A stretch of DNA of 64,000 nt from Galdieria sulphuraria (Eukaryota; Rhodophyta; Bangiophyceae; Galdieriales; Galdieriaceae), in NCBI RefSeq assembly GCF_000341285.1, contig NW_005178473.1, forward strand, positions 236,365 to 300,364, read 5' to 3'. Below, in pieces: positions 1 to 64,000 of this stretch. The notes beneath the pieces are model-generated. The model was not told the DNA's origin. It worked only from the letters and a program-made list of their open reading frames with translations, and ran no database searches. The translations under genes and the position numbers were made by a program. The stretch's first letter is position 1; the number at the start of each line of letters is the position of its first letter.

Positions 1-735
1 TAGAGAACTAGCTAATGAGTTACAAGGCATAGAAGAGAAAAAATGGTTCAAATTGAGTATTTTAAAAGATTTCCTTAGAATGTTTGGGAAATTGAGGCTG
101 AAAGCGTAAGTACTGATGTCAAACAACTTCAACATGGGTTTTTTATGATTCCACAAAATTTTTGATAGGAATGAAGTATTCTTTGCTGAAGAAATAAAGA
201 TCTTACTTTCAAAAGATCGTAAATTTCTAAAGGAGAAAGGCTACGTTTTGCTTTGTTGCAGTGAAAGTTTTCCGTCATTACTCAGGTACTCTGGGGTCAT
301 ATGCTGATACTTAAGTTCTTTGGAAAGATTACTTGAAACAATATTAATCGTTAATGAAAGGAACAATAACATCCACTAACGTATCTGTTTCACTTCTGTC
401 ATTCCCTTCATCTGAAACCGAAGCTATCTATTCAGCTCTTGAAGGTATTCAAAATAACAACCGAGTTCCAACTACTTGCAAAGAAGAAGAAAGGGAATGG
501 CCCTTTTCAGATTTGAAACTTCAAGGTATAGCAACAAGTTTTGAATACTGGCTATGCAATGAAACCTAATAAACCCTTAATTGACGAGTTGAATTTCTAT
601 ACTATACTTTCTCGTTCGTTGTTGGCGTTACCAGAGAATGTCCAGTGTTTTGTTTATTTTGACTTGCACATTGAAATAAGCGGGCTGTTCAATGCCAAAA
701 GAAATCCTTCACAGGAGTTTATTTATTGTAAATGA
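1..735 (+). CDS. 3' part of an unrecognised gene (partial, structure uncertain)
   Basis: The window opens inside coding sequence. Positions 2-105 read openly and end at a good GTAAGT donor; after a 63-nt intron (106-168) the frame continues from 169 to about 260 or 285. Further open stretches lie at about 361-569 and 570-735, ending in TGA near 733. The middle junctions do not close uniquely: several donor/acceptor pairs are possible between 260 and 361 and after about 525. I do not recognise the protein; it is Lys/Glu-rich at first and shows no known motif. MLH1 follows on the same strand. The presence of coding is moderately supported; the exact exons are not. Confidence 0.4.
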
Positions 736-780
736 TTCTTGTATGAATGTAAAAATGCTTTTTGAAATACAAGTTAGTCA

Positions 781-1005
781 CTAGAAGCCTTCTGTTTTCT
801 TTGATACTGACAGTAACACTTTCGATTCTACTGCTTTCTTTATACAAACAGTTGTGATATATTGATGCATCCCTCTCTCTTTTTTGATAGTTTCCAACCA
901 GTTTCTCTCGAATGTAGCCTCCATTTTTCTACCTCTAACTAGAGAATACCCTCGAAACTCATCATTTGTCTTTAACACAGTTTCCTGAAGTATCGAGAAT
1001 GACAA
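781..1005 (-). CDS. Possible small hypothetical ORF
   Basis: A 74-codon open frame lies between the partial gene and MLH1. It has no ATG at its upstream end; the first in-frame ATG leaves about 47 codons. No motif is recognised and no convincing upstream exon was found. It may be a terminal exon, or chance open sequence overlapping the MLH1 promoter region. Weakly supported. Confidence 0.15.
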   Translation of the reverse strand: MSFSILQETVLKTNDEFRGYSLVRGRKMEATFERNWLETIKKERGMHQYITTVCIKKAVESKVLLSVSKKTEGF

Positions 1006-1183
1006 GCCATTTGACTATATGCAGAAAATGAGATAGCTGTATCACTCAATAAATTGGTATGTTCAGTCTCTTTCTTATGTGGTAGAATATTTCCATACAT
1101 ATTTTGAATCATGCTCGAACGTTTCTTTCACGGATGCTTTTCATATAGTTGCTTTAGGAAAGCAGTCGATAGAAAAGGAGAAT

Positions 1184-1192
1184 GGCGCCAAA
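1184..1192 (+). promoter_or_regulatory. E2F/DP-like site upstream of MLH1
   Basis: GGCGCCAAA, preceded by AAT, lies 64 nt upstream of the favoured MLH1 start at 1256. It matches the E2F consensus core (TTTSGCGC in reverse). E2F control of replication and repair genes is conserved in plants, algae and animals, so the placement is sensible. The same string also occurs inside coding sequence near 34960, so motif alone is weak evidence. Confidence 0.35.
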
Positions 1193-1255
1193 TTTCTGTG
1201 GGTGGAATGGCAACGAAAGGATACTTGCCTATGGTTCTGCCTGAGAAGGCTTGAA

Positions 1256-3619
1256 ATGTTTTCAAGTGTTGAGGACTCAACACAAACTGTTACAACCAAA
1301 CAGATATTATCAAACCGTTCCATTAAACGTCTAGATAAGGACGTATCAGACCGAATTGCAGCCGGTGAAGTCATTTTGAGGCCTGCTTCAGTTGTTAAGG
1401 AGCTTTTGGAAAATAGTATCGACGCACAGGCCACTCGGATTGAAGTTTCTTTGCTGGATGGAGGTCTAAAGACGATAAGGTTTAAGGATGACGGCGAAGG
1501 AATTCATCCCGATGACTTGAATCTCTTATGTGAAAGGTTTGCCACGAGCAAAATGACGAAATATGAAGATCTATTGTCAATCGGTACGTTTGGTTTTAGA
1601 GGCGAAGCTCTTGCAAGTATTAGTTTTGTCTCCCACCTCACAGTAACGACCATGAAGGAGAACAGTGACTTTGCACACCAAGCATATTTTGAAAATGGTC
1701 GTTTGGTTCCGTCAGATATACTTGGTGCGTCCAATCCCAAAAAGTGTTCAGGAGTCAAAGGCACCACTTTTATTGTGGAGGACCTCTTTTATAACTGTCC
1801 TTTGCGAAGAAGGAGTCTGAGTAACTCGAAGGAAGAGTATCGTTTTATTATCGACCTTCTAATGAAATATAGTATTCGTTATCCTTCTGTATCTTTTAGC
1901 TGCAGAAGACTTGAAAACGCAAAGTACGATTTCTTCACCCCAAGTGTCGATTCCGAACTAGCAAGTATTGGTAACGTTTACGGCAAGGAATTGACAGAAG
2001 AGCTACTCGAAGTCGGCCCACTTTGTACAAGTTTTTCATTTCATGGTTACATCAGCAATGCAAATTTCTCTTTGCGAAGACCACAATATCTTTTTTTTGT
2101 TAATGGGAGATTGATAGAATGGCAGTCGCTAAAAAAAGCCATATCCTCTTTGTATAATTCATTACTTCCAAAGGGTGGTCATCCATTTATTTATATTGAT
2201 GTGACAATCGACCCGCATCGTTTGGATGTCAATGTTCATCCTGCAAAGCGACAGATATGTATATTAGACGAAGAATATATTATAGAAAAATTATTGCATT
2301 CCATCGAAACAAAGTTGACAATGACTAGTTCGTCAAGAAATTTTTACACGGTCTCATTGCGGGACACGTCTTATCGTGGAAGCATAGAATCATTTGCGTC
2401 ACATCTTGAAAAGTATACCTTAGACTGTCAAAGTCTCTCCGAAAGAAAGCGTGGTGAAAGCAGTAGAAGTGAAGGTTCCAATTTTGGTAGTGAATTGCAT
2501 GCCGCTGTTCAACCTAGTTTGAGTGGGACACCTTCAAAGGAAAGACGACCATATAAAAAGGTTCGGACAAGTATCCTCCAGTCCAGTTCTAGTCTTGACT
2601 CTTTTTTGGCTACGAAAGCTAGTTCTGGTACCAACTTAGCAAGTGAAGATAAAGTTGTTCAGGAAGGGTCACCAACGCAGAATGATGCCTCTACTCTTCC
2701 ACAGTCAAACAGTTCAGATAATTTTTTTTCTAATGATGTCGAACTCGATTTAGCAGTTGACGAGGATGTCTTTCACAAATGGAACAGAAAATCTTTAGTA
2801 TTCTTTTTAAGAGAACGCGTGGAATTACTTGAGAAAGACTGTAATGCTGGCCTCAAGAAAATGCTGAACGAGTCTTGTTTTATAGGAAGCGTTGACGAAG
2901 ATCATATCCTAGTACAATACCAGACAAAATTGTTTTGGTTAAACTTGACACATTTATCAAAACGGATGCTTTTTCAAAAGGTTAGTTACAGTCTCACTTA
3001 CTCACAGTCCAAAGCATTTATGTTTGAATATCTTGGTCAGAGCCTGAAAATGATTCAACGCTTCGATTCTGTCTTTATTCCGAAGATATCGGTGTTTCAA
3101 TCCGTTCTCAGGCACATAAACAATCCTATTGAGAAATATGAGCTGCAACAGGAACACCACTATGAAATAGTGAAGGAGGTTTGTAATGTGCTTTCAAAAT
3201 ACCGCAATCTTCTTCATGAATACTTTGCCATAACTTTTGAAGGAAATCAGCTCTCGAACTTTTCGTTGATCAGAATGCCTCGTTTAAGCGAAGAATTCTC
3301 ATTTCAACAACACCTCATTGGCGAGTTCTTGTTTCGTCTTGGTGGAGAAACAAGATGGCATGACCTGGAATTCTTTCTAGAGGATGTTTGTACTTCACTC
3401 TCCTGTCTGTTTTCTTGTTGGTCCAAATGTAACGAAGATGCAGTTGAAGAACCCATGCGTAACTTATCTACTCTAGAGACTAGCGACAGAAAACGACAAC
3501 ATGCTCTATTTGAGACTTTGCGGAATAACTTCGACCCTCCCAAGGATTGTTCGACAAACGGAGATGTTATTGAAATAACATCCCTGGAAAGACTATATAG
3601 AGTTTTTGAAAGATGCTAA
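1256..3619 (+). CDS. MLH1: DNA mismatch repair protein MLH1
   Basis: MutL-family ATPase that pairs with PMS1/PMS2-type partners in nuclear mismatch repair. The open frame starts at 1079, but the first 59 codons look unlike any MutL, and an E2F-like site lies within that stretch; the Met at 1256 gives a 787-residue protein close to the usual MLH1 length. The N-terminal GHKL ATPase shows IAAGEV, ELLENSIDA (about residues 49-57), DDGEGI and GFRGEALASIS. CERFATSKM and the ordering of motifs match MLH1 rather than PMS2. The protein ends in FERC, the terminal signature conserved in MLH1 orthologues. There is no intron. A variable Ser-rich linker separates the ATPase and C-terminal dimerisation domains. 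Identification is confident. Confidence 0.93.
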   Translation: MFSSVEDSTQTVTTKQILSNRSIKRLDKDVSDRIAAGEVILRPASVVKELLENSIDAQATRIEVSLLDGGLKTIRFKDDGEGIHPDDLNLLCERFATSKMTKYEDLLSIGTFGFRGEALASISFVSHLTVTTMKENSDFAHQAYFENGRLVPSDILGASNPKKCSGVKGTTFIVEDLFYNCPLRRRSLSNSKEEYRFIIDLLMKYSIRYPSVSFSCRRLENAKYDFFTPSVDSELASIGNVYGKELTEELLEVGPLCTSFSFHGYISNANFSLRRPQYLFFVNGRLIEWQSLKKAISSLYNSLLPKGGHPFIYIDVTIDPHRLDVNVHPAKRQICILDEEYIIEKLLHSIETKLTMTSSSRNFYTVSLRDTSYRGSIESFASHLEKYTLDCQSLSERKRGESSRSEGSNFGSELHAAVQPSLSGTPSKERRPYKKVRTSILQSSSSLDSFLATKASSGTNLASEDKVVQEGSPTQNDASTLPQSNSSDNFFSNDVELDLAVDEDVFHKWNRKSLVFFLRERVELLEKDCNAGLKKMLNESCFIGSVDEDHILVQYQTKLFWLNLTHLSKRMLFQKVSYSLTYSQSKAFMFEYLGQSLKMIQRFDSVFIPKISVFQSVLRHINNPIEKYELQQEHHYEIVKEVCNVLSKYRNLLHEYFAITFEGNQLSNFSLIRMPRLSEEFSFQQHLIGEFLFRLGGETRWHDLEFFLEDVCTSLSCLFSCWSKCNEDAVEEPMRNLSTLETSDRKRQHALFETLRNNFDPPKDCSTNGDVIEITSLERLYRVFERC

Positions 3620-3646
3620 CTTTATCTTGTATAAATTCTATGAAAC

Positions 3647-3934
3647 TCAGCGAGTCAATTTTCCACCGAAATATTTTATCAATGTCTCTATTTTTATACA
3701 GCGAGCGAGGTTGTATGCAAACTTGTTACTAAGCGGTTTTTCCATAACAGACACATTTTTATGAATCTTGATTCTATTGGGAACTCGAGAATTTGGTTCC
3801 TTACTTGTTTTTGGATATGAAGTAACTAGTTTTGATGTTACTCCTGTCCTTGGTTGTTTAACTGTTTTGCAAAAACCATTCTCTGAGTAGACAAATAAAG
3901 TTGAGCCAAATGACCCGTGAAAGAATTGATACAA
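3647..3934 (-). CDS. Possible hypothetical protein, terminal exon
   Basis: A 95-codon open frame runs antisense just beyond the MLH1 stop. It lacks an ATG at its upstream end and stays open a little further up (to about 3990, after a possible acceptor), so if real it is the last exon of a gene whose first exon I could not place. The C-terminal 30 residues are basic and hydrophobic with TLIKYFGG. No family recognised. Confidence 0.2.
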   Translation of the reverse strand: MYQFFHGSFGSTLFVYSENGFCKTVKQPRTGVTSKLVTSYPKTSKEPNSRVPNRIKIHKNVSVMEKPLSNKFAYNLARCIKIETLIKYFGGKLTR

Positions 3935-3958
3935 AATAAGCGCTATAGCTTCACCACT

Positions 3959-4208
3959 ATGCCAAAAATTTTGAGGAAACTATTGTGTTTGTGGATATTT
4001 TCCAAAAATAGAAGACTATTCCCATTTCTAAGAAGAAGTGATCAATGAACCAGAGCAAATAGCCCTTGCAAAGGAATACGAAATCAAGAGTTTAGAGCTG
4101 TTACCTTTCCCGCACTATCACTGTCTTCTTAAACAATATGCTACTATGCCTCCAGAAAGTGCTAATAACGGAATCCGCAATATGCCTTTTTCCTTGTATG
4201 TGTGCTAA
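3959..4208 (+). CDS. Putative small protein (hypothetical)
   Basis: An open stretch of about 57 codons (4039-4208) with amino-acid-like composition can be joined in phase to an ATG at 3959 through a 52-nt intron (3987-4038), giving about 65 residues. The reading contains PEQIALAKEYEIKSLELLP and PPESANNGIRNMPF. The 3' end could alternatively splice at the GTGTGC near 4200 into sequence around 4250. I do not recognise the family; size and style would fit a small organelle subunit, but that is only a guess. Confidence 0.3.
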
Positions 4209-4411
4209 CAAGATCAAAAGACTGTATCAAATAACAGTCACGATTCTAAAGAAAAGAAGCATTCTTATCGATATCATGCAATGACTTTTCATCATACTTC
4301 TGGGGTTAGGGGGAGTCGTCATAGGAGGAAGTGCTGAAAGCTCAACAATCCCGCAAGAGTTCAAATCGCCTGAGTATCATTTCAACATATTCCTTTCTTC
4401 AAACATCAAAT

Positions 4412-5320
4412 ATGGAAGCTTGTGAAAGCGACCGATTCATGATTCAGGTACTTAGTCGCGTTGAACCCTACCTTACAAGCAAGAGTACTGTGGAAAAAGT
4501 ATGCTACTTGGAAAATCTCTTGGATATAGGAGAAAGTTTCGCGTCAGATATACATCGAGAGGAAAACTCACGTAAAAAGCTTCTTGGCTCTTTGCAACTG
4601 AAAGTGGTATTTGTCATTTTGTGTCGTCTCTTGCAGTTACTAGAGTCTAGTTTGTCTTCCGAAGATGGAGATTTTTCAGAACATTTACTTGATCCAACTC
4701 TAGGAACTGTTGAAGAGCGAGGTGTTACTTTGGAGAAATTTCACACTTTACGGCGACGTTTTCTGATGCTACAAGAAACCCCACTACTTGGGACTGTTTC
4801 TTTTGTGCCACTCGCTGAAGAAACGGTTGTTCGTAGCGTAGTGAAATCCTTTCCTGTGAATACAGACACTGGAAAAGCAAGATCTGATGTTTATAAGAAT
4901 TATTTGTCTTTTTTACAGTTACCTGAGACTGCCGAAGAGTATAACCTTCAAGCACTTAAAAAGGCAGAAATAGAAGATAGAAAACTGCTTCGGAAACGTC
5001 GAGGAGTAAAAGCCAGTGAAGGTGAAGTGACCCATCATATCAAAGAGCGCAATGAAGTTTTAACAGCGGAACTTCTTTCGCTTACCGAGAAGTTGAAGAG
5101 TGGTTCAGAGGAAGTTTATGAAGCGTTGAAACGAGACCAAGAACGTTTAGAAAAATTAGCTGATGTCGTTGATAATAATTTGTCGCAAACAGGAAAACAG
5201 TTGAGACTAACAGAGCAGTTTGGAAATCAAACGAGGAAGAACAAGTGGCACGTTTGGATCATTTTATCTTTGTTGCCGCTTTTATGGATACTCGTCTACT
5301 TGACCATTCGCTTTCACTAG
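4412..5320 (+). CDS. USE1: USE1-like SNARE, tail-anchored
   Basis: Intronless 302-residue protein starting at the first ATG of the frame. Its end is the telling part: a coiled coil beginning ELLSLTEKLKSG, continuing through a SNARE-like heptad region, then a short basic linker and a single C-terminal membrane span (WIILSLLPLLWILVYLTI). This matches USE1/p31, the Qc-type SNARE of Golgi-to-ER retrograde transport, including the ELLSL start of the SNARE region. The N-terminal half is variable, as in the family. Another tail-anchored SNARE (SEC20 type) is the main alternative. The protein would sit in the ER membrane facing the cytosol. Confidence 0.65.
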   Translation: MEACESDRFMIQVLSRVEPYLTSKSTVEKVCYLENLLDIGESFASDIHREENSRKKLLGSLQLKVVFVILCRLLQLLESSLSSEDGDFSEHLLDPTLGTVEERGVTLEKFHTLRRRFLMLQETPLLGTVSFVPLAEETVVRSVVKSFPVNTDTGKARSDVYKNYLSFLQLPETAEEYNLQALKKAEIEDRKLLRKRRGVKASEGEVTHHIKERNEVLTAELLSLTEKLKSGSEEVYEALKRDQERLEKLADVVDNNLSQTGKQLRLTEQFGNQTRKNKWHVWIILSLLPLLWILVYLTIRFH

Positions 5321-5832
5321 ACACTGCTTTAAAGTTCAGATTGACATTTTTTATTCCATGGGACAACAAATGTCTGGATGGAGCTTTACTCCTCTCTTAC
5401 GAGGGAATGTATCAAAGACTTAGTGGCCTGCTCAAATATTTGAGATAGTGGGTCATAGTATTTACCTGTCTTAGAGGCTCGTAAAGCAGATTTCTTATAA
5501 ACTAGATAGTATGGTTTCACTAAAATACTGGCAACAATGGCCAATCTTTATACGAACATATTCATAGAAATTAAACCTTCTTTCAAGAAAGTATATTCAA
5601 CGATGTAAAAGACTACCTCGATAGTTTTCTGAGGCAGAACACGATTCTATTCTATTTTCAAATGATTTTCGATGATATGGCACTGAGTTCCACAATAAAT
5701 TAAACTTCACAACGAATTACTCAAGTTGAAAGTTTTCTATAAAGTGCGAACGCATGTCATTCGTCCATTGCTGCTCCATTTCACAAAGGAATTGCTCCAA
5801 CTCCACCCAAACGACAAATATGCATCTCCTTC
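5321..5832. other. Intergenic region, convergent 3' ends
   Basis: About 510 nt between the USE1-like stop and the antisense BTB gene stop. AT-rich; no open frame with plausible composition and no repeat seen. Presumably holds two 3' UTRs. Confidence 0.5.
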
Positions 5833-8800
5833 TCATTTCAAACTTTTCATACGAAGTCTTCCATAAAATTCAAAACTACCCAAGTTTATCTTTCTACAAG
5901 GAGGCCTCGCAATAACTCGAAAATATCTGTAAAACACCTGTGAAGTGGGTTCCTCTAGTCTCCAGGTTGCTCTTTGCAATGGAGACTGCAAGGTTTCATC
6001 ATTTTGATGCTCTTTTAATACAGTCCAGCTTTTACCATCTTTGCTGCCTTCGAGGCACCAATTTCGTAAGAAATTCGACTCGGAGCCATCATGAGCAAGC
6101 GTATAGAATGAACAGGCAAGAACCCTTTCAGCTCCCAAGTCTAGGGCAAACCAGACCAACGAACTAGAGTTTGATAACGCAAAGCAAGAGCGGTTGACCG
6201 AACTTTCAGCGAGACTTTCGAGCTTCGCAAAACGACTGCCTGATGAAGAAGTTATACTGACAATGTTATACTTGTGAGGATTCACTCGCGTTCCTCCCAG
6301 TTGCAAACCATAAAAACACCCTAAATAATAAAGTACACCAACCGAATGCAACTTCGGTATATAGGGAATCCATACTTCACCCGGAGCGATTCGAGGGATG
6401 GTTCCATAAATTCTATTCCATTCTCTTCTTAGAAATAACCACTTTTCTTCGTCTACTTTAAAGGTGAACTGTGGCGGGATCCATTTGATAGGTTCAAGTT
6501 TCACAAACTGAAAGGATTCAAAAATCATTGAATGTGGCTGTTCGAAGACTTCAGAAACGACACTGTCATTTGTGAATAGGCTATTTGACAAATTTTCGAC
6601 ATTTCGATTGCTAGATGCTCCACTTTTGGCATAAATATGACATTCTATATCTTCCGAAGCTAGGATTCGTCCGGAAGAAGTCTCTTCTAATTGAAAAAAT
6701 TCGTGAAGATGATACTTCTGACCGATGCTATTTAATAACGACGGCTCAACCAATTTCTGCCTTACCATGAAGAACAAACCTTGCGCAACTGAACTAGAAG
6801 AATGGTTGCCTTCGAGCCATTTGAGAACTATTAGTGCAACTTCATTTTCATCTTGAACCTCCAAGTCCATGCGACTCAAAATATGCAGAAAACAATCTTC
6901 ACGAAGGCAAGAAAATTCAGTCTCTTGAGACACTTCATGAAAATGAGAACAAATAAAATCTGTTGCACATTGAAACAAGTCAAAGAGTTCGCATTCAAGA
7001 GATAGATTTGCTAAATGTATAACATTGGAAGTATTAAGAAGGTTTCTCAGACAAGTGGACGCTTCCTTTTTAAAACGGGCAACATCAAACATATCACCAA
7101 CTCTAACGTCATTCACAAACTCTAACCACAAATCTGCATCTTCATCGAGTTTAGCCGTTCCATAAACAGGTTTCTGATATATTTCATTCAGCATTCTTTG
7201 GAAAGAGAGAATATCCACATTACAAATTTGAATTTTGTCTTGTACCATTTCTCTCATTCCACTTGAAAACATTTTTAAAAAATAATTACTTCTAGAAGCC
7301 AAAACAAGTCGATGAACATGAAAGGAAACATACCGACGACTACGATCTCCTTCTAAATGGTCTGAATAAGTAGACATGGCATTACTGACTGAAACTGTCT
7401 GTTCCTCTCTAAACAGACACACATGAGTCAATCCATCTAAGGATAAAAGGTAATCTTGAACTTACTCTAAAGGTAAAATCAGTTCTACATCCGATAAAAA
7501 TGAAGAGTCCATGAGGTAATTTAAATAAGAAATAAAGTCATTCATGAAACTCTCTGGATAATATTCGGATATATTTGATATGAAATCAAAACTATCTAAA
7601 TGGAAAATATTTCCGGCTTCTGAAAAGGTCCAATCTTTGAACATAGGAGCCAAAGTAGAAACTTGCCATTCTTCAATCAGAGCTTTACATTCTTTCCATG
7701 TTTGTTGATCACGTCCAGACAAGTTTAAAATGATGTCATCGCTCTCCATTCTATAGAATTGTTTCCTATCCAATCCAATTCCATACAACAACTGAACAAA
7801 CATAGCAGTAGCGGGTGTAGAGGCACAAATGAGAATTCTTGGAACATTTTTGGAAACTCGTTCAATCAATTGAATATTTTGCTCGTTCCAACTTGGCGTG
7901 CTCATTAAGAAAATTTTACCGTAGCCATTATTCCAACAACTGCTTTTTTGGCTTTGATGTGTTATCGGCCATTCAAACAACTCCTTAGATCCTTCAAAGA
8001 AGCCACAAAATAGAATTCATTTTAAATGTCTGATATACTATCCTACCTCTTCTACAATTTAAAGTGGAGTGAATAGCTTTATCGACCGCTTCCCTCAATC
8101 TTTTACTCCAGAGACCAACTACGCAGCCATGACAAGGAAACAAACTACCATCAGAAGATTCCAAAAAGATATCATGAAAGCATCTATTGAAGTAGTTTCT
8201 TGCAACTAGGAAAAAGTTGCTAATGAAGGACAAACTCTCTTTTGTAGTTGATGGTATTAGTCCTTCAGTAGTAGGAAAGACTTCAAAAAAACAAAATATT
8301 ACAGGCTGATGCCAAGAAGAGACTCCAATCTGAAAGGAACTGCGTACTGGTTCACTATCTTCCCACTTCAGGAACACACAAGAACCAACAGAACCTTTGC
8401 CTACTACAATTACACCGTCTTTGATACATATCCAATATTTTTCAAAGTTCCAAGAGTTGTCGAAACTTTGCCAAGCAGCAGCTGTTGTTGTTGTAGACTG
8501 CTCAACGCCACTTCCTACTCCGATACTACTGAGAGCTCTAACAACTCCTCGCTTCCGAATGACACTTTTTTTATTACAGTAACTGCCAATTACAGTTTCA
8601 TATTCAGCACGTTGCGAACTTTCAACAGTCAAAACCTGGTCATCCTCATGCACGTCCTCTGGTGTTGAAGAGAAAAATACTCCAATATCTGATGCTCCTC
8701 TGGCTTCAAAACAAACAATACCGTTTCCAGGGAAAGGAAACTGTAAGCCAGAAAGCCACAAAGGTTTTGCTCTCCTGCCACTGATTACTAAAACTCCTTC

Positions 8801-8857
8801 TTTCAACAGAACGAGATCTGAAGTGGTAGATAAACCATATTTCGTACTCTCCACCAT
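5833..8857 (-). CDS. FAMeT-like / BTB / BACK / discoidin-like protein
   Basis: Three exons close in phase: 8039-8857, 7466-7983, 5833-7408 (introns 55 and 57 nt), giving 970 residues. In order: a farnesoic-acid-O-methyltransferase-like (FAMeT/methyl-farnesoate) domain at about 15-195 (YWICIKDGVIVVGKG; WLSGLQFPFPG); a BTB-like segment in the last 50 residues of exon 1 (FPCHGCVVGLWSKRLREAV); a second BTB split by intron 2 (DVELILP, then FHVHRLVLASRSNYFLKMF); a BACK-type helical region (about 560-690, with LVLKWLEGN); and a C-terminal F5/8-discoidin-like domain (RNWCLEGSKDGKSWTVL, then YYRYFRVI style ending). BTB-BACK proteins usually recruit CUL3; the other two domains usually bind ligands. Substrate unknown. 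Exon assembly is well supported; domain naming is from motif recognition only. Confidence 0.75.
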
Positions 8858-8930
8858 TCAAAGGCATTCAGTGAAATGGACTATGTTAGTCCTTTAAGAG
8901 GTTTCTTATAAAACTGTGCATATTAAGCTT

Positions 8931-9194
8931 CTAAAAATAACCTTTATTCAAAGTTATCAACAAATCCTTGCCTCTGAGGCGAAAAACTCCACTCTCTTCT
9001 TTGAGGTCATAGCCCTTGAACTTGTTCCTAAAGTGATTGAATACATCAGCACACTGCGACTCTTCAGTTTTGAACTCTTCAGACTGGTACGGACGCAGTT
9101 TCATCACTTGTATTCTAAATAAAGGACTTGTTTCAAGTGAAGAGCTATATTTAATTGGAGTCAATAACCGCAGAATAGCGTTACATGATATCAT
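8931..9194 (-). CDS. Hypothetical small protein
   Basis: An 87-codon frame with a proper ATG sits between the BTB gene start and the 3' end of the PHD gene. The product is mixed and charged, beginning MISCNAILRLLTPIKY, which could be a short mitochondrial presequence, followed by an acidic/Lys-rich body. I recognise no family. No intron is needed. The gap and composition fit a real small gene, but this is not proven. Confidence 0.35.
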   Translation of the reverse strand: MISCNAILRLLTPIKYSSSLETSPLFRIQVMKLRPYQSEEFKTEESQCADVFNHFRNKFKGYDLKEESGVFRLRGKDLLITLNKGYF

Positions 9195-9307
9195 AATGAA
9201 AAGGCAAAAAGTTCATAGAGTTGCTAGTATTCCAACAAACTTTATTACGACAAAGCACAAAAATCTACGGCGCATCGATCCAATATTTGCCAACATAAAA
9301 AATTTAT

Positions 9308-11479
9308 TTATGTTGAAAAATGTTGGGTTGAATTCTTAGCCACTGCAGCTTCGACACGAGCATGTAAGGGACAAAGAAGCTGGAAGGTTGTTGTGTCTAA
9401 ATAGCATCCCGCTAGGAGTGCACATTTGGGAGCATGATAACAACGTTTGCATTCTTTGCAACCTAACGAAGCACCTTTACGTCGACAATAACAACAAAAG
9501 ATCTGACGGGCTCGTTGTATTGCCTGTGCAATATTTAACAAAGTTCCATCATATGCCTCGAATACTTCTGGAGCCCATAAGGCGCAAAGACGATGCACAA
9601 AGTAGCCGCTGTTGCTCGAGAACGAGGAGCAAGAACTCGAAATAACAGAGTTGAAGGCAGCGAAACGTAGTGGTCCTATGAAAGGTCCTAAATCCAGGTC
9701 TTCTTCTCTTGAATTAGAAGCGGAATTGGCAACACTTTGAAGATCTTCGAAGTCGTTGTTGGGTGCCAAACAAAATGCACATATTGGTTGGTAATCTGAA
9801 GAGTTGGGGTTCTCCTGACCTTGAGTCCCAACGCAAGTCCCAGAGAGCATTTGTTTATATAGTAGCCAGCCAGGATAAAGAGATTTCATATAGGCAACTT
9901 GATTAGGATGTACGTCGGACCCCATTTCCATCGCAATTAGCTTATTGGCGTCTCGTCCGTTTCCATACTTCTCCCACGCTTGAAAGAATATCGCATTTTT
10001 GTTCTCATCATTCCACGGACCTCTGAATAGAGTAAATAGATTTCGTCTCTCTCTATATTCTGTTGACTGTAAAATACGTATGTATCTCCGAACGGCTTCG
10101 TGGACCTGTCCATTTTCTGAGCAAGATTCCAAAACTCGTTCCATTCGACGAATGTCTCGACTTGTCGCATAAAAACTTGGACTATGTGATGTTTTCTGGT
10201 CACGTTCTTCCACAAGTAAATGAATGAATGCAGTCAACATGTTCCAAAGAGGCAACTCGCAGAAAATTCCCCAACCTTGCAAAAACTTGCGTAGTTTCTC
10301 CATTTCTTCGTTTACTAAAAGAACAGAAGGAACTTTTCCAGAATATTCAGAAAATTCACCATATTCTTGTATTTCAGACCATTTTATGCTTTCCTGAGAC
10401 AACTTATCTCTCGTCATTCTACGAAGAATTTCTTCATTGCGTAAGATTCTGTCCTTACGAGCAAGTTCATATGGGCAGGTTAGGTTCGACTTTTGAGACT
10501 CGTAATGACCCTTTTGGGTTTTCAAATTCCACTGAGGCTCAAGAATATTCCTTTCGATTCTTTTCCTATTGTCAAAATTCATTAAAGTTTCACGAGGAAC
10601 GACAGCATCCTTTTCAAGGAGTTTGTTTAAAACTTCAAGTAAACAGGCCTTACTATAAACAGAGGCAAATTGTTTGTCACTAGAATGATGGCTTTGGTCT
10701 TTAGAATCATACTGAAAGAAGCTATGCAAGATAGGTAGGAATCTCACAATAGGATGAGATATATGACGACATTCTTTCGGTTGTCCTAAAGATGAAAATG
10801 CTGATTCTCTATCCTCTTGAATGGATATGCCTAAATCTTGCTCGTCTTCTTTCTCTTCCACTTCATTATCTAATTTCGCAATAGAGAACGATTCGTTTCT
10901 ACATGAAGAGGCTTTTCTGGATGTTTCCTTTACTCGTTCATTTCTTCCATCATTTTTACTTCTTAGGACGTTGTACAACGTTCTGGTAAGCCTTCTTGGT
11001 CCGAGATGAAGATTTAAGACATCCTGTTCAGATGCACTATCGGTAATGCGTTCTTCAGTTTCCTGGTTACAATGATATCCTTCGATATTCCAACTTGTGA
11101 AATCCTTCGTATTCGATGTGTTTATTAAGAAATGCTTGTAAGACCTGATAGAAACTGGTGATCGAAAGTCTAGTCGGAAACTACTGTGAAAGGCAGGATT
11201 TCCCAAAATATGCGACAACAAATATTGACGACAAGTATCAAATAACTGACTGGAAACAATAGAGGAATTGCCAAGACCAAACTCCGAAACAGTTTTCAAT
11301 AGGAAATCTTGAATTTTGTTGTGATCATATACAGCTCTCTCCTCTTGAGGAATAGATTCCATTACCGAATTCAACAACACTGGTAAAGCTTCGATAGGAA
11401 TCCACGACCGAAGCTTCTTCTGACGTTTTCCCGTAGAGCTTGAATTGCGACTTTTTCTTGTTTCAGTGACTTGAATCAT
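9308..11479 (-). CDS. Extended PHD (ePHD) zinc-finger protein
   Basis: Intronless, 723 residues. The C-terminal quarter holds an extended PHD module (zf-HC5HC2H type): CAFCLAP near residue 540, a long insert, then VHRLCALWAPEVF, CCYCRRKGASLGCKECKRCYH and a final CPLH. This arrangement is found in chromatin readers and in some ubiquitin-ligase proteins (PHF7/G2E3, JADE, MLL). The first 500 residues are charged, Ser-rich and without a clear domain; the N-terminus is basic (KRQKKLRSW), consistent with a nuclear protein. The insert between the first two Cys pairs is unusually long. Chromatin-associated function is inferred from the finger alone. Confidence 0.75.
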   Translation of the reverse strand: MIQVTETRKSRNSSSTGKRQKKLRSWIPIEALPVLLNSVMESIPQEERAVYDHNKIQDFLLKTVSEFGLGNSSIVSSQLFDTCRQYLLSHILGNPAFHSSFRLDFRSPVSIRSYKHFLINTSNTKDFTSWNIEGYHCNQETEERITDSASEQDVLNLHLGPRRLTRTLYNVLRSKNDGRNERVKETSRKASSCRNESFSIAKLDNEVEEKEDEQDLGISIQEDRESAFSSLGQPKECRHISHPIVRFLPILHSFFQYDSKDQSHHSSDKQFASVYSKACLLEVLNKLLEKDAVVPRETLMNFDNRKRIERNILEPQWNLKTQKGHYESQKSNLTCPYELARKDRILRNEEILRRMTRDKLSQESIKWSEIQEYGEFSEYSGKVPSVLLVNEEMEKLRKFLQGWGIFCELPLWNMLTAFIHLLVEERDQKTSHSPSFYATSRDIRRMERVLESCSENGQVHEAVRRYIRILQSTEYRERRNLFTLFRGPWNDENKNAIFFQAWEKYGNGRDANKLIAMEMGSDVHPNQVAYMKSLYPGWLLYKQMLSGTCVGTQGQENPNSSDYQPICAFCLAPNNDFEDLQSVANSASNSREEDLDLGPFIGPLRFAAFNSVISSSCSSFSSNSGYFVHRLCALWAPEVFEAYDGTLLNIAQAIQRARQIFCCYCRRKGASLGCKECKRCYHAPKCALLAGCYLDTTTFQLLCPLHARVEAAVAKNSTQHFST

Positions 11480-11613
11480 GTTTTGAGTAGTAAACTAGAG
11501 AATCAGTAGTTGACTACCTGTATCTAATGAACAACTTGCGCGTTTTTTTAGCTCTGGTTTATCGCGGTAACGAATACAATTCTTTCTCTTTCTTCGGATC
11601 TAGAAACTTGTTG

Positions 11614-11877
11614 TTAAAAAACAGACAGCTCTAAACTGTCGAAAGCTTTCACCTTGTCTTGAGACGAGGCTTCTCGAGGAACCTCAGGAGTGTCTGCAGC
11701 ACATATCCGTTGAATGATACCTCTAGTCAAAGGTCCATAGAGAACATCTACGCAAAAATCCTTGTTCTGATCAAAACTCTCTGACCTATTATGAGTTTCT
11801 TTAGGATCCCAAATATCGGACTGCATTTGTATAGAAAAGCAGCCAAAAGATGGCTTTGGGCGATTGGAAAGCTCCAA
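11614..11877 (-). CDS. Possible small hypothetical ORF
   Basis: An 87-codon open frame, but its first codon is TTG; the first ATG would start at 11826 (about 70 residues). It lies between the PHD gene start and the APE2 start. No motif recognised. It could be a real small gene divergent from APE2 or fortuitous open sequence. Confidence 0.25.
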   Translation of the reverse strand: MELSNRPKPSFGCFSIQMQSDIWDPKETHNRSESFDQNKDFCVDVLYGPLTRGIIQRICAADTPEVPREASSQDKVKAFDSLELSVF

Positions 11878-11921
11878 AGATTTTGTGAGCTGAAGTGTGT
11901 GCTTTTGGATGTATCTTTCCT

Positions 11922-13501
11922 ATGCGTCTTTGCACTTGGAACGTAAATGGTTTAGAATCCTTATTTAGAAAAGGCTACTTTGCAGACTTTGTATATCGGA
12001 CGAGTCCAGGTAAAATTCTTAACTTCATTGAGCTTCAGTGATATTGAAGTGGTTAGATATCCTTTGTCTTCAAGAAACTAAAATTTCTAGGAGAAAATTG
12101 GCACAGTGGAGTATATCTACTAGAGATTGGAACTGCTTTCTTTCAATTTGTAAGACAAACGAAGGTTATTCTGGTGTTTCTACCTTTTGTCAATCCCATT
12201 GTCCACTCCTCAAGGCGGAGGAAGGAATCAGTGGCTTTCTCCCTGCAGAATGCCTCGCTTGGAATCCAAGTCGTTCTTGGTTTTGTAATCAGAGAGAAAT
12301 TCCTATTTGGAGAGAAACCGCATACTCTGTGGGTTACCATTTTGAGACCACAGAGAACAGTGAACTGTTAACGAAACTAGACAAGGAAGGCCGCTGTGTA
12401 ATAGTCGAATTTCCATTCTTTATTCTCTTTAATGTTTACGTACCTTTTGATAGTAGCGATGAAACCTTTGAATATAAGTATATTTTTATTGAAAGGTTAT
12501 TGAAAAGAATCAAAATGGTGCTTGAAGGTGGAAAGAACGTTGTTGTCTGTGGCGACTTTAACTGTGCACGTGAAAGGATTGATCACTGTGATCCGGAAGG
12601 GATCTTCCAGAATAAGCCACGAGGCAGTTTATTTGAATCGGATTCTTGTCGACAACTTTTCAATGTGATTTGTAGTTCTGAGGGTCCTTTGGTGGATGTT
12701 TTTCGCTACTTCCATCCAGAAAGGTTGGATGCATATACTTGTTGGAACAATCAGACGGGTGCAAGAAAGACAAATTTTGGAACGAGAATCGACTACATAT
12801 TGGCCAATAGAGCTTTTGTTGAGAACTTCATCACCAATTGTGACATTTTTAATGATATTTATGGTAGCGATCATTGTCCTGTTTATATTGAATTTCGTAG
12901 TATAGTTTCTTTATCAGCCGAGTCTTTACATGTTGAGCGTTTACCACCATTTTGTTGTCAACACTTTCCTGATCTACTTGGATCTCAGCAAAGTTTGAAG
13001 GATATGATGAAAATATCTATACATGATAAGTCTAACAAAATAGTGGAGATGCGACCTCACTTTGTGGAAGCCACAGCTTTCAATAGAACTTGTATTACCA
13101 TGAAAAGTGACACATCAACATCAGAAGAGGGACATTCCCAAGAGGGCAAGTATGATGATACAATCCGACTACCAACAAAGAGGAATTTTGAAAAGTCAAC
13201 ATCTATCGAGATGGATACGTTTTCAAATAGAGAGTATTCTTCCACCGTGAGTGGCTCAGAAAATTGCTTTCATGTCACCAAGTATCAGAAAGCAAAGGAA
13301 GATTGGAGAAAACTTTTTCACAATCTTCAAAAAGTTCCTCTTTGTTCCGGGCATAACGAACCATGTTTACTGAGAACTGTTAAGAAGAAGGGTGCCAATC
13401 TCGGAAGAAAGTTTTATGTTTGTGGAAGGCCGATAGGTAAAGGAGTAGAGGGTCGTTGCAACTTTTTTTTGTGGTATGACAATCGAGACACTCGTAGTTG
13501 A
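11922..13501 (+). CDS. APE2: AP endonuclease 2 with GRF zinc finger
   Basis: ExoIII-type endonuclease/exonuclease/phosphatase fold acting on abasic and damaged 3' ends in base-excision repair. Proposed exons 11922-11990 and 12050-13501 (intron 59 nt, phase 0), 506 residues; a 29-nt intron (12010-12038) also keeps the frame and cannot be excluded. Catalytic motifs are intact: TWNVNGL, CLQETK (metal-binding Glu), GYSGV, GDFNCA and GSDHCP. After a variable Ser/Thr-rich linker the C-terminus carries a GRF zinc finger (CSGHNEPCLLRTVKK, then GRKFYVCGRP and RCNFFLW), the hallmark of APE2 over APE1; this finger binds single-stranded DNA. A PCNA-binding box was not clearly seen. Nuclear location is likely. 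Confidence 0.88.
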
Positions 13502-13925
13502 CCATTGATCGATGTAATTTTATTTCTTAACAAGTCTTTGTTGAGGCAGTTTGTTAAAATTGTGTGCCTGGTTGATTTCCATGTGTTAATAGAAGGCTAT
13601 AGGAAAACTTTGGAACAAAATGCGGCATTTCTGAAAAGAGATGCAATCACATGAGAAACTCCGAGTCACAATTTACAAAATAAGATCGCAGAGCAACTTG
13701 ATGATAACCAAATTTTGTGTTTCAACACTCATTACGACAGAGAATGAGAAAATAGTAAAGTGAATACAGTTACTTTAAATATCTTCAAAAATCCTTCCCA
13801 TTTTTTGTTAGAATTCGTAGGTATGTTCCAAATGTAAGAAACAATCGACGAGTTTTCTTTTTTAATAAAACAAAAAATTCCAAATTAAAAAAACCCGCGT
13901 CTTTTGATGGGACATTCTCTTTAGA
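13502..13925. other. Intergenic region
   Basis: About 420 nt between APE2 and the GT61 gene, both on the plus strand. It ends in an A/T-rich run near 13856-13890 just upstream of the GT61 start, which may be the promoter. No gene, repeat or RNA seen. Confidence 0.5.
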
Positions 13926-15604
13926 ATGGTCAATTGGAAAGGCTTTGCAGCTCGAAGTGTGTTGGTTCGTAAATACAAATTCTACATTATTCTCATTTCA
14001 TTATTCTCAATAACGGCGTCCTTTATTTGTCCCCCACTAGTGACACATAAGAGAAGTGAGAGTGACTACTCCAAATCTACTCAACGGCTTCTAAAAAGAG
14101 GGAGTTCTTGGAGTGCACAAAGAGCTCCTGATATCCTAGAACATTCTTCCGAGTTTGAGATTTCAACATATCAACCCTTCAAAAGAGATCCTAGAGTAGA
14201 AATTTTCGTACTTCCCTCTTCCAAAGGTAGCCTAGCCGCAGTGGAACCTTTATGCTATCACAAAGGTAACTGGATCCTCGTTGGAGACTCCCCAATCAAC
14301 GTAAGACACTCTTCGCAAACACAGACGGTAGGCAAAAAAGCTTCTTTAGAAACATTGTTGCGAGAGTCTAAGCTGCCCAATGTTTCCTTCTATTCCAAAC
14401 AATGGCTAGAACAGGAGTCCTTTAATGGCGCAGTAACTTGGTTTAAGAGACCTACAGTTTTTCAAGTGTTTGATAGGAGTTGTACAAATATCGCTCATTT
14501 CACAGGTCGTCTGATGCTTTACTTTCATTTTCTGGAAAATACCGACGTTTACTGTCCAACGAACTCGTTTACATCCATTTTCATTCGAGAATCAGAGCTA
14601 GTTCGAAATCTATTAACCAAATCTTATCAAAATCATCGAAAATGGCAAAAACATTTAATTGGAAGTGTTCTTTACGGTAGAGATTTCCCGGAGGATTTGT
14701 TTGACTATCCATCTAAATACACAGTTTCTTCCGAGTTGCATCAAATTGATAACGAAAAAAGAGAATTCTACGTAGAAGACTCTTCAGACTGTTTCCGAAA
14801 GGCGGATAAAACCATCTGCTTTGAAAAAGTTTTCCTTCTGGGACTACTTAAAGGCAAGTTTTTTTCATCTCCTACAGTACAAACAACTTCTATGGACAAA
14901 TCGAGTGCTGGAAAAACAACTATTCCAGCAGTTCCAAAAGGTAAGTAGCAATGCTGTGTCCATTGAATACTTATTCTGCATCAGATGCTATAAACTTTAG
15001 AATAAAATGGTACGAATATCTGCACATGAAACCTCCAAGTGAATTGCAACGCAGTCTTATTTATATCAAACGGGAAGGGAGGCGTCGGTCGTTTTCTTAC
15101 TCAAGTGAAGTTACTCTCAATCATTTTTTTGAGGACTTGACAAGGCAACATGGATATTCTTATTATTCGATTACGCCAGATCAACTTTTAGTTAAAGAAA
15201 ATTTACAATTATTTTCTTCCACTTCCATTGTTATCAGTTTACATGGAGCACATTTAACTAATTGCATTTTTATGGCTCCATGTGCAGTTTTGATAGAAAT
15301 CTTTCCACCGCGGTTTACTCACGACATGTATCGTGAAGGAGGCAATTCTGGACTCAAATATTTCTCATGGCAACTACGTAATGTCACCCCATTTCCTGAG
15401 TCTCCTTGTATGAATCCTGAAGCATGCAAAGTACTAGATGAGAAAAGGAAAGTTTTCTATCGTGATAGAGCAAATCTGAGTATTACTCAGGAAGATCTAC
15501 AAGGAATAGGAAACATCATTGAAAAATCAATATCCTACATTGCAGGTGCTAAAAATCAGTTCAGGACATCATGTTTCCCACATTCTTCCTTCAAATCTTT
15601 ATAA
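13926..15604 (+). CDS. GT61-family glycosyltransferase, type II membrane protein
   Basis: Two exons, 13926-14940 and 14985-15604 (44-nt intron, phase closes), 544 residues. A basic start and one hydrophobic segment (about residues 18-36, FYIILISLFSITASFI) form a signal anchor typical of Golgi enzymes. The C-terminal half carries the DUF563/GT61 core: IVISLHGAHLTNCIFM, then VLIEIFPP, as in plant xylosyl/arabinosyltransferases and EOGT. The conserved GAHL block supports an active enzyme. Donor and acceptor sugars cannot be read from sequence. Red algae have glycan-rich walls and N-glycans, so Golgi glycan modification is a fair inference. Confidence 0.82.
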
Positions 15605-15608
15605 AACT

Positions 15609-17666
15609 TTAACTGAGTAACACTTGATCGAGCAAGGAGAGACAAAGCAAACTTTCATTACAAATTCGGTTCCTCATCTCTTCAGGTATGTTAAAGGAAA
15701 GGTCAGGCCTAGGACTCCTACTAGGAGCATAAAGTTCATCTACTATCCTACTGAGTAAGATTCTTACACCTTTTGCTCTACATTCCAAATTCTCTTTGCA
15801 CTTTGCGACATTTTCCTGTCGTTTTAGTCTCCAGATGATAAATGCCAAGATATGAATGGCACTGGAAACTAAAGGCAAATCTTCCAAAAAACTCATACGG
15901 GGAGCGAGGAAATTGGCAAACAAGAAATCTGACAGCCAGCTCCACAACCTGTACTGATTCTCTGTAGCCTCGAAACAAGTCGAAGACGCTACAAGGGCTC
16001 TCGTTGCATCAATATCATCTTCCATTTTCAACATCGCCTCTTTCATTTCATGAAGCAATTGTGCTTTTATGCCTACCGTGGTCGACATCATGAGACAAAA
16101 ATACACAACTTGCCACTTTATAAAAGGGTCTGGCAAACAATGAATACAGGTATTTATGACTTCATATGAAGCTCTGTTATGATAAGCTGTTTTGTCGAGA
16201 TACTGCAAAAGAAGAGTAAATATCATCAAAAGTGAGGAATCGTGCACTGAAATATTCTCACTAAGAAATCTGTTAAATAAAAGCTGCCAAGTCAAATAAC
16301 TACTCTCTTACCTGAGATGACAACGATACTTGGCTTTTTGCAAAAGTCGTAGCACTTGATTTCCTCTGAAACCAATCACAGTGTTTGAAACTGTTTCTTT
16401 ACAGAGCCATAGGGCCATGACTTTGTGAGCGGACCACTTCGACTCGAACAAAGCTGCAATAGGTGCCAAATACAAGTCTAGCTTGCATTTGGAATCAAGA
16501 AAACAATCGTCTTCAAAAGGCGAAGACTTTAACGACAAGAATAAATAACAACCTGCGGAAAGAAATGAACATGGCTTCTCTTTGAATTCTTCAACCATTT
16601 CTGCTATATATCCTGTGGAAACCAAACTAGACTGAAGCTTGAAGATTTCTTGAAAGATTGTCTCTTCCGGGAGCATGCATAAGCTCAGGATCTGAGTACG
16701 ACGACAAATGGATAATTCTCGTAACAAAGTTACAAGAGAAATACTATATTTCCATAATTCTTGTTGATTAAGGTTCTAAAAACAATGACGTTCAATACAA
16801 CCTGCTTAGAACTGACTTGGGATGGTTACCTCTTTCCCTGCAGTGCCAAATATTGATACGTCTGTGAAGAAAATCGATACCCACTTGATGAGATCCAATA
16901 TAACAAGTACTAGCTGACATCTAACTGTTGTGCTGACACGAAATCTATCGAGTTTGGGTTTCATGACGGAATCTTTCAGGAGATTAAGAACAGAAAAAGA
17001 CAACATGCATACATTCATAAAGCTATTCTCTAAAAAATGACTACAATCTCTTTCTTCTTCATACAACAAATGGGGATCTGAACCAATGTCATTGGAAAGC
17101 TTATTGTTCCATGCAATATCAATCACCTTCAAGATGCTTTCAATATCCGAAGGAAATATAGCTTGACACTCTCGTAGAAAGTCAATACAGACTAGTAAAA
17201 AAATTGGAAAGACTCTCGAAAAAAAGTTTTTAGCAATATTTTGGAGGTTCACAACTTCGTCAAGAACAACTATGAAAAGTTCTTTGGGCTTGCCACGTGA
17301 GACGCAACAACGACAGAGAGAAAACACCTTCTCAGACAATTTGCTGGTTCTTGGCTGTGTTGCTAAAATTCTTAAACAAGGTCCCAGCAATTCGAGAGCA
17401 AATACTTCAGCTACGCCTGCAGAGATGTCGTTATTTATACACACTTTAAGAGCTTCAACAACTACAACAGACGATTCTTCAGGCCAAGTTTCTGTCTTTG
17501 GATCTTCCAAGATCTTCAAAAAATGTTTTGTACAACTCAAAAAGTCTTCTTCCGTAACAGCTTGTTTACGGAATCCATTCAAAGTTTCCAAGACTCGGGA
17601 GGACTCCATAAAACGCTTCAACAGTGACAATTCGTCATATTGTCTAAATTGTTCATTTTTACACAA
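15609..17666 (-). CDS. GLMN: Glomulin / ALF4-family protein
   Basis: Three exons: 16830-17666, 16312-16775, 15609-16269; introns of 54 and 42 nt close in phase, giving 653 residues. The protein is almost entirely alpha-helical (HEAT-like) without catalytic motifs. Resemblance to glomulin includes GKPKELF (glomulin NPKELL region), the LLRELS segment and a C-terminal IPEEMRNRI...LSLLDQVL that parallels glomulin PPEMQ...FDLIESVL. Glomulin and plant ALF4 bind RBX1 and block E2 access to cullin-RING ligases. The start codon lies only 28 nt from that of the divergent PCMT-BTB gene. The assignment rests on a few motifs in a fast-evolving family. Confidence 0.6.
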
Positions 17667-17694
17667 GAGAGACTGTTGAGGTGGACACTTTATT
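17667..17694. promoter_or_regulatory. 28-bp divergent promoter gap
   Basis: Only 28 nt separate the start codons of the glomulin-like gene (minus) and the PCMT-BTB gene (plus). Both 5' leaders and promoter elements must lie in this gap or inside the opposite gene. Nearby sequence is mixed with no TATA box. Confidence 0.5.
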
Positions 17695-19439
17695 ATGGAC
17701 CACCAGTATAGTGGTGAGGGCGAAGATAGGTTTCAAGGATCAGAGCAATCTGCTACAAACTCAGAGGCAAGTTTTTCGCAACGTTCTGTAGGGGAAAGTG
17801 TCGCGGGTCAACATTCACCTGAGAGTGAAGGAAGTGATGATGCACCCTCTGAGTTTCCGGAGAGAATTTCCTTGAGGCATTTGCTAACATTAGTGACTAA
17901 TAATAACCCGAATGTTTTAAGGGCCTTTTTAGGAGGTGAAAGTCCCCAAAGCAACGAAGAACTCGTTCAGTATTTGAAGAGGAACGGTAGCATATCGTCA
18001 AAGAAGGTAGAACATGCTTTTCAAGTACTTCCAAGAGATTTGTTTGTGCCTGAGAACCAAAAAAGCCAAGCTTTTGACAATTATCCCCTGCGAGTCGAGG
18101 AACTTGGCTTCAATATTTCAGCTCCCGAGGTAAAGGACCTCTACTGTTGTTTTGAGAAAGTCCTAACAGAGTCTGAATAGATGTATGCTGTTGCACTTGA
18201 ACACTTGAAGATTGAAGAAGGTGATAGAATATTGGATATTGGTTGTGGTTCTGGTCATCTAACTTGTTTGGTAAGAATTGCCTTTTGATAGAAAAGTAAT
18301 GCTGAATCCTAGGAATCTTAGTTGGCTTTTATGGCTGGTGGTTCTGGTCTTGTACGTGGTATTGAGCTATCTCGCGAGATTGCAGAACATTGCAGAAAGA
18401 ATGTTGAGCTTGCAAGGTTTTCCCGTCCTGAGTTTGCACAGAACGCGGCAGAAATAGAAATCATAGTGTCGAATGTGTTCTTTCTTGAGGAAGAAATCCA
18501 CACTAACGCATATAATCGAGTATATTGTGGTGCGACGTGTCCAGTAGCCTATTTAAATGATATTGTAAAGTTGTTGCAGCCAGGAGGCCTAATGATCTGT
18601 CCCATCGGAGATAAGCTTTATGTAATAAAGAGGAAGGAGAGCTCAACAGATTCTGTCCAATATAGTAAAGAAGCGGTAGCAGATGTTCGCTTTGGAAATC
18701 TAGTGATTCCTTCCAAATACGACATCCTTCGAGAGCGATATCGAAAGAGAATGTCCTCAAGATTTCAGTTGCAGCAACCAATTTCAAGTTTTGAATCTGC
18801 TTTAGGCTTCCAAGATGTTGAAAGTTTGTTCATGTCTTCTGAACGTAGCGACATCTCATTGCTGGTTCTAGATGATTCAAATAGCTGCAACGAAACAATT
18901 GAAATACCATCACATAAGTTTGTCTTATCTGCTAGGAGTGGACATTTCCGTGCACTTTTTCAGTCTCAGATGAAAGATTCGAAAAACACGACCGTCCATA
19001 TTCCCACAGAGTTTCCGTGGAGTGTTTTTAGGGAATGTTTGCGATATATTTACACGGATAAGGTAGTATTTCAATAGATTGATTTATGGCTTTCTACTGC
19101 CTTTTTGCTTCCTAGGCATACATTGATAACAACAACTGTATTCAAGCTTTGGAATGTTCGCGTTTTTATGATATACCAGAAGGCTTTAGTTATCTTTGTG
19201 AAGAACAGCTAAGGAAGCGTGCTTTGGCAGCTCCTAATGACGTGGCTTATGTACTGGCTATTGCTCATCACTATGCGTGTAAGAACCTCAAGACTTATCT
19301 GGCAAGTCATATTCTTCGTAACTTCAACTCTATTAAGATGACAGACAGTTGGAAAGAGATAGACCCTGAATTGGTGGACTTTGTCTTGGAAGAAGCGTAT
19401 GACACGTATACTTATTTGACTAGCTTATTTGACTTGTAA
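17695..19439 (+). CDS. PCMT-type methyltransferase fused to a BTB domain
   Basis: Exons 17695-18129, 18181-18270, 18322-19062 and 19116-19439; introns of 51, 51 and 53 nt close in phase; 529 residues. After an acidic Ser-rich start comes a protein-L-isoaspartate O-methyltransferase domain: LPRDLFVPE, NISAPEMYAVALEHL, the SAM-binding motif ILDIGCGSGHLTCL (about 161-175) and a later LLQPGGLMICPIGD. From about residue 345 a BTB fold follows: DISLLVLDD, IPSHKFVLSARSGHFRALF, FRECLRYIYTDKAY, then helices. PCMT repairs isoaspartyl damage; BTB domains usually dock CUL3. The fusion suggests a substrate-recognition subunit reading isoaspartate-like ends. All parts lie in one spliced frame. Confidence 0.85.
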
Positions 19440-19483
19440 ATTTTGTAGAGAATGGCTTGTCTGTTTATGACCATACGAAGTGT

Positions 19484-21079
19484 TCAATGTTCCCTCATGA
19501 ACTCCTTTGAATTCCAAAATTCTAACTGTTGCCGTATGCGATTGGGCGCAGTTCCACCAAAGATATCCCTGGATGAAACACTTTTCTTCGGATCCCAAAG
19601 TTCCAAACAAGTCTCCTAAAAAAATATTGTCAATTGCGGAATGACAAAAAAATGTGCAGCTCACATCTGCCTCAGGAATACATGACTTTAGTTCTTCGAA
19701 AGAACATTGGTTCAACGGAATGTTGCGTTCCCTACAATAACCAACCAATTTTCCAACCCGATGATGTGCAAGACGAAATGGAACATTCCTTCTCACAAGC
19801 CACTCAGCCAAATCGGTTGCCATTAATGCAGGATCACTGGCTGCAGCAAGCATCCTTTCACAGCAAAATTAGTAATTTCCTAAATATAAGACCTAAACTT
19901 ACTTGGATTGGTTAGCAGTGATGGAAGAAATCATTGGAGCCACAACTGCTAATACTCCCTTTATAACGTCGATAGAATTCATCAAAGGTATCTTATCTTC
20001 TTGAATATCGCGATTATAACACAGAGGAAGTCCTTTCATGACGACTAAAAGTGAGACTAGACTTCCGATTATCTGTCCAGATCTTCCTCTTGCCAATTCC
20101 AAGATGTCAGGGTTCTTCTTTTGAGGCATTAGACTACTGCCTGTACAAAACTGGTCTCCTAAAATTATTGTTCAAGTTAATTTACATATATATATATTCA
20201 TCTTTGCATGAGTATTGAAGATACTTCAACTAACCAATTTCAATAAATGACACTTCCTGTGAGAACCAAAATATAACATCCTCTGAGAATCTCGAAATGT
20301 GCATAGACATGATACCGATGCACGACAAAAACTCCAATATAAAGTCTCTGTCACTCACGGCGTCCATACTGTTTCTAGAAATATCATCAAAGCCCAAAAT
20401 CTTGGCAACATATTCTCTGTCTAAAGGCAAAGTAGTTCCAGCGAGGGCAGCCGAACCAAGCGGCAAAATATTGAGTCTCTTCTTACAATCGGAAAGTCTC
20501 TCTTTGTCTCTTTCAAACATTTCAACATACGCCAAAAGATGATGAGCAAAAATGACAGGTTGGGCATGTTGCAAGTGAGTATATCCTGGAAATATAGTTT
20601 CCGTATGTTCGGCAGAAAGCTTTACCAGTTCTTTCTGTACCCCTTCCACCAACAAACTTATTTGGTCAATCTCCTCTCTTACGAATAAACGAATGTCGGT
20701 AGCAATTTGGTCATTTCGACTTCTTCCAGAATGTAACCGAGCACCAGCTTCTCCGATCAAATCAGTAAGAGCCTTCTCAATGTTCATATGGATATCTTCT
20801 AATTTTGTTGAGAACTCAAAGCTTCCTTCATCTATGCGTTTTCTAATATTCTCCAGTCCTTCCTCTATCTGTTCAACTTCTTCTTTGGGAACGATCCCTT
20901 GCTTTCCCAACATCCTGGCGTGTGCTATGCTAGCAGCTATGTCATGACGATAAAGTCTCCAGTCGAATGATACTGACTCTGAAAATTTTGTAAGCTAAAA
21001 AAACAGTTTATTAAATCTTCATAAGGAAGTTTCTACCTACCAACTCATGTGGCTCTGCTGTAAATCGACCACTCCACAT
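19484..21079 (-). CDS. ASL: Argininosuccinate lyase
   Basis: Last step of arginine synthesis: argininosuccinate to arginine and fumarate. Five exons: 21041-21079, 20235-20994, 19903-20158, 19665-19854, 19484-19615 (introns 46, 76, 48, 49 nt), 458 residues, the normal length. Starts MWSGRF, the usual ASL opening. Motifs: [37 protein letters not shown], the catalytic-loop signature [11 protein letters not shown], and C-terminal [12 protein letters not shown]. Reading straight through the last intron (19616-19664) looks like a frameshift; splicing restores it fully. No transit peptide is visible unless translation starts upstream, where the frame stays open across the divergent gene. Confidence 0.95.
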
Positions 21080-21120
21080 AGCCAAAGTCAACTTTTTGTA
21101 ATTTCCGTTGTGACGACGAA

Positions 21121-21336
21121 ATGAAAAGGGTCTGGCGAGGTTTTTTGCCCGCTTGCAACTTGGTAAAAATAGTGTTTCCCGACGGCTCCACCATTACTTC
21201 AAAGATGGCGTGGTTATCTCTAGATCCAAAGAAAAAAGTCACTCTATTTATTGATCCCACAGATACGGCAAAGTTGAGAAAGAAGAAAAAAGTTGAAACC
21301 CAAAGTCAGGCAAACTCTAGTTCCGTTCGTGGATAA
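21121..21336 (+). CDS. Small mitoribosomal-type protein (bL31m/mL55-like)
   Basis: A 71-residue basic protein, MKRVWRGFLPACNLVKIVF followed by PDGSTI and a Lys-rich end (KLRKKKK). The DGST-centred beta segment followed by an IDP and a basic tail resembles mitochondrial ribosomal proteins bL31m or mL55. These small proteins diverge quickly, so the exact family is open. It has an ATG, no intron, and starts 41 nt from the ASL start on the opposite strand, so the two genes share a promoter gap. Mitochondrial location is inferred. Confidence 0.45.
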   Translation: MKRVWRGFLPACNLVKIVFPDGSTITSKMAWLSLDPKKKVTLFIDPTDTAKLRKKKKVETQSQANSSSVRG

Positions 21337-21476
21337 TTTTCTGTTGATATTCTGTGTTATTAGTTTTATCGAACAGGAGCACTCTTGGAGGACAGTAGAG
21401 TCATTCAGTTGAAAACTTCTGCAGACTTTGGTGGGACTGCCAATTGGCGCCTTCGTACAACATAGACATAAAATAC

Positions 21477-22520
21477 TTAATTTTTTCCGTTTGGACTTTT
21501 CCTTGGAGTGCTTCCTCTGAGATAAAACCTCAACCCATTGGAGTATGCTTCTTGTCCTAATAGTTGTTCATCAGGTCCAAAGTCCGTGTCCCAGTCTTCC
21601 TCTAGAACTTCGTCGTCTAGACTGGTTTCAGTCCTTTCATGGTTGCTTTCCTCATTTTCTTCTTCTTGTTGACTTGTTTTCTCTTGTGTAATGCTCTCAC
21701 TAAGAACTATCGGACGACCAACGATGTTGGCACCTTGAAGACTTTGTAAGGCTGTCGAGGCTCCTGTGAGATTCATTCTAATAAACGCAAAACCTCGATG
21801 GACTTTTGAATGGTTTCGGGGAATGCGTACGTCAAAAACCTGGCCACAGGATGAGAAAACCCTGAATAGATCTTTCTCCGAAGCCTTGTAACTCAAGTTA
21901 CCCACAAAAAGAACTTTTTCTCCTTCTCTTTTTCGGCTTTGTGCTGCTTTTTTTTTCAAGTCTTCGCCTTGTAAAGCTTCTGTACTATCCGCGTCTTGAA
22001 GCGAGCTCAAAACTTTCGAGTCCTTCTCAACTTGCCACTTCCCAAAAGAACCGTTTTCCTTGATTTGTTCTTCACGTTCAAGGAGAAGAGAGTTTACGTA
22101 AACAGGATCTATTTCCAGTAAATCGTCTTCTGTCGCTAGCCATTCATGCAAACAATCTCCACATCTGACCGCCCTTTGTGACTCCAGTTCTTCGACTTGA
22201 ACAGAATATATAGTTCCACATTCGGGACATTGAATGAAAGTTTCAGTCATCATATTTGTTTTACGATAGTGTTGCGAGTTGTTGTAAAGAATCCCCGGGA
22301 AGTTATTCTCTTTCCTTCCAGTGTGAACGAGACCATTTTTCCAGTGACATACTCTAGAATAGAACAAGTTATAAAATCCTACCCCAAGAAACTTTTGCTT
22401 CCTTCTGAATATACTTTCTTTGGTTTTCTTGTGGGAGAAACTCCAAGAGTCAACAAAGCAAGTCGCAGGCAAGTGACGATGCAAGTGTATTGAACTCCAA
22501 TAATGATGATAGCAGGACAT
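21477..22520 (-). CDS. MJ0042-type zinc ribbon plus RRM protein, probably organelle-targeted
   Basis: Intronless, 347 residues. The first 90 residues are Ser/His/Lys/Tyr-rich with almost no acidic residues, like an organelle transit peptide. Then comes a four-cysteine ribbon, CPECGTIYSVQVEELESQ followed by CGDCLHEW (about residues 98-127), matching the MJ0042/zinc_ribbon family best known from bacteria. After an acidic linker follows one RRM (about 195-270) with RNP2 VLFVGNLSY and RNP1 RGFAFIRM, and a Glu-rich C-terminus. Single-RRM proteins of this kind act on plastid or mitochondrial transcripts. The ribbon-RRM combination would fit an organelle RNA factor; target and organelle cannot be read here. 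Confidence 0.75.
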   Translation of the reverse strand: MSCYHHYWSSIHLHRHLPATCFVDSWSFSHKKTKESIFRRKQKFLGVGFYNLFYSRVCHWKNGLVHTGRKENNFPGILYNNSQHYRKTNMMTETFIQCPECGTIYSVQVEELESQRAVRCGDCLHEWLATEDDLLEIDPVYVNSLLLEREEQIKENGSFGKWQVEKDSKVLSSLQDADSTEALQGEDLKKKAAQSRKREGEKVLFVGNLSYKASEKDLFRVFSSCGQVFDVRIPRNHSKVHRGFAFIRMNLTGASTALQSLQGANIVGRPIVLSESITQEKTSQQEEENEESNHERTETSLDDEVLEEDWDTDFGPDEQLLGQEAYSNGLRFYLRGSTPRKSPNGKN

Positions 22521-22809
22521 GATGATACAAAAAGGGAAATGGGATTTTAGGGTTTCTATTCGATTCCGTTTGATATGACAAACCCTTATTAATGACTATC
22601 ATTTGAAGGGAAAGAAATAGTTTTTGTTCCTGATATTTGTTACTTATTAAACACTCTTCAAAGAATCCATTCTTCTTTTAAAACAAACTTTTGACTCTCG
22701 AGTTTGTACATCATCAACATATGACAATGGTTTGGAAGACTTGAGAAATTTTACGTCATCCAACGGCCATTAAGTGGATTTTCTTATATCGAACGACGGA
22801 AAATTGAAC

Positions 22810-23279
22810 ATGCGTAGACCTACAGATAACGGTATTCCTGCAACACTTGACACTGAAAACAGGCCCAAAAATAGAATTCAAGTGTCAAGGGAAGCCAAAT
22901 CTGTCAGCTTCTTTGTAAACCTTACGAAGAAATTTTTACAAGCTGAAGATGAAGTGGAGTTGAGTGGTTTGGGTTTGGGTGAGTAAGGTTGACGTCTTAC
23001 AGATATGTATTAACTTCGCGCAAACAGCTGTCACCCCCGCCGTAACAGTCGCAGAAATTCTGAAAAACAGAGAATACGTGGTTATCAAAAGTAGGTCTTA
23101 GTACACCACCCGCATTGAGCAGTGAAAGTGAATAACTGTGAATAGAAATACGTACCTCGTTGGAGGAGAGACCTGGTGAACGTCGTTGGGCTATTCCAAA
23201 GGCTCGCATTCAGATTTGGGTTGCAAAGTCGGACAAATTTCACCAGCTTATCGCCAGAGAACAGGAAGCTTTGCAGTAA
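22810..23279 (+). CDS. Alba-domain nucleic-acid-binding protein
   Basis: Exons 22810-22978, 23028-23090 and 23146-23279; introns of 49 and 55 nt; 121 residues. The Alba fold reads RIQVSREAKSVSFFVNLTKKF, then LSGLGLAVTPAVTVAEILKNR, VVIKKI and, at the end, IPKARIQIWVAKSDKF. The G-x-A-(I/V)-x-x-A-V-x-V-AE-I-L block is diagnostic. Eukaryotic Alba proteins serve as RNase P/MRP subunits (Pop6/Rpp20-25) or as RNA-binding regulators; the extended basic N-terminus and short length suggest a general RNA-binding or RNase P-type role. The middle exon is only 63 nt. Without splicing the frame ends early at 22986. Confidence 0.85.
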
Positions 23280-23733
23280 GTAACTTTTATACACTCGTCT
23301 TTATGATCATATATTACCGAAAAGGAGCCAAACTGTCGTTTAAGTTCCTGTGTTTGTGACGTTTTTTGAACTTTGCCTTTACATAAAGTTGCGTAGTTTA
23401 TCCGGTTGAATTGTCCAATATTGTTTTATTTCCTTTGGCAAGATTCTCTCTTGCTTAACAACTCAATGCACGATAAGTAACCAAGTTGCTACTACGTACC
23501 CTTTATTTGAAGCACCTCTGCAAGTAACTTGATATAGTCTGCTCTCATTACATATTCTACCAGAAAAAATTGTCACAACTACAAGAAAAGTTTCACCATT
23601 GAGCGAATATAAAAGAGAACAGCCTCGAAAAGATACTTTGATTATTCATTGTTATTATTATTATTATCACAACTAAAAGAAAGGGGTTTAAGAAGTGGAT
23701 CGAGCGTCAACTCATTTCTTATCCAGAAACTCT
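23280..23733. other. Intergenic region
   Basis: About 450 nt between convergent genes (Alba, and the antisense S1-like gene). Contains a short ATT/TTA run near 23650-23668. No gene or RNA seen. Confidence 0.5.
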
Positions 23734-24669
23734 TCAAAAGAATGTTGAACCTCTTGGGCTTCTTGAAGAACGATTCAAAGGAGAAGATGATCCTTCTAAT
23801 ATTCTTGATAGCTGTCTTAGATAAACAAACCTTTCCTTGGGAGATATCTGAAATCCTTCCTTTGAAAAGTGACTAAATGCTCCAGGATATGCAAGATAAG
23901 ATAAAAGAAGAACATGTGCAGCATATGGTGATGCTCGACCAGTCAATTCCAAATGAATATCTTCTGGCAATAGATTCAAGTCATTCACATTACTTGTATT
24001 CGAAAATAAAGTTCGAGCCGACAAGTTGTATATCATTAAGGGGATCTGAGAACCTACTGAAGGTTTTTCAAATGAAATAAAATGGGCCTGTGACACATTG
24101 AAGTCAAAACCGAGAACTCTCACTGAAATACTACCCGAGGATATCTTTGAAACTCTACCAAACGCAAGACGCAAAGATTTCTTGGAATCGGAGTCTGAAC
24201 CAGGATATAAGAGCAACTGGCAGCGGTCTGCCAAGGATTTTGGAAAAGTAACCAGACCTGAATAGTCTACTTCCGGTTCAGCAAATTCATTCTCCATCCT
24301 GATAAGAGGCACATAGATGGTGCTTCCAACGAGGGAGTTTCCGGGAATCTCTTCGATAGTCAAAGGAGTTTCACCCTTTAAACCAAAGTCTACGGTTCTC
24401 ACTCGATCCGGTCCCAACAAGTCATAGTTGGAACCAACAATATTACCCTTTATTACAGCGCCTTCGTGGATAGGCTTGCAAAAGGCACTCTTCTTAAACA
24501 AGGAAAGAAACGAGTCGGGTTTGGCCTCATTTTCTGTATCAACACTAGAAATACTAAGAGTTTCTTCTACTGGAGGCTTCTCTGGCTTTGCGAAAATTTT
24601 CTTTCTCAACTTTGGTTTCATCCACGTCGCAAAACTGCGTCTAGCCATAAGCGTTGACCTACAAAACAT
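23734..24669 (-). CDS. Mitochondrial S1-like protein (bS1m-type), tentative
   Basis: About 311 residues from the first ATG (24669); a second Met seven codons on begins MARRSFATWMKPKLRKK, an excellent mitochondrial presequence. The body has GAVIKGNIVG followed by VRTVDFGLKGETPL, which resembles the opening strands of an S1/OB fold as in mitochondrial ribosomal protein bS1m, then a second part with VDYSGLVTFPKSLA and LAFGRVSKISSGSISVRVLG, possibly a second OB-like unit. No enzyme motifs. The presequence is convincing; the S1 assignment is only suggestive. Confidence 0.5.
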   Translation of the reverse strand: MFCRSTLMARRSFATWMKPKLRKKIFAKPEKPPVEETLSISSVDTENEAKPDSFLSLFKKSAFCKPIHEGAVIKGNIVGSNYDLLGPDRVRTVDFGLKGETPLTIEEIPGNSLVGSTIYVPLIRMENEFAEPEVDYSGLVTFPKSLADRCQLLLYPGSDSDSKKSLRLAFGRVSKISSGSISVRVLGFDFNVSQAHFISFEKPSVGSQIPLMIYNLSARTLFSNTSNVNDLNLLPEDIHLELTGRASPYAAHVLLLSYLAYPGAFSHFSKEGFQISPKERFVYLRQLSRILEGSSSPLNRSSRSPRGSTFF

Positions 24670-25067
24670 GACAGAATTATTGAAGAGAATAAAGGTCAAT
24701 TATAGTTGATGCATTTGACTCGCATGAAAGAAAAGAAACAAAAAGATGATCGTTTTAGAAGTAAGTGTTTAACATTTTTGCTTTATTTTTTGACAGAAAT
24801 ATTGTTTCGTTTAGTAGACCAACCGAATATCGTTCTCCTCTCTCAAAAAAATCTTGCAGTACCTCTCATCTTCTTGTATAAAAATTTTAAACGCCAGTGT
24901 TCAGTATTTCAAAATGGTTTCTTAGAAAGTTCTAACAAATCCCTTTGTTCTCTGTTTGTTATTCTTATCAGTCTTTTCAATCAATAGATATTGTTTCCTA
25001 TCGTTTGAAGGGTAAACTACTCTTCTTCAAATGGAAACGAAATTTCGTCTTGTCGTCATTGGTGGAT
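24670..25067. other. Divergent intergenic region
   Basis: About 400 nt between the S1-like gene (minus) and prefoldin 5 (plus). Open frames here are short and hydrophobic by composition only. Likely 5' leaders and promoters. Confidence 0.45.
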
Positions 25068-25551
25068 ATGGAGGTAAGTGAGGTAATGCGATAGCGGTTA
25101 TTTGTTTTATCATAGTATTTAGAGACAAATTCCTATCTCTGAACTGACAAAGGAGCAACTTCAGATTTTGTATGATAGAATGGAACAAGAACTGGAACAT
25201 TTGAGGAATAGTCTACGCACTCTCAACGTGGCAGTTAGCCGTTTACAACGCAGTCTGCAATGTTTAGACTCTCTTTCTTACAAATCTGAAGGTTCTCAAG
25301 TGATGGTCCCACTTACCAGTTCCCTTTATGTCCCCGGAAGTTTGAAGGATACAAAGAACGTTCTTGTTGACGTTGGAACAGGCTATTATGTCAAAAGCTC
25401 ACTGGAAAAGGCGGAAGATTACCTCAAAAGGCGATTGTCATCGGTAAAAAAGGAAGTTGAGAAACTACAGCAGTTACTATCAAGTAAACAGGAGCAACAC
25501 GAGTATGTATCAGTGGCACTTCGAGAGAAACTTGTTCAAGCGACGAGTTAA
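25068..25551 (+). CDS. PFDN5: Prefoldin subunit 5
   Basis: Subunit of the hexameric prefoldin chaperone that hands actin and tubulin to the CCT chaperonin. Exons 25068-25073 (six bases: Met-Glu) and 25123-25551; the 49-nt intron closes in phase 0, giving 144 residues. The alpha-class signature is plain: MVPLTSSLYVPG, then VLVDVGTGYYV, flanked by two long coiled coils starting QLQILYDRMEQELEHL. Reading without the intron would force an in-frame TAG directly before the second exon, so splicing is required. A longer frame from the ATG at 25031 does not join in phase. Confidence 0.92.
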
Positions 25552-26045
25552 AGTCAAAAGTTTTCGCAAAGCAGCTTCCGAGCTACATTCATAAATCAAT
25601 TGATTGTTTAGGAAAATTTTTGTTCATTGTTCTCAGTAACTATTCAAAAAATTTCTCCGAATTTCACTCGTTACAAATACTGTAAAGTCAATCTTCACAG
25701 TTTGCAATACACTATGAGATGCCAAAGAGTGGATAACAACAAGTGAAAACCCTAGTCTTTTGACAATTATTTCCCAATGAATCAGAATACTAAGACTGAA
25801 TGAAAAAATTCAAAACAAGCAATGATTGATTTGGTTTTGTATTTGAATGACTGCTTCTCTTACATAAAAGTATCTATTGACAAACAATTCAATTTCTAGT
25901 GGAGAGTTGTAATCACTTGAGCTTATGTTCATGAAATGTATAGTCGAAGCTTTCTTCCGTTGAAGAAATACAACAAGAAATCAATCCTATTCATCCTATT
26001 CAAATAGGGCATTGCCGGGTGGTTGGTTGGTCGTTAGAACCTATC
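25552..26045. other. Intergenic region
   Basis: About 490 nt, AT-rich, between prefoldin 5 and the RAD5-like gene on the same strand. No gene, repeat or RNA seen. Confidence 0.5.
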
Positions 26046-29000
26046 ATGTTTGCAGCAGTAGAGAGAATGTCACGCGTGCTTGGGTGTACTTTTACAAGGT
26101 CTATAATACAAGAAGCTCTTTTAAGAGCTAATTTGGACGAAAATGTTGCCATAAATTTGCTGTTGGATAATCAAGTTGAAGTTGCCACGTCTACCCAAGT
26201 CGATTCCTTGAAAGAAGTTGGCATGAAGTCTTCTTTAGACTTTGAATATTCCCAAAACCTCAACTCTTACCCAGAGAATTCCAACCGTGAGTTTTTGGTA
26301 TCAGATAGTGATAGTTCAGATGACGAAGTCGTTATTGTTGACGCTTGGCCAAAGAGGTTGGGAGAATTAACTATAAACGGGTTTCTTACCATAAATTGCA
26401 ATACCACGCTTTCTATTGGTAGTTTCGTTAGCTTTGGAGCAAAGTTACCTGTACTTGGAAGCTTCTCAACGGGTAATGGAAAATTACTTCATCTCCACGA
26501 TAAAGGAAGAGCTATTGTACGTATTTATTTTAGAGATTTGGAAATTGGACGCGTCTTGGGCGAGATTTCTAGTTATTTGGCTCCTTTACTTGCTGCAGGG
26601 TTTATTCGTGTTTGTGGACGCGTTTTAAGCTTGCCAACTTCTTTAAGACGAAATGAACATCTGATGATACGGACTTCTATATATGTCCATCGGGCGGCTT
26701 TTGAAGACCATCAAACAAAAGAGAGTGCAGATTTACACCAATGTCTTATTGAGCTATTGTTTACATTAAGACTTTACTCATTGGAAGGGTCTCTTGGTTT
26801 GAATGTTTCCAATCACCCCAAACTTGAGACCCTCACGTCATCTTCTCGTCATAGGAAAGGATGGATAACTCAGTTACGACCGTATCAGGAATTTGCTGTG
26901 GTGAGTTGCTTTTAGTTGATATGTAGTTAGAATTAGTAATATCGCATATTAGAAGTGGATGATGAATAGAGAGAGTTCAGATTCACAGCAAGCTTTTTCG
27001 GACCCTATGTGGGAACAAGTTGAAACTGGAGAAGGTTTTAGTTTCTTTATGAATAGAACGCTTTCACGTGTTTCTCTTACCAAACCAACTTCCGATTCCA
27101 TAGTTCGTGGTGGCATTCTTGCTGATGAAATGGGTTTAGGAAAAACTGTGGAATCTTTAGCTTTGATCGCTGAAAGTTCACCTATCGATGAGGAACGGAG
27201 AAGGTATCATATTCCGTCTGTTTTATGAATACTAACGATACTTAGGCAAGGAATAAATGGAACACTGATTGTAGTGCCATTGAGTCTTTTGAATCAGTGG
27301 TTGGAGGAACTATATACTCACATGGAAGAGAACACTTTTGAAATTTTAACCTTTTATGGATCTACAAAAAGCCAATTTCAGTGCAATATTGTAAAGTATG
27401 ACATCGTACTAACAACATACGGGACTCTTTGTGCTGAATTTAGAGAGAAAAAGAGATTCACAAGTCCTCTGTATACGTAAGATGGCTAAAGTCTAATTTC
27501 TTCTTGCTAAGAATGTTTTTACTAGCTGTGAATGGTATCGAGTCATTCTTGACGAAGCGCATATTATCAAAGATCGAAATACTCAAACAGCTAAAGCTTG
27601 TTTTGCTTTGAATTCAGAACGTCGTTGGCTTCTGACAGGAACTCCTATTCAAAATTCGTTGGATGACTTTTTTTCATTTGTTCATTTCTTAAAGGTATTA
27701 AGAATAAGATTTCATTCAACATTCTTAAATTTCGTAGGTATATCCTTATGCAGAATACAAGTTCTGGGTTCGACATATTTTGAAGCCACATTCTTACAAA
27801 CCAAACAGTTTGGAACGTAAAAGGGCAGAATATGCCATTCATTCTCTTATTCATGTGGGTTGTTTTTATTTTTATTTTCAAAGGATTGAAAATTTTTTTA
27901 TTAGTCTTTTCTTCTTCGGCGAACGAAAAGAACACCTGGAGAGGATGGAATGCCTATAGTGTCACTTCCCGAACGCAGAGTGGAAATTATGCGACTAGAG
28001 CCTTTTGAGGAAGAGAGGAATATATATTTATCTCTTTATGCACATTCCAAGTCAACCTTTGAGATGCTTGTATCAGGTAAGAAACTTTATAGTTATTGAA
28101 ACTGAGTTTATTTCGAATATTATAGAGAATCGCCTTTTGGCAAATTTTGCAACAGTACTCGAACTTGTATTACGATTGAGACAGTGTTGTGATCATCCAG
28201 ATCTTGTATTAAACTCCTCGACTGTACGTTTAGTGGACTTGAGCAGTGCAGATAAATTTGCAGATACGATACAGCGCATTTTCTTTCATTCAGACAATGC
28301 AAATTCATCTCAAAGCTCAGAATATCTTTCTACAGTTGTTGAACGTCTCAAAGAAACATTCTCAAAGGGAGATAATTTAGAGTGTCCTATTTGTTTGGAT
28401 ATGGTTGATGACGGTGTGATGTTTTGTTCTTGTGGTCATGTAACTTGCAAGGAATGTGTTCTTGCAGTAAGTTTATTTCTTTTGTAGTCTCAAATGCGCT
28501 CACAAAAGTTCAGATGTTGCAACGAAGAAATACTATTCCTTGTCCTTTGTGTCGTGTTCCCGTGACAAAAAATGTTATTATTCCTTTGCCAATGAAGAAC
28601 AGTTCATCCACAGATGTTCACCAAGATCTTTGTGCCTGGCAAAGAAGCTCCAAATTGGTGGCTTTAGTGAAGGAATTGAAAGCGATTGAACGTTGTCGAA
28701 TAGGACTTGGTTACTATGAAGGACTCACAACTGTTGGAAAAACAGTTGTATTTTCTCAATGGACAAGATGTTTGGATATCGTAGAAGCAGCATTACGAGA
28801 TAATGGTCTGCTTTATATGCGACTGGATGGAAAGTTAAGTTCCCAGGAAAGGTCAAAGGTTTTAGCTAGCTTTCGATCGGAGCCCTCAGACGCCATAAAG
28901 TGTGCGAATATTTTGCTTGTTTCTCTGAAAGCTGGTGGTGTTGGTTTGAATCTTACCGCCGCAAGTCAGGTATTTCTTATAGATCCCTGGTGGAATCCTG

Positions 29001-29272
29001 CAGTAAGTTAGAGCATGAAGATATTGTAACAATATATATTTGATATATACAATTAGGTTGAAGAACAAGCTATTGATAGAGTCCATAGGATTGGACAGAC
29101 TAGAACTGTGATAGTAAAAAGACTTATCATAGCTCAGACCATTGAAGAAAATCTACTACTAGTCCAAGAGAGAAAGAAACTGATTGCCGATTCTATGTTG
29201 GGATCGACCGGTTCTACTAAAGATAGAAAACAAATAACGGTTGAAGACCTCACTTTACTTTTTAAAAACTAG
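26046..29272 (+). CDS. RAD5: RAD5/HLTF-type SWI/SNF helicase with HIRAN and RING
   Basis: Error-free DNA damage tolerance factor: DNA translocase and PCNA-polyubiquitin ligase in one chain. Nine exons: 26046-26900, 26953-27203, 27246-27476, 27526-27694, 27738-27854, 27905-28076, 28126-28466, 28514-29002, 29057-29272; all eight introns (42-54 nt) close in phase; 946 residues. Order: short UBA-like start; HIRAN domain (about 100-200, GELTINGFLT to VCGRVL); SNF2 motifs LRPYQEFAV, DEMGLGKT, WYRVILDEAH, LLTGTPIQNS; RING CPICLDMVDDGVMFCSCGH...CPLCR inserted between the helicase lobes; helicase-C VVFSQW, LKAGGVGLNL, DRVHRIGQT. The RING position is the RAD5 hallmark. The acidic SDSDSSDDE patch may bind histones or SUMO; that is inference. 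Confidence 0.93.
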
Positions 29273-30115
29273 CCTCAGTACTATTTGGAATGGAATCACT
29301 ATGTATACCTTTGAAATTGATTTTTGAAGCAGCTAAACTTGCATATATGACTATAATCTTGGCAAGATGAAACTAACTTTTGGCAGTGTGGTATTGTTGA
29401 CAATGTTAATATCGTTATTTTTTAATTCTCACGAGGAGACTTGAGTACTTGTCGCAACATGTAATATATGCTCCGTTCACTTTTCAATCCCCGATTGAAG
29501 AGAGTCATTTGGTTTTTCCTCATGTATTCATTTTTATGCTTTTTCTGCTGATGGGTTGGAAGGAGTCTACGAATGTGATAGTATGGAGTATGAACCATTC
29601 GGAGGCCGTTTATTTTATATATATATATATATATATATAAGAGAGAGAGAGAGAGAGAGAGTTTTAACAAGAATTTTTGGATAGGACAACTATCCCGGTC
29701 CTTTTTCGTGTCATACCTAGTTTTATCAGATTTTTTTGAATAGAGCCGCAGATGTCCTATGAATAATGAGTTTTGGATATGCAAACTCCTGGTTCTTGAT
29801 ATTGTTATCAAAATGAAATCAAAGTATCATATAAGGATTATAAAGTCTCTATTTTGATGAGCTTACACCATTGAATAATAATATTCAGAATAGAAAGGCT
29901 AAATGATGGATTGTTTCATTTTTTATCCCAACTTGATATCTTTTGAACAGCTTTCTAAAATGAGAAAAACATAGCACTACTAACATCCTTTTAATGCTGT
30001 ACTCTAAAAACAGAGTCAGTAAGCTCAAACATACAATGAAAAATGATGTTTTCTTGGTAAGGGTTTCTTAAGGGAATGAATGGGGTAGAGTTGGATGCAT
30101 GTCACTTGAACCAAC
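29273..30115. other. Intergenic region with microsatellite
   Basis: About 840 nt between RAD5 and the OSCA channel gene. The only clear structure is a TA/GA microsatellite (separate entry). Open frames across it are made by the repeat and are not considered genes. Confidence 0.5.
29615..29662. repeat. (TA)n-(GA)n compound microsatellite
   Basis: About 13 TA units run directly into about 11 GA units. Such compound tracts are prone to length change and can form non-B DNA. No gene overlaps it. Confidence 0.95.
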
Positions 30116-32812
30116 ATGGTTAATATTGAAGGTTCTTCTGTACAAGGACATACAACTTTTGTGCTCTATGTAAACATAGTCACTTGTGTAAGTTCTTTTG
30201 CTTTTTGGTTACGTTTCAACGAAACCACGGCTAGGCATTTCTCGGGTCCATTTTTTATTTCATCCGTCAGAGGAAGAAGCCCTTAACAGCATCTGAACAA
30301 TCTCTGCTGCGAGAGTTTCCTTCCGTAAGATCTCTTTCGGACTTTACTCCGCTTGACTCAGTAAGTCGAACTATACCAGCACACCTTTCATTCTTATTTG
30401 TGTCCATAGTATGTTCCATCTCCTCCTCCAGCAAGTTGGAACGGCCTTTGGAACTTCCTTACGAGCGATTTCTCGTTGCTTTCAAAAGATGCAAGAGTTT
30501 ATTTGCTGTTCCAGAGACTTTGCATCATCTTAATTCTATTTCACGGAAGTCTCTGCTATCTTCTACTGTTACCCTGTTACTTTTGGATATCCAGAACTAG
30601 CTCAGTGACCGCTGTCCTCTCAGAAATTGCGTTTCTTGATAACTCAATGCTAAACCTTTTGCTGATATTGATTGTTCTTGCTTTTTCTGTGTATGTAATG
30701 TACATTTTCATTTGTATTTCAGTAGCAGGAAGAGTGATAGACTACGAGTCACAGACTTTTACTTGGACGGAAGCGCCACATCGACAACAACTTGTATGTT
30801 CGTATCTTTCGGAGCAAATGTTTGGATTCTCTCCCAGTAAGCGCTCGGAACAACAGTGTCCAAGAATGCTGTTGTTATCCAACGTATCGCGAAATATCAC
30901 GGATAGATCAGAAATTTTTGAATTACTTGACACTCTTTACCCGTCAGAAATCGCCCATGTAGAGATTCTGTATCGTCGAAGAGCTTGTAGGAGTAAGCTT
31001 ATCAGAATGTTGCATAGAGCACAAAGAAGAGAATATTTTTATATCCAACTTTTCAACTGCTGCTCTGATGACTCTTTATTGAACGGTACTCGAGAAATTT
31101 TGGACTCTCTTGGTTGGAAGAAGAACTTGCTAAACTATTCTTTTGGAAAGCTTTTATTGAGATGGTCATTGATAAGTTGTCAAAGAGAAGTTAGGAAAAT
31201 TGAGCAACAGTTGGAAGTTCCTCATTCACATTTTGCTTCAGATTCTTCGGGCTGTGCATTTGTTTTATTTCATTCGCAAAGAACAGCATTTCTTTGTCTG
31301 CAAGATTTTCCAATAAGAAAACTCAAGGTTTCTAGGTCTTCTATGCAATCTTTTGTTCGACGGCCACAGTCTGATAAGGAAGCACTCCTAGTTTCTTTAG
31401 CGCTTTCCCGCTTAGGAGAGAATGTTCAAGCAGACATTGCTCCCAACCCTCGAGATATTATTTGGAACAATGTTGGGATTCCTGCAAGTGAACGGTTTTG
31501 GCGTGAGGTGATTCTAAATAGCGTGACTGGCTTCTTCCTTTTATTATTTACTTCACCCTTTACTATTTTGTCCACTCTTAGAATTATTGTTTTTTATGCT
31601 GCAGAAAGAACTCCGTTTCTAGGAATAGAGGGGCTTGATGTATTTACGTCTAACACTGTCTCCGAACTCGCGGAGAAAATTTCACGCAGCTCAATTATCG
31701 GACCTTTTGTAATAGATTATGCCCCAGTTTTTTTACTTTCTTGTATCAATGCTTTGATGCCTACATTTTTTAGACGGGAGTCTGCCTTGGAAGGCTATCT
31801 TAGCAGATCAGAAGAAGAGCAGTCCATTTTTCGGAAACTGTTTCTCTATTATTTATTTAATACAGTCAGTATGCTTATTTTAGCGTTCCGTATTCTTAGG
31901 CGGTTTAGGTACTATTGCCCTTGTTGGCTTTAAATACTGCAGCAGAGATTTTGGAGCAGTTGCTTTCCAGAAGTGAATCTTCGTGGAATCCGAAGGATTT
32001 TATTGCATCTATTTCAGAACGTGTGTTTACTGGGAGCAATTCGTACTTCTATTTGAATTTTATTATTCAACTTACTTTTACGAGTAACTCTTTGAGTCTT
32101 TCTCGACTCTTTCCTACACTGTTCTCTTTCTTTCGTAATGTTTTTTCGTTCAACCCTTTGGAACTAACCGAGTGCAAATGCAACGAGTTGTTTGACTTTC
32201 CACTACATTACGCAACTACTCTGAAAATACTGGCAATATATCTATGTCTGGGGTTGGTCGTTCCAATCTTATGGCCGGTGACTTTGCTGTTTTTTATTGC
32301 AAAACACTTAACAGACGCTTATAATCTGAACTTTGTAAGTTAACTGTTGTACAAGTATTCCCTCGTCTTTGAACATTTTTCAGGTTCATCCTCGCAGTGC
32401 AATCGACGGCAGACTGCCGCGTTCTGTTGTTCGACGTCTATTGTTTTGCACAATTCTTTCGCACTTGCTGCTATGTGGACGTTTCTTGTTGACTGGCTCC
32501 ATAACAGCCGCAACAGTGTTGATTGTCATTTCTTTCACTTGTATATTAGTTTGCACGAAATTTGCAACAAAGTTGGGTCCTCCTCTTTTGAAGCGTATAC
32601 TTTATTCGTATTCTGGTGAGGTGAATACGCAAAGCTCAACGTTCGACACTTTGTGGTCACTTTTTCTACATCCTTTTAAAGTAGTAGTTGTAGGATTACG
32701 AGATTCTTCGGAGGATTTGACGCTTTTGCCTGAAAATTACAGTGACGGAAATGAACGTAGCCATGTTTATACTTTTCGAAACGTTTACAGTAGCTACGAT
32801 ACTTTTAGCTAA
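30116..32812 (+). CDS. OSCA/CSC1 (TMEM63-type) mechanosensitive cation channel
   Basis: Hyperosmolality- or stretch-gated Ca2+-permeable channel. Five exons: 30116-30187, 30235-30360, 30410-31889, 31943-32334, 32384-32812; introns of 47, 49, 53 and 49 nt close in phase; 832 residues. The short exons 1-2 supply the first membrane span (TTFVLYVNIVTCAFLGSIF). Then YVPSPPPASW, two more spans, a long cytosolic RRM-like insert (about 190-400) and the DUF221 core opening with PNPRDIIWNNVG. The pore half ends with PVTLLFFIAKHLTDAYNL, typical of the family. A further cytosolic tail follows. In an acid- or salt-exposed alga it would sense osmotic stress; that role is inferred. Confidence 0.88.
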
Positions 32813-33095
32813 TGTATAAGAAAATAGTCCCATAAAACGTACAGCTTTCGAATTACTTTCAACATGCTTGATCTTCCATGTGAAAGTAATACAAAATGCT
32901 TTATTCCCAAAAAATGTCGAGTTGCTCGTGACCGTAGTATGAACAAACGAATCAGGTTGTTCAATTGACTTTTCATGTCGCTTCAGCACTCAAGAAAGAG
33001 TCTTTTCGTTCCTGAGAAAACACAGGATATTTCTCTTTATCAAAATTTTTGACTGCAACGCTGGTACTGACATCACTGAAAACCTCGTCGCCATC

Positions 33096-36000
33096 CTACA
33101 TTTTGAAATTGTCAACAAAACTCATTTCAAGGTAATACACACTCACTCCAATCAACTCAAAAATACGCTTACGGACACGATGATGTGACGTGTGGTTTTC
33201 AAGTGTTATGAGCTCATTCCAATATTTGCCATGTTTCATCATAAGAGCGTCATCACCCTTATCATCAACTCTGTTCCAGGCTTGTATTAAATGTTGAAAT
33301 TTTTCGTGGACTAAAGTAACCAAGTAAAGACGAATTGCACTGGAACAGTGCTTTGTGCAACCCTCGGTTGGTTCGTAACCCTGTAACCAATCAACGCCCA
33401 TTGTAGCAACAAGTTGCATACATTTTTCTGTCGTTAGTTTCATCTAAACGAACTAAGAATCTATCAAAGACCAACAAAAACTCTTACTTCTTCTAGTACA
33501 TTTGATGATTTCCTCCTTTGACTCTTGAACGATAGAATACAGGATGGATCCAAAAGCAAAAGAGGAACTGTACAGAATACGCAAAATAACCAACATTCCT
33601 CGTTTGAGATAATTTCATCGAGAAGTGTACGAACGAAAGCAAATAGTTGTGTCGAAGACAGTAACGTAAAAACCCCTGCAAAACGCGAACGAAGACGAGT
33701 ATCGGGGCCCTTCTCAATAAGACAGTTCCTTCAAGACCATAAGATTTACACGTTAAAAAGTTGCAAACTAACCAATCTGACTCCATCGTCACTTTCCAAA
33801 AATTCCAAGCGTAGTGTAGGCCCTCCATAAGCCTCGAACCTATCATATCTTGTTGACTCTGAGAGATAAATTTCAAGGTGGTGAAAACCCGTTCTCGAAC
33901 ATCATGTTGACCATCGTCTTCAAAGATGAAACAAAAAAGGGATGAAAGCACTTCAATGGGAACCACAATACTAAAATGTAACTTCAGAAAAAGAACTTGC
34001 AAAAAACATTTGAAATAAAACACACCCGGACCACACAGACTGGCAAATGATGCTGCAAACATGTCTCCGAATTGTGGCATTCCGAGAGAAGACCAAATGA
34101 TCAAAGACTTTAAGAAGATGCTGTACAAGGACAGAACCTGAATCTACAAACGAATGCTCCACATTTCTCAAAAATTCCACACTGGCTCCTGTATTATAAC
34201 TGTGACTTTCGTTAGCATTGCTTTGAAGATCCTTTATACTTTCAGAGAGAATATTCTGTAAGTTGAATAACAAGGATAGTTTTTGATTTTCCGCAACGAT
34301 ACTGGATTGCAGTATCAAAGTAATAGACTCTATGAGAGAAGACATATAAGAACAGTCAAACTTTGAATAAATAAGAGCGGCCTCCATCGCCGTAGAAAAC
34401 CAAGTTTCATCAAAAGAAATGTCACTCTGGAGACGACATTTCAAAAAATCAAAAATTTTGTCAAAAAACCAAAATAATGCTGTTCTTATAGACTCATGAA
34501 TACTCTTCGATGTGGCATAAGCACTTAGCGATGCGATTCGGACAAAAATGGTAGAAACGACTTTCCAAGTGTTTTCCTGAGCGTTAGATGTGATAGGTAT
34601 AGCCTGCCAATCAAATGTCTGTCTTTTTGCAACAGCTAAGAGCTCGTGTAACAACTCTTCAACTTCCATCTGAAAGGTCGGAATTCTACATAGTTTGCGA
34701 AGACTCTACAAAATTTTAAACTTGTTTGAACTGTTGAAGACGGAAACCTATACCTTCATAACTGCATTTCCAAGAACAGGACAGAGGTTGCAAGTGAGAA
34801 TTTGTTCTACGTAACAAAAGAATTTCCTTGCTCCCTCAAGACCTGCTGGTGCTGATTCATATAATGAACTCAGCAAGCAGATAATATTGGAAACGACATG
34901 AACTCCGATATCTCTTGAATTCAAACAAAACTCGAGACAGGACAAAAGGTAGCGTTCATATGGCGCCAAATACTCTGGATCCCACTCGCAAGCTGTTTCT
35001 AAAAAAAGAGTGGCTAAATGATAATGTTCATCAACCTGAGCACTGGAACGCTCGATATTCTGATATACATTCTGAAATGTTTTTGCAACAATACTCATAG
35101 CGCACTTAACAAGGTTCTCCTATAGACTGTTAGTTCAATCAAGTCACTAAGTTTTTAAACATACCAGTAAGTCTACGCCAGCAACATTGACTTCGGAAGC
35201 AACATCAAAAAAAGCTTTCCTAGAACAAATTGACTTCAAAGCGCTCTGTAATTCAAATATTTCATGATAGAACTGCACAAGCTCATATGAAGATCCAACT
35301 TGAACAGATAACTTTCTTTGGGCATACTGAAGATATTCTTCCAGACAGTCCATGCAAATCTCCTTGACTGCTTCTTCTTCATCTTCAAGGCGACTGATAA
35401 CGTGCCTCAGTATCTTTTTCCTCGGCACAATGGTGCTGGAAGAAGCACTCGTTGTTGTATAGAAGATCAGCAACACTTTTGCAAAACATACTGCGACCTT
35501 TCTCACGGAAGGGCTGCTGTCACGCAAGCGTTCGACAACAACATCCGTCCAAGAGGCTAAAGATGTGGAGAAATCCGACTTTCTCTGTGAAAGTTGATGC
35601 ACATTAACACTGGTGAACTGCAAGCCAAGTTCGACAGATACTGCACGAACTGAAGCAGAAGGATTACGCGATAAAAGAATTAAAGCATTTTCCACCCAAC
35701 CCAATTCAACAAAGAATTTCGGGTCTGCTCTTAACAACAGCTTGATGCTTTGAATCAACTTTTGTCTTTCCTGTTGACTAGCTACAGAAAATGCAGAAAA
35801 GAGCGCTTCGACAGTCTGAAGTGGTCCTGTTTTTGTTAAAGAACATGATGCCGCTGAGCATTGGACAACTTCATTTAAGGAGAGTTGAACTGCTTTCGAA
35901 AGATTCACGCCTTGATGTTTCTTTGTTTCTTCGAAGATAATATTTACCTTCTTTGAAATACGACTTAATACTGTAACCCAACAACCTAACGAATGTGGAG

Positions 36001-37414
36001 CAAGTTGTTCCAAATGAAATGTATTTGAATCAAACAACACAAAGGTTTGATCGTGTTCTGTGATCATTGCACATATTTTACACTCTCTATGTTCCATTTG
36101 TACTTCTAGCAAACGAACAGATATCTTCGTAAGTATTTCAATAGCGATAAGTCGCATTTGAGAGTTATCTGGAAAGATTGGATCAGCTAGATACATTTCT
36201 GCATAATGCTCTTACCGTTACAAGTCTTTAGCCCCTCCAGACACAATTGAAAGAGAGATGCAACTACAAAGAATGCGCTAGGAAATAACAAATCAGGAAA
36301 AACCGTCAAAATAGAATCAACAAAGCTTAGAATGGCTCTCTTCTTTGAAAAAGAGTGTGTTTTCTTCATAACTTCTTGGACATATGCGACTAAAATATCG
36401 CATTTAGATGCAAACTCTGTATAGAAAACATCCTCTGCTGTTTCCTTGGGAATTATTGGTTTAGCCTTTTGGAGGCAACATCCTCGTCGTGCTTCGTAGA
36501 TTTGGTTTCCTTTCTGCAGATTACATGCATAACATCCACTCGTATTCAGGAGGCGCAATACATTCGTAATCTCTTCTCTGACATGTACCGAAGCCAATTG
36601 AGGTTTATTCTGTTGCCCAAATTGTAGCAGCTCTACAGTCTCAAAAAAGGAATATACTGTTCTCCACATAATCTCACTCTGAGATAAAGGTAAAACTTCA
36701 AAAAGAATTGTAATAAGAGCTCGAGAACTAGAAGCAATGGATTGCATCTTGGTGTCCAATCCAAAGTAAGCAAATGTTAATAGCTTTTGATAAATTGGTG
36801 GTTGCGCGAATCCTGAAGATACAACTTCGTTCAAAAGATCAAGGATTTGAGTTAGCAAAATATGCACAAGATGGTAAACTCGAGAAATACAAGCAACAGA
36901 TTCACAAAATTCACACTGCTTCTGACTTTGCAAAACGTTTCCAAGTGCCAGAATACGTTTGATTGCGGCTGAATTACTAAGCAAAGCATCAGTGACACTA
37001 GAAAAGGTGAACTCTAACTGTTTTCTCAGAGAATACCACTTTGGCTGGTGGAATTCAAGTTTCAAGAAAATAAGAGCAAGATGTAACTGGAACACTATTA
37101 ATTCTCCCTAAGACAACGAGATTAGTACCAGAAACTGAAGATTGCAAGCCAAATCCTACGCGTTCAGAATTTAAACTTAGACTATTAGATAATGAGGAAA
37201 AAAGTTTCTTCGTTATGCCAAAATATTCGTCAGGAAATTCCTGTGAAAGCATAGACTCCTGTAGAGCAGTTAGAAAACTAGAACTTTGAAGAAACAGTTG
37301 ATGGAAAAGTTCCCAGTTTTCCGTTGACAAAGCATTCTGTAGAATAAATAGATTATGTTCGATTCCCTTCTCTTCACTATTATCAGTGTCTTGTTCAGAC
37401 TTGGCTACTACCAT
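33096..37414 (-). CDS. SCC2: Cohesin loader SCC2/NIPBL-like HEAT-repeat protein
   Basis: Loads cohesin onto chromosomes with SCC4/MAU2. Eight exons: 37136-37414, 36216-37086, 35165-36168, 34754-35119, 34026-34705, 33773-33970, 33488-33728, 33096-33443; seven introns of 44-55 nt close in phase; 1328 residues. Matching order of SCC2 landmarks: QMRLIAIEILTKISVRLL (the RLxAxxLLGTIxxRL block), ADPKFFVELGWVENALI, VRAVSVELG, VVERLRDSSPSVRKVAV, then a conserved-position DEEEAVKEICMDCLEE, and near the end ATIRRHVCSIICQSVWSGIV with VLQGIKL-like SRLMEGLHYAW. Shorter than animal NIPBL because the disordered N-terminus is missing. Introns 1 and 6 use GTTTCT and GTTAGT donors. A condensin HEAT subunit is the main alternative. 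Confidence 0.72.
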
Positions 37415-37968
37415 AACTTGCTATTTCGAAGACGGAATAAATTCAGATTGGCGCCAAAATTCTATTTATCGTATAGATTTAAATCCATTCAACGATTCTC
37501 TGTCTTACGCGTTAAGGCTCTTCGAGTTTTCAATGGATATCTAAAGTTTCTCTTCCAGTGTTTGTGCAAACAGTTGGCTCATTCTCTCAAGCCCATCTTG
37601 GTTCAATTGGAATGGTCCTTTGAAGCAGGCTTAAATGTAGCTTGTGACTTTCTAGGCACGTCCTTTCTTTCTCTTCATATAGGCTTTTGAGGGGTCAGTA
37701 AACTTAAAGGGCTTTCTGAGAACTTCAAAAGTGTGAAAGTTACTGGACAACTTGCATTTTCGTTAAAACGGAGAATATCTGTCTCTTTATTCTGTCCAAC
37801 ACGCTACTATCCAAAATAATATTTAATCAAGTCTTTCAATGTCTAAAGCCAGGTCTGAATGACTTGAAGAACAAGTTTTCAATTTGCATGGATTTCTGAG
37901 TGTCACCAACAGACCAAGATTCCAAAAAAACCTAGAGGACGTATAAATTGACCACTTCATAGGAATGT
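37415..37968. other. Intergenic region with E2F-like site
   Basis: About 550 nt upstream of the SCC2-like gene and downstream of the fructosamine kinase gene, both on the minus strand. A plus-strand open frame at 37355-37690 overlaps the SCC2-like start and has no recognisable features. The E2F-like palindrome is listed separately. Confidence 0.5.
37448..37459 (-). promoter_or_regulatory. E2F/DP palindrome upstream of SCC2-like gene
   Basis: TTTTGGCGCCAA on the minus strand, ending 34 nt upstream of the SCC2-like ATG. It is a full E2F consensus (TTTTGGCGCC). Cohesin and replication genes are common E2F targets, so function is plausible. It is the best of the GGCGCC-containing sites in the window. 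Confidence 0.5.
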
Positions 37969-39072
37969 TTAGATAAACTCCATTATCTCTTGCATCATGC
38001 CCTTTGCTTGACGACCATACATTCCTCCAAAGAGATTCTAAGAAAATATCAGAGAATATACATCAGAAAAGCTATACATACAAAGTGATTCAAAACATGA
38101 TAAAGGTTGTATATAGTCCTCCTTTGTTCATATCCTTCTTCTAAAGGAAATTCATCATTATATGCCGTGTAAAAATCCTCTGGCAACCTTCCGAATAGCT
38201 CCGTCATTGCAATGTCAACTTCTCGATCACCGTAATAGGTAGCTGGATCGAAGATAACAGGTTCTCCGGTGTTGAGAAAACCAATATTACCCGACCATAG
38301 ATCTCCATGAACTAATGAGGGAATGACATTTTGCTTTTGGTTAAGAAGCTTTTCCACTTTTTGCAATAATGTTGCCTCATCTTCGAGTCTTAAATTATTT
38401 CGCTTTGCCAGCTCTATCTGATAGTGAAGTCGATAGTTTACAAAGAACTCTGTCCAGTTGCTAGTCCAGGGGTTCAACTGAGGAGTTGGACCTTTAATTG
38501 AAGCATGAGTAAAGGTAATCTTACATTCCATTCAGAAAAAATACCTATTGTATTGCCCCTATGCCACCCAAATCCTCTGTCACTGGTGCAGCGGTGCATC
38601 ATCGCAAGTCTAGCACAGTAACGTTAAAGAAACTTTTGCTCAACACTACAGAAACGTCTCATACTGTTTTCCTAACAATCCATATTCCCTTTTTCCTGCT
38701 CTATTTGTCATATTTAGGTTTTCAAGAATCAAGAAACTAAAGCGGTCCGTAGAGTCGTAGCAAATGGGTTTGGGCAATCTTATAGTCTTTGTGTTGTACA
38801 TTTCCAAAACACCGTAATATTCTGCAGCTAGCATACTTACTTCAGAAGGAATGCCAATTTTAGCGAAAAACTTCAAGCCGTCTAAAAGCAACAGTTGAGA
38901 GTAAATCAGAAAACGGCACTTGGATATAAATACCAGAATCTTTGCTAAGAATAACTCTTGTATCGCTAACACAACCGCCACCGACGGAAGGACCAATACT
39001 TGCCTTGAACTCCTTGCCAATAACAGCTGAAACTGCACAGCTTATCTTTTCTTCCAACTGCATAAAGGCCAT
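37969..39072 (-). CDS. FN3K: Fructosamine-3-kinase family protein
   Basis: Phosphorylates ketosamines on glycated proteins, leading to deglycation. Five exons: 38934-39072, 38665-38881, 38545-38609, 38082-38491, 37969-38037; introns of 52, 55, 53 and 44 nt close in phase; 299 residues, the family norm. Motifs: SVGGGCVSDTRVIL (glycine loop), FFAKIG (ATP Lys), LILENLNM hinge, GFGWHRGNTIGPTPQLNPW, then catalytic LVHGDLWSGNIGF and FDPATYYGDREVDIAM, ending NLFGGMYGRQAKGM. All kinase residues are present. The P-loop Cys seen in redox-regulated family members appears as GGGCVS. The start is 45 nt from the divergent transcription factor gene. Confidence 0.93.
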
Positions 39073-39117
39073 CGATTGCAGACCGTTAATGAGATTTTAT
39101 ATCGAAAGCTGATTTTG

Positions 39118-41134
39118 ATGAACCCAAAAGGTACAAACATCGATGGTTTCCTTTTGGAAGACCCGCAAGATGGCAAGCAACGTCTTGTAAGGAACGAGGA
39201 TGTGAGCGCTTCGAGTGACCAAGTACTTTCCACTGATATTAAGCCACTATGCGGAGGTTGTTCTCGTTCAGGAGTTTCCGTTGAAAAAGAAGTTAAGACC
39301 ACAGTTTCGCAACACAAAAAGCGAAGAAGAGTTTTGAGAGTAGTTAGTATCAGCTGCACGCATTGTAGGCAAGCGAAGCAAGCCTGTGATGACTTTCGCC
39401 CTTGCAGGAGGTGTGTGAGACTTGGTCTTCAAGCTACCTGCGTCGATGCACCGTCTTCAAGGCCACGTCGTTGTCGAAAACCAACTAGCTCTTTTCAGGT
39501 CTCAAATATACATTCAATATTTCAGAGAAAAGGGAGTAATTCTGTTTTCGAACCAGACTCTGACCAGAATGACCGGCAAAACGAAACTTACTTCGATCAC
39601 TCCTGCCCAAGTCTCGAACACGAGACTAGTTGTTCTTCTTTCAATCACGTTGATTTTTCCGAAACGATACAAATAGAAGGAGGTACTTCCCCTGGACAAG
39701 ATTTGGAAGCTCGTTGGTTTCAAAGCTCTATAGCTGAAGAGAGGGTTTCAACTTTATTTATCCCTGTAGATTGTTTGACTAGAGGAAAGCCTATAACATC
39801 TGTAAACTTAGATTGCGAACAGGTTTCAAATAGGACTATTCTTGAAGAAGCTTCTGGTAGTGACACACTTGTTCACTGGAGACCGCTCTACTCTTATGGA
39901 TCAAGTAAGGAGACAGTTGATGAAGATTGTTTTCCTTTTATGAATTCAGAAAATCTGTTAAGTACAAATAGTGACCACTGCAGTGATGAGGAAAATTACT
40001 CGGATCTTATATACTCACTTTCTAAGAAAGAAGGTCTCATCTTTGTCACAGGAAGGATTTGGGATATCATGGTTTCTTGGGATCAGGTATATGTTGACCT
40101 ATTTTGAAAAATTCGTACCTTACATATATTAAGGAATTACAGCATAAAGTTGAAAATGTAGAGGATGAACAAATTTTAGATTTGGCCAAATCTGAAGTAT
40201 TATTTTACTTTGTGGCTAAAAGTATTGAGAGATATGTATGTGTGTCCAACATACGATGAATTTTTCTTTAACTCTCTCCAGGTTCAGTTTTTCTCTTCGA
40301 ATGTGCAGGACTCTCCTTATTGCAGCCTCTTTGCATTAAATGCTGCAATTCAGTCTTTGGATAGTTCAAGTGAACATTTTGCCCAAAGAATGGTTTCTTT
40401 ACTACCTCCCAAGTCCCCAGTTTTATCTAATGACCAGCAAGATTTGTTTTTAGAGTCAGTTCCTATTGCGACTCTGAAAATGAGTGTGTCTTTGGATGAT
40501 TCGTGGCATAAAATCTTATACGTAAATGGCGAGTGCTGTGATTTGTTTGGCACCACTAGACAAACGTTGATAGAGGTAAAGTCTCTTTATAAGGTTCACG
40601 GGTCTACTTTTCAAAGTGCGCTAGCTTCTTAGTGACCCTTCTTCGTTGCATGTTATCTTTGTAGATAATGGGTGGTTTGTGGAACCTTTGAAGACGTTAT
40701 GCAGTCTTCGCAAAGGAATCCTGAAGAGAAAGAGCACATTCAGACTACGCTCACTTCGAAACGAAATTTTAGATTGTCTTGTTAGTACTTCCTTTGGAAC
40801 GGATTCTGACTGGTTGCCCAAATATATCATTTTCTACATTCAGAGTTTCCACAAGTTGGGAAACATAGGAACACACGAAACTTCGAAGGAATCTACCAAA
40901 TGTTCTTCGAAAGAAAAGCAGCAAACTGATCAGGTCTACTCTGCTGGAACATCAGGTAGGTTAAAGATATAAATAAGCAATACTCTAAAAATGTTATGTT
41001 CAGCTCGCGACAGCATTTCATTTCCAATGTCCATGTCACGTTTGGATTCTGTTCATAGTGATTCAACATCCACATGTTGTCCAATAGACAAGGTTCAAGC
41101 TAGTTCAGAGCGGCACTTGTGGCCGCATGTATGA
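39118..41134 (+). CDS. Zn2Cys6 binuclear-cluster transcription factor with PAS-like domain
   Basis: Five exons: 39118-40086, 40134-40235, 40282-40575, 40625-40955, 41004-41134; introns of 47, 46, 49 and 48 nt close in phase; 608 residues from the first ATG. A six-cysteine cluster at about residues 80-108 reads CTHCRQAKQAC, then CRRCVRLGLQATC, with exact C-x2-C-x6-C-x5-C-x2-C-x7-C spacing, followed by VDAPSSRPRRCRK. This is very close to fungal ERT1/AcuK/AcuM gluconeogenesis regulators, which also carry a PAS domain. Here a PAS-like segment lies at about 420-455 (WHKILYVNGECCDLFG). The middle and C-terminus are Ser-rich. Nuclear DNA-binding regulator; targets unknown. Such clusters are rare outside fungi. 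Confidence 0.85.
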
Positions 41135-41810
41135 CTGGAAACCTTGTAGGTACATTTCATAACTGTAATCAATTTATCACCTCAGTATTTGGAGCGCTAG
41201 GTAATTTTCTTCTTTAGATGTAATCAGTCTTCTCAACTTATTTAGGTGTTGCATTAGTGTGACATTATCAAAAGCATGAAAATTTATTTCCATAGTTCAA
41301 CGCAAGCATCTCATTTGATGCAAGAAGCTTATGGCTTGTTACTTTTATTAACTATTATTATAATTATTGGATGTATGTGTCGCTATCAAAATTACTTCAA
41401 TATAGCTGTGGTTACTGAGGAGAGCTCACCGAACCTTGTATGCAAAACATTCTGAACTCTGAAACACTTCTAAAGAATTCCAATATTGCCGTATTGGTCT
41501 TGAGACAAGAAACTTTCATTGCTCCTCCCATAGATGGAGTCTGTCTGAATCTGAAGCCTAGTTTTCTAGTTCCGTGTTTTGAACAATCGTATACAAGCTG
41601 TTATGCGACTTGAAGCATTTTCTCATGAGAAACTCTATCGACAAAATAGACTTTTTAGTATTCGAGACTTTATTCGAAGAAGACTGTCAAGTGACTTTCT
41701 ATTTACCAATAAGTAGGCATAATTCGGTGCCATTTTTTGTCGTCATGTCTATCAAATAGAATTCGTACGTTTCCTGTACTAAGTGAGTCGTGAAAAGTTT
41801 AGAAAAATAT
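41135..41810. other. Intergenic region, convergent 3' ends
   Basis: About 675 nt between the Zn2Cys6 factor and the antisense CtlX-type gene. A small antisense open frame (41699-41881) only reads through the last exon of the CtlX gene in another frame. Nothing else seen. Confidence 0.5.
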
Positions 41811-44224
41811 TTAGAAAAGCTCGCCAATAGAGCATCGAACACCGCCTCCACCAACACGTTCGATAGTCGAAATATCAACATGAAGCAAGTCCTATAGAAT
41901 TATCATCAAGAATGATAAGCAACAAAAACACTCTTACGTGTTGGTGTTTTTGCAACAGTTCCAACTGCTTACTGTCGAATGCGTGATACTACCAAAATTT
42001 TAAAACTGAACAAACCACAACCAACTACACTCACTGCAGTACTACTCATCAACATGACTGGCTTGCCATAAAAATTTTCAACTTCTAAAACATTTCCACA
42101 AAAACTATTAACCTGACTTAAAGAAATATCAACAACTTCATGAGAGTCCTAATATAAACCATCATCAGCCACGTGATACAGTTTCTCTAAAAAACCGACC
42201 ATCAGACGAGTGCAGACTCTTCTTCTCTCTTCTTTATCTTGTATACTGCTCGAACAAATTACCGCAACTCGGGTTCCAATACTCATCATAACATTTGTAT
42301 GATAAATTGGTCTAAATAAAGTGAGTTCATCAAATACAATAGTCTTCATTTAAAGCTCACCTTCCCGATGCATCCCATGCCGTGAAAGGTTCTAAACTGT
42401 AACCCATAACTCTTGCCCAGGTTCTGGCAAGAGTAAGGTCTGTTCGTTCCGACAGACAACAATATGCCACTCTGTTTGAAGAGTTAGTTAGTATATTGAT
42501 CATAAAAATGAGATCAAAAAAAAGTACCGGTTAACCCTATCAAGAACGAGACTTCCTGTTCCTTCTAAAAATCTGGGTTCCAGTGCTTCTTCATGTCTTG
42601 TCAAGTCAAAGACATTTGTATATCTACGAAACATAAAGAGTCGATGAAGAAATTCTGGTCGCCTCTCTTTTCGTCTATTGGGAGCCTTCATAGGATACAA
42701 TACCAGTGTACATTCTCCAACTTCAAGATCTACAAAAAATGGTTACGGAATTTCTTCCAATGCCTTTTTTCAAAGTTACCAGTGTGAGTACTGAACCAGT
42801 TATTTGGATATACAGCATCAGGGGTGTCGTGATAGGGCTCATGAGTAAATAAATGCACTCGAAGACCAGCAGCATCTTTAGCGGTAACAAGGTTGTATAG
42901 TGATGCATATTCACAAAGTGCCTATTGAAGAATAAGGAGAGAGAGAAAGAATAACATATGAAACCATAAGAATACGTACTTTCTGTTGTAGGTCTGCGAC
43001 ATCTTGACTGCGAGCAGAATCCATAAAAAAATTATCCTCAGCAGTATATACGTTCGGCGCAAAGGCAGTAGGTGCAACCTTTTATATTTTCCATTATTAA
43101 CTGCTTCGAATTTCAACATTACCTACCATAAGAACATGGTTTGTGCTTTGTTGGACAGGAACATCTTCCCGACGAAATGCAACTACTTCACTCTGCATTT
43201 TACAGTCAAAGGCAGAATAACCGAAAAACAAATTCATACTTCGGTTGAAACTGGAACAACGCGCAAGCCAGCTTCATGCAAAAATTCAGTGAAATCCAAG
43301 TCATGTCTTTCCAAGGAGAAATGAAACCTTCAGTTGCATGTTCAACATAAAGTCATACAAATCTTTTCTACTCTACTTACTTTTCCGTTTCAAAGTAGAG
43401 ATTGACCAGTCGTCTCTTTAAAGGATTCTAAAGCCATTCTAAGAATAACAATCAAAAAGTGAGTTTGCTTACTTGCACGCTATCTAAAACCACAACAATA
43501 TCATCAGAGACTACTTTGATACAGCTGCTTAGAGTAGCATGCGAGATAGACCGATCAAATATATCTCTTTTGAACATAAGTTCAATTGTAGCTAAACCCG
43601 CAAAGACACAAATACCTGACAGCTGCAACACGTTTCGAATTGAAAATTCCGCTGTACAAGGCTTTGGTAAAGCCATCATAGTTTGTACGAACTGAAAAAG
43701 TCAGAAGAAACACAAGGTTAGACGTACTTACGGCCAATACCAACTAGGCATATTTTCTCGTCTATCCAAACTACATCTTCGCTTGACAACTTTCCCAGGA
43801 AACAAAGGTAAATATGAAAACTCGAAGTTGAAAGAATTATCGAACCTTCTCATTTGAAGTCATATTTAGTTTGGCGATAGAGTTTGCAATTTCCACGGCT
43901 TTTCTTCCTCTCTTTTCTTCACTGAGATTTCCTTGGAATAACTGAGAAGCCACTTCTGAGGAGTTCCAAGGAGTGAAACAAACCTCCTGTCAAGTTCAAA
44001 AACGCAGATTGTTTACTAGGATCAAAAACAGAAGGTCTCCGAGTCTCGTCAACAGTTTCTGAAAAAGATTTCTTTAGCTGCAGTGCCTGGTGCAATCATT
44101 CTTTACTTTGGAGTTTCTTTGTCGAAGAAATACTCACCTCTAAAGTACGCCATATCCTTCCAGAAACCCGTGTGATTGAACTCTTCGCTAAGAGACTACG
44201 TGACCCTAAGGTTACTGTATGCAT
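41811..44224 (-). CDS. 17-exon guanidine-modifying enzyme: deiminase-like N-part plus CtlX citrulline-hydrolase domain
   Basis: Exons (3' coordinate order reversed): 44138-44224, 44030-44077, 43846-43986, 43732-43789, 43616-43691, 43473-43566, 43381-43427, 43240-43327, 43127-43183, 42980-43078, 42780-42921, 42528-42729, 42361-42471, 42200-42311, 42035-42148, 41938-41988, 41811-41891; introns 40-60 nt; 535 residues. The last 322 residues are a CtlX-type amidinotransferase-fold enzyme: NHVLMVAPTAFAPNVYTAEDNF, DTPDAVYPNNWFSTH, YPMKAPNRRKERR, FLEGTGSLVLDRVNR, IYHTNVMMSIG and the catalytic Cys in GGGGVRCSIGE. The first 213 residues resemble part of an arginine deiminase (EDVVWIDEKICLVGIGLRTN) but show SHATL where HLD is expected. 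The start MHTVTLGSRSLLAKSSITR looks mitochondrial. Two separate genes remain possible (second ATG at 43165). Confidence 0.75.
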
Positions 44225-44689
44225 AAGACATGAAGATATCCTTGTGCCACGCGCAAACATGAAATACTTGTCCAATCATACAAAAATTTTGTAAATGGGA
44301 CATATTATGAATGAATGGAGGTTGAGTGCTTGTTTTGACAATTTCACATAATGCTCTTAGCTCGTTCCTACTTGATGAGGTTATTGGGCAGTCGAATGTT
44401 TTTCAAGTACACTGCTTTATCAATTTGGTGGAAACTCAACAAATGATACCCATTTCTTTGAGCAAAAACTGTGGAATGATAACTATATGAGCAATTCCCC
44501 AGAGTAAAAGGTAATCATATAGTTGTAAAAGAAAGTTGCCTTTAAGAATTATCAATACCAAATTTAGTAGATATACTTTGTGATGGAACAATAAGTGGTA
44601 ATTGTTTTCACAAAAAAATATTCCTACCGAGTTAAAGGCAATCATTATGAATCTTTACAACTTCATTAAAATACGGTTTCATAAAATTT
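44225..44689. other. Intergenic region
   Basis: About 465 nt, AT-rich, upstream of the CtlX-type gene and downstream of the MED15-like gene, both minus strand. No gene or RNA seen. Confidence 0.5.
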
Positions 44690-47400
44690 CTATTTTCTGT
44701 AATCAGTCATCAATGAGCTTGTTACCTCCGTCACAATTTTCCAATAAACACGTATCAAGGTGATAATATTAATATACTGAGAATATTTCTTTAACGCCTT
44801 TGTAAACTCTTCCTTCACTCTTGCGCCCAAGTCTCCTAATTCAATTCCACAATAGTCAAAGCTATGGCCATATAGGTTGTCAGGATCCTCAGAATTCAAC
44901 TTGATATACAAATGCGGCAAACGAAATGGCACACCTGATATCTTGCATTTTACCAGGATACAGGAGTCCGTTTCACAGATATATACATCAAGACCCCTAC
45001 AAAAATGTTTCAAATTTTCACATTCTAGTTTTATAATCTCAACGGTATTTCCTATTACGATATAAGACAACTGTTACTTCCTCAATGCGATTCCACTTAC
45101 TGAAGCTATCTTCTGGAGCCTCGGGATGACTACGAGTTCCACTTATATCTGTATGCCGACCTCTTCTTCCTATTAGCCTTGAAAATCGCAGCAACTGTAA
45201 ATTTCTTTCCTTAAGCTTGGCTACGTTAGCATAAACACTGTCAACTATTGAAGATATCATATACCTTGTTCAAAAACAATTCAGCGTGTTCAGTGTTTCT
45301 TCTCAAGCTTGCTGTTGATATATCAAGTTGTTCCTTTGTCTTCAAAACAATGTCTTCTTCTCCTTGGGAATTCAACGACTCTTTTCCGGTTTTGCTCTTG
45401 GAGAACGTGTTCGATGTACTTCTTTCTATTTCAGAAGAGCTAACGGAATTCGATACAACAGGTTGGTCAATAATATCGGTCCTAACTGAAGGTGGTCTGG
45501 CACTTTTGATACCAGCACTTTGTGCTTCAAAATCTTCAGAACTTTGCTCTGGTGCACTTCGCTTCGCTCCTTTTGTTTTATTCCGAACTTTGTTTCTTTC
45601 CATTGTTCCACTGTTCTGTAAGGAATCATGAATAGTTGCTGAACGATGTGAACGAGCCGAGTACTGCGAATGTTGCGAAGGTTCTGTATCTGTATAAATA
45701 GCTCCATTAGAATTTATACGAGCGATAGAACTTTCGTTTGTTTGCGACCCTTCAAATGAGAAGCCTGGAGTAGACATACCACCAACACGAGTATTCGTTG
45801 TCGACGTTCTCGTATTAGTGTCTACTTGTGAATTCGTTTGTTCAAAGCGTTGTTGATTTATAATCGAAAACATGCCAGTCCGAGCACTACAGCTTGCATA
45901 GTTTAAGAAAACGTCAATAAACTTTACAAGCATTTCCAAATACGGAGACCCGACTTCGAAACGATTACTTCTCGTAGCAATAACTTCTCCCAATGCTCTC
46001 TCAATAACCGAACCAATCTCAAGCAAGAATTGGATTTCAGGTATTCCGACATCCACTTCTCTAATAATATCCAAACAATGTCTAAATTCTTCAATATAAC
46101 GCAGGAGAGTCTGATTCATGTGATAGTTCTAAATTCTTCTTATCAGAACGAAGCAAATAATTTGCCAAATAATTTACCTCTTTTTGGTGGAGGAGAACAT
46201 GACTCTGAGTTGGAATTCGATCCGATGTTGCATGATTAATATTGTTCGGAGTTATCCTTGACATATAAGGAGAAGGCTTTTGCCCGGAAGTAACTCCATG
46301 CATTGCGAAACGCAACTGATCCTGATTTTGTGGATATGGATCAAGGCTATATAGAGAGGAAGTGTTTGCAGTTATCGTGGAGTTCTGGGGCTGAGGAGAA
46401 CTAAAGTTTCTCAAGTCCTGCAAAAAAGATAAGAAAATGAAAGTACAAATAAAAATTACAATACCGCAAGATTGAAGTTGGAGTAGCCCATTTGCTGTTG
46501 ATTTTCGTTTCTTGCTCCACTAAACTGTGACGAAGCTTCACCTGCACCTCTGGTGGAAGAACCTGCCTTCCACAAATTGCGATACAAATCGGGACGGGAA
46601 GGAGTGCCATCCAATCTTTCTTCAACTCGTTCTCTGGAATAGCCAGAAGATAAGAAACCACTATGAAAGTCAAGTTCTTGCTTCGAACGCGGACCCATTT
46701 GTGCGGGACCGCCTTCTCGAACAAAAGGTTTTCTTCCCAAGGGTTTCACACAATTGTTATTGACTCCAGGAGCAAAGTTATCCAAGTTTGCATTCCTATA
46801 GCTAGCTGCTCTATTGTAGGCTGCATTCTTTTGCGAAAAATTGACAGATGACTGGTGAGCTTCGGAGCTCTGTTTCAACGCTGCTGCAACATTTGAATAC
46901 GGCTGTACAACATCTTCTTGTTGAGTTACGAATCCTGATTTCAAGGTACGATGAAGGCTCTCTCCACCACGTTCTTGACTACGATCACTTTTTCTTGGCG
47001 CAAAAGTATTAAACTCTCTGTTTGTACGAATGTTCGGTCCTTCTTCGGAAATATAACATTCTTGTCCATAAAAATTGAGCAAAGGAAGAACGCAGATACT
47101 TTATACCGTACCTGTAGATCCGTCAGCAAAGTTTCTTTGCAAAGTCGACAAGTCCACAGTTGGCTGTTCAAGTGTTAAATAATTTCCACTCCTTCTCTGC
47201 GTCTGTAGTACTGGTGGTGTGTTTGAAGAAAACTTTCCTGTAGAACCATCTCTCGGCTTTCGAACACCAGCCCATTCAACTCCTTCCACTCGTTCCTTTC
47301 TCGAGAGAGAACCCGGAGCTCTTCGGAGAGGGCTACGAATATCTCCATAACTTGAGTGAGTAAACTGTCCTGAACCACTGACTGGGTATTGGCTCGCCAT
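44690..47400 (-). CDS. MED15: MED15-like Mediator tail subunit, tentative
   Basis: Six exons: 47112-47400, 46465-47060, 46178-46417, 45265-46128, 45101-45215, 44690-45051; introns of 51, 47, 49, 49 and 49 nt close in phase; 821 residues. Most of the chain is low-complexity Ser/Asn/Gln/Arg sequence. The C-terminal about 150 residues form an ordered block: CILVKCKISGVPFRLPHLY, then a region of short strands and helices ending VKEEFTKALKKYSQ and VYWKIVTEV. This order resembles the C-terminal domain of plant and animal MED15, where a short strand pair (cysteine-lysine, V-P) precedes an R-F-x-x-x-L helix. No KIX domain was recognised at the N-terminus. The exon model is solid; the family name is a suggestion. 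Confidence 0.5.
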
Positions 47401-47517
47401 AAGAAAAAAGAAGCAGTCTGTTAAGAAACTTTATGAAGCACATTCAAGGAGACTACCCATGGTTTTCATCCACTTGTCTAAGATTTTCCAACAGATTGAA
47501 TCAGATTCTGGAAATAA

Positions 47518-48519
47518 TTATGCGAATTGTTCTTTAGAGTTGGTTTCAAGTGTTTTGGATGAGTCTATCAAGTGAGCAAGAACAGCAAAGTTTCTCTTAA
47601 GTATTTCGATGACAGTAGTCTCCTGGTCAACATCTATCATTGAAGCCAAGTTACTTGATCTATTATTGATTTCGGACATCACTTCAGAACAGTCTCTTTT
47701 CACGTATTGAGAAACAGACTTGAAAAGAAGAAGAAATATTTTGCTGCTACTAAAGAAATTTTCACCAAGTATGTCTATTAAAATGTCTGAACAACCAAAT
47801 ATTCCCGTCTTCCGTAGTGGAACAATAAAAATAGGACGTTGAAAGTCACCAAGTCGAAAGCAGTATTCACGTTCCCTTCTTTGTATACCAAACAAGAAGT
47901 CGAGTAACACTAAATGTACCCAGTTTTCTTTCTGTGCGATGGCATATGACGACTTATTTTTGAACCAAGTGGAAGGTTGTTGGGAAGGCTTCTCCAAGAA
48001 CTGTAAGCATTCAACAGCTTCATATGATCTTAATAGAAAAGGAATGGCAACAGTCTTGTTTCTCTCGCCATCTATAAGCAGCCTTCTACCCAACAATTTT
48101 CGCAAAGAAGTAATCATACGATTTTTCCTTGCAACTCGATATAGAGTGCCTTGCTTAACATAGACTGGAGTTTCTCTCATTAGGATCACGTTTTCAGTGT
48201 ACAACTTCTCAGCTATAACTGAGATGAGAAAGCTAGACAACGCTACGTCGCAGATACTTCTCTCCAGCGGCACTAGCCAGCCCAACTTCAATCCTATGTT
48301 TTCGAGTCTTCCAGTAACTGTATCGTTTTCCAACCACTCAACTAGTATTTGGCTACAACCGCTCACTCCAGACTTTGAAACATTGTTGCCAAACTCATCT
48401 TGAACAGCAATAATGTTATGTATCTCTAATAGTTGCGCACAATACACAATAACCGAAAATCTTAGTGACATAGTTACGAGCACCATAAATAAAAAAGGAT
48501 GCTTCACTATGTGAAACAT
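47518..48519 (-). CDS. Unrecognised protein with hydrophobic N-terminus
   Basis: A 333-residue frame starting at an ATG; residues 8-28 (PFLFMVLVTMSLRFSVIVYC) would form a signal peptide or anchor. The body has WLVPLERS, RKLLGRRLLIDGE, HLVLLDFLFGIQRRER and RPIFIVPLRKTGIFG; the last part is faintly like lipid-kinase or HipA-like catalytic cores (L-x-D-x-L-x-G-N-x-D-R-H) but the catalytic residues are not there. An alternative model removes the hydrophobic stretch: a 58-nt intron ending at the ACTATTAG near 48420 joins an upstream frame (to about 48649), but that frame has no ATG. Function unknown. Confidence 0.5.
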   Translation of the reverse strand: MFHIVKHPFLFMVLVTMSLRFSVIVYCAQLLEIHNIIAVQDEFGNNVSKSGVSGCSQILVEWLENDTVTGRLENIGLKLGWLVPLERSICDVALSSFLISVIAEKLYTENVILMRETPVYVKQGTLYRVARKNRMITSLRKLLGRRLLIDGERNKTVAIPFLLRSYEAVECLQFLEKPSQQPSTWFKNKSSYAIAQKENWVHLVLLDFLFGIQRREREYCFRLGDFQRPIFIVPLRKTGIFGCSDILIDILGENFFSSSKIFLLLFKSVSQYVKRDCSEVMSEINNRSSNLASMIDVDQETTVIEILKRNFAVLAHLIDSSKTLETNSKEQFA

Positions 48520-48702
48520 GACAAATCTCTAAACCGTTTAAACTATTTATATTGAGCCAGTTCAAATTATCGTATCTGCTTCTCTCAGAAAGACTCTGTG
48601 AGATGCTCTCCTCCGCATCAACTGCAAGTCCGCATGGCTCCCATGACAAGTGTGTTAAAAGAATTTTTTGAAATTATACTTTTATTATTCAGGTATAGCA
48701 AA

Positions 48703-50085
48703 CTAACAAGGCACTGTTTGATATTCTTCACTCTCTTGCGAAATGAAACTGTTCGTTATTGATTCACTGCTTCCGAAACAATTTCCATCGTTAGCCTCTA
48801 TCTTTGGAACTTTCTTCTCTTGTGTTGATTCTGTACAGGGTTTGTTATTTCCACTTGAAAGTGTCACGCACTCGTTCGCACGAACTAAGGAAGCTCTGCT
48901 CCTTTGAGTATTTTTCAATGCGACTGAAGGAGCTAAATCACCACATGAATCAAGTTCATTCAACGAAAATCCAAGCCATTGCCAAACTTGCAATTTATAT
49001 TCGTTTCCTTCAAGCAATAAAAATTGGTGAACCTTCTCAAACTCCTTATAGGCTACATTTACTTTCCAATCAACAACGGATAGAAACGACTGTTGTTCTT
49101 TCCCAAAATGGAATGCGGGGCCCATCAAATCTTCTAAATCTCTACGAATGCGACCAGTAAACTCTTCTGACAAGAAAACGACAAAGTAAGCACAGACAGC
49201 CAGAACTCGCTCCCACTTTTGTGGTCTAGTGCAATCGTGCAAACTTAATAGCTGACCATCAGATACTAGATATTTCTTAACCATTATGAGAAAAAGAACA
49301 TATTCATCTGCGTTGAACTCGATAAAGTTACACATCAACGTAAGCCACTTATCTAACGTGGTGAGAGAAAGACAAGTACTCCTTTGAACGATCATGGAGA
49401 TAATATGTTTCACTCTGGATATTACCATATAAGACTTCTGAGAAGGTACCGAGTCCGCTCCAAGGCTTCGAGCTGACTCCCAACTTTCGTGCCAGTTTCC
49501 TTGCCTAAGTGGCGACTTGTACCTGGACACTGGGGACGGTGCGGGAAAACTAAGTGCTTTATGATTTTCCGAAATTACATTCTCCCAGGAACGCGATAAT
49601 TCGTCTTCATTCAATTCTGTCTTCCTTCTCTTCAGCACGGGATCACGAGAACTAATTTCCGAAACTTCGTCTTGAAGTCGAGAGGTACATTGTGGCTGAA
49701 AAAATTCTCGCTGCTTTATACTGGCACTACTTTCATAGACATTGTCGTTAAATGGAGCAACTGAGTTTGCTTCGGCACATCTCTTCCCACTGGGAGGCTT
49801 CTTTCGAAACAACGGACAAAAGGTGCCAGAAGATGGAGACCTTAGGGTAAGCTGGCTACCAAGCAATTCGAATACAGCATCTTGTGAAAACTTGACGTGT
49901 CTATGTGAGGAAGAATGAAGCCCTTCAAAGCTTCCTTCTACTCTGTTAGCTTCCTCCCCAAGCTCCGGAACAACTTGCTCAGATTCCATAATCAACGGTG
50001 ATTTTTGGCATGGCTGGGTTTTTGTGGTGATCACATCTAATTGAGGGTGCGTTCCTTTATTGACAACAACAGCTGTTTCACTCAC
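48703..50085 (-). CDS. Cyclin-fold protein
   Basis: Intronless, 460 residues. The first 200 are Ser/Pro-rich and disordered, with a basic KRRKTE patch. Residues about 225-350 look like one cyclin box: VKHIISMIVQRST, then EYVLFLIMVKKYL, KWERVLAVCAYFVVFLSEEF and FLSVVDWKVNVAYKEFEKVHQFLL, the helix pattern seen in Pho80-type and CDK5-activator-type cyclins. The C-terminal tail is polar. The ATG overlaps the stop codon of the upstream Bax-inhibitor gene by four bases (ATGA); the next in-frame Met (residue 33) would separate them. CDK partner and cell-cycle role cannot be read. Confidence 0.6.
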   Translation of the reverse strand: MSETAVVVNKGTHPQLDVITTKTQPCQKSPLIMESEQVVPELGEEANRVEGSFEGLHSSSHRHVKFSQDAVFELLGSQLTLRSPSSGTFCPLFRKKPPSGKRCAEANSVAPFNDNVYESSASIKQREFFQPQCTSRLQDEVSEISSRDPVLKRRKTELNEDELSRSWENVISENHKALSFPAPSPVSRYKSPLRQGNWHESWESARSLGADSVPSQKSYMVISRVKHIISMIVQRSTCLSLTTLDKWLTLMCNFIEFNADEYVLFLIMVKKYLVSDGQLLSLHDCTRPQKWERVLAVCAYFVVFLSEEFTGRIRRDLEDLMGPAFHFGKEQQSFLSVVDWKVNVAYKEFEKVHQFLLLEGNEYKLQVWQWLGFSLNELDSCGDLAPSVALKNTQRSRASLVRANECVTLSSGNNKPCTESTQEKKVPKIEANDGNCFGSSESITNSFISQESEEYQTVPC

Positions 50086-50783
50086 TCATGTTTACGTCTC
50101 TCTTTTTCTTCATTCTTTTGGAAATTTTTCATGAGTATGATAAGAATACGAACAAATATTGCTAAAACGTCAAAGAATAACATAACTGCATCTGTCACGA
50201 CATCAGAACTACCGTGATATGCTTTCTCGATTATCAGTTGGGTGTCATATAAAACATATCCAGTAAAGACAAAGAGGCCCACATACAACTGAACAAATTG
50301 TTCAACTTTCAGAGAGACCAAGAAGGACAATAAGGAAAACCATACAAGTACAGAAAGCGATGAAGAAAGAAATCCCCCAAGAAACAGGTAGCTTTTGCGC
50401 TCGGCAACAATAGCCGCTCCACTAAAACATAGAAAGACTACTGCAGTACCCGAAACCGCAGTAAGAAAGATACTGGGATCTGTTTCGAGAGCCACTTCAA
50501 TGAGAGGACCCATTTCACACCCTATAGCAGTACACAAAGAATAGAGGAGGTATTTTCGAGTCTTCTCTGTCTGGGGGTTCCGCGGGTAAAAGACGTTTAG
50601 TAAGGTGAGAAGGGGCACCAAAAGTTGAGGAACTGTCGAATACCCAATTGAAAAGTAGAGGTGCATTGATAAGCCAACAGACATGAAAAGTATGGAAACT
50701 AAAAGTGTCCAGTAAACTTGCGTCAAATGACTTCTAACAGAGGGTGGAAACTTGCTTGAAAAACTTTGTGAGGTCAGCACCAT
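50082..50783 (-). CDS. BI-1: Bax inhibitor-1 (TMBIM6-type) membrane protein
   Basis: ER membrane protein that dampens stress-induced cell death and leaks Ca2+. Intronless, 233 residues, normal length. Seven hydrophobic spans are visible, beginning VYWTLLVSILFMSVGLSMHLY. Family signatures: GYVLYDTQLIIEKA before the last span and the paired acidic residues around it, with a basic C-terminus (KNEEKERRKHE) as in BI-1. Start ATG at 50783. Its stop codon overlaps the next gene's ATG on the same strand. Confidence 0.9.
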   Translation of the reverse strand: MVLTSQSFSSKFPPSVRSHLTQVYWTLLVSILFMSVGLSMHLYFSIGYSTVPQLLVPLLTLLNVFYPRNPQTEKTRKYLLYSLCTAIGCEMGPLIEVALETDPSIFLTAVSGTAVVFLCFSGAAIVAERKSYLFLGGFLSSSLSVLVWFSLLSFLVSLKVEQFVQLYVGLFVFTGYVLYDTQLIIEKAYHGSSDVVTDAVMLFFDVLAIFVRILIILMKNFQKNEEKERRKHE

Positions 50784-51085
50784 TATTTGGATTGAAAATT
50801 CGATAAAGAATCAATTGAAAAATCTGAAATGCGTCATTACAGTTATTTGGGATTTTCACGTAACAAATAGAACAACTTTTTGAATACAAACGTGGCTTTT
50901 CTTTCATGATGACGATATCTGTTACGAGTTGTTATTATCAGCAGATAGTTTGGAAGATACCATGGTTACTAAAAGAGTCATCTTGATAATTACGTATTAA
51001 AATGTTCAGTTGACCATATGGATGAATCATTACAATCTTGGGAAATATAAATATCCTTCATCATAATATAATTCTAAAGCAATTT
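50784..51085. other. Intergenic region
   Basis: About 300 nt, AT-rich, between the BI-1 start and the NOP9 stop (both minus strand). No feature seen beyond a likely promoter. Confidence 0.45.
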
Positions 51086-53194
51086 TCAAGTTGACACATT
51101 TCTAATACATTCTAATATCAATTCTAGTTGTGTGCTGCTGTCTTCAGACTTATCTTCGTTGTTTTTCACAGCTCGATGGTCCTTTCTGTCCCCAGAGAAA
51201 TCCCTTTTGTACTTCATTTTCGCTTGCATATCTGGATTGGAGATTGGATAATTTTCATATTCTGAAATATCGGCGTCCAAAATGTCTTTGAATAAACGTT
51301 TCCTATTCTCAATTGTAGTTTCCTTTTGACTCCATTGTTCTTGACGTCTAACGAACTCGTTTACTTTCAAGCGAGTCAAAGTTTGGTTTCCGTACGGAAA
51401 GTAAGCCAGCCATAAACGAGTTGCAGCAAGTTCTTGAACAAGCTTTCTTTTCCCCTTCACATCAATCACGGTGAACATTTTCAAAAGAACATGAAAGCCA
51501 TTACAATTTTTCGCTAAAATAGAATAAACGCCAGTGAACTTATCGATGAATCTATTCAAGAGGGAGAAATTTCCACATGAAGATAAAAAACTTTCGACTG
51601 CACGTGAGCCTGAAGGATCTAGAGCAATGAAAAGCAACTGAGCCTTTTCAAATCGGACAAATGACTCTTCCACAAGCTGTCGCCCTGATGCGGAATACTT
51701 AAGAAAGTGTTGTATGAGCAACGAACCAACTGGTGAGCACTTGGGCACCTTTTTTTGGAGCTCATCCAAAGTGTTGTTTTGTGATATTTCGAAATTTCCA
51801 GGAATCTGCTCAGCTATATGCATAAAATTCGCTCTAGTTGTTTCTGTGGGATACAAAAGGTTTCTCACCAACTCACAACTAGTTTTTCCAGCACAATTCA
51901 ATGCCTTTGCGACTTTTCTCACATAAGTCTTTTGAGCTCCAACCTCACAGGATACCAAACCTTCCGCCAAGGCTGCGAGGATTCCAAAATGTCCAATGGA
52001 TACAAGGTCATCAATATGTGGCTCCAACTTGTCATAAATATCCAAAACTTTCGGAATGTCTTTCTGTTTTCTTATAATTTGTTGTAAAACATGATTACCG
52101 TATTTGTCATTTAGCAGATAAGGAATCTGATTTCGAAGATGATTATCAAACAGCTCTTGGAATAAATCATACTCTAAGATATAAAAAAAGGCTTGTAGTA
52201 AATGACTAGTTACTGCATGGCATGCCATCTTAAGAAAATTGTTCTTCTTAGTGCCTTTCCTATTTGCAATCAAACTAAAAAGTTGATGCAAGAAACACGA
52301 CTGTCTAGTTGGCACTAATAGTTTGGAAAACAAAAGAGATTGAAGTACCAAAGACGCGTAAACATCGGACAGATGTGTAATATGCGCAATTTTCTGATAC
52401 AAGTTGTCTACAGTGTCCCAGAAGCATTCTACTAGAGAAGCAAAATATCTGTTTACATTTTCCAAACGTTGGACACCTCTTAGAATCTCATTTTCGTCAA
52501 CAACGCTCCCCTCTTTCATAAAACCCACAGCACCTAAAAGAAAACTTCGTAGGACGTGACTTGCATTACAGTTACAAAGGATAGTCATAAAGTGCGAAGA
52601 ATCCGAACATATACTTTTAACGAATTCTTTCCAAAACTTATCAAGCCCTGCAAGTTTTTCGTTTCGAGACAAATCCGGCTCAATCTGTTTGGTCGGGTTT
52701 CCAATTTGGTGACAGAGAAAAAGACAACGAATAATCAACTGTTCAAAAATTCTGCTTCCAGCTTTGTTGAATAGTATAGAATGGATGTTTTCTGTGACAA
52801 CAAAACAACGTCGAGACAATAAAAGAGAAAAGTCTTCCAAGTTGAACTGAGTTAGTATCGTTTCCCAAATCTGAGCTGTCCTAATATCACAGAGGCAAGA
52901 TAGCTCTTTTCCACTTATTTCCATGAAGAACCTTTTTTTGAGTAACTTAAGGTTGTCGTCAATATCATCTTCTTCAGCAACTGTAGCTGTAAAACTAGAG
53001 TTGTTGGGTAATGAAAACATCCGTTTCTCTTGTTTCTCCAGCTCCACCAGAAATAGGCTGTGCAGCTCAAATAGGTATTGCAGCGAGTTCTCACTTAGTA
53101 CAGAAAACGAGTTGATACTATCTGCTCTATCACTATTCTTTTTTGAAGGTTTTGTTCGCCTAGAGGACTGAAGGTTGGAGTGGCGCATTTTCAT
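51086..53194 (-). CDS. NOP9: NOP9-like Pumilio-repeat ribosome-biogenesis factor
   Basis: Intronless, 702 residues. Degenerate Pumilio repeats run through the chain: SHFMTILCNCNASHVLRSF, LLNDKYGNHVLQQIIRKQ, DPSGSRAVESFL, LAKNCNGFHVLLKMF and FPYGNQTLTRLK. The spacing and the KYGNHVLQ and PSGSRA repeats match NOP9, which binds 18S pre-rRNA near the site D region and keeps the NOB1 nuclease back. The N-terminal basic stretch (RRTKPSKKNS) and Lys-rich C-terminus fit nucleolar location. The start (MKMRHSN) is 56 nt from the divergent small gene. Other Puf-like proteins such as PUM3 are less likely. Confidence 0.82.
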   Translation of the reverse strand: MKMRHSNLQSSRRTKPSKKNSDRADSINSFSVLSENSLQYLFELHSLFLVELEKQEKRMFSLPNNSSFTATVAEEDDIDDNLKLLKKRFFMEISGKELSCLCDIRTAQIWETILTQFNLEDFSLLLSRRCFVVTENIHSILFNKAGSRIFEQLIIRCLFLCHQIGNPTKQIEPDLSRNEKLAGLDKFWKEFVKSICSDSSHFMTILCNCNASHVLRSFLLGAVGFMKEGSVVDENEILRGVQRLENVNRYFASLVECFWDTVDNLYQKIAHITHLSDVYASLVLQSLLFSKLLVPTRQSCFLHQLFSLIANRKGTKKNNFLKMACHAVTSHLLQAFFYILEYDLFQELFDNHLRNQIPYLLNDKYGNHVLQQIIRKQKDIPKVLDIYDKLEPHIDDLVSIGHFGILAALAEGLVSCEVGAQKTYVRKVAKALNCAGKTSCELVRNLLYPTETTRANFMHIAEQIPGNFEISQNNTLDELQKKVPKCSPVGSLLIQHFLKYSASGRQLVEESFVRFEKAQLLFIALDPSGSRAVESFLSSCGNFSLLNRFIDKFTGVYSILAKNCNGFHVLLKMFTVIDVKGKRKLVQELAATRLWLAYFPYGNQTLTRLKVNEFVRRQEQWSQKETTIENRKRLFKDILDADISEYENYPISNPDMQAKMKYKRDFSGDRKDHRAVKNNEDKSEDSSTQLELILECIRNVST

Positions 53195-53250
53195 CGTCCA
53201 ATAAATCTAAGTTGAAAATGATATTATTCTCGTGTTCTTAGACAGTTGGC

Positions 53251-53623
53251 ATGCCGAGAGCCGTTTTTCGAGGAAGGATCCGAAAAAGTAAGCACTATTT
53301 CTTGTAAACGCTAAATTCATCAAAATTGAACGTTTGGAAAGGAAAAAGTAAACCAAACGGAAACTTCAAGCGAAGAGGAACCTTAAAGAGGGAAAAGCGA
53401 GGAAAGACTCAAGAGCAGTTAGACGCAGAAATAATGCTTTATCAGGCTGAGAAAGAAGGGAGAGACAAGGAGGAAGTCAAGCTTGAAATCGAGAAAATGA
53501 AACGAGAACGAGAGAAAGCAAAACTAGATGAGGAGATGGTACTGTGTGCTGTTTTAACCTTTCCAATCAATTTAAGTATTTTCCCAGGACGAATACTTTA
53601 AGAAACGTGAAACGGACGTCTGA
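53251..53623 (+). CDS. Small basic protein with UAP56-binding-type motifs
   Basis: Exons 53251-53287, 53342-53538 and 53588-53623; introns of 54 and 49 nt; 89 residues. Very basic N-terminus (MPRAVFRGRIRKRKSKPNG), then TQEQLDAEIMLYQAE and, across the last intron, LDEEMDEYFKKRE at the C-terminus. These match the L-D-x-x-L/M-D-x-Y-x motif that mRNA-export adaptors (ALYREF, CHTOP, UIF) use to bind the helicase UAP56/DDX39. Two such motifs in a tiny chain with no RRM suggest a mini adaptor. Without the last intron the motif is lost. Function is inferred from the motifs. Confidence 0.7.
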
Positions 53624-53790
53624 AGTTGTTGTTTGCACGTAGTTTTTCAAACGAATGAAAGTTCCAACTGTTCTGTTGTGGATATTTCCTACCAAACGGC
53701 GACCTATTATCAAGGTCCCAACTCTTTGCTCCACGTATACTCTTTCAACGTTATTATAGCAGCGTATGGTTCGAAAAGGGTGATTGTTAA

Positions 53791-55542
53791 CTACTTCTTT
53801 GAAAGAAGCTCGGGTTCCTTCCCATATGCTTTGCTTGTTGTGCGAACTGCACCCAATTCTAGCAGTTCCTCCCAAGTTAGTATTTTCTCGCGTTCTATCC
53901 CTCTACGTTGTCCTCTTTTTCGTTCTTCTTCGTCGATTCTTTTCCAACCTTTGAAGTCTACAAAGGCAACGTTTCTGGATAGGAGCAAGGTCAGCATATC
54001 TTCTTTGGAGGCGACTTCACACCGTTTAGTCTTCAGTTTTGACAAAAAATCGTCGACAACAGCCTTTACAGTTTCTTCAGCATCCCACTTGTTTGAACCA
54101 ATAATTCCTGTCGGTCCCCGTTTCAGCCAACCAACTACGTATAATCCGGTTTCATAGGATGCTGGTTCCTCACATGAGTTCAAACTCTCTTCAACCCTGC
54201 TTACAACACGACCCAATTTGTTCGGAACAACTCCAGCTTTTTCGTCAAAAGGAACTCCTTCAAAAGATTTGCCTTTGTAACCTATGCTTCTAAACGCTAA
54301 CTCACACTGTTGTTTCCAGTTAACGTCGCCAACTGAATCTTCCAACAAAACAGCTTTCTGCTTTCCACTTGAACCTGTAAGACGGTTTCGTCTCAACTCA
54401 GTAAAACGTAATGCTTTTCCAAACGCATAGTCAAGTTCAGAGTTCTCGTCGAGACTTTGAAAAGATATGGGAGTCCATAGAAATCGTAAATGTAGTTTTC
54501 TCGAGAAAACTTCTTGTTGCGAGACGCTCCTCTCAGCAAAACACTTCGTTAACAAGTCGTAACAACGCCTGGTAGTTCTAGAAGTGTTGAGTTCCTCTCT
54601 ATCTACGTCCGATATAACAAGCTAAAATAAGATATTAAACTAAGAAAGCGATTCAATGATAGTCGCTTAAAACAAACCTCTTGCGTTTCGAAACAGGGCT
54701 GAAGACTTTTGACCGAAAACAGACATTCACGAAGTTCTTTCGCAGTCCAGGATGCCTGAACTGGACCTCTTCTCCCGATAACGTGAATATTTTGTACAGA
54801 GCTATTCGCTAGACATTCCTTTTTTTCTTTCAAACTATTACTTAGGTCACTAGATGATGACATACCAGAGCTATGGAGGAGATGTCTGTCGTCCGGAGGG
54901 ATTCTACCTGCTTTCCTATTATCCTAGCTAAGTCAAGTGCGACATTACCTTGACCAATGATAACGACGTCTTTTGTAGAAGCAAAGTCAAACCAGAGCTG
55001 AGAATAGTCCGGATGTCCACAATACCAAGCAACGAAATCTCTTGCGGAGTAAATTCCTGAGAGAGTATTCTGCAGAATATAAAAATACAGCCAATAAACA
55101 CAATTACACCTACCTCTCCAGGAATTCCAAGTTTGCGCTCTTCTTGACAACCTGCAGCCAGAATTACTGCGTCATACAAGTTCTTCAGTTCAGAAACCAA
55201 AACATCTTTGCCAATTTCGACATTTCCAAAAAAACGCACTTGAGGGTGGGAGAGAAGGTCTTGAAATTTTACCTCGACTTTTCTAACTTCTGGATGATCC
55301 GGTGCTACTCCATACCGTAAAAGTCCGAAAGGAGTGGGAAGTCGCTCCAGAACATCTATCACAAGTCTATTTGAAATAAAAGGGTTCGCTGCTTGAAATC
55401 GTAATAGGCACTCAGTGGTATACATTGCAGCAGGACCACTACCAACTACACAAGTTCGAAACTCTGAGGCTGCTGTATTCGCATATCTACACATGGGTCT
55501 GCATACTCGTTTTAAATGTCGCCAAACATGTCGATTTAACAT
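53791..55542 (-). CDS. FDXR: NADPH:adrenodoxin oxidoreductase, mitochondrial
   Basis: Flavoprotein passing electrons from NADPH to mitochondrial ferredoxin for Fe-S and heme A synthesis. Four exons: 55114-55542, 54866-55069, 54678-54818, 53791-54621; introns of 44, 47 and 56 nt close in phase; 534 residues. The start MLNRHVWRHLKRVCRPMCRY is a good presequence. Motifs: CVVGSGPAAMYTTECLL (FAD), PTPFGLLRYGVAPDH, VILAAGCQEER, DVVIIGQGNVALDLAR (NADP), VIGRRGPVQASWTAKELRE, and YVVGWLKRGPTGIIGSNK at the C-terminal FAD contact. Length is slightly above the yeast ARH1 norm because of a Lys/Arg-rich tail. Divergent from the next gene with 57 nt between starts. Confidence 0.95.
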
Positions 55543-55599
55543 TTCTCCGAATTGGCGAATTCATTTTCAGTAGTTGAACAGCACTTTTGGGTTATATAG

Positions 55600-56662
55600 A
55601 TGGGTTACTTAACTGTTGGTGGTGTTCCTGAGCCTTTTAATCTTCCGTTAGACTTAGTAAATGAAAAAGTATGTCCAAAGAGTCAAGTTTTCTTTTATTG
55701 TTTCAAAGTTTGATAGAACTACTTGCGGAACGGTGGAATCGACAAAGTACTCTGGAGAAAGGTACTTGAAGGAACAGCAGCATTGGTAAGTTCCGAGCCT
55801 TTTTTTTTTGATTCGGAACTTACTCATTCTCAGATAGAAGGTTTGCACGATGGAAGCTTTCATGTGGTTACTGCCCTGACAGAGTGTGCTGTGGCAGCAG
55901 CTTTGAAGGTAACCTTCATTTTTGCGTATTTAACAGGGCATCAACTTTGCTTAGGATTCTTCTCTGCAAATTGTAGGGAGCTACGTTGATTCCTCACTTA
56001 ACTGGGCGGTAATCACTTCAGCACAACAAGAAAAGTTTCATAATATTACAGATCTTGGAAGCTCACCAGTAAGAGTGGGCATTTCTCGCTACGGATCAGG
56101 ATCCCACTTGATGCCTCTAATAATGGCAAAGCAAGAATCGTGGAGGAATCTTCCAGAGTTTGTTGTCTGTAACAACTTTGCAGGTTTACGCCAGGCTGTT
56201 CTTTCTGGAACCGCAGATTTCTCTATGTGGGAGTGGTTTATGACAAAGCCTTACGTTGAAGAAGGTCTTTTAAAATTCATAGGGAATGTGCCGACTCCAT
56301 GGCCAAGCGTGTGTTTTCTTACAAAGAAGAATGTTATAAATAACTTCAAAGGAGAACTTTTTAGTGCACTCTGTTCAATACGAGAAACTGCTTGTGAATT
56401 TCGAGGGAATGTGTCGAACGTGAATACTGAACAGTTTGCAACTTCTGTCGATAAGATAGTATCCCAATTCTCATTCAAGCCACAAGATGCGAAGTCTTGG
56501 TTAGAAAGCGTTCGGTTTTCTAGAGATGGCCTTGTGTCCGTCTCAACTGTTCAAACTATTGCACAGGCTTTATGTGAAGCTGGGATAGTTGATCGCCGCA
56601 TTCCTGATCCTTCCTATGTAGTTTACCCAACTTTTCTAAGTTCTTTCGATCGCCACGTTTGA
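55600..56662 (+). CDS. Type 2 periplasmic-binding-fold protein, Ca3427/THI5-like
   Basis: Exons 55600-55668, 55717-55785, 55834-55925, 55981-56662; introns of 48, 48 and 55 nt close in phase; 303 residues. It opens VGGVPEPFNLPLDL, then GGIDKVLWRKVLEGTAAL, HVVTALTECAVAAAL and, across the last junction, YVDSSLNWAVITS; later GISRYGSGSHLMPLIMA and TADFSMWEWFMTKPYV. This is the pattern of the soluble substrate-binding proteins represented by Candida albicans Ca3427, related to SsuA/NMT1-THI5 binding folds. There is no signal peptide or transporter gene nearby. The ligand is unknown; pyrimidine- or sulfonate-like ligands are only guesses from relatives. Confidence 0.82.
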
Positions 56663-56917
56663 CCAAGTTTCTTAGATATTAAGTCTTTATTGGATAAATG
56701 TTTGCCAGTAAAGTTGGTTCATCTCTGTTAGGTATTTACGATGTCTCAAAGTCATGTTACTCTAAACAAAACTAAATATGAAATACAATGTGCGGGAAAG
56801 GATTGAGAGGATATTTCAAAATGTTTTTCATTGTGCATAGTTTTTTTCAGTGCAAAGTCTAAACTCGGGTCAAGAAATGAGCTTTTAAAACTACAAAATT
56901 ACGATTTCAGAAAACTA

Positions 56918-56935
56918 ATATATATATATATATAT
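56918..56935. repeat. Short (TA)n microsatellite
   Basis: Nine TA units between the Ca3427-like gene and the antisense adenylate kinase stop. Confidence 0.85.
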
Positions 56936-56950
56936 CCTGCTGACTAATGT

Positions 56951-57845
56951 TCAACCAGAAATTCGTCTTAGGGAGCAATGATTTGGCAGTGTTTTCGACA
57001 TGAAGGAAACCAACTCTGGAAGCATCTTCGACACACCTCCTTTGAGCTCAAAAGTATATAGTATACCACGTTCATTATAGAACTGCTCAATCGGTGCCTC
57101 CATTTCACGATATATTTTCAGTCTTGAACGAACCACTTCTTCCTTATCATCATCCCTTTGTACCAACTCACAAGGTCCCTGGCAACTAGAAGGAGGAAGT
57201 AAAGGTGGCATTTCATATCCTGGCTCTGTTATGTTCGCAAGGTTAAAAGTCTACAAAGAAAAGTTCCTAGTGTCATTTGAAAGAGCTTTTAGTAACTGAA
57301 AAAGACCACACCTTTCCACAAGTATGGCACACGCGACGGAAACTCATTTTATGAACTAAAATGTCTTCACGCAACGTCAAGCGATAGACAGCATCCACTT
57401 CATAAACTCTATTCAGAGATACAGCCTGCTCACGGGTTCTTGGAAAGCCATCCAGAATAATACCTTGGCTTGGCAACGTGAAAAGGGCAATTACAAAAAG
57501 CTTTGTTGACAATATACCATTTAGACGACAAATTTCGAATAATGCTCAAAACACGATTGAGAACAAAATCATCTGGTACCAGCTTTCCTGGCAGCCTTGT
57601 CAGTCTCCTACAAGTTGTACTCAAATATTAATACCTTCCTCGAGAAGAGAACGCAGCCATACATTGTGTTTGCTTTCCGTTCGAAATTCTTCTCCTAAAC
57701 TGACGTGGGAGAAATCTAACAAGGGAGCCACTCTTGATGCATAAGTACCCTTCCCGACACCTGGAGCCCCAAGGAACACAACCAAACTTGGCTTCTCAAG
57801 AACTATTTTCGAGTTGTGGCAGAGTCTCCGTAATGCAGTGAACAT
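56951..57845 (-). CDS. AK: Adenylate kinase, long form with Cys4 zinc lid
   Basis: Converts AMP + ATP to 2 ADP. Four exons: 57635-57845, 57518-57587, 57312-57468, 56951-57250; introns of 47, 49 and 61 nt close in phase; 245 residues. Motifs: VVFLGAPGVGKGTYASRVA (P-loop), SLLEEGKLVPDDFV (AMP site), IILDGFPRTREQA, RVCHTCGKTFNLANITEPG. The lid carries two Cys pairs, CHTC and, later, SSCQGPC, a zinc-type lid as in many bacterial kinases and absent from animal AK1/AK2. The N-terminal MFTALRRLCHNSKIV is a likely organelle presequence. Mitochondrial or plastid location is inferred. Only 61 nt separate it from the next gene upstream. Confidence 0.93.
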
Positions 57846-57906
57846 AAAAAGATGCTATCCACTGAACAATTTTATAAAAAGTACGATTATTGCTTATAAA
57901 ACGAAA

Positions 57907-59131
57907 CTAAAACCGGTCGGTGTCCCAAAACACGTGAGAATTCACTGATGAATTTTGCAATTCATTTAGACAAAAGAGATCAGCGATTGTTGAATTCTTC
58001 TTTGGAAGCAAACGAGGACAGATTACTTTGTACATAGTTGTATTATCAGAAACTTGTACATCATGCCGTTTCATGTCAGAAATGGGTGCTGGAAATGTAA
58101 AACTCATTTCTCTTTCGCCATACAACTTGCATATCTGGCTAAGGACAAAGTCTACGATATCAAACTTCTTCGATATTTGATCACCGAGAAAAGACCACTC
58201 CCGTACTCTAATGGACTAGTTGCATAAAGTCAACCCAATGAAAATATAAAAAAATTGAAAATACCTCACTACCAAACTGTAGGACAACAAAACCAGCTAA
58301 GCTACCTTGAATACGCAAAGCAAACTTCCTTGGAGTGCGTCGCTCGTCACGCCAACATATCTTCCCAGACTCATTTTGCACCCATTTCTTCCAGTAATCT
58401 TCATGGTCACGTACGATAGGACCATTGTATTTCACGCTTGTTCTGTTATAGACAGTCATAAGCCTCTCAAGGCATTCTTCCTCAAAAATCTCTGATTCAC
58501 AAGGGCACACTTCAATCGGAGAGGCCACGTTCCAGCTAGAGTAGAGATCAAAAGGAATTCTCCTAGTAAAAAACTCACGAGTGACTGGAGTCCAACCAAG
58601 TCCTTCATAAAGCTTGCTAGCAGTCCCTGTGTGCAAAACAGACAATGCAAACCGATTTTCTGACATATAGGACAAACTTCGCTCTAACAACATACGGGCT
58701 ATTCCTCTTCTACGAAAGTTCTCATGAGTGCAAACTTCGCCGACACCGCAAGTACTCGTTTCACAACTGGACTGCTTTAGAAAACGATATATATCTATAT
58801 GCGCAACAGTACAAACCTGCAGCAGTATATTTTTCGAGTAAAGTTTCTTACAGTACCGACCAGTTCGCCGTCGTCAACCGCAACAAAAATTCCTCCACAT
58901 TCTCTTCACGTTTTCAACAATATTATCAGTTTTCAATAATACATACCTCCAAGGATCTGAAAAATAGTGTCTTTCGAAGTACTCCTTTGTAGGTGGGTTC
59001 TCCTTCCTTTGGAAAGCATTCGTTATAAAAAGAAACCAATCATCTAGTTCATCCTCACGAAGCGATCGTATCTGCATGAACAATTTGAAATTGGCTTTCG
59101 GCATTATGAATCGAACATATTGAAAGGGCAT
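57907..59131 (-). CDS. Two-domain GNAT acetyltransferase
   Basis: Four exons: 58947-59131, 58813-58903, 58265-58774, 57907-58215; introns of 43, 38 and 49 nt close in phase; 364 residues. The first GNAT domain reads IRSLREDELDDWFLFITNAF, YFERHYFSDPWRE, GGIFVAVDDGELVGTV, then the acetyl-CoA loop VCTHENFRRRGIARMLLERSL and LYEGLGWTPVTR. A second, degenerate half follows (YNGPIVRDHEDYWKKWV, ending DFVLSQIC). The order matches Eis/GNAT2-like two-domain acetyltransferases known from bacteria and fungi. The 38-nt intron (58775-58812) is the shortest in the window. Substrate is unknown; candidates are small amines or proteins. Confidence 0.82.
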
Positions 59132-59489
59132 ATGTTTAACTTCGCTTACTGCTTTCCTTACCTAAAAGAGATGAACTCAACTTCAGGCTATTCAAATTTA
59201 TCCGTATCAGCCATTCTTGTTCTTCTTGCTGTCCTTCATGTCAATTCTTATCTTGAAATGATATCATTTCCTGTCAACGAGAGTTGAATTTTTTATATAC
59301 ACTTTAGAACTATCCAATGAAAAAGCTTCCTTTCCCTTTTTATATTTTGTAAATTGGCTATGATTACATGTGCTCATTCCATGTAGCTATATTCTTGGGA
59401 GATCTCTTATACAAATTTATTATTTCTATTCTGAATATCTAAAATAGCCAATCAGCCAACAACATCGTGCAAAGAATGGATAATTAGAG

Positions 59490-60774
59490 AGGTTTGGAGA
59501 AATCGAAAAGTCTGAACAAAGAAGAAGTTAAACTACAATCTAAGATTGGAAAAGAAAGGGAATTCGTGCATGGAAAAGAAATTTTAGATATTTTGGATAG
59601 GCTCTTTACGGTTGACTTTGAATTTGAAAGAAATGAAGATATTTCATATTCAAACAATCATGAGGCTTAGGAAAGCATTATTTGTAAGGTCTCAAATAAA
59701 TAAACTCTTGGAATCAGGAATGAAAGCAAAAGATGAGGAAATTGTATCATCCAATTAGCGAGCAATTTTCTAATGTCCAAAAAAATAAGACAAAATAGAT
59801 ACTTAGTTTGGCAAAAATTCTGGTCATATCTGGGAACACAACAAATGTAGGACAGAAGAAAGACCTTATCAACTCAAGAATTTGAAAAGCAATGTGACAT
59901 TATAGCACTGGCTCAAGAGCAGTAATGAAGGAAACAGAGTAAAGATTCTATTTTGAAACGAGGCCAGATTGTGAATCGTAAATGGCCATGAGCTTTCTGA
60001 AACAGGCAATTGCAAATGAAATAGAGACATCCGTCAAGAATGATATATCATAATATAATGTCGTTTCTTCTGGAGATGGGAATTATTCTGTTCAAAAGAA
60101 TTCATAGAAATGCCTGAAATAATGGAATGTATAACTTGAGAGGAATTAGAATGAAGAACTGTTAATAAGCAGAAAAAGCAAGTGTTTATGAGTACGAGTT
60201 CAAAGAATATTGCCTTGGCTATGAGAGCGCCGGGAATATGACCAAGAGAAGATAAGGACAAGGGTTTAGAGCCTCACGGAACAATAATACTTATGATTAA
60301 ACTTCATCATTGATTTACAACAACCAATCTCAAACTCATCATCCTAATCAATGTTTTCAGCTTAAATAGCCTTGGAATAGAGTCCAAAAGTCGTATCTAT
60401 ACACCATTTACAAGATAGTAGCTTCATATAAAATAATTGTAAAGTAACTTGGAAACAATTTCAAGCTGACAATTCAAAAGCACAATTTGGCATCTAAGAA
60501 AGTTAGGAAATCTACTATCTTCGAAACAGTAAATGCTCTTGAATTTCGTTGTACGACCAGAAAGATACCACCTAACAAACTTTCACATTGTCATCATTGT
60601 GATAGTAGGAGGTTGGACAATGCGTTTCACTTTGCCTATGAGTGCTTGAATTCCATTGATTTAGAAAGACATTGTAGTCCAGTCTTCCTCTTTAGTGATT
60701 CTATTTATCTATCTTGTGGTTATCGAAAGGCGATTACCTGTTTTTCAACGGCTGTCTATAAGATGAAGTACTAG
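59490..60774 (+). pseudogene. Possible decayed coding sequence
   Basis: A 59-codon open stretch at 59490-59668 (Lys/Glu-rich, with EILDILDRLF) follows an AG acceptor-like site; then come broken Lys/Glu-rich stretches in changing frames. At 60487-60774 a 95-codon frame without an ATG contains CHHCDSRRLDNAFHFAYEC, a C-x2-C...H...C spacing reminiscent of zinc knuckles at reverse-transcriptase ends. The pieces cannot be spliced into one frame. A dead gene or retroelement relic is possible; the evidence is thin. Confidence 0.2.
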
Positions 60775-63250
60775 GATATTCTTCAATGTCTTTAAAAGGA
60801 TTCACCCGCAACATAAGAAGGTGCGGCTACTTGAAAGAGTATCACTCCTAGAAACTTTTTTCTTGTTCCATAAGTATGACTGACAAAGCAGCCTCTAAAT
60901 GATTCAACAAAGTTGCATCCCCTTCGGTCTTTGAAAATCTCAAAGAAAAGTTATTATGGTGTAATCTTTTATCTCTTGTCTGTCAATTTGTGGTTTTATC
61001 AAACCTAACGCAACTGAAGGCTCGATCTACCTCTAACATGTATAGATATAAACTTTCATATGTTTTGTTTTGGTTACTGTTGTTTTAGGGCTCTACCAAC
61101 ACGTCGGGTCTCAGGTTGATGAGGGTCTGTTTTGAAAACTTTTAGTCCTTTCAATCAGAAAATCTCAGAATTGAAAAGTGAATCCTTGGAGTTTTAGGTT
61201 TTTTGTTTCCTTCACAGGCTTGTTTATTTCATATTTTTCACTAATCACAAATAGCTCAAGAATGTGCATCCTTTTGAGACCAATATTTCGTCCAAAGTAT
61301 TTACTGGACTTTCTATAATGTTTACTACAATAAACTTATTGGTCCTTAAATAAAGTCTGAAGAAGCACTCACTAGGAAAAACTAGTTTTGAAAATTAGAA
61401 GCACTGAAGAAACTACTCATGTTCTCTCAAATATTCAACCCTTATTGAGACAGAACAAGAACACTGGAATTATTTAAGCATTTCTGCAATACAAAATTGG
61501 ATGGAAAGGAAGGGTCAGTGAGTGTTGTCAAGTCTGTGGACCTGATTCAAATTTGCTAGTGAAACTTTTCAGACTTTAATTTCTAAAACGAATTCTTCGT
61601 TCGTTTTAGTTGGACAAGTGAATTTCTATTATCTACGTTTCTTTTTAAGCCCTGGAAATGTTTCTTTTTATGACAATCCATCGAGTCCTGAGCTCCGAGT
61701 TCCATGTAGATTGTAGTTTCTTTTTAGTATTTACAACTTTTATCATCTCTTTGGAGTTTATGTACTTTGTGCAACACTTGTTGTTATTTCACTTCTGGTT
61801 TTGCATGGAAATTTGAGATTAGCGTTGTCGAGAAGAGAACAAAGACAAAAGAGTTTAAGCTGTCGTTGAGTGTTGGTACTTTAGTCAACTAGTTGCCTCA
61901 CAAGTTTGTTTTTTTATCGATAATTGTTTCAGAGCAGTTTTGCGTATTTATTAGCAGTTGATAGTCTAGTCTTGTAGTCGATTGTTGAGATTCAGTCTTG
62001 GGGTTGATATTTCAAAGATATTCTGCAAGAAAGCAGTTAGACACTCCGTTGAGTGTTTTGTTCAGTACACAGAATTATATTCCGTATACTAGTTTTCCTT
62101 GTCTTCTATATGACTCTTTTCACGATGGAGAAATCGGTCTGTAACTCTGCAACAGGCATTTCTCAGGATAGCATAGGAAAGTCTCGAGTCCACCATTGCT
62201 TATTTTCAATGATTGTTTGTATTGTTGTGCTTTTAGATCAATTCTCTATTGATACGAGTATGTCTTTTGAAATATTACGGATAGAGGGCTTTAGATAACG
62301 AAAGCTGAATAAACTTGTATTTTGAAAGCAAGGGAACAGTTTTTAGTTCAAAATATACTCAACTTGTTGGGAACCATGAAATAAAGCAAGCAAAAGAGCA
62401 CTGCTGAAAGTCATGGTTGTGTCCACCTGGTAAAATGTTTTGACGATAGCGACTGTAGCTACTAGTCCGTTTTGAGAAACGCCTTTGTTTTTATGAATTA
62501 CTGGGTTTACCAAAAGTTAAGTTTTGTCTAAAGAATATGTAAGTCGTAAGAGTGATAGTGTTGAAGCCAGTATTGCTGCTGTTTCTGAAAGGCATCTATT
62601 GCAAATCGTCTTTGGTCCTTATATAGTTGAAGAGGAGGGTAACAGTAGTAGTACGGTGTGAATGGGAAACAAGGCGACTTGTGTTAAACAGTATTTGCCG
62701 TGTCAAGAGTGCTGCTGATCTTTTTTTCACTTCAACACACTGAAAGTCATGCTGTTGAAAGTAGTGGTAGTTGTAGCTGTCAAAAAGTGAAAAGGAAACT
62801 TCACATTTTGTGCAAACAGCTTGCGTTTGGATAGTATACAAAGTAACTCTAAAAGAAACTCACGAAGGATTGGGAGAACGTCAACAAGATTACACAAGTG
62901 CACACATTGATATAATCGTGTCCGACTAGAGTTTTTGGTTTGACTCTGACGATAAAGTCCAGCTTTTGGTATACAATTCCTAGAAAGCATACGCAGACGA
63001 ACAAAGTAGTTTGCAAATACATTGACACGAACCTAAAACATTTTTCGATTATCACAGCAAAATCAAACCGTTCGTTACTACTTGAAATTCAACCAGAACA
63101 GCAACAACAACAAATATGAGCCCAAGCCTAGTGCAGTATGGCATAGTCATCAATTCTACAAAGAGAATGATTCCTGCTTCTATCTTTTACTGTTTTCTTC
63201 GTTGTTGGCATGAGCGGAAAAGTGTCATTGTTTTAGTTACTTGGAATTGT

Positions 63251-63271
63251 AAACAACAACAACAACAACAA
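63251..63271. repeat. Short (CAA)n repeat
   Basis: Six to seven CAA units in non-coding sequence; a similar shorter run lies at about 63099-63116. Confidence 0.8.
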
Positions 63272-64000
63272 TTGAAAGTTATACTGTATTACTGAGTGGT
63301 ACATGGAATATTAATTATAGTTTTCGTCATAAAAGTACGAATTTGACCTATTTTTTACTATAAAGGAAAATTGTATTGTTGACTTTACAAAATAAAAAAG
63401 CATTATTCGCACACTTACGACTATTCCTGTATCTTACTATCAGTAGAACTACATACGGTTCTGATTTTGAACAACAAATAGAGTATCGAGTTGCTTTACT
63501 GGTCGATTTTCGATTTTGCTTGTATCTGTTTGAGACTAATCTTTACCTTTTGATTCTTGAAACGAACTTATTTGTTATCTCATGATAGTATGATGAAGCG
63601 ACTAATCGTCACTTCTTTTCGGAAAACGTCGACGTAAAAACTTTTCAGAAGCTTTTTTCATTGGAAATCCCGATCACAAAGAATCTCTTTGTCCCGTGAT
63701 AGTTGCGTTGCATTTGTAGGGATGGGTAACTCCAAATGATCAATTCGAGACAATTTCGTCAGTTGAATCAAGTAATCTTTGACAAGTGAACTTGCAGTAT
63801 CATGAAAGTGTACAACATACTGTTTTCTGTGATCTAGAATCTACTACTGATTTATCTGGATATATTGTATTGCTCTTATGTTGAAACCACCTTTTGATTA
63901 TTTGTGTGCTTTAGAACATTTCCATCTTACTTGTTCGACCCTAAGACCAGCTTCATATGAAATTAGTCATCTAATCGATAAGGATAGGGTAATACCGACT

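Follow-up and report, generated by a model that had tools for sequence, protein, structure and literature searches.

Animal PCMTD1 and PCMTD2 carry a SOCS box and bind CUL5, and PCMTD2 was described in T cells as a CUL5 substrate receptor that targets IL2RB and CD247; the available part of that study makes no mention of isoaspartate in these two proteins where it describes their targeting (PMC10798966). PCMTD1 was reported, in the available text of two papers, to bind AdoMet as well as CUL5-ELOB-ELOC (PMC10798966; PMC11514484), and PDB entry 9oma is titled as a PCMTD1-ELOBC-CUL5-RBX2 structure. The excerpt of a review cites one study in which no isoaspartate-specific methyltransferase activity of PCMTD1 could be detected (PMC11514484). 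The gene described here encodes a red-algal protein that shares the PCMTD-clade methyltransferase fold with these animal CRL5 receptors (PDB 9oma, 9omf) but has a SPOP-like BTB-BACK part instead of a SOCS box, and CUL3 rather than CUL5 is its expected partner. The parallel with PCMTD1/2 had been drawn in the original prediction, and both PDB 9oma and the accessible portion of PMC10798966 support it.

The gene was found in a stretch of 64,000 nucleotides of Galdieria sulphuraria DNA, hereafter the window. Splicing the DNA in silico at three introns of 51, 51 and 53 nt, all with GT...AG borders, yields a frame at 17695-19439 on the plus strand that begins with an ATG at 17695, ends with a stop codon finishing at 19439, contains no internal stop and encodes 529 residues in four exons (Table 1). 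The single spliced frame, the three introns and the product length thus agree with what had been predicted. A distance of 85 bases separates its start from what we read as the probable start codon of a gene on the minus strand (ORF 16806-17732); immediately downstream follows a gene of the argininosuccinate-lyase type, also on the minus strand.

Table 1. Features of the PCMT-BTB gene (positions in the window)
Feature	Positions	Strand	Content and support
Exon 1	17695-18129	+	Residues 1-145: tail rich in Ser and Glu (1-83), followed by the PCMT fold up to SAPE; basis, spliced frame
Intron 1	18130-18180	+	51 nt, GT...AG; read unspliced it gives a stop at 18178-18180; insert absent in proteins P0001-P0004
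Exon 2	18181-18270	+	Residues 146-175: pre-I residues MYA; AdoMet motif I (LDIGCGSG)
Intron 2	18271-18321	+	51 nt, GT...AG; insert absent in proteins P0001-P0004
Exon 3	18322-19062	+	Residues 176-422: remainder of the PCMT fold, then the VRFGNLVIPSK segment, a linker and the first ~2/3 of BTB; single open frame
Intron 3	19063-19115	+	53 nt, GT...AG, inside BTB; spliced frame kept in P0001, P0004, P0005 and P0006
Exon 4	19116-19439	+	Residues 423-529 and stop: end of BTB, BACK-like helices
Extra intron, deposited model P0002 only	19279-19337	+	59 nt, frameshifting; without support from P0001, P0004, P0005, P0006
PCMT-fold domain	17950-18693	+	Residues 86-299, broken by introns 1 and 2; Pfam PF01135
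BTB domain	18835-19214	+	Residues 347-455, broken by intron 3
phi-X-(D/E) CUL3-contact motif M392-K393-D394	18970-18978	+	Alignment with M-E-E of SPOP

A Pfam search of the 529-residue protein identified its first part as PCMT (E 2.4e-32, 112.8 bits, above the gathering cut-off of 20.3) and its C-terminal part as BTB (E 6.7e-17, 62.1 bits against a cut-off of 20.5), as had been expected from the frame. Behind the BTB domain, residues 467-514 gave a weak match to BACK (E 0.0041, 17.6 bits, below the cut-off of 20.9). Among the relatives, BACK scored over this cut-off in P0004 (26.7) and P0005 (23.7) and under it in P0001 (17.9) and P0006 (15.7); in P0094 and P0103, PCMT, BTB and BACK are all over their cut-offs, as is BACK_BPM_SPOP in P0103. 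The predicted structure of P0001, the G. partita orthologue, aligns with SPOP through P0001 residue 524, and its residues 1-80 are predicted with pLDDT below 50. No MATH domain was found among the 18 Pfam families listed for the window protein, whose N-terminal part is PCMT; the protein therefore differs from SPOP and plant BPM, the MATH-BTB-BACK receptors of CUL3, in having a methyltransferase fold in place of MATH. Likewise, the search returned no SOCS box (PF07525) in the window protein at E up to 1, with the fish PCMTD protein P0013 as positive control at 28.2 bits. The protein also lacks the MGGAVS start of PCMTD1/2.

The PCMT-BTB architecture occurs in at least nine database records (P0001-P0006, P0094, P0103 and P0104), one of which, P0002, is this gene. 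P0094, P0103 and P0104 come from a listing of 120 of 226 matches, and further fusions may lie among the other 106; P0104 appears in its database record with the same PCMT, BTB and BACK domains. P0001 (537 aa) is 84-95% identical to the window protein across five regions, and P0004 (556 aa), whose label GphlegSOOS we take to mean G. phlegrea, is 49-68% identical across them, the Ser/Glu-rich tail being 84% and 49% identical, respectively. For P0001, P0004, P0005 and P0006 in this order, identity to the window protein is 89, 67, 42 and 40% in the methyltransferase part, 91, 67, 49 and 45% in BTB, and 95, 68, 26 and 25% in the BACK region; the last two values make BACK the less conserved part in distant relatives. 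P0006 carries the label MMETSP1475, and we presume that its CAMPEP/MMETSP label marks a transcriptome-derived sequence and that it belongs to strain CCMP1999. This strain is given, in the available text of PMC10250338, which does not name MMETSP1475, as a Bangiopsis sp. counted among the Stylonematophyceae red algae. A viral origin was also considered: when viral contigs were scanned with the alignment of the fusions and with P0103, 39 and 13 pattern matches came up, none of which was confirmed as a relative, a result that speaks only to close relatives in that collection.

To our knowledge, not every BTB protein binds CUL3. The BTB-BACK part of the window protein matches SPOP, both in the structure match of the P0001 model and in the sequence alignment, and M392-K-D394 is aligned with M-E-E of SPOP, so that phi-X-(D/E) of the alpha3-beta4 loop is present; M392 and D394 are invariant in the six aligned rows. 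This motif and the role of SPOP Met-233 in the contact with CUL3 are described in the accessible part of PMC6484134, where vaccinia A55 is given as a case in which phi-X-(D/E) is not absolutely required, and the motif alone is therefore not decisive. A search of the Galdieria genome (12.0 Mb, 102 contigs) gave ten cullin exon matches on four contigs, which we read as four genes. The gene on C49 is CUL3 (380 bits to human CUL3, 257 to CUL4A and 195 to CUL1), with LSYEELYRNAY at the place of LSFEELYRNAY in human CUL3, and that on C61 is CUL4, its searched piece being closest to CUL4A. For the cullin on C22 the searched piece is nearest to CUL1, with CUL2 close behind; for that on C23 the searched middle piece is nearest to CUL3 (98 bits) and the N-terminal exon is CUL1-like by eye, and it is perhaps a fast-evolving cullin. 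None of the four pieces searched, one per putative gene, was closest to CUL5. An RBX1-type RING is encoded on C46 (86.6 bits). The same genome gave no match to a SOCS box, but neither did the control genomes, which makes this a weak negative. Together, the retained phi-X-(D/E), the SPOP-like BTB-BACK part and the presence of CUL3 and RBX1 genes support the predicted CUL3 as the likely partner of the BTB part. Of seven BTB exon matches in the genome, two share a single gene-sized frame on C62. The window itself holds a second BTB gene (5833-7461, minus strand), in which BTB, BACK and an F5/8 type C domain share one frame, and another BTB match, on C7, lies in a frame of length similar to this gene.

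We consider it probable that the gene product is a substrate receptor of a CUL3-RBX1 ubiquitin ligase in which the PCMTD-type fold is the ligand-binding part; a receptor role through CUL3 is the most likely one by homology with the CUL5 receptors PCMTD1/2, from which we infer both binding and ubiquitination. BTB, with the BACK helices behind it, would dimerise and dock on Galdieria CUL3, and the PCMTD-type fold, held on a short flexible linker, would bind the target. By ancestry, the fold would bind a peptide in which an acidic residue has been modified or damaged, or some other peptide-like ligand, and AdoMet might act as cofactor or gate of target binding. The target would then be ubiquitinated instead of, or after failed, repair by the separate ordinary PCMT of Galdieria. 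The ligand that the fold would read may be isoaspartate or another one, and the pre-I motif bears on this point. SAPHMH is present in three eukaryotic PCMTs (human, fly and the Galdieria PCMT on C11) and in P0094, P0103 and P0104, which might on this basis still methylate isoaspartate; the other six fusions have SAPE[MV]YA, and 13 of the 14 PCMTD-type rows have SAPCIY. In the window protein SAPEMYA stands in place of SAPHMHA, which argues against ordinary repair activity, and with both His replaced, isoaspartate recognition may have been lost.

There is an appreciable, though smaller, chance that the protein is a ligase receptor whose fold serves purely to bind one dedicated partner protein and has nothing to do with damaged proteins; this reading shares the ligase step with the preferred one, and its probability is not meant to sum to one with the others. 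The SAPEMYA motif is in its favour, and so are the animal proteins, given that PCMTD2 targets IL2RB and CD247 with no isoaspartate mentioned there, in the available text (PMC10798966), and that one study, as excerpted in the review, found no isoaspartate activity for PCMTD1 (PMC11514484). On the other hand, the alignment shows the fusions to preserve the AdoMet motifs and the remainder of the fold well, suggesting that a ligand pocket is still in use.

We think it rather unlikely that the protein is a working protein-carboxyl methyltransferase in which BTB only dimerises or localises and no ubiquitin ligase is involved. BTB domains also mediate plain dimerisation, and LDIGCGSG in the window protein keeps the acidic residue and the glycines of motif I, so that AdoMet binding is plausible; the D of this motif is kept in all nine fusions, unlike in PCMTD1/2, where LD of the window protein is LN (N in the 14 PCMTD-type rows, as LN.GSGTG, and in the two protist rows). 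However, the BTB domain keeps the CUL3-contact motif with BACK-like helices, and the genome encodes a separate ordinary PCMT on C11, which scores 203.7 bits with the NCBIfam pimt equivalog (cut-off 159.05), whereas the window protein, with both His of SAPHMHA lost, scores 96.7 bits, 62 below the cut-off, and fish PCMTD 83.6. A substrate receptor that reads a ligand is favoured over a repair enzyme because the PCMT on C11 covers ordinary repair and the two His are gone.

The ancestry of the methyltransferase half was examined with the same domain of related proteins, and the MT-domain trees class the METHYLTRANSFERASE half as PCMTD-type; the AU test, the pimt model and the motif differences set it apart from ordinary PCMT. 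Among solved structures its best match by sequence is human PCMTD1 (85.3 bits, PCMT1 59.0), and in the same kind of comparison the PCMT on C11 gives 235 bits to PCMT1 and 58.5 to PCMTD1. The tree was built from 38 hand-chosen rows: nine fusions (the window protein, P0001, P0003-P0006, P0094, P0103 and P0104, with P0002 kept out as the same gene), 13 PCMTD-type and two protist rows from 120 of the 226 proteins found, P0007, 7 of 21 bacterial loci, five pieces of solved PCMT chains and the PCMT on C11; P0078 and P0106 were classed as PCMTD-type by sequence alone. The nine fusions, the 14 PCMTD-type and the two protist rows formed one side of this tree with support of 100/99, and the three eukaryotic PCMTs, including that on C11, fell outside it. 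When three long rows were dropped and columns were chosen more strictly, fusions and PCMTD again grouped at 100/99. As one group, the BTB fusions have support of only 76/61 in the 38-row tree and 81/79 in the reduced one, and the AU test did not decide between the red-algal-type fusions and the P0094/P0103/P0104 group as the closer neighbours of the animals (p-AU 0.374). Constraining the fusions to group with eukaryotic PCMT cost 24.2 log units and was rejected (p-AU 0.004). All 13 canonical PCMT rows have 3-5 residues inserted after motif III, but none of the nine fusions and none of the 14 PCMTD-type rows does; of the protist rows, P0120 has such an insert and P0108 does not. In eight of the nine fusions (not in P0004) and in all 14 PCMTD-type rows, [DN] of motif II is followed by Arg, and in the three eukaryotic PCMTs by Ala, but the archaeal 2yxe also has Arg there, and motif II is thus weaker evidence. 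The window protein hence differs from PCMT1/PIMT in lying outside that clade and below the pimt cut-off, in not keeping SAPHMHA, in lacking the insert after motif III and in its additional BTB-BACK part.

Judged from these sequence comparisons, the methyltransferase half is homologous to animal PCMTD1/2 and was inherited from a common PCMTD-like ancestor, since it groups with them at 100/99 and its placement with eukaryotic PCMT is rejected. The original prediction had proposed a convergent coupling of the fold to ubiquitination; convergence holds at most for the adaptor, BTB as against SOCS, and not for the fold. A red-algal fusion of BTB with an ordinary PCMT, unconnected with the event that gave rise to PCMTD, would agree with the annotation of the fold as PCMT and with the SAPHMH kept in P0094, P0103 and P0104. 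We reject such a fusion de novo as very improbable on the basis of both trees, the AU result, the score below the pimt cut-off and the differences in motifs, including the insert missing from fusions and PCMTD alike. As for the adaptor, BTB replaced SOCS, SOCS replaced BTB, or each was added separately, and the tree does not fix the direction. The two protist proteins P0108 (residues about 240-300) and P0120 (about 235-290), which are PCMTD-type proteins without BTB or SOCS in Pfam, have in common a C-terminal stretch WSP...RxAVxTxLL...R, which might be a further kind of adaptor or a SOCS box that has diverged. The animal PCMTD proteins P0045, P0066 and P0098 are listed without SOCS_box annotation, which may reflect truncated models, split boxes or real losses.

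The relatives also bear on the gene model. P0002, the deposited G. sulphuraria protein from the same gene, is identical to the spliced model over the first 476 residues, after which its extra intron puts the reading out of frame, so that the last part of the BACK region is lost; this splice could be a wrong model or an isoform. P0001, P0004 and the diverged P0005 and P0006 keep the 529-residue frame, which is thus better supported by comparison. P0003 (JGI, nine member sequences) reads the sites of introns 1 and 2 as if spliced out and continues beyond the intron 3 boundary for 15 residues of a different reading before it stops inside BTB, as could result from intron retention in an RNA-derived contig or from a gene call on unspliced DNA. 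The early end of P0003 and the BACK end missing from P0002 are points against the receptor reading, and so are the BACK score of the window protein below the Pfam cut-off, the low BACK identity to P0005 and P0006 (25-26%) and the modest support for the BTB fusions as one group. Although these same two records might suggest a gene-model or assembly artefact in which two separate genes are run together, we dismiss this as extremely improbable, given that exon 3 by itself covers the latter half of the methyltransferase fold together with ~2/3 of BTB, with no stop between them, so that their join is no artefact of splicing, and that at least nine database records, one with a CAMPEP/MMETSP peptide label, have the same domain order.

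Among the matches listed in a search of titles and abstract starts that covered few subscription papers, no paper on a PCMT-BTB fusion was found; the parts, a PCMTD-type fold and BTB-BACK, are known, and their combination would be new. PCMTD1/2 are little-understood ligase receptors with the fold of a repair enzyme, for which one study found no such activity, and a sister group with the same fold and the adaptor of another cullin would independently support ligase recruitment as the point of the fold. We put forward, tentatively, that the coupling of the PCMTD fold to cullin-RING ligases is old in eukaryotes and was kept while the cullin changed: CUL3, by way of BTB, in red algae and some other eukaryotes, and CUL5, by way of SOCS, in animals. 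If this is true, what the family conserves would be ligase recruitment rather than methylation, and the fold would serve as a general reader of degrons in modified or damaged peptides. The gene offers a compact and testable system, in a thermophilic alga whose proteins are expected to be damaged fast, for degradation versus repair of isoaspartyl or otherwise altered proteins, and the coupling of this fold to ubiquitin tagging may have survived a switch of docking partner.
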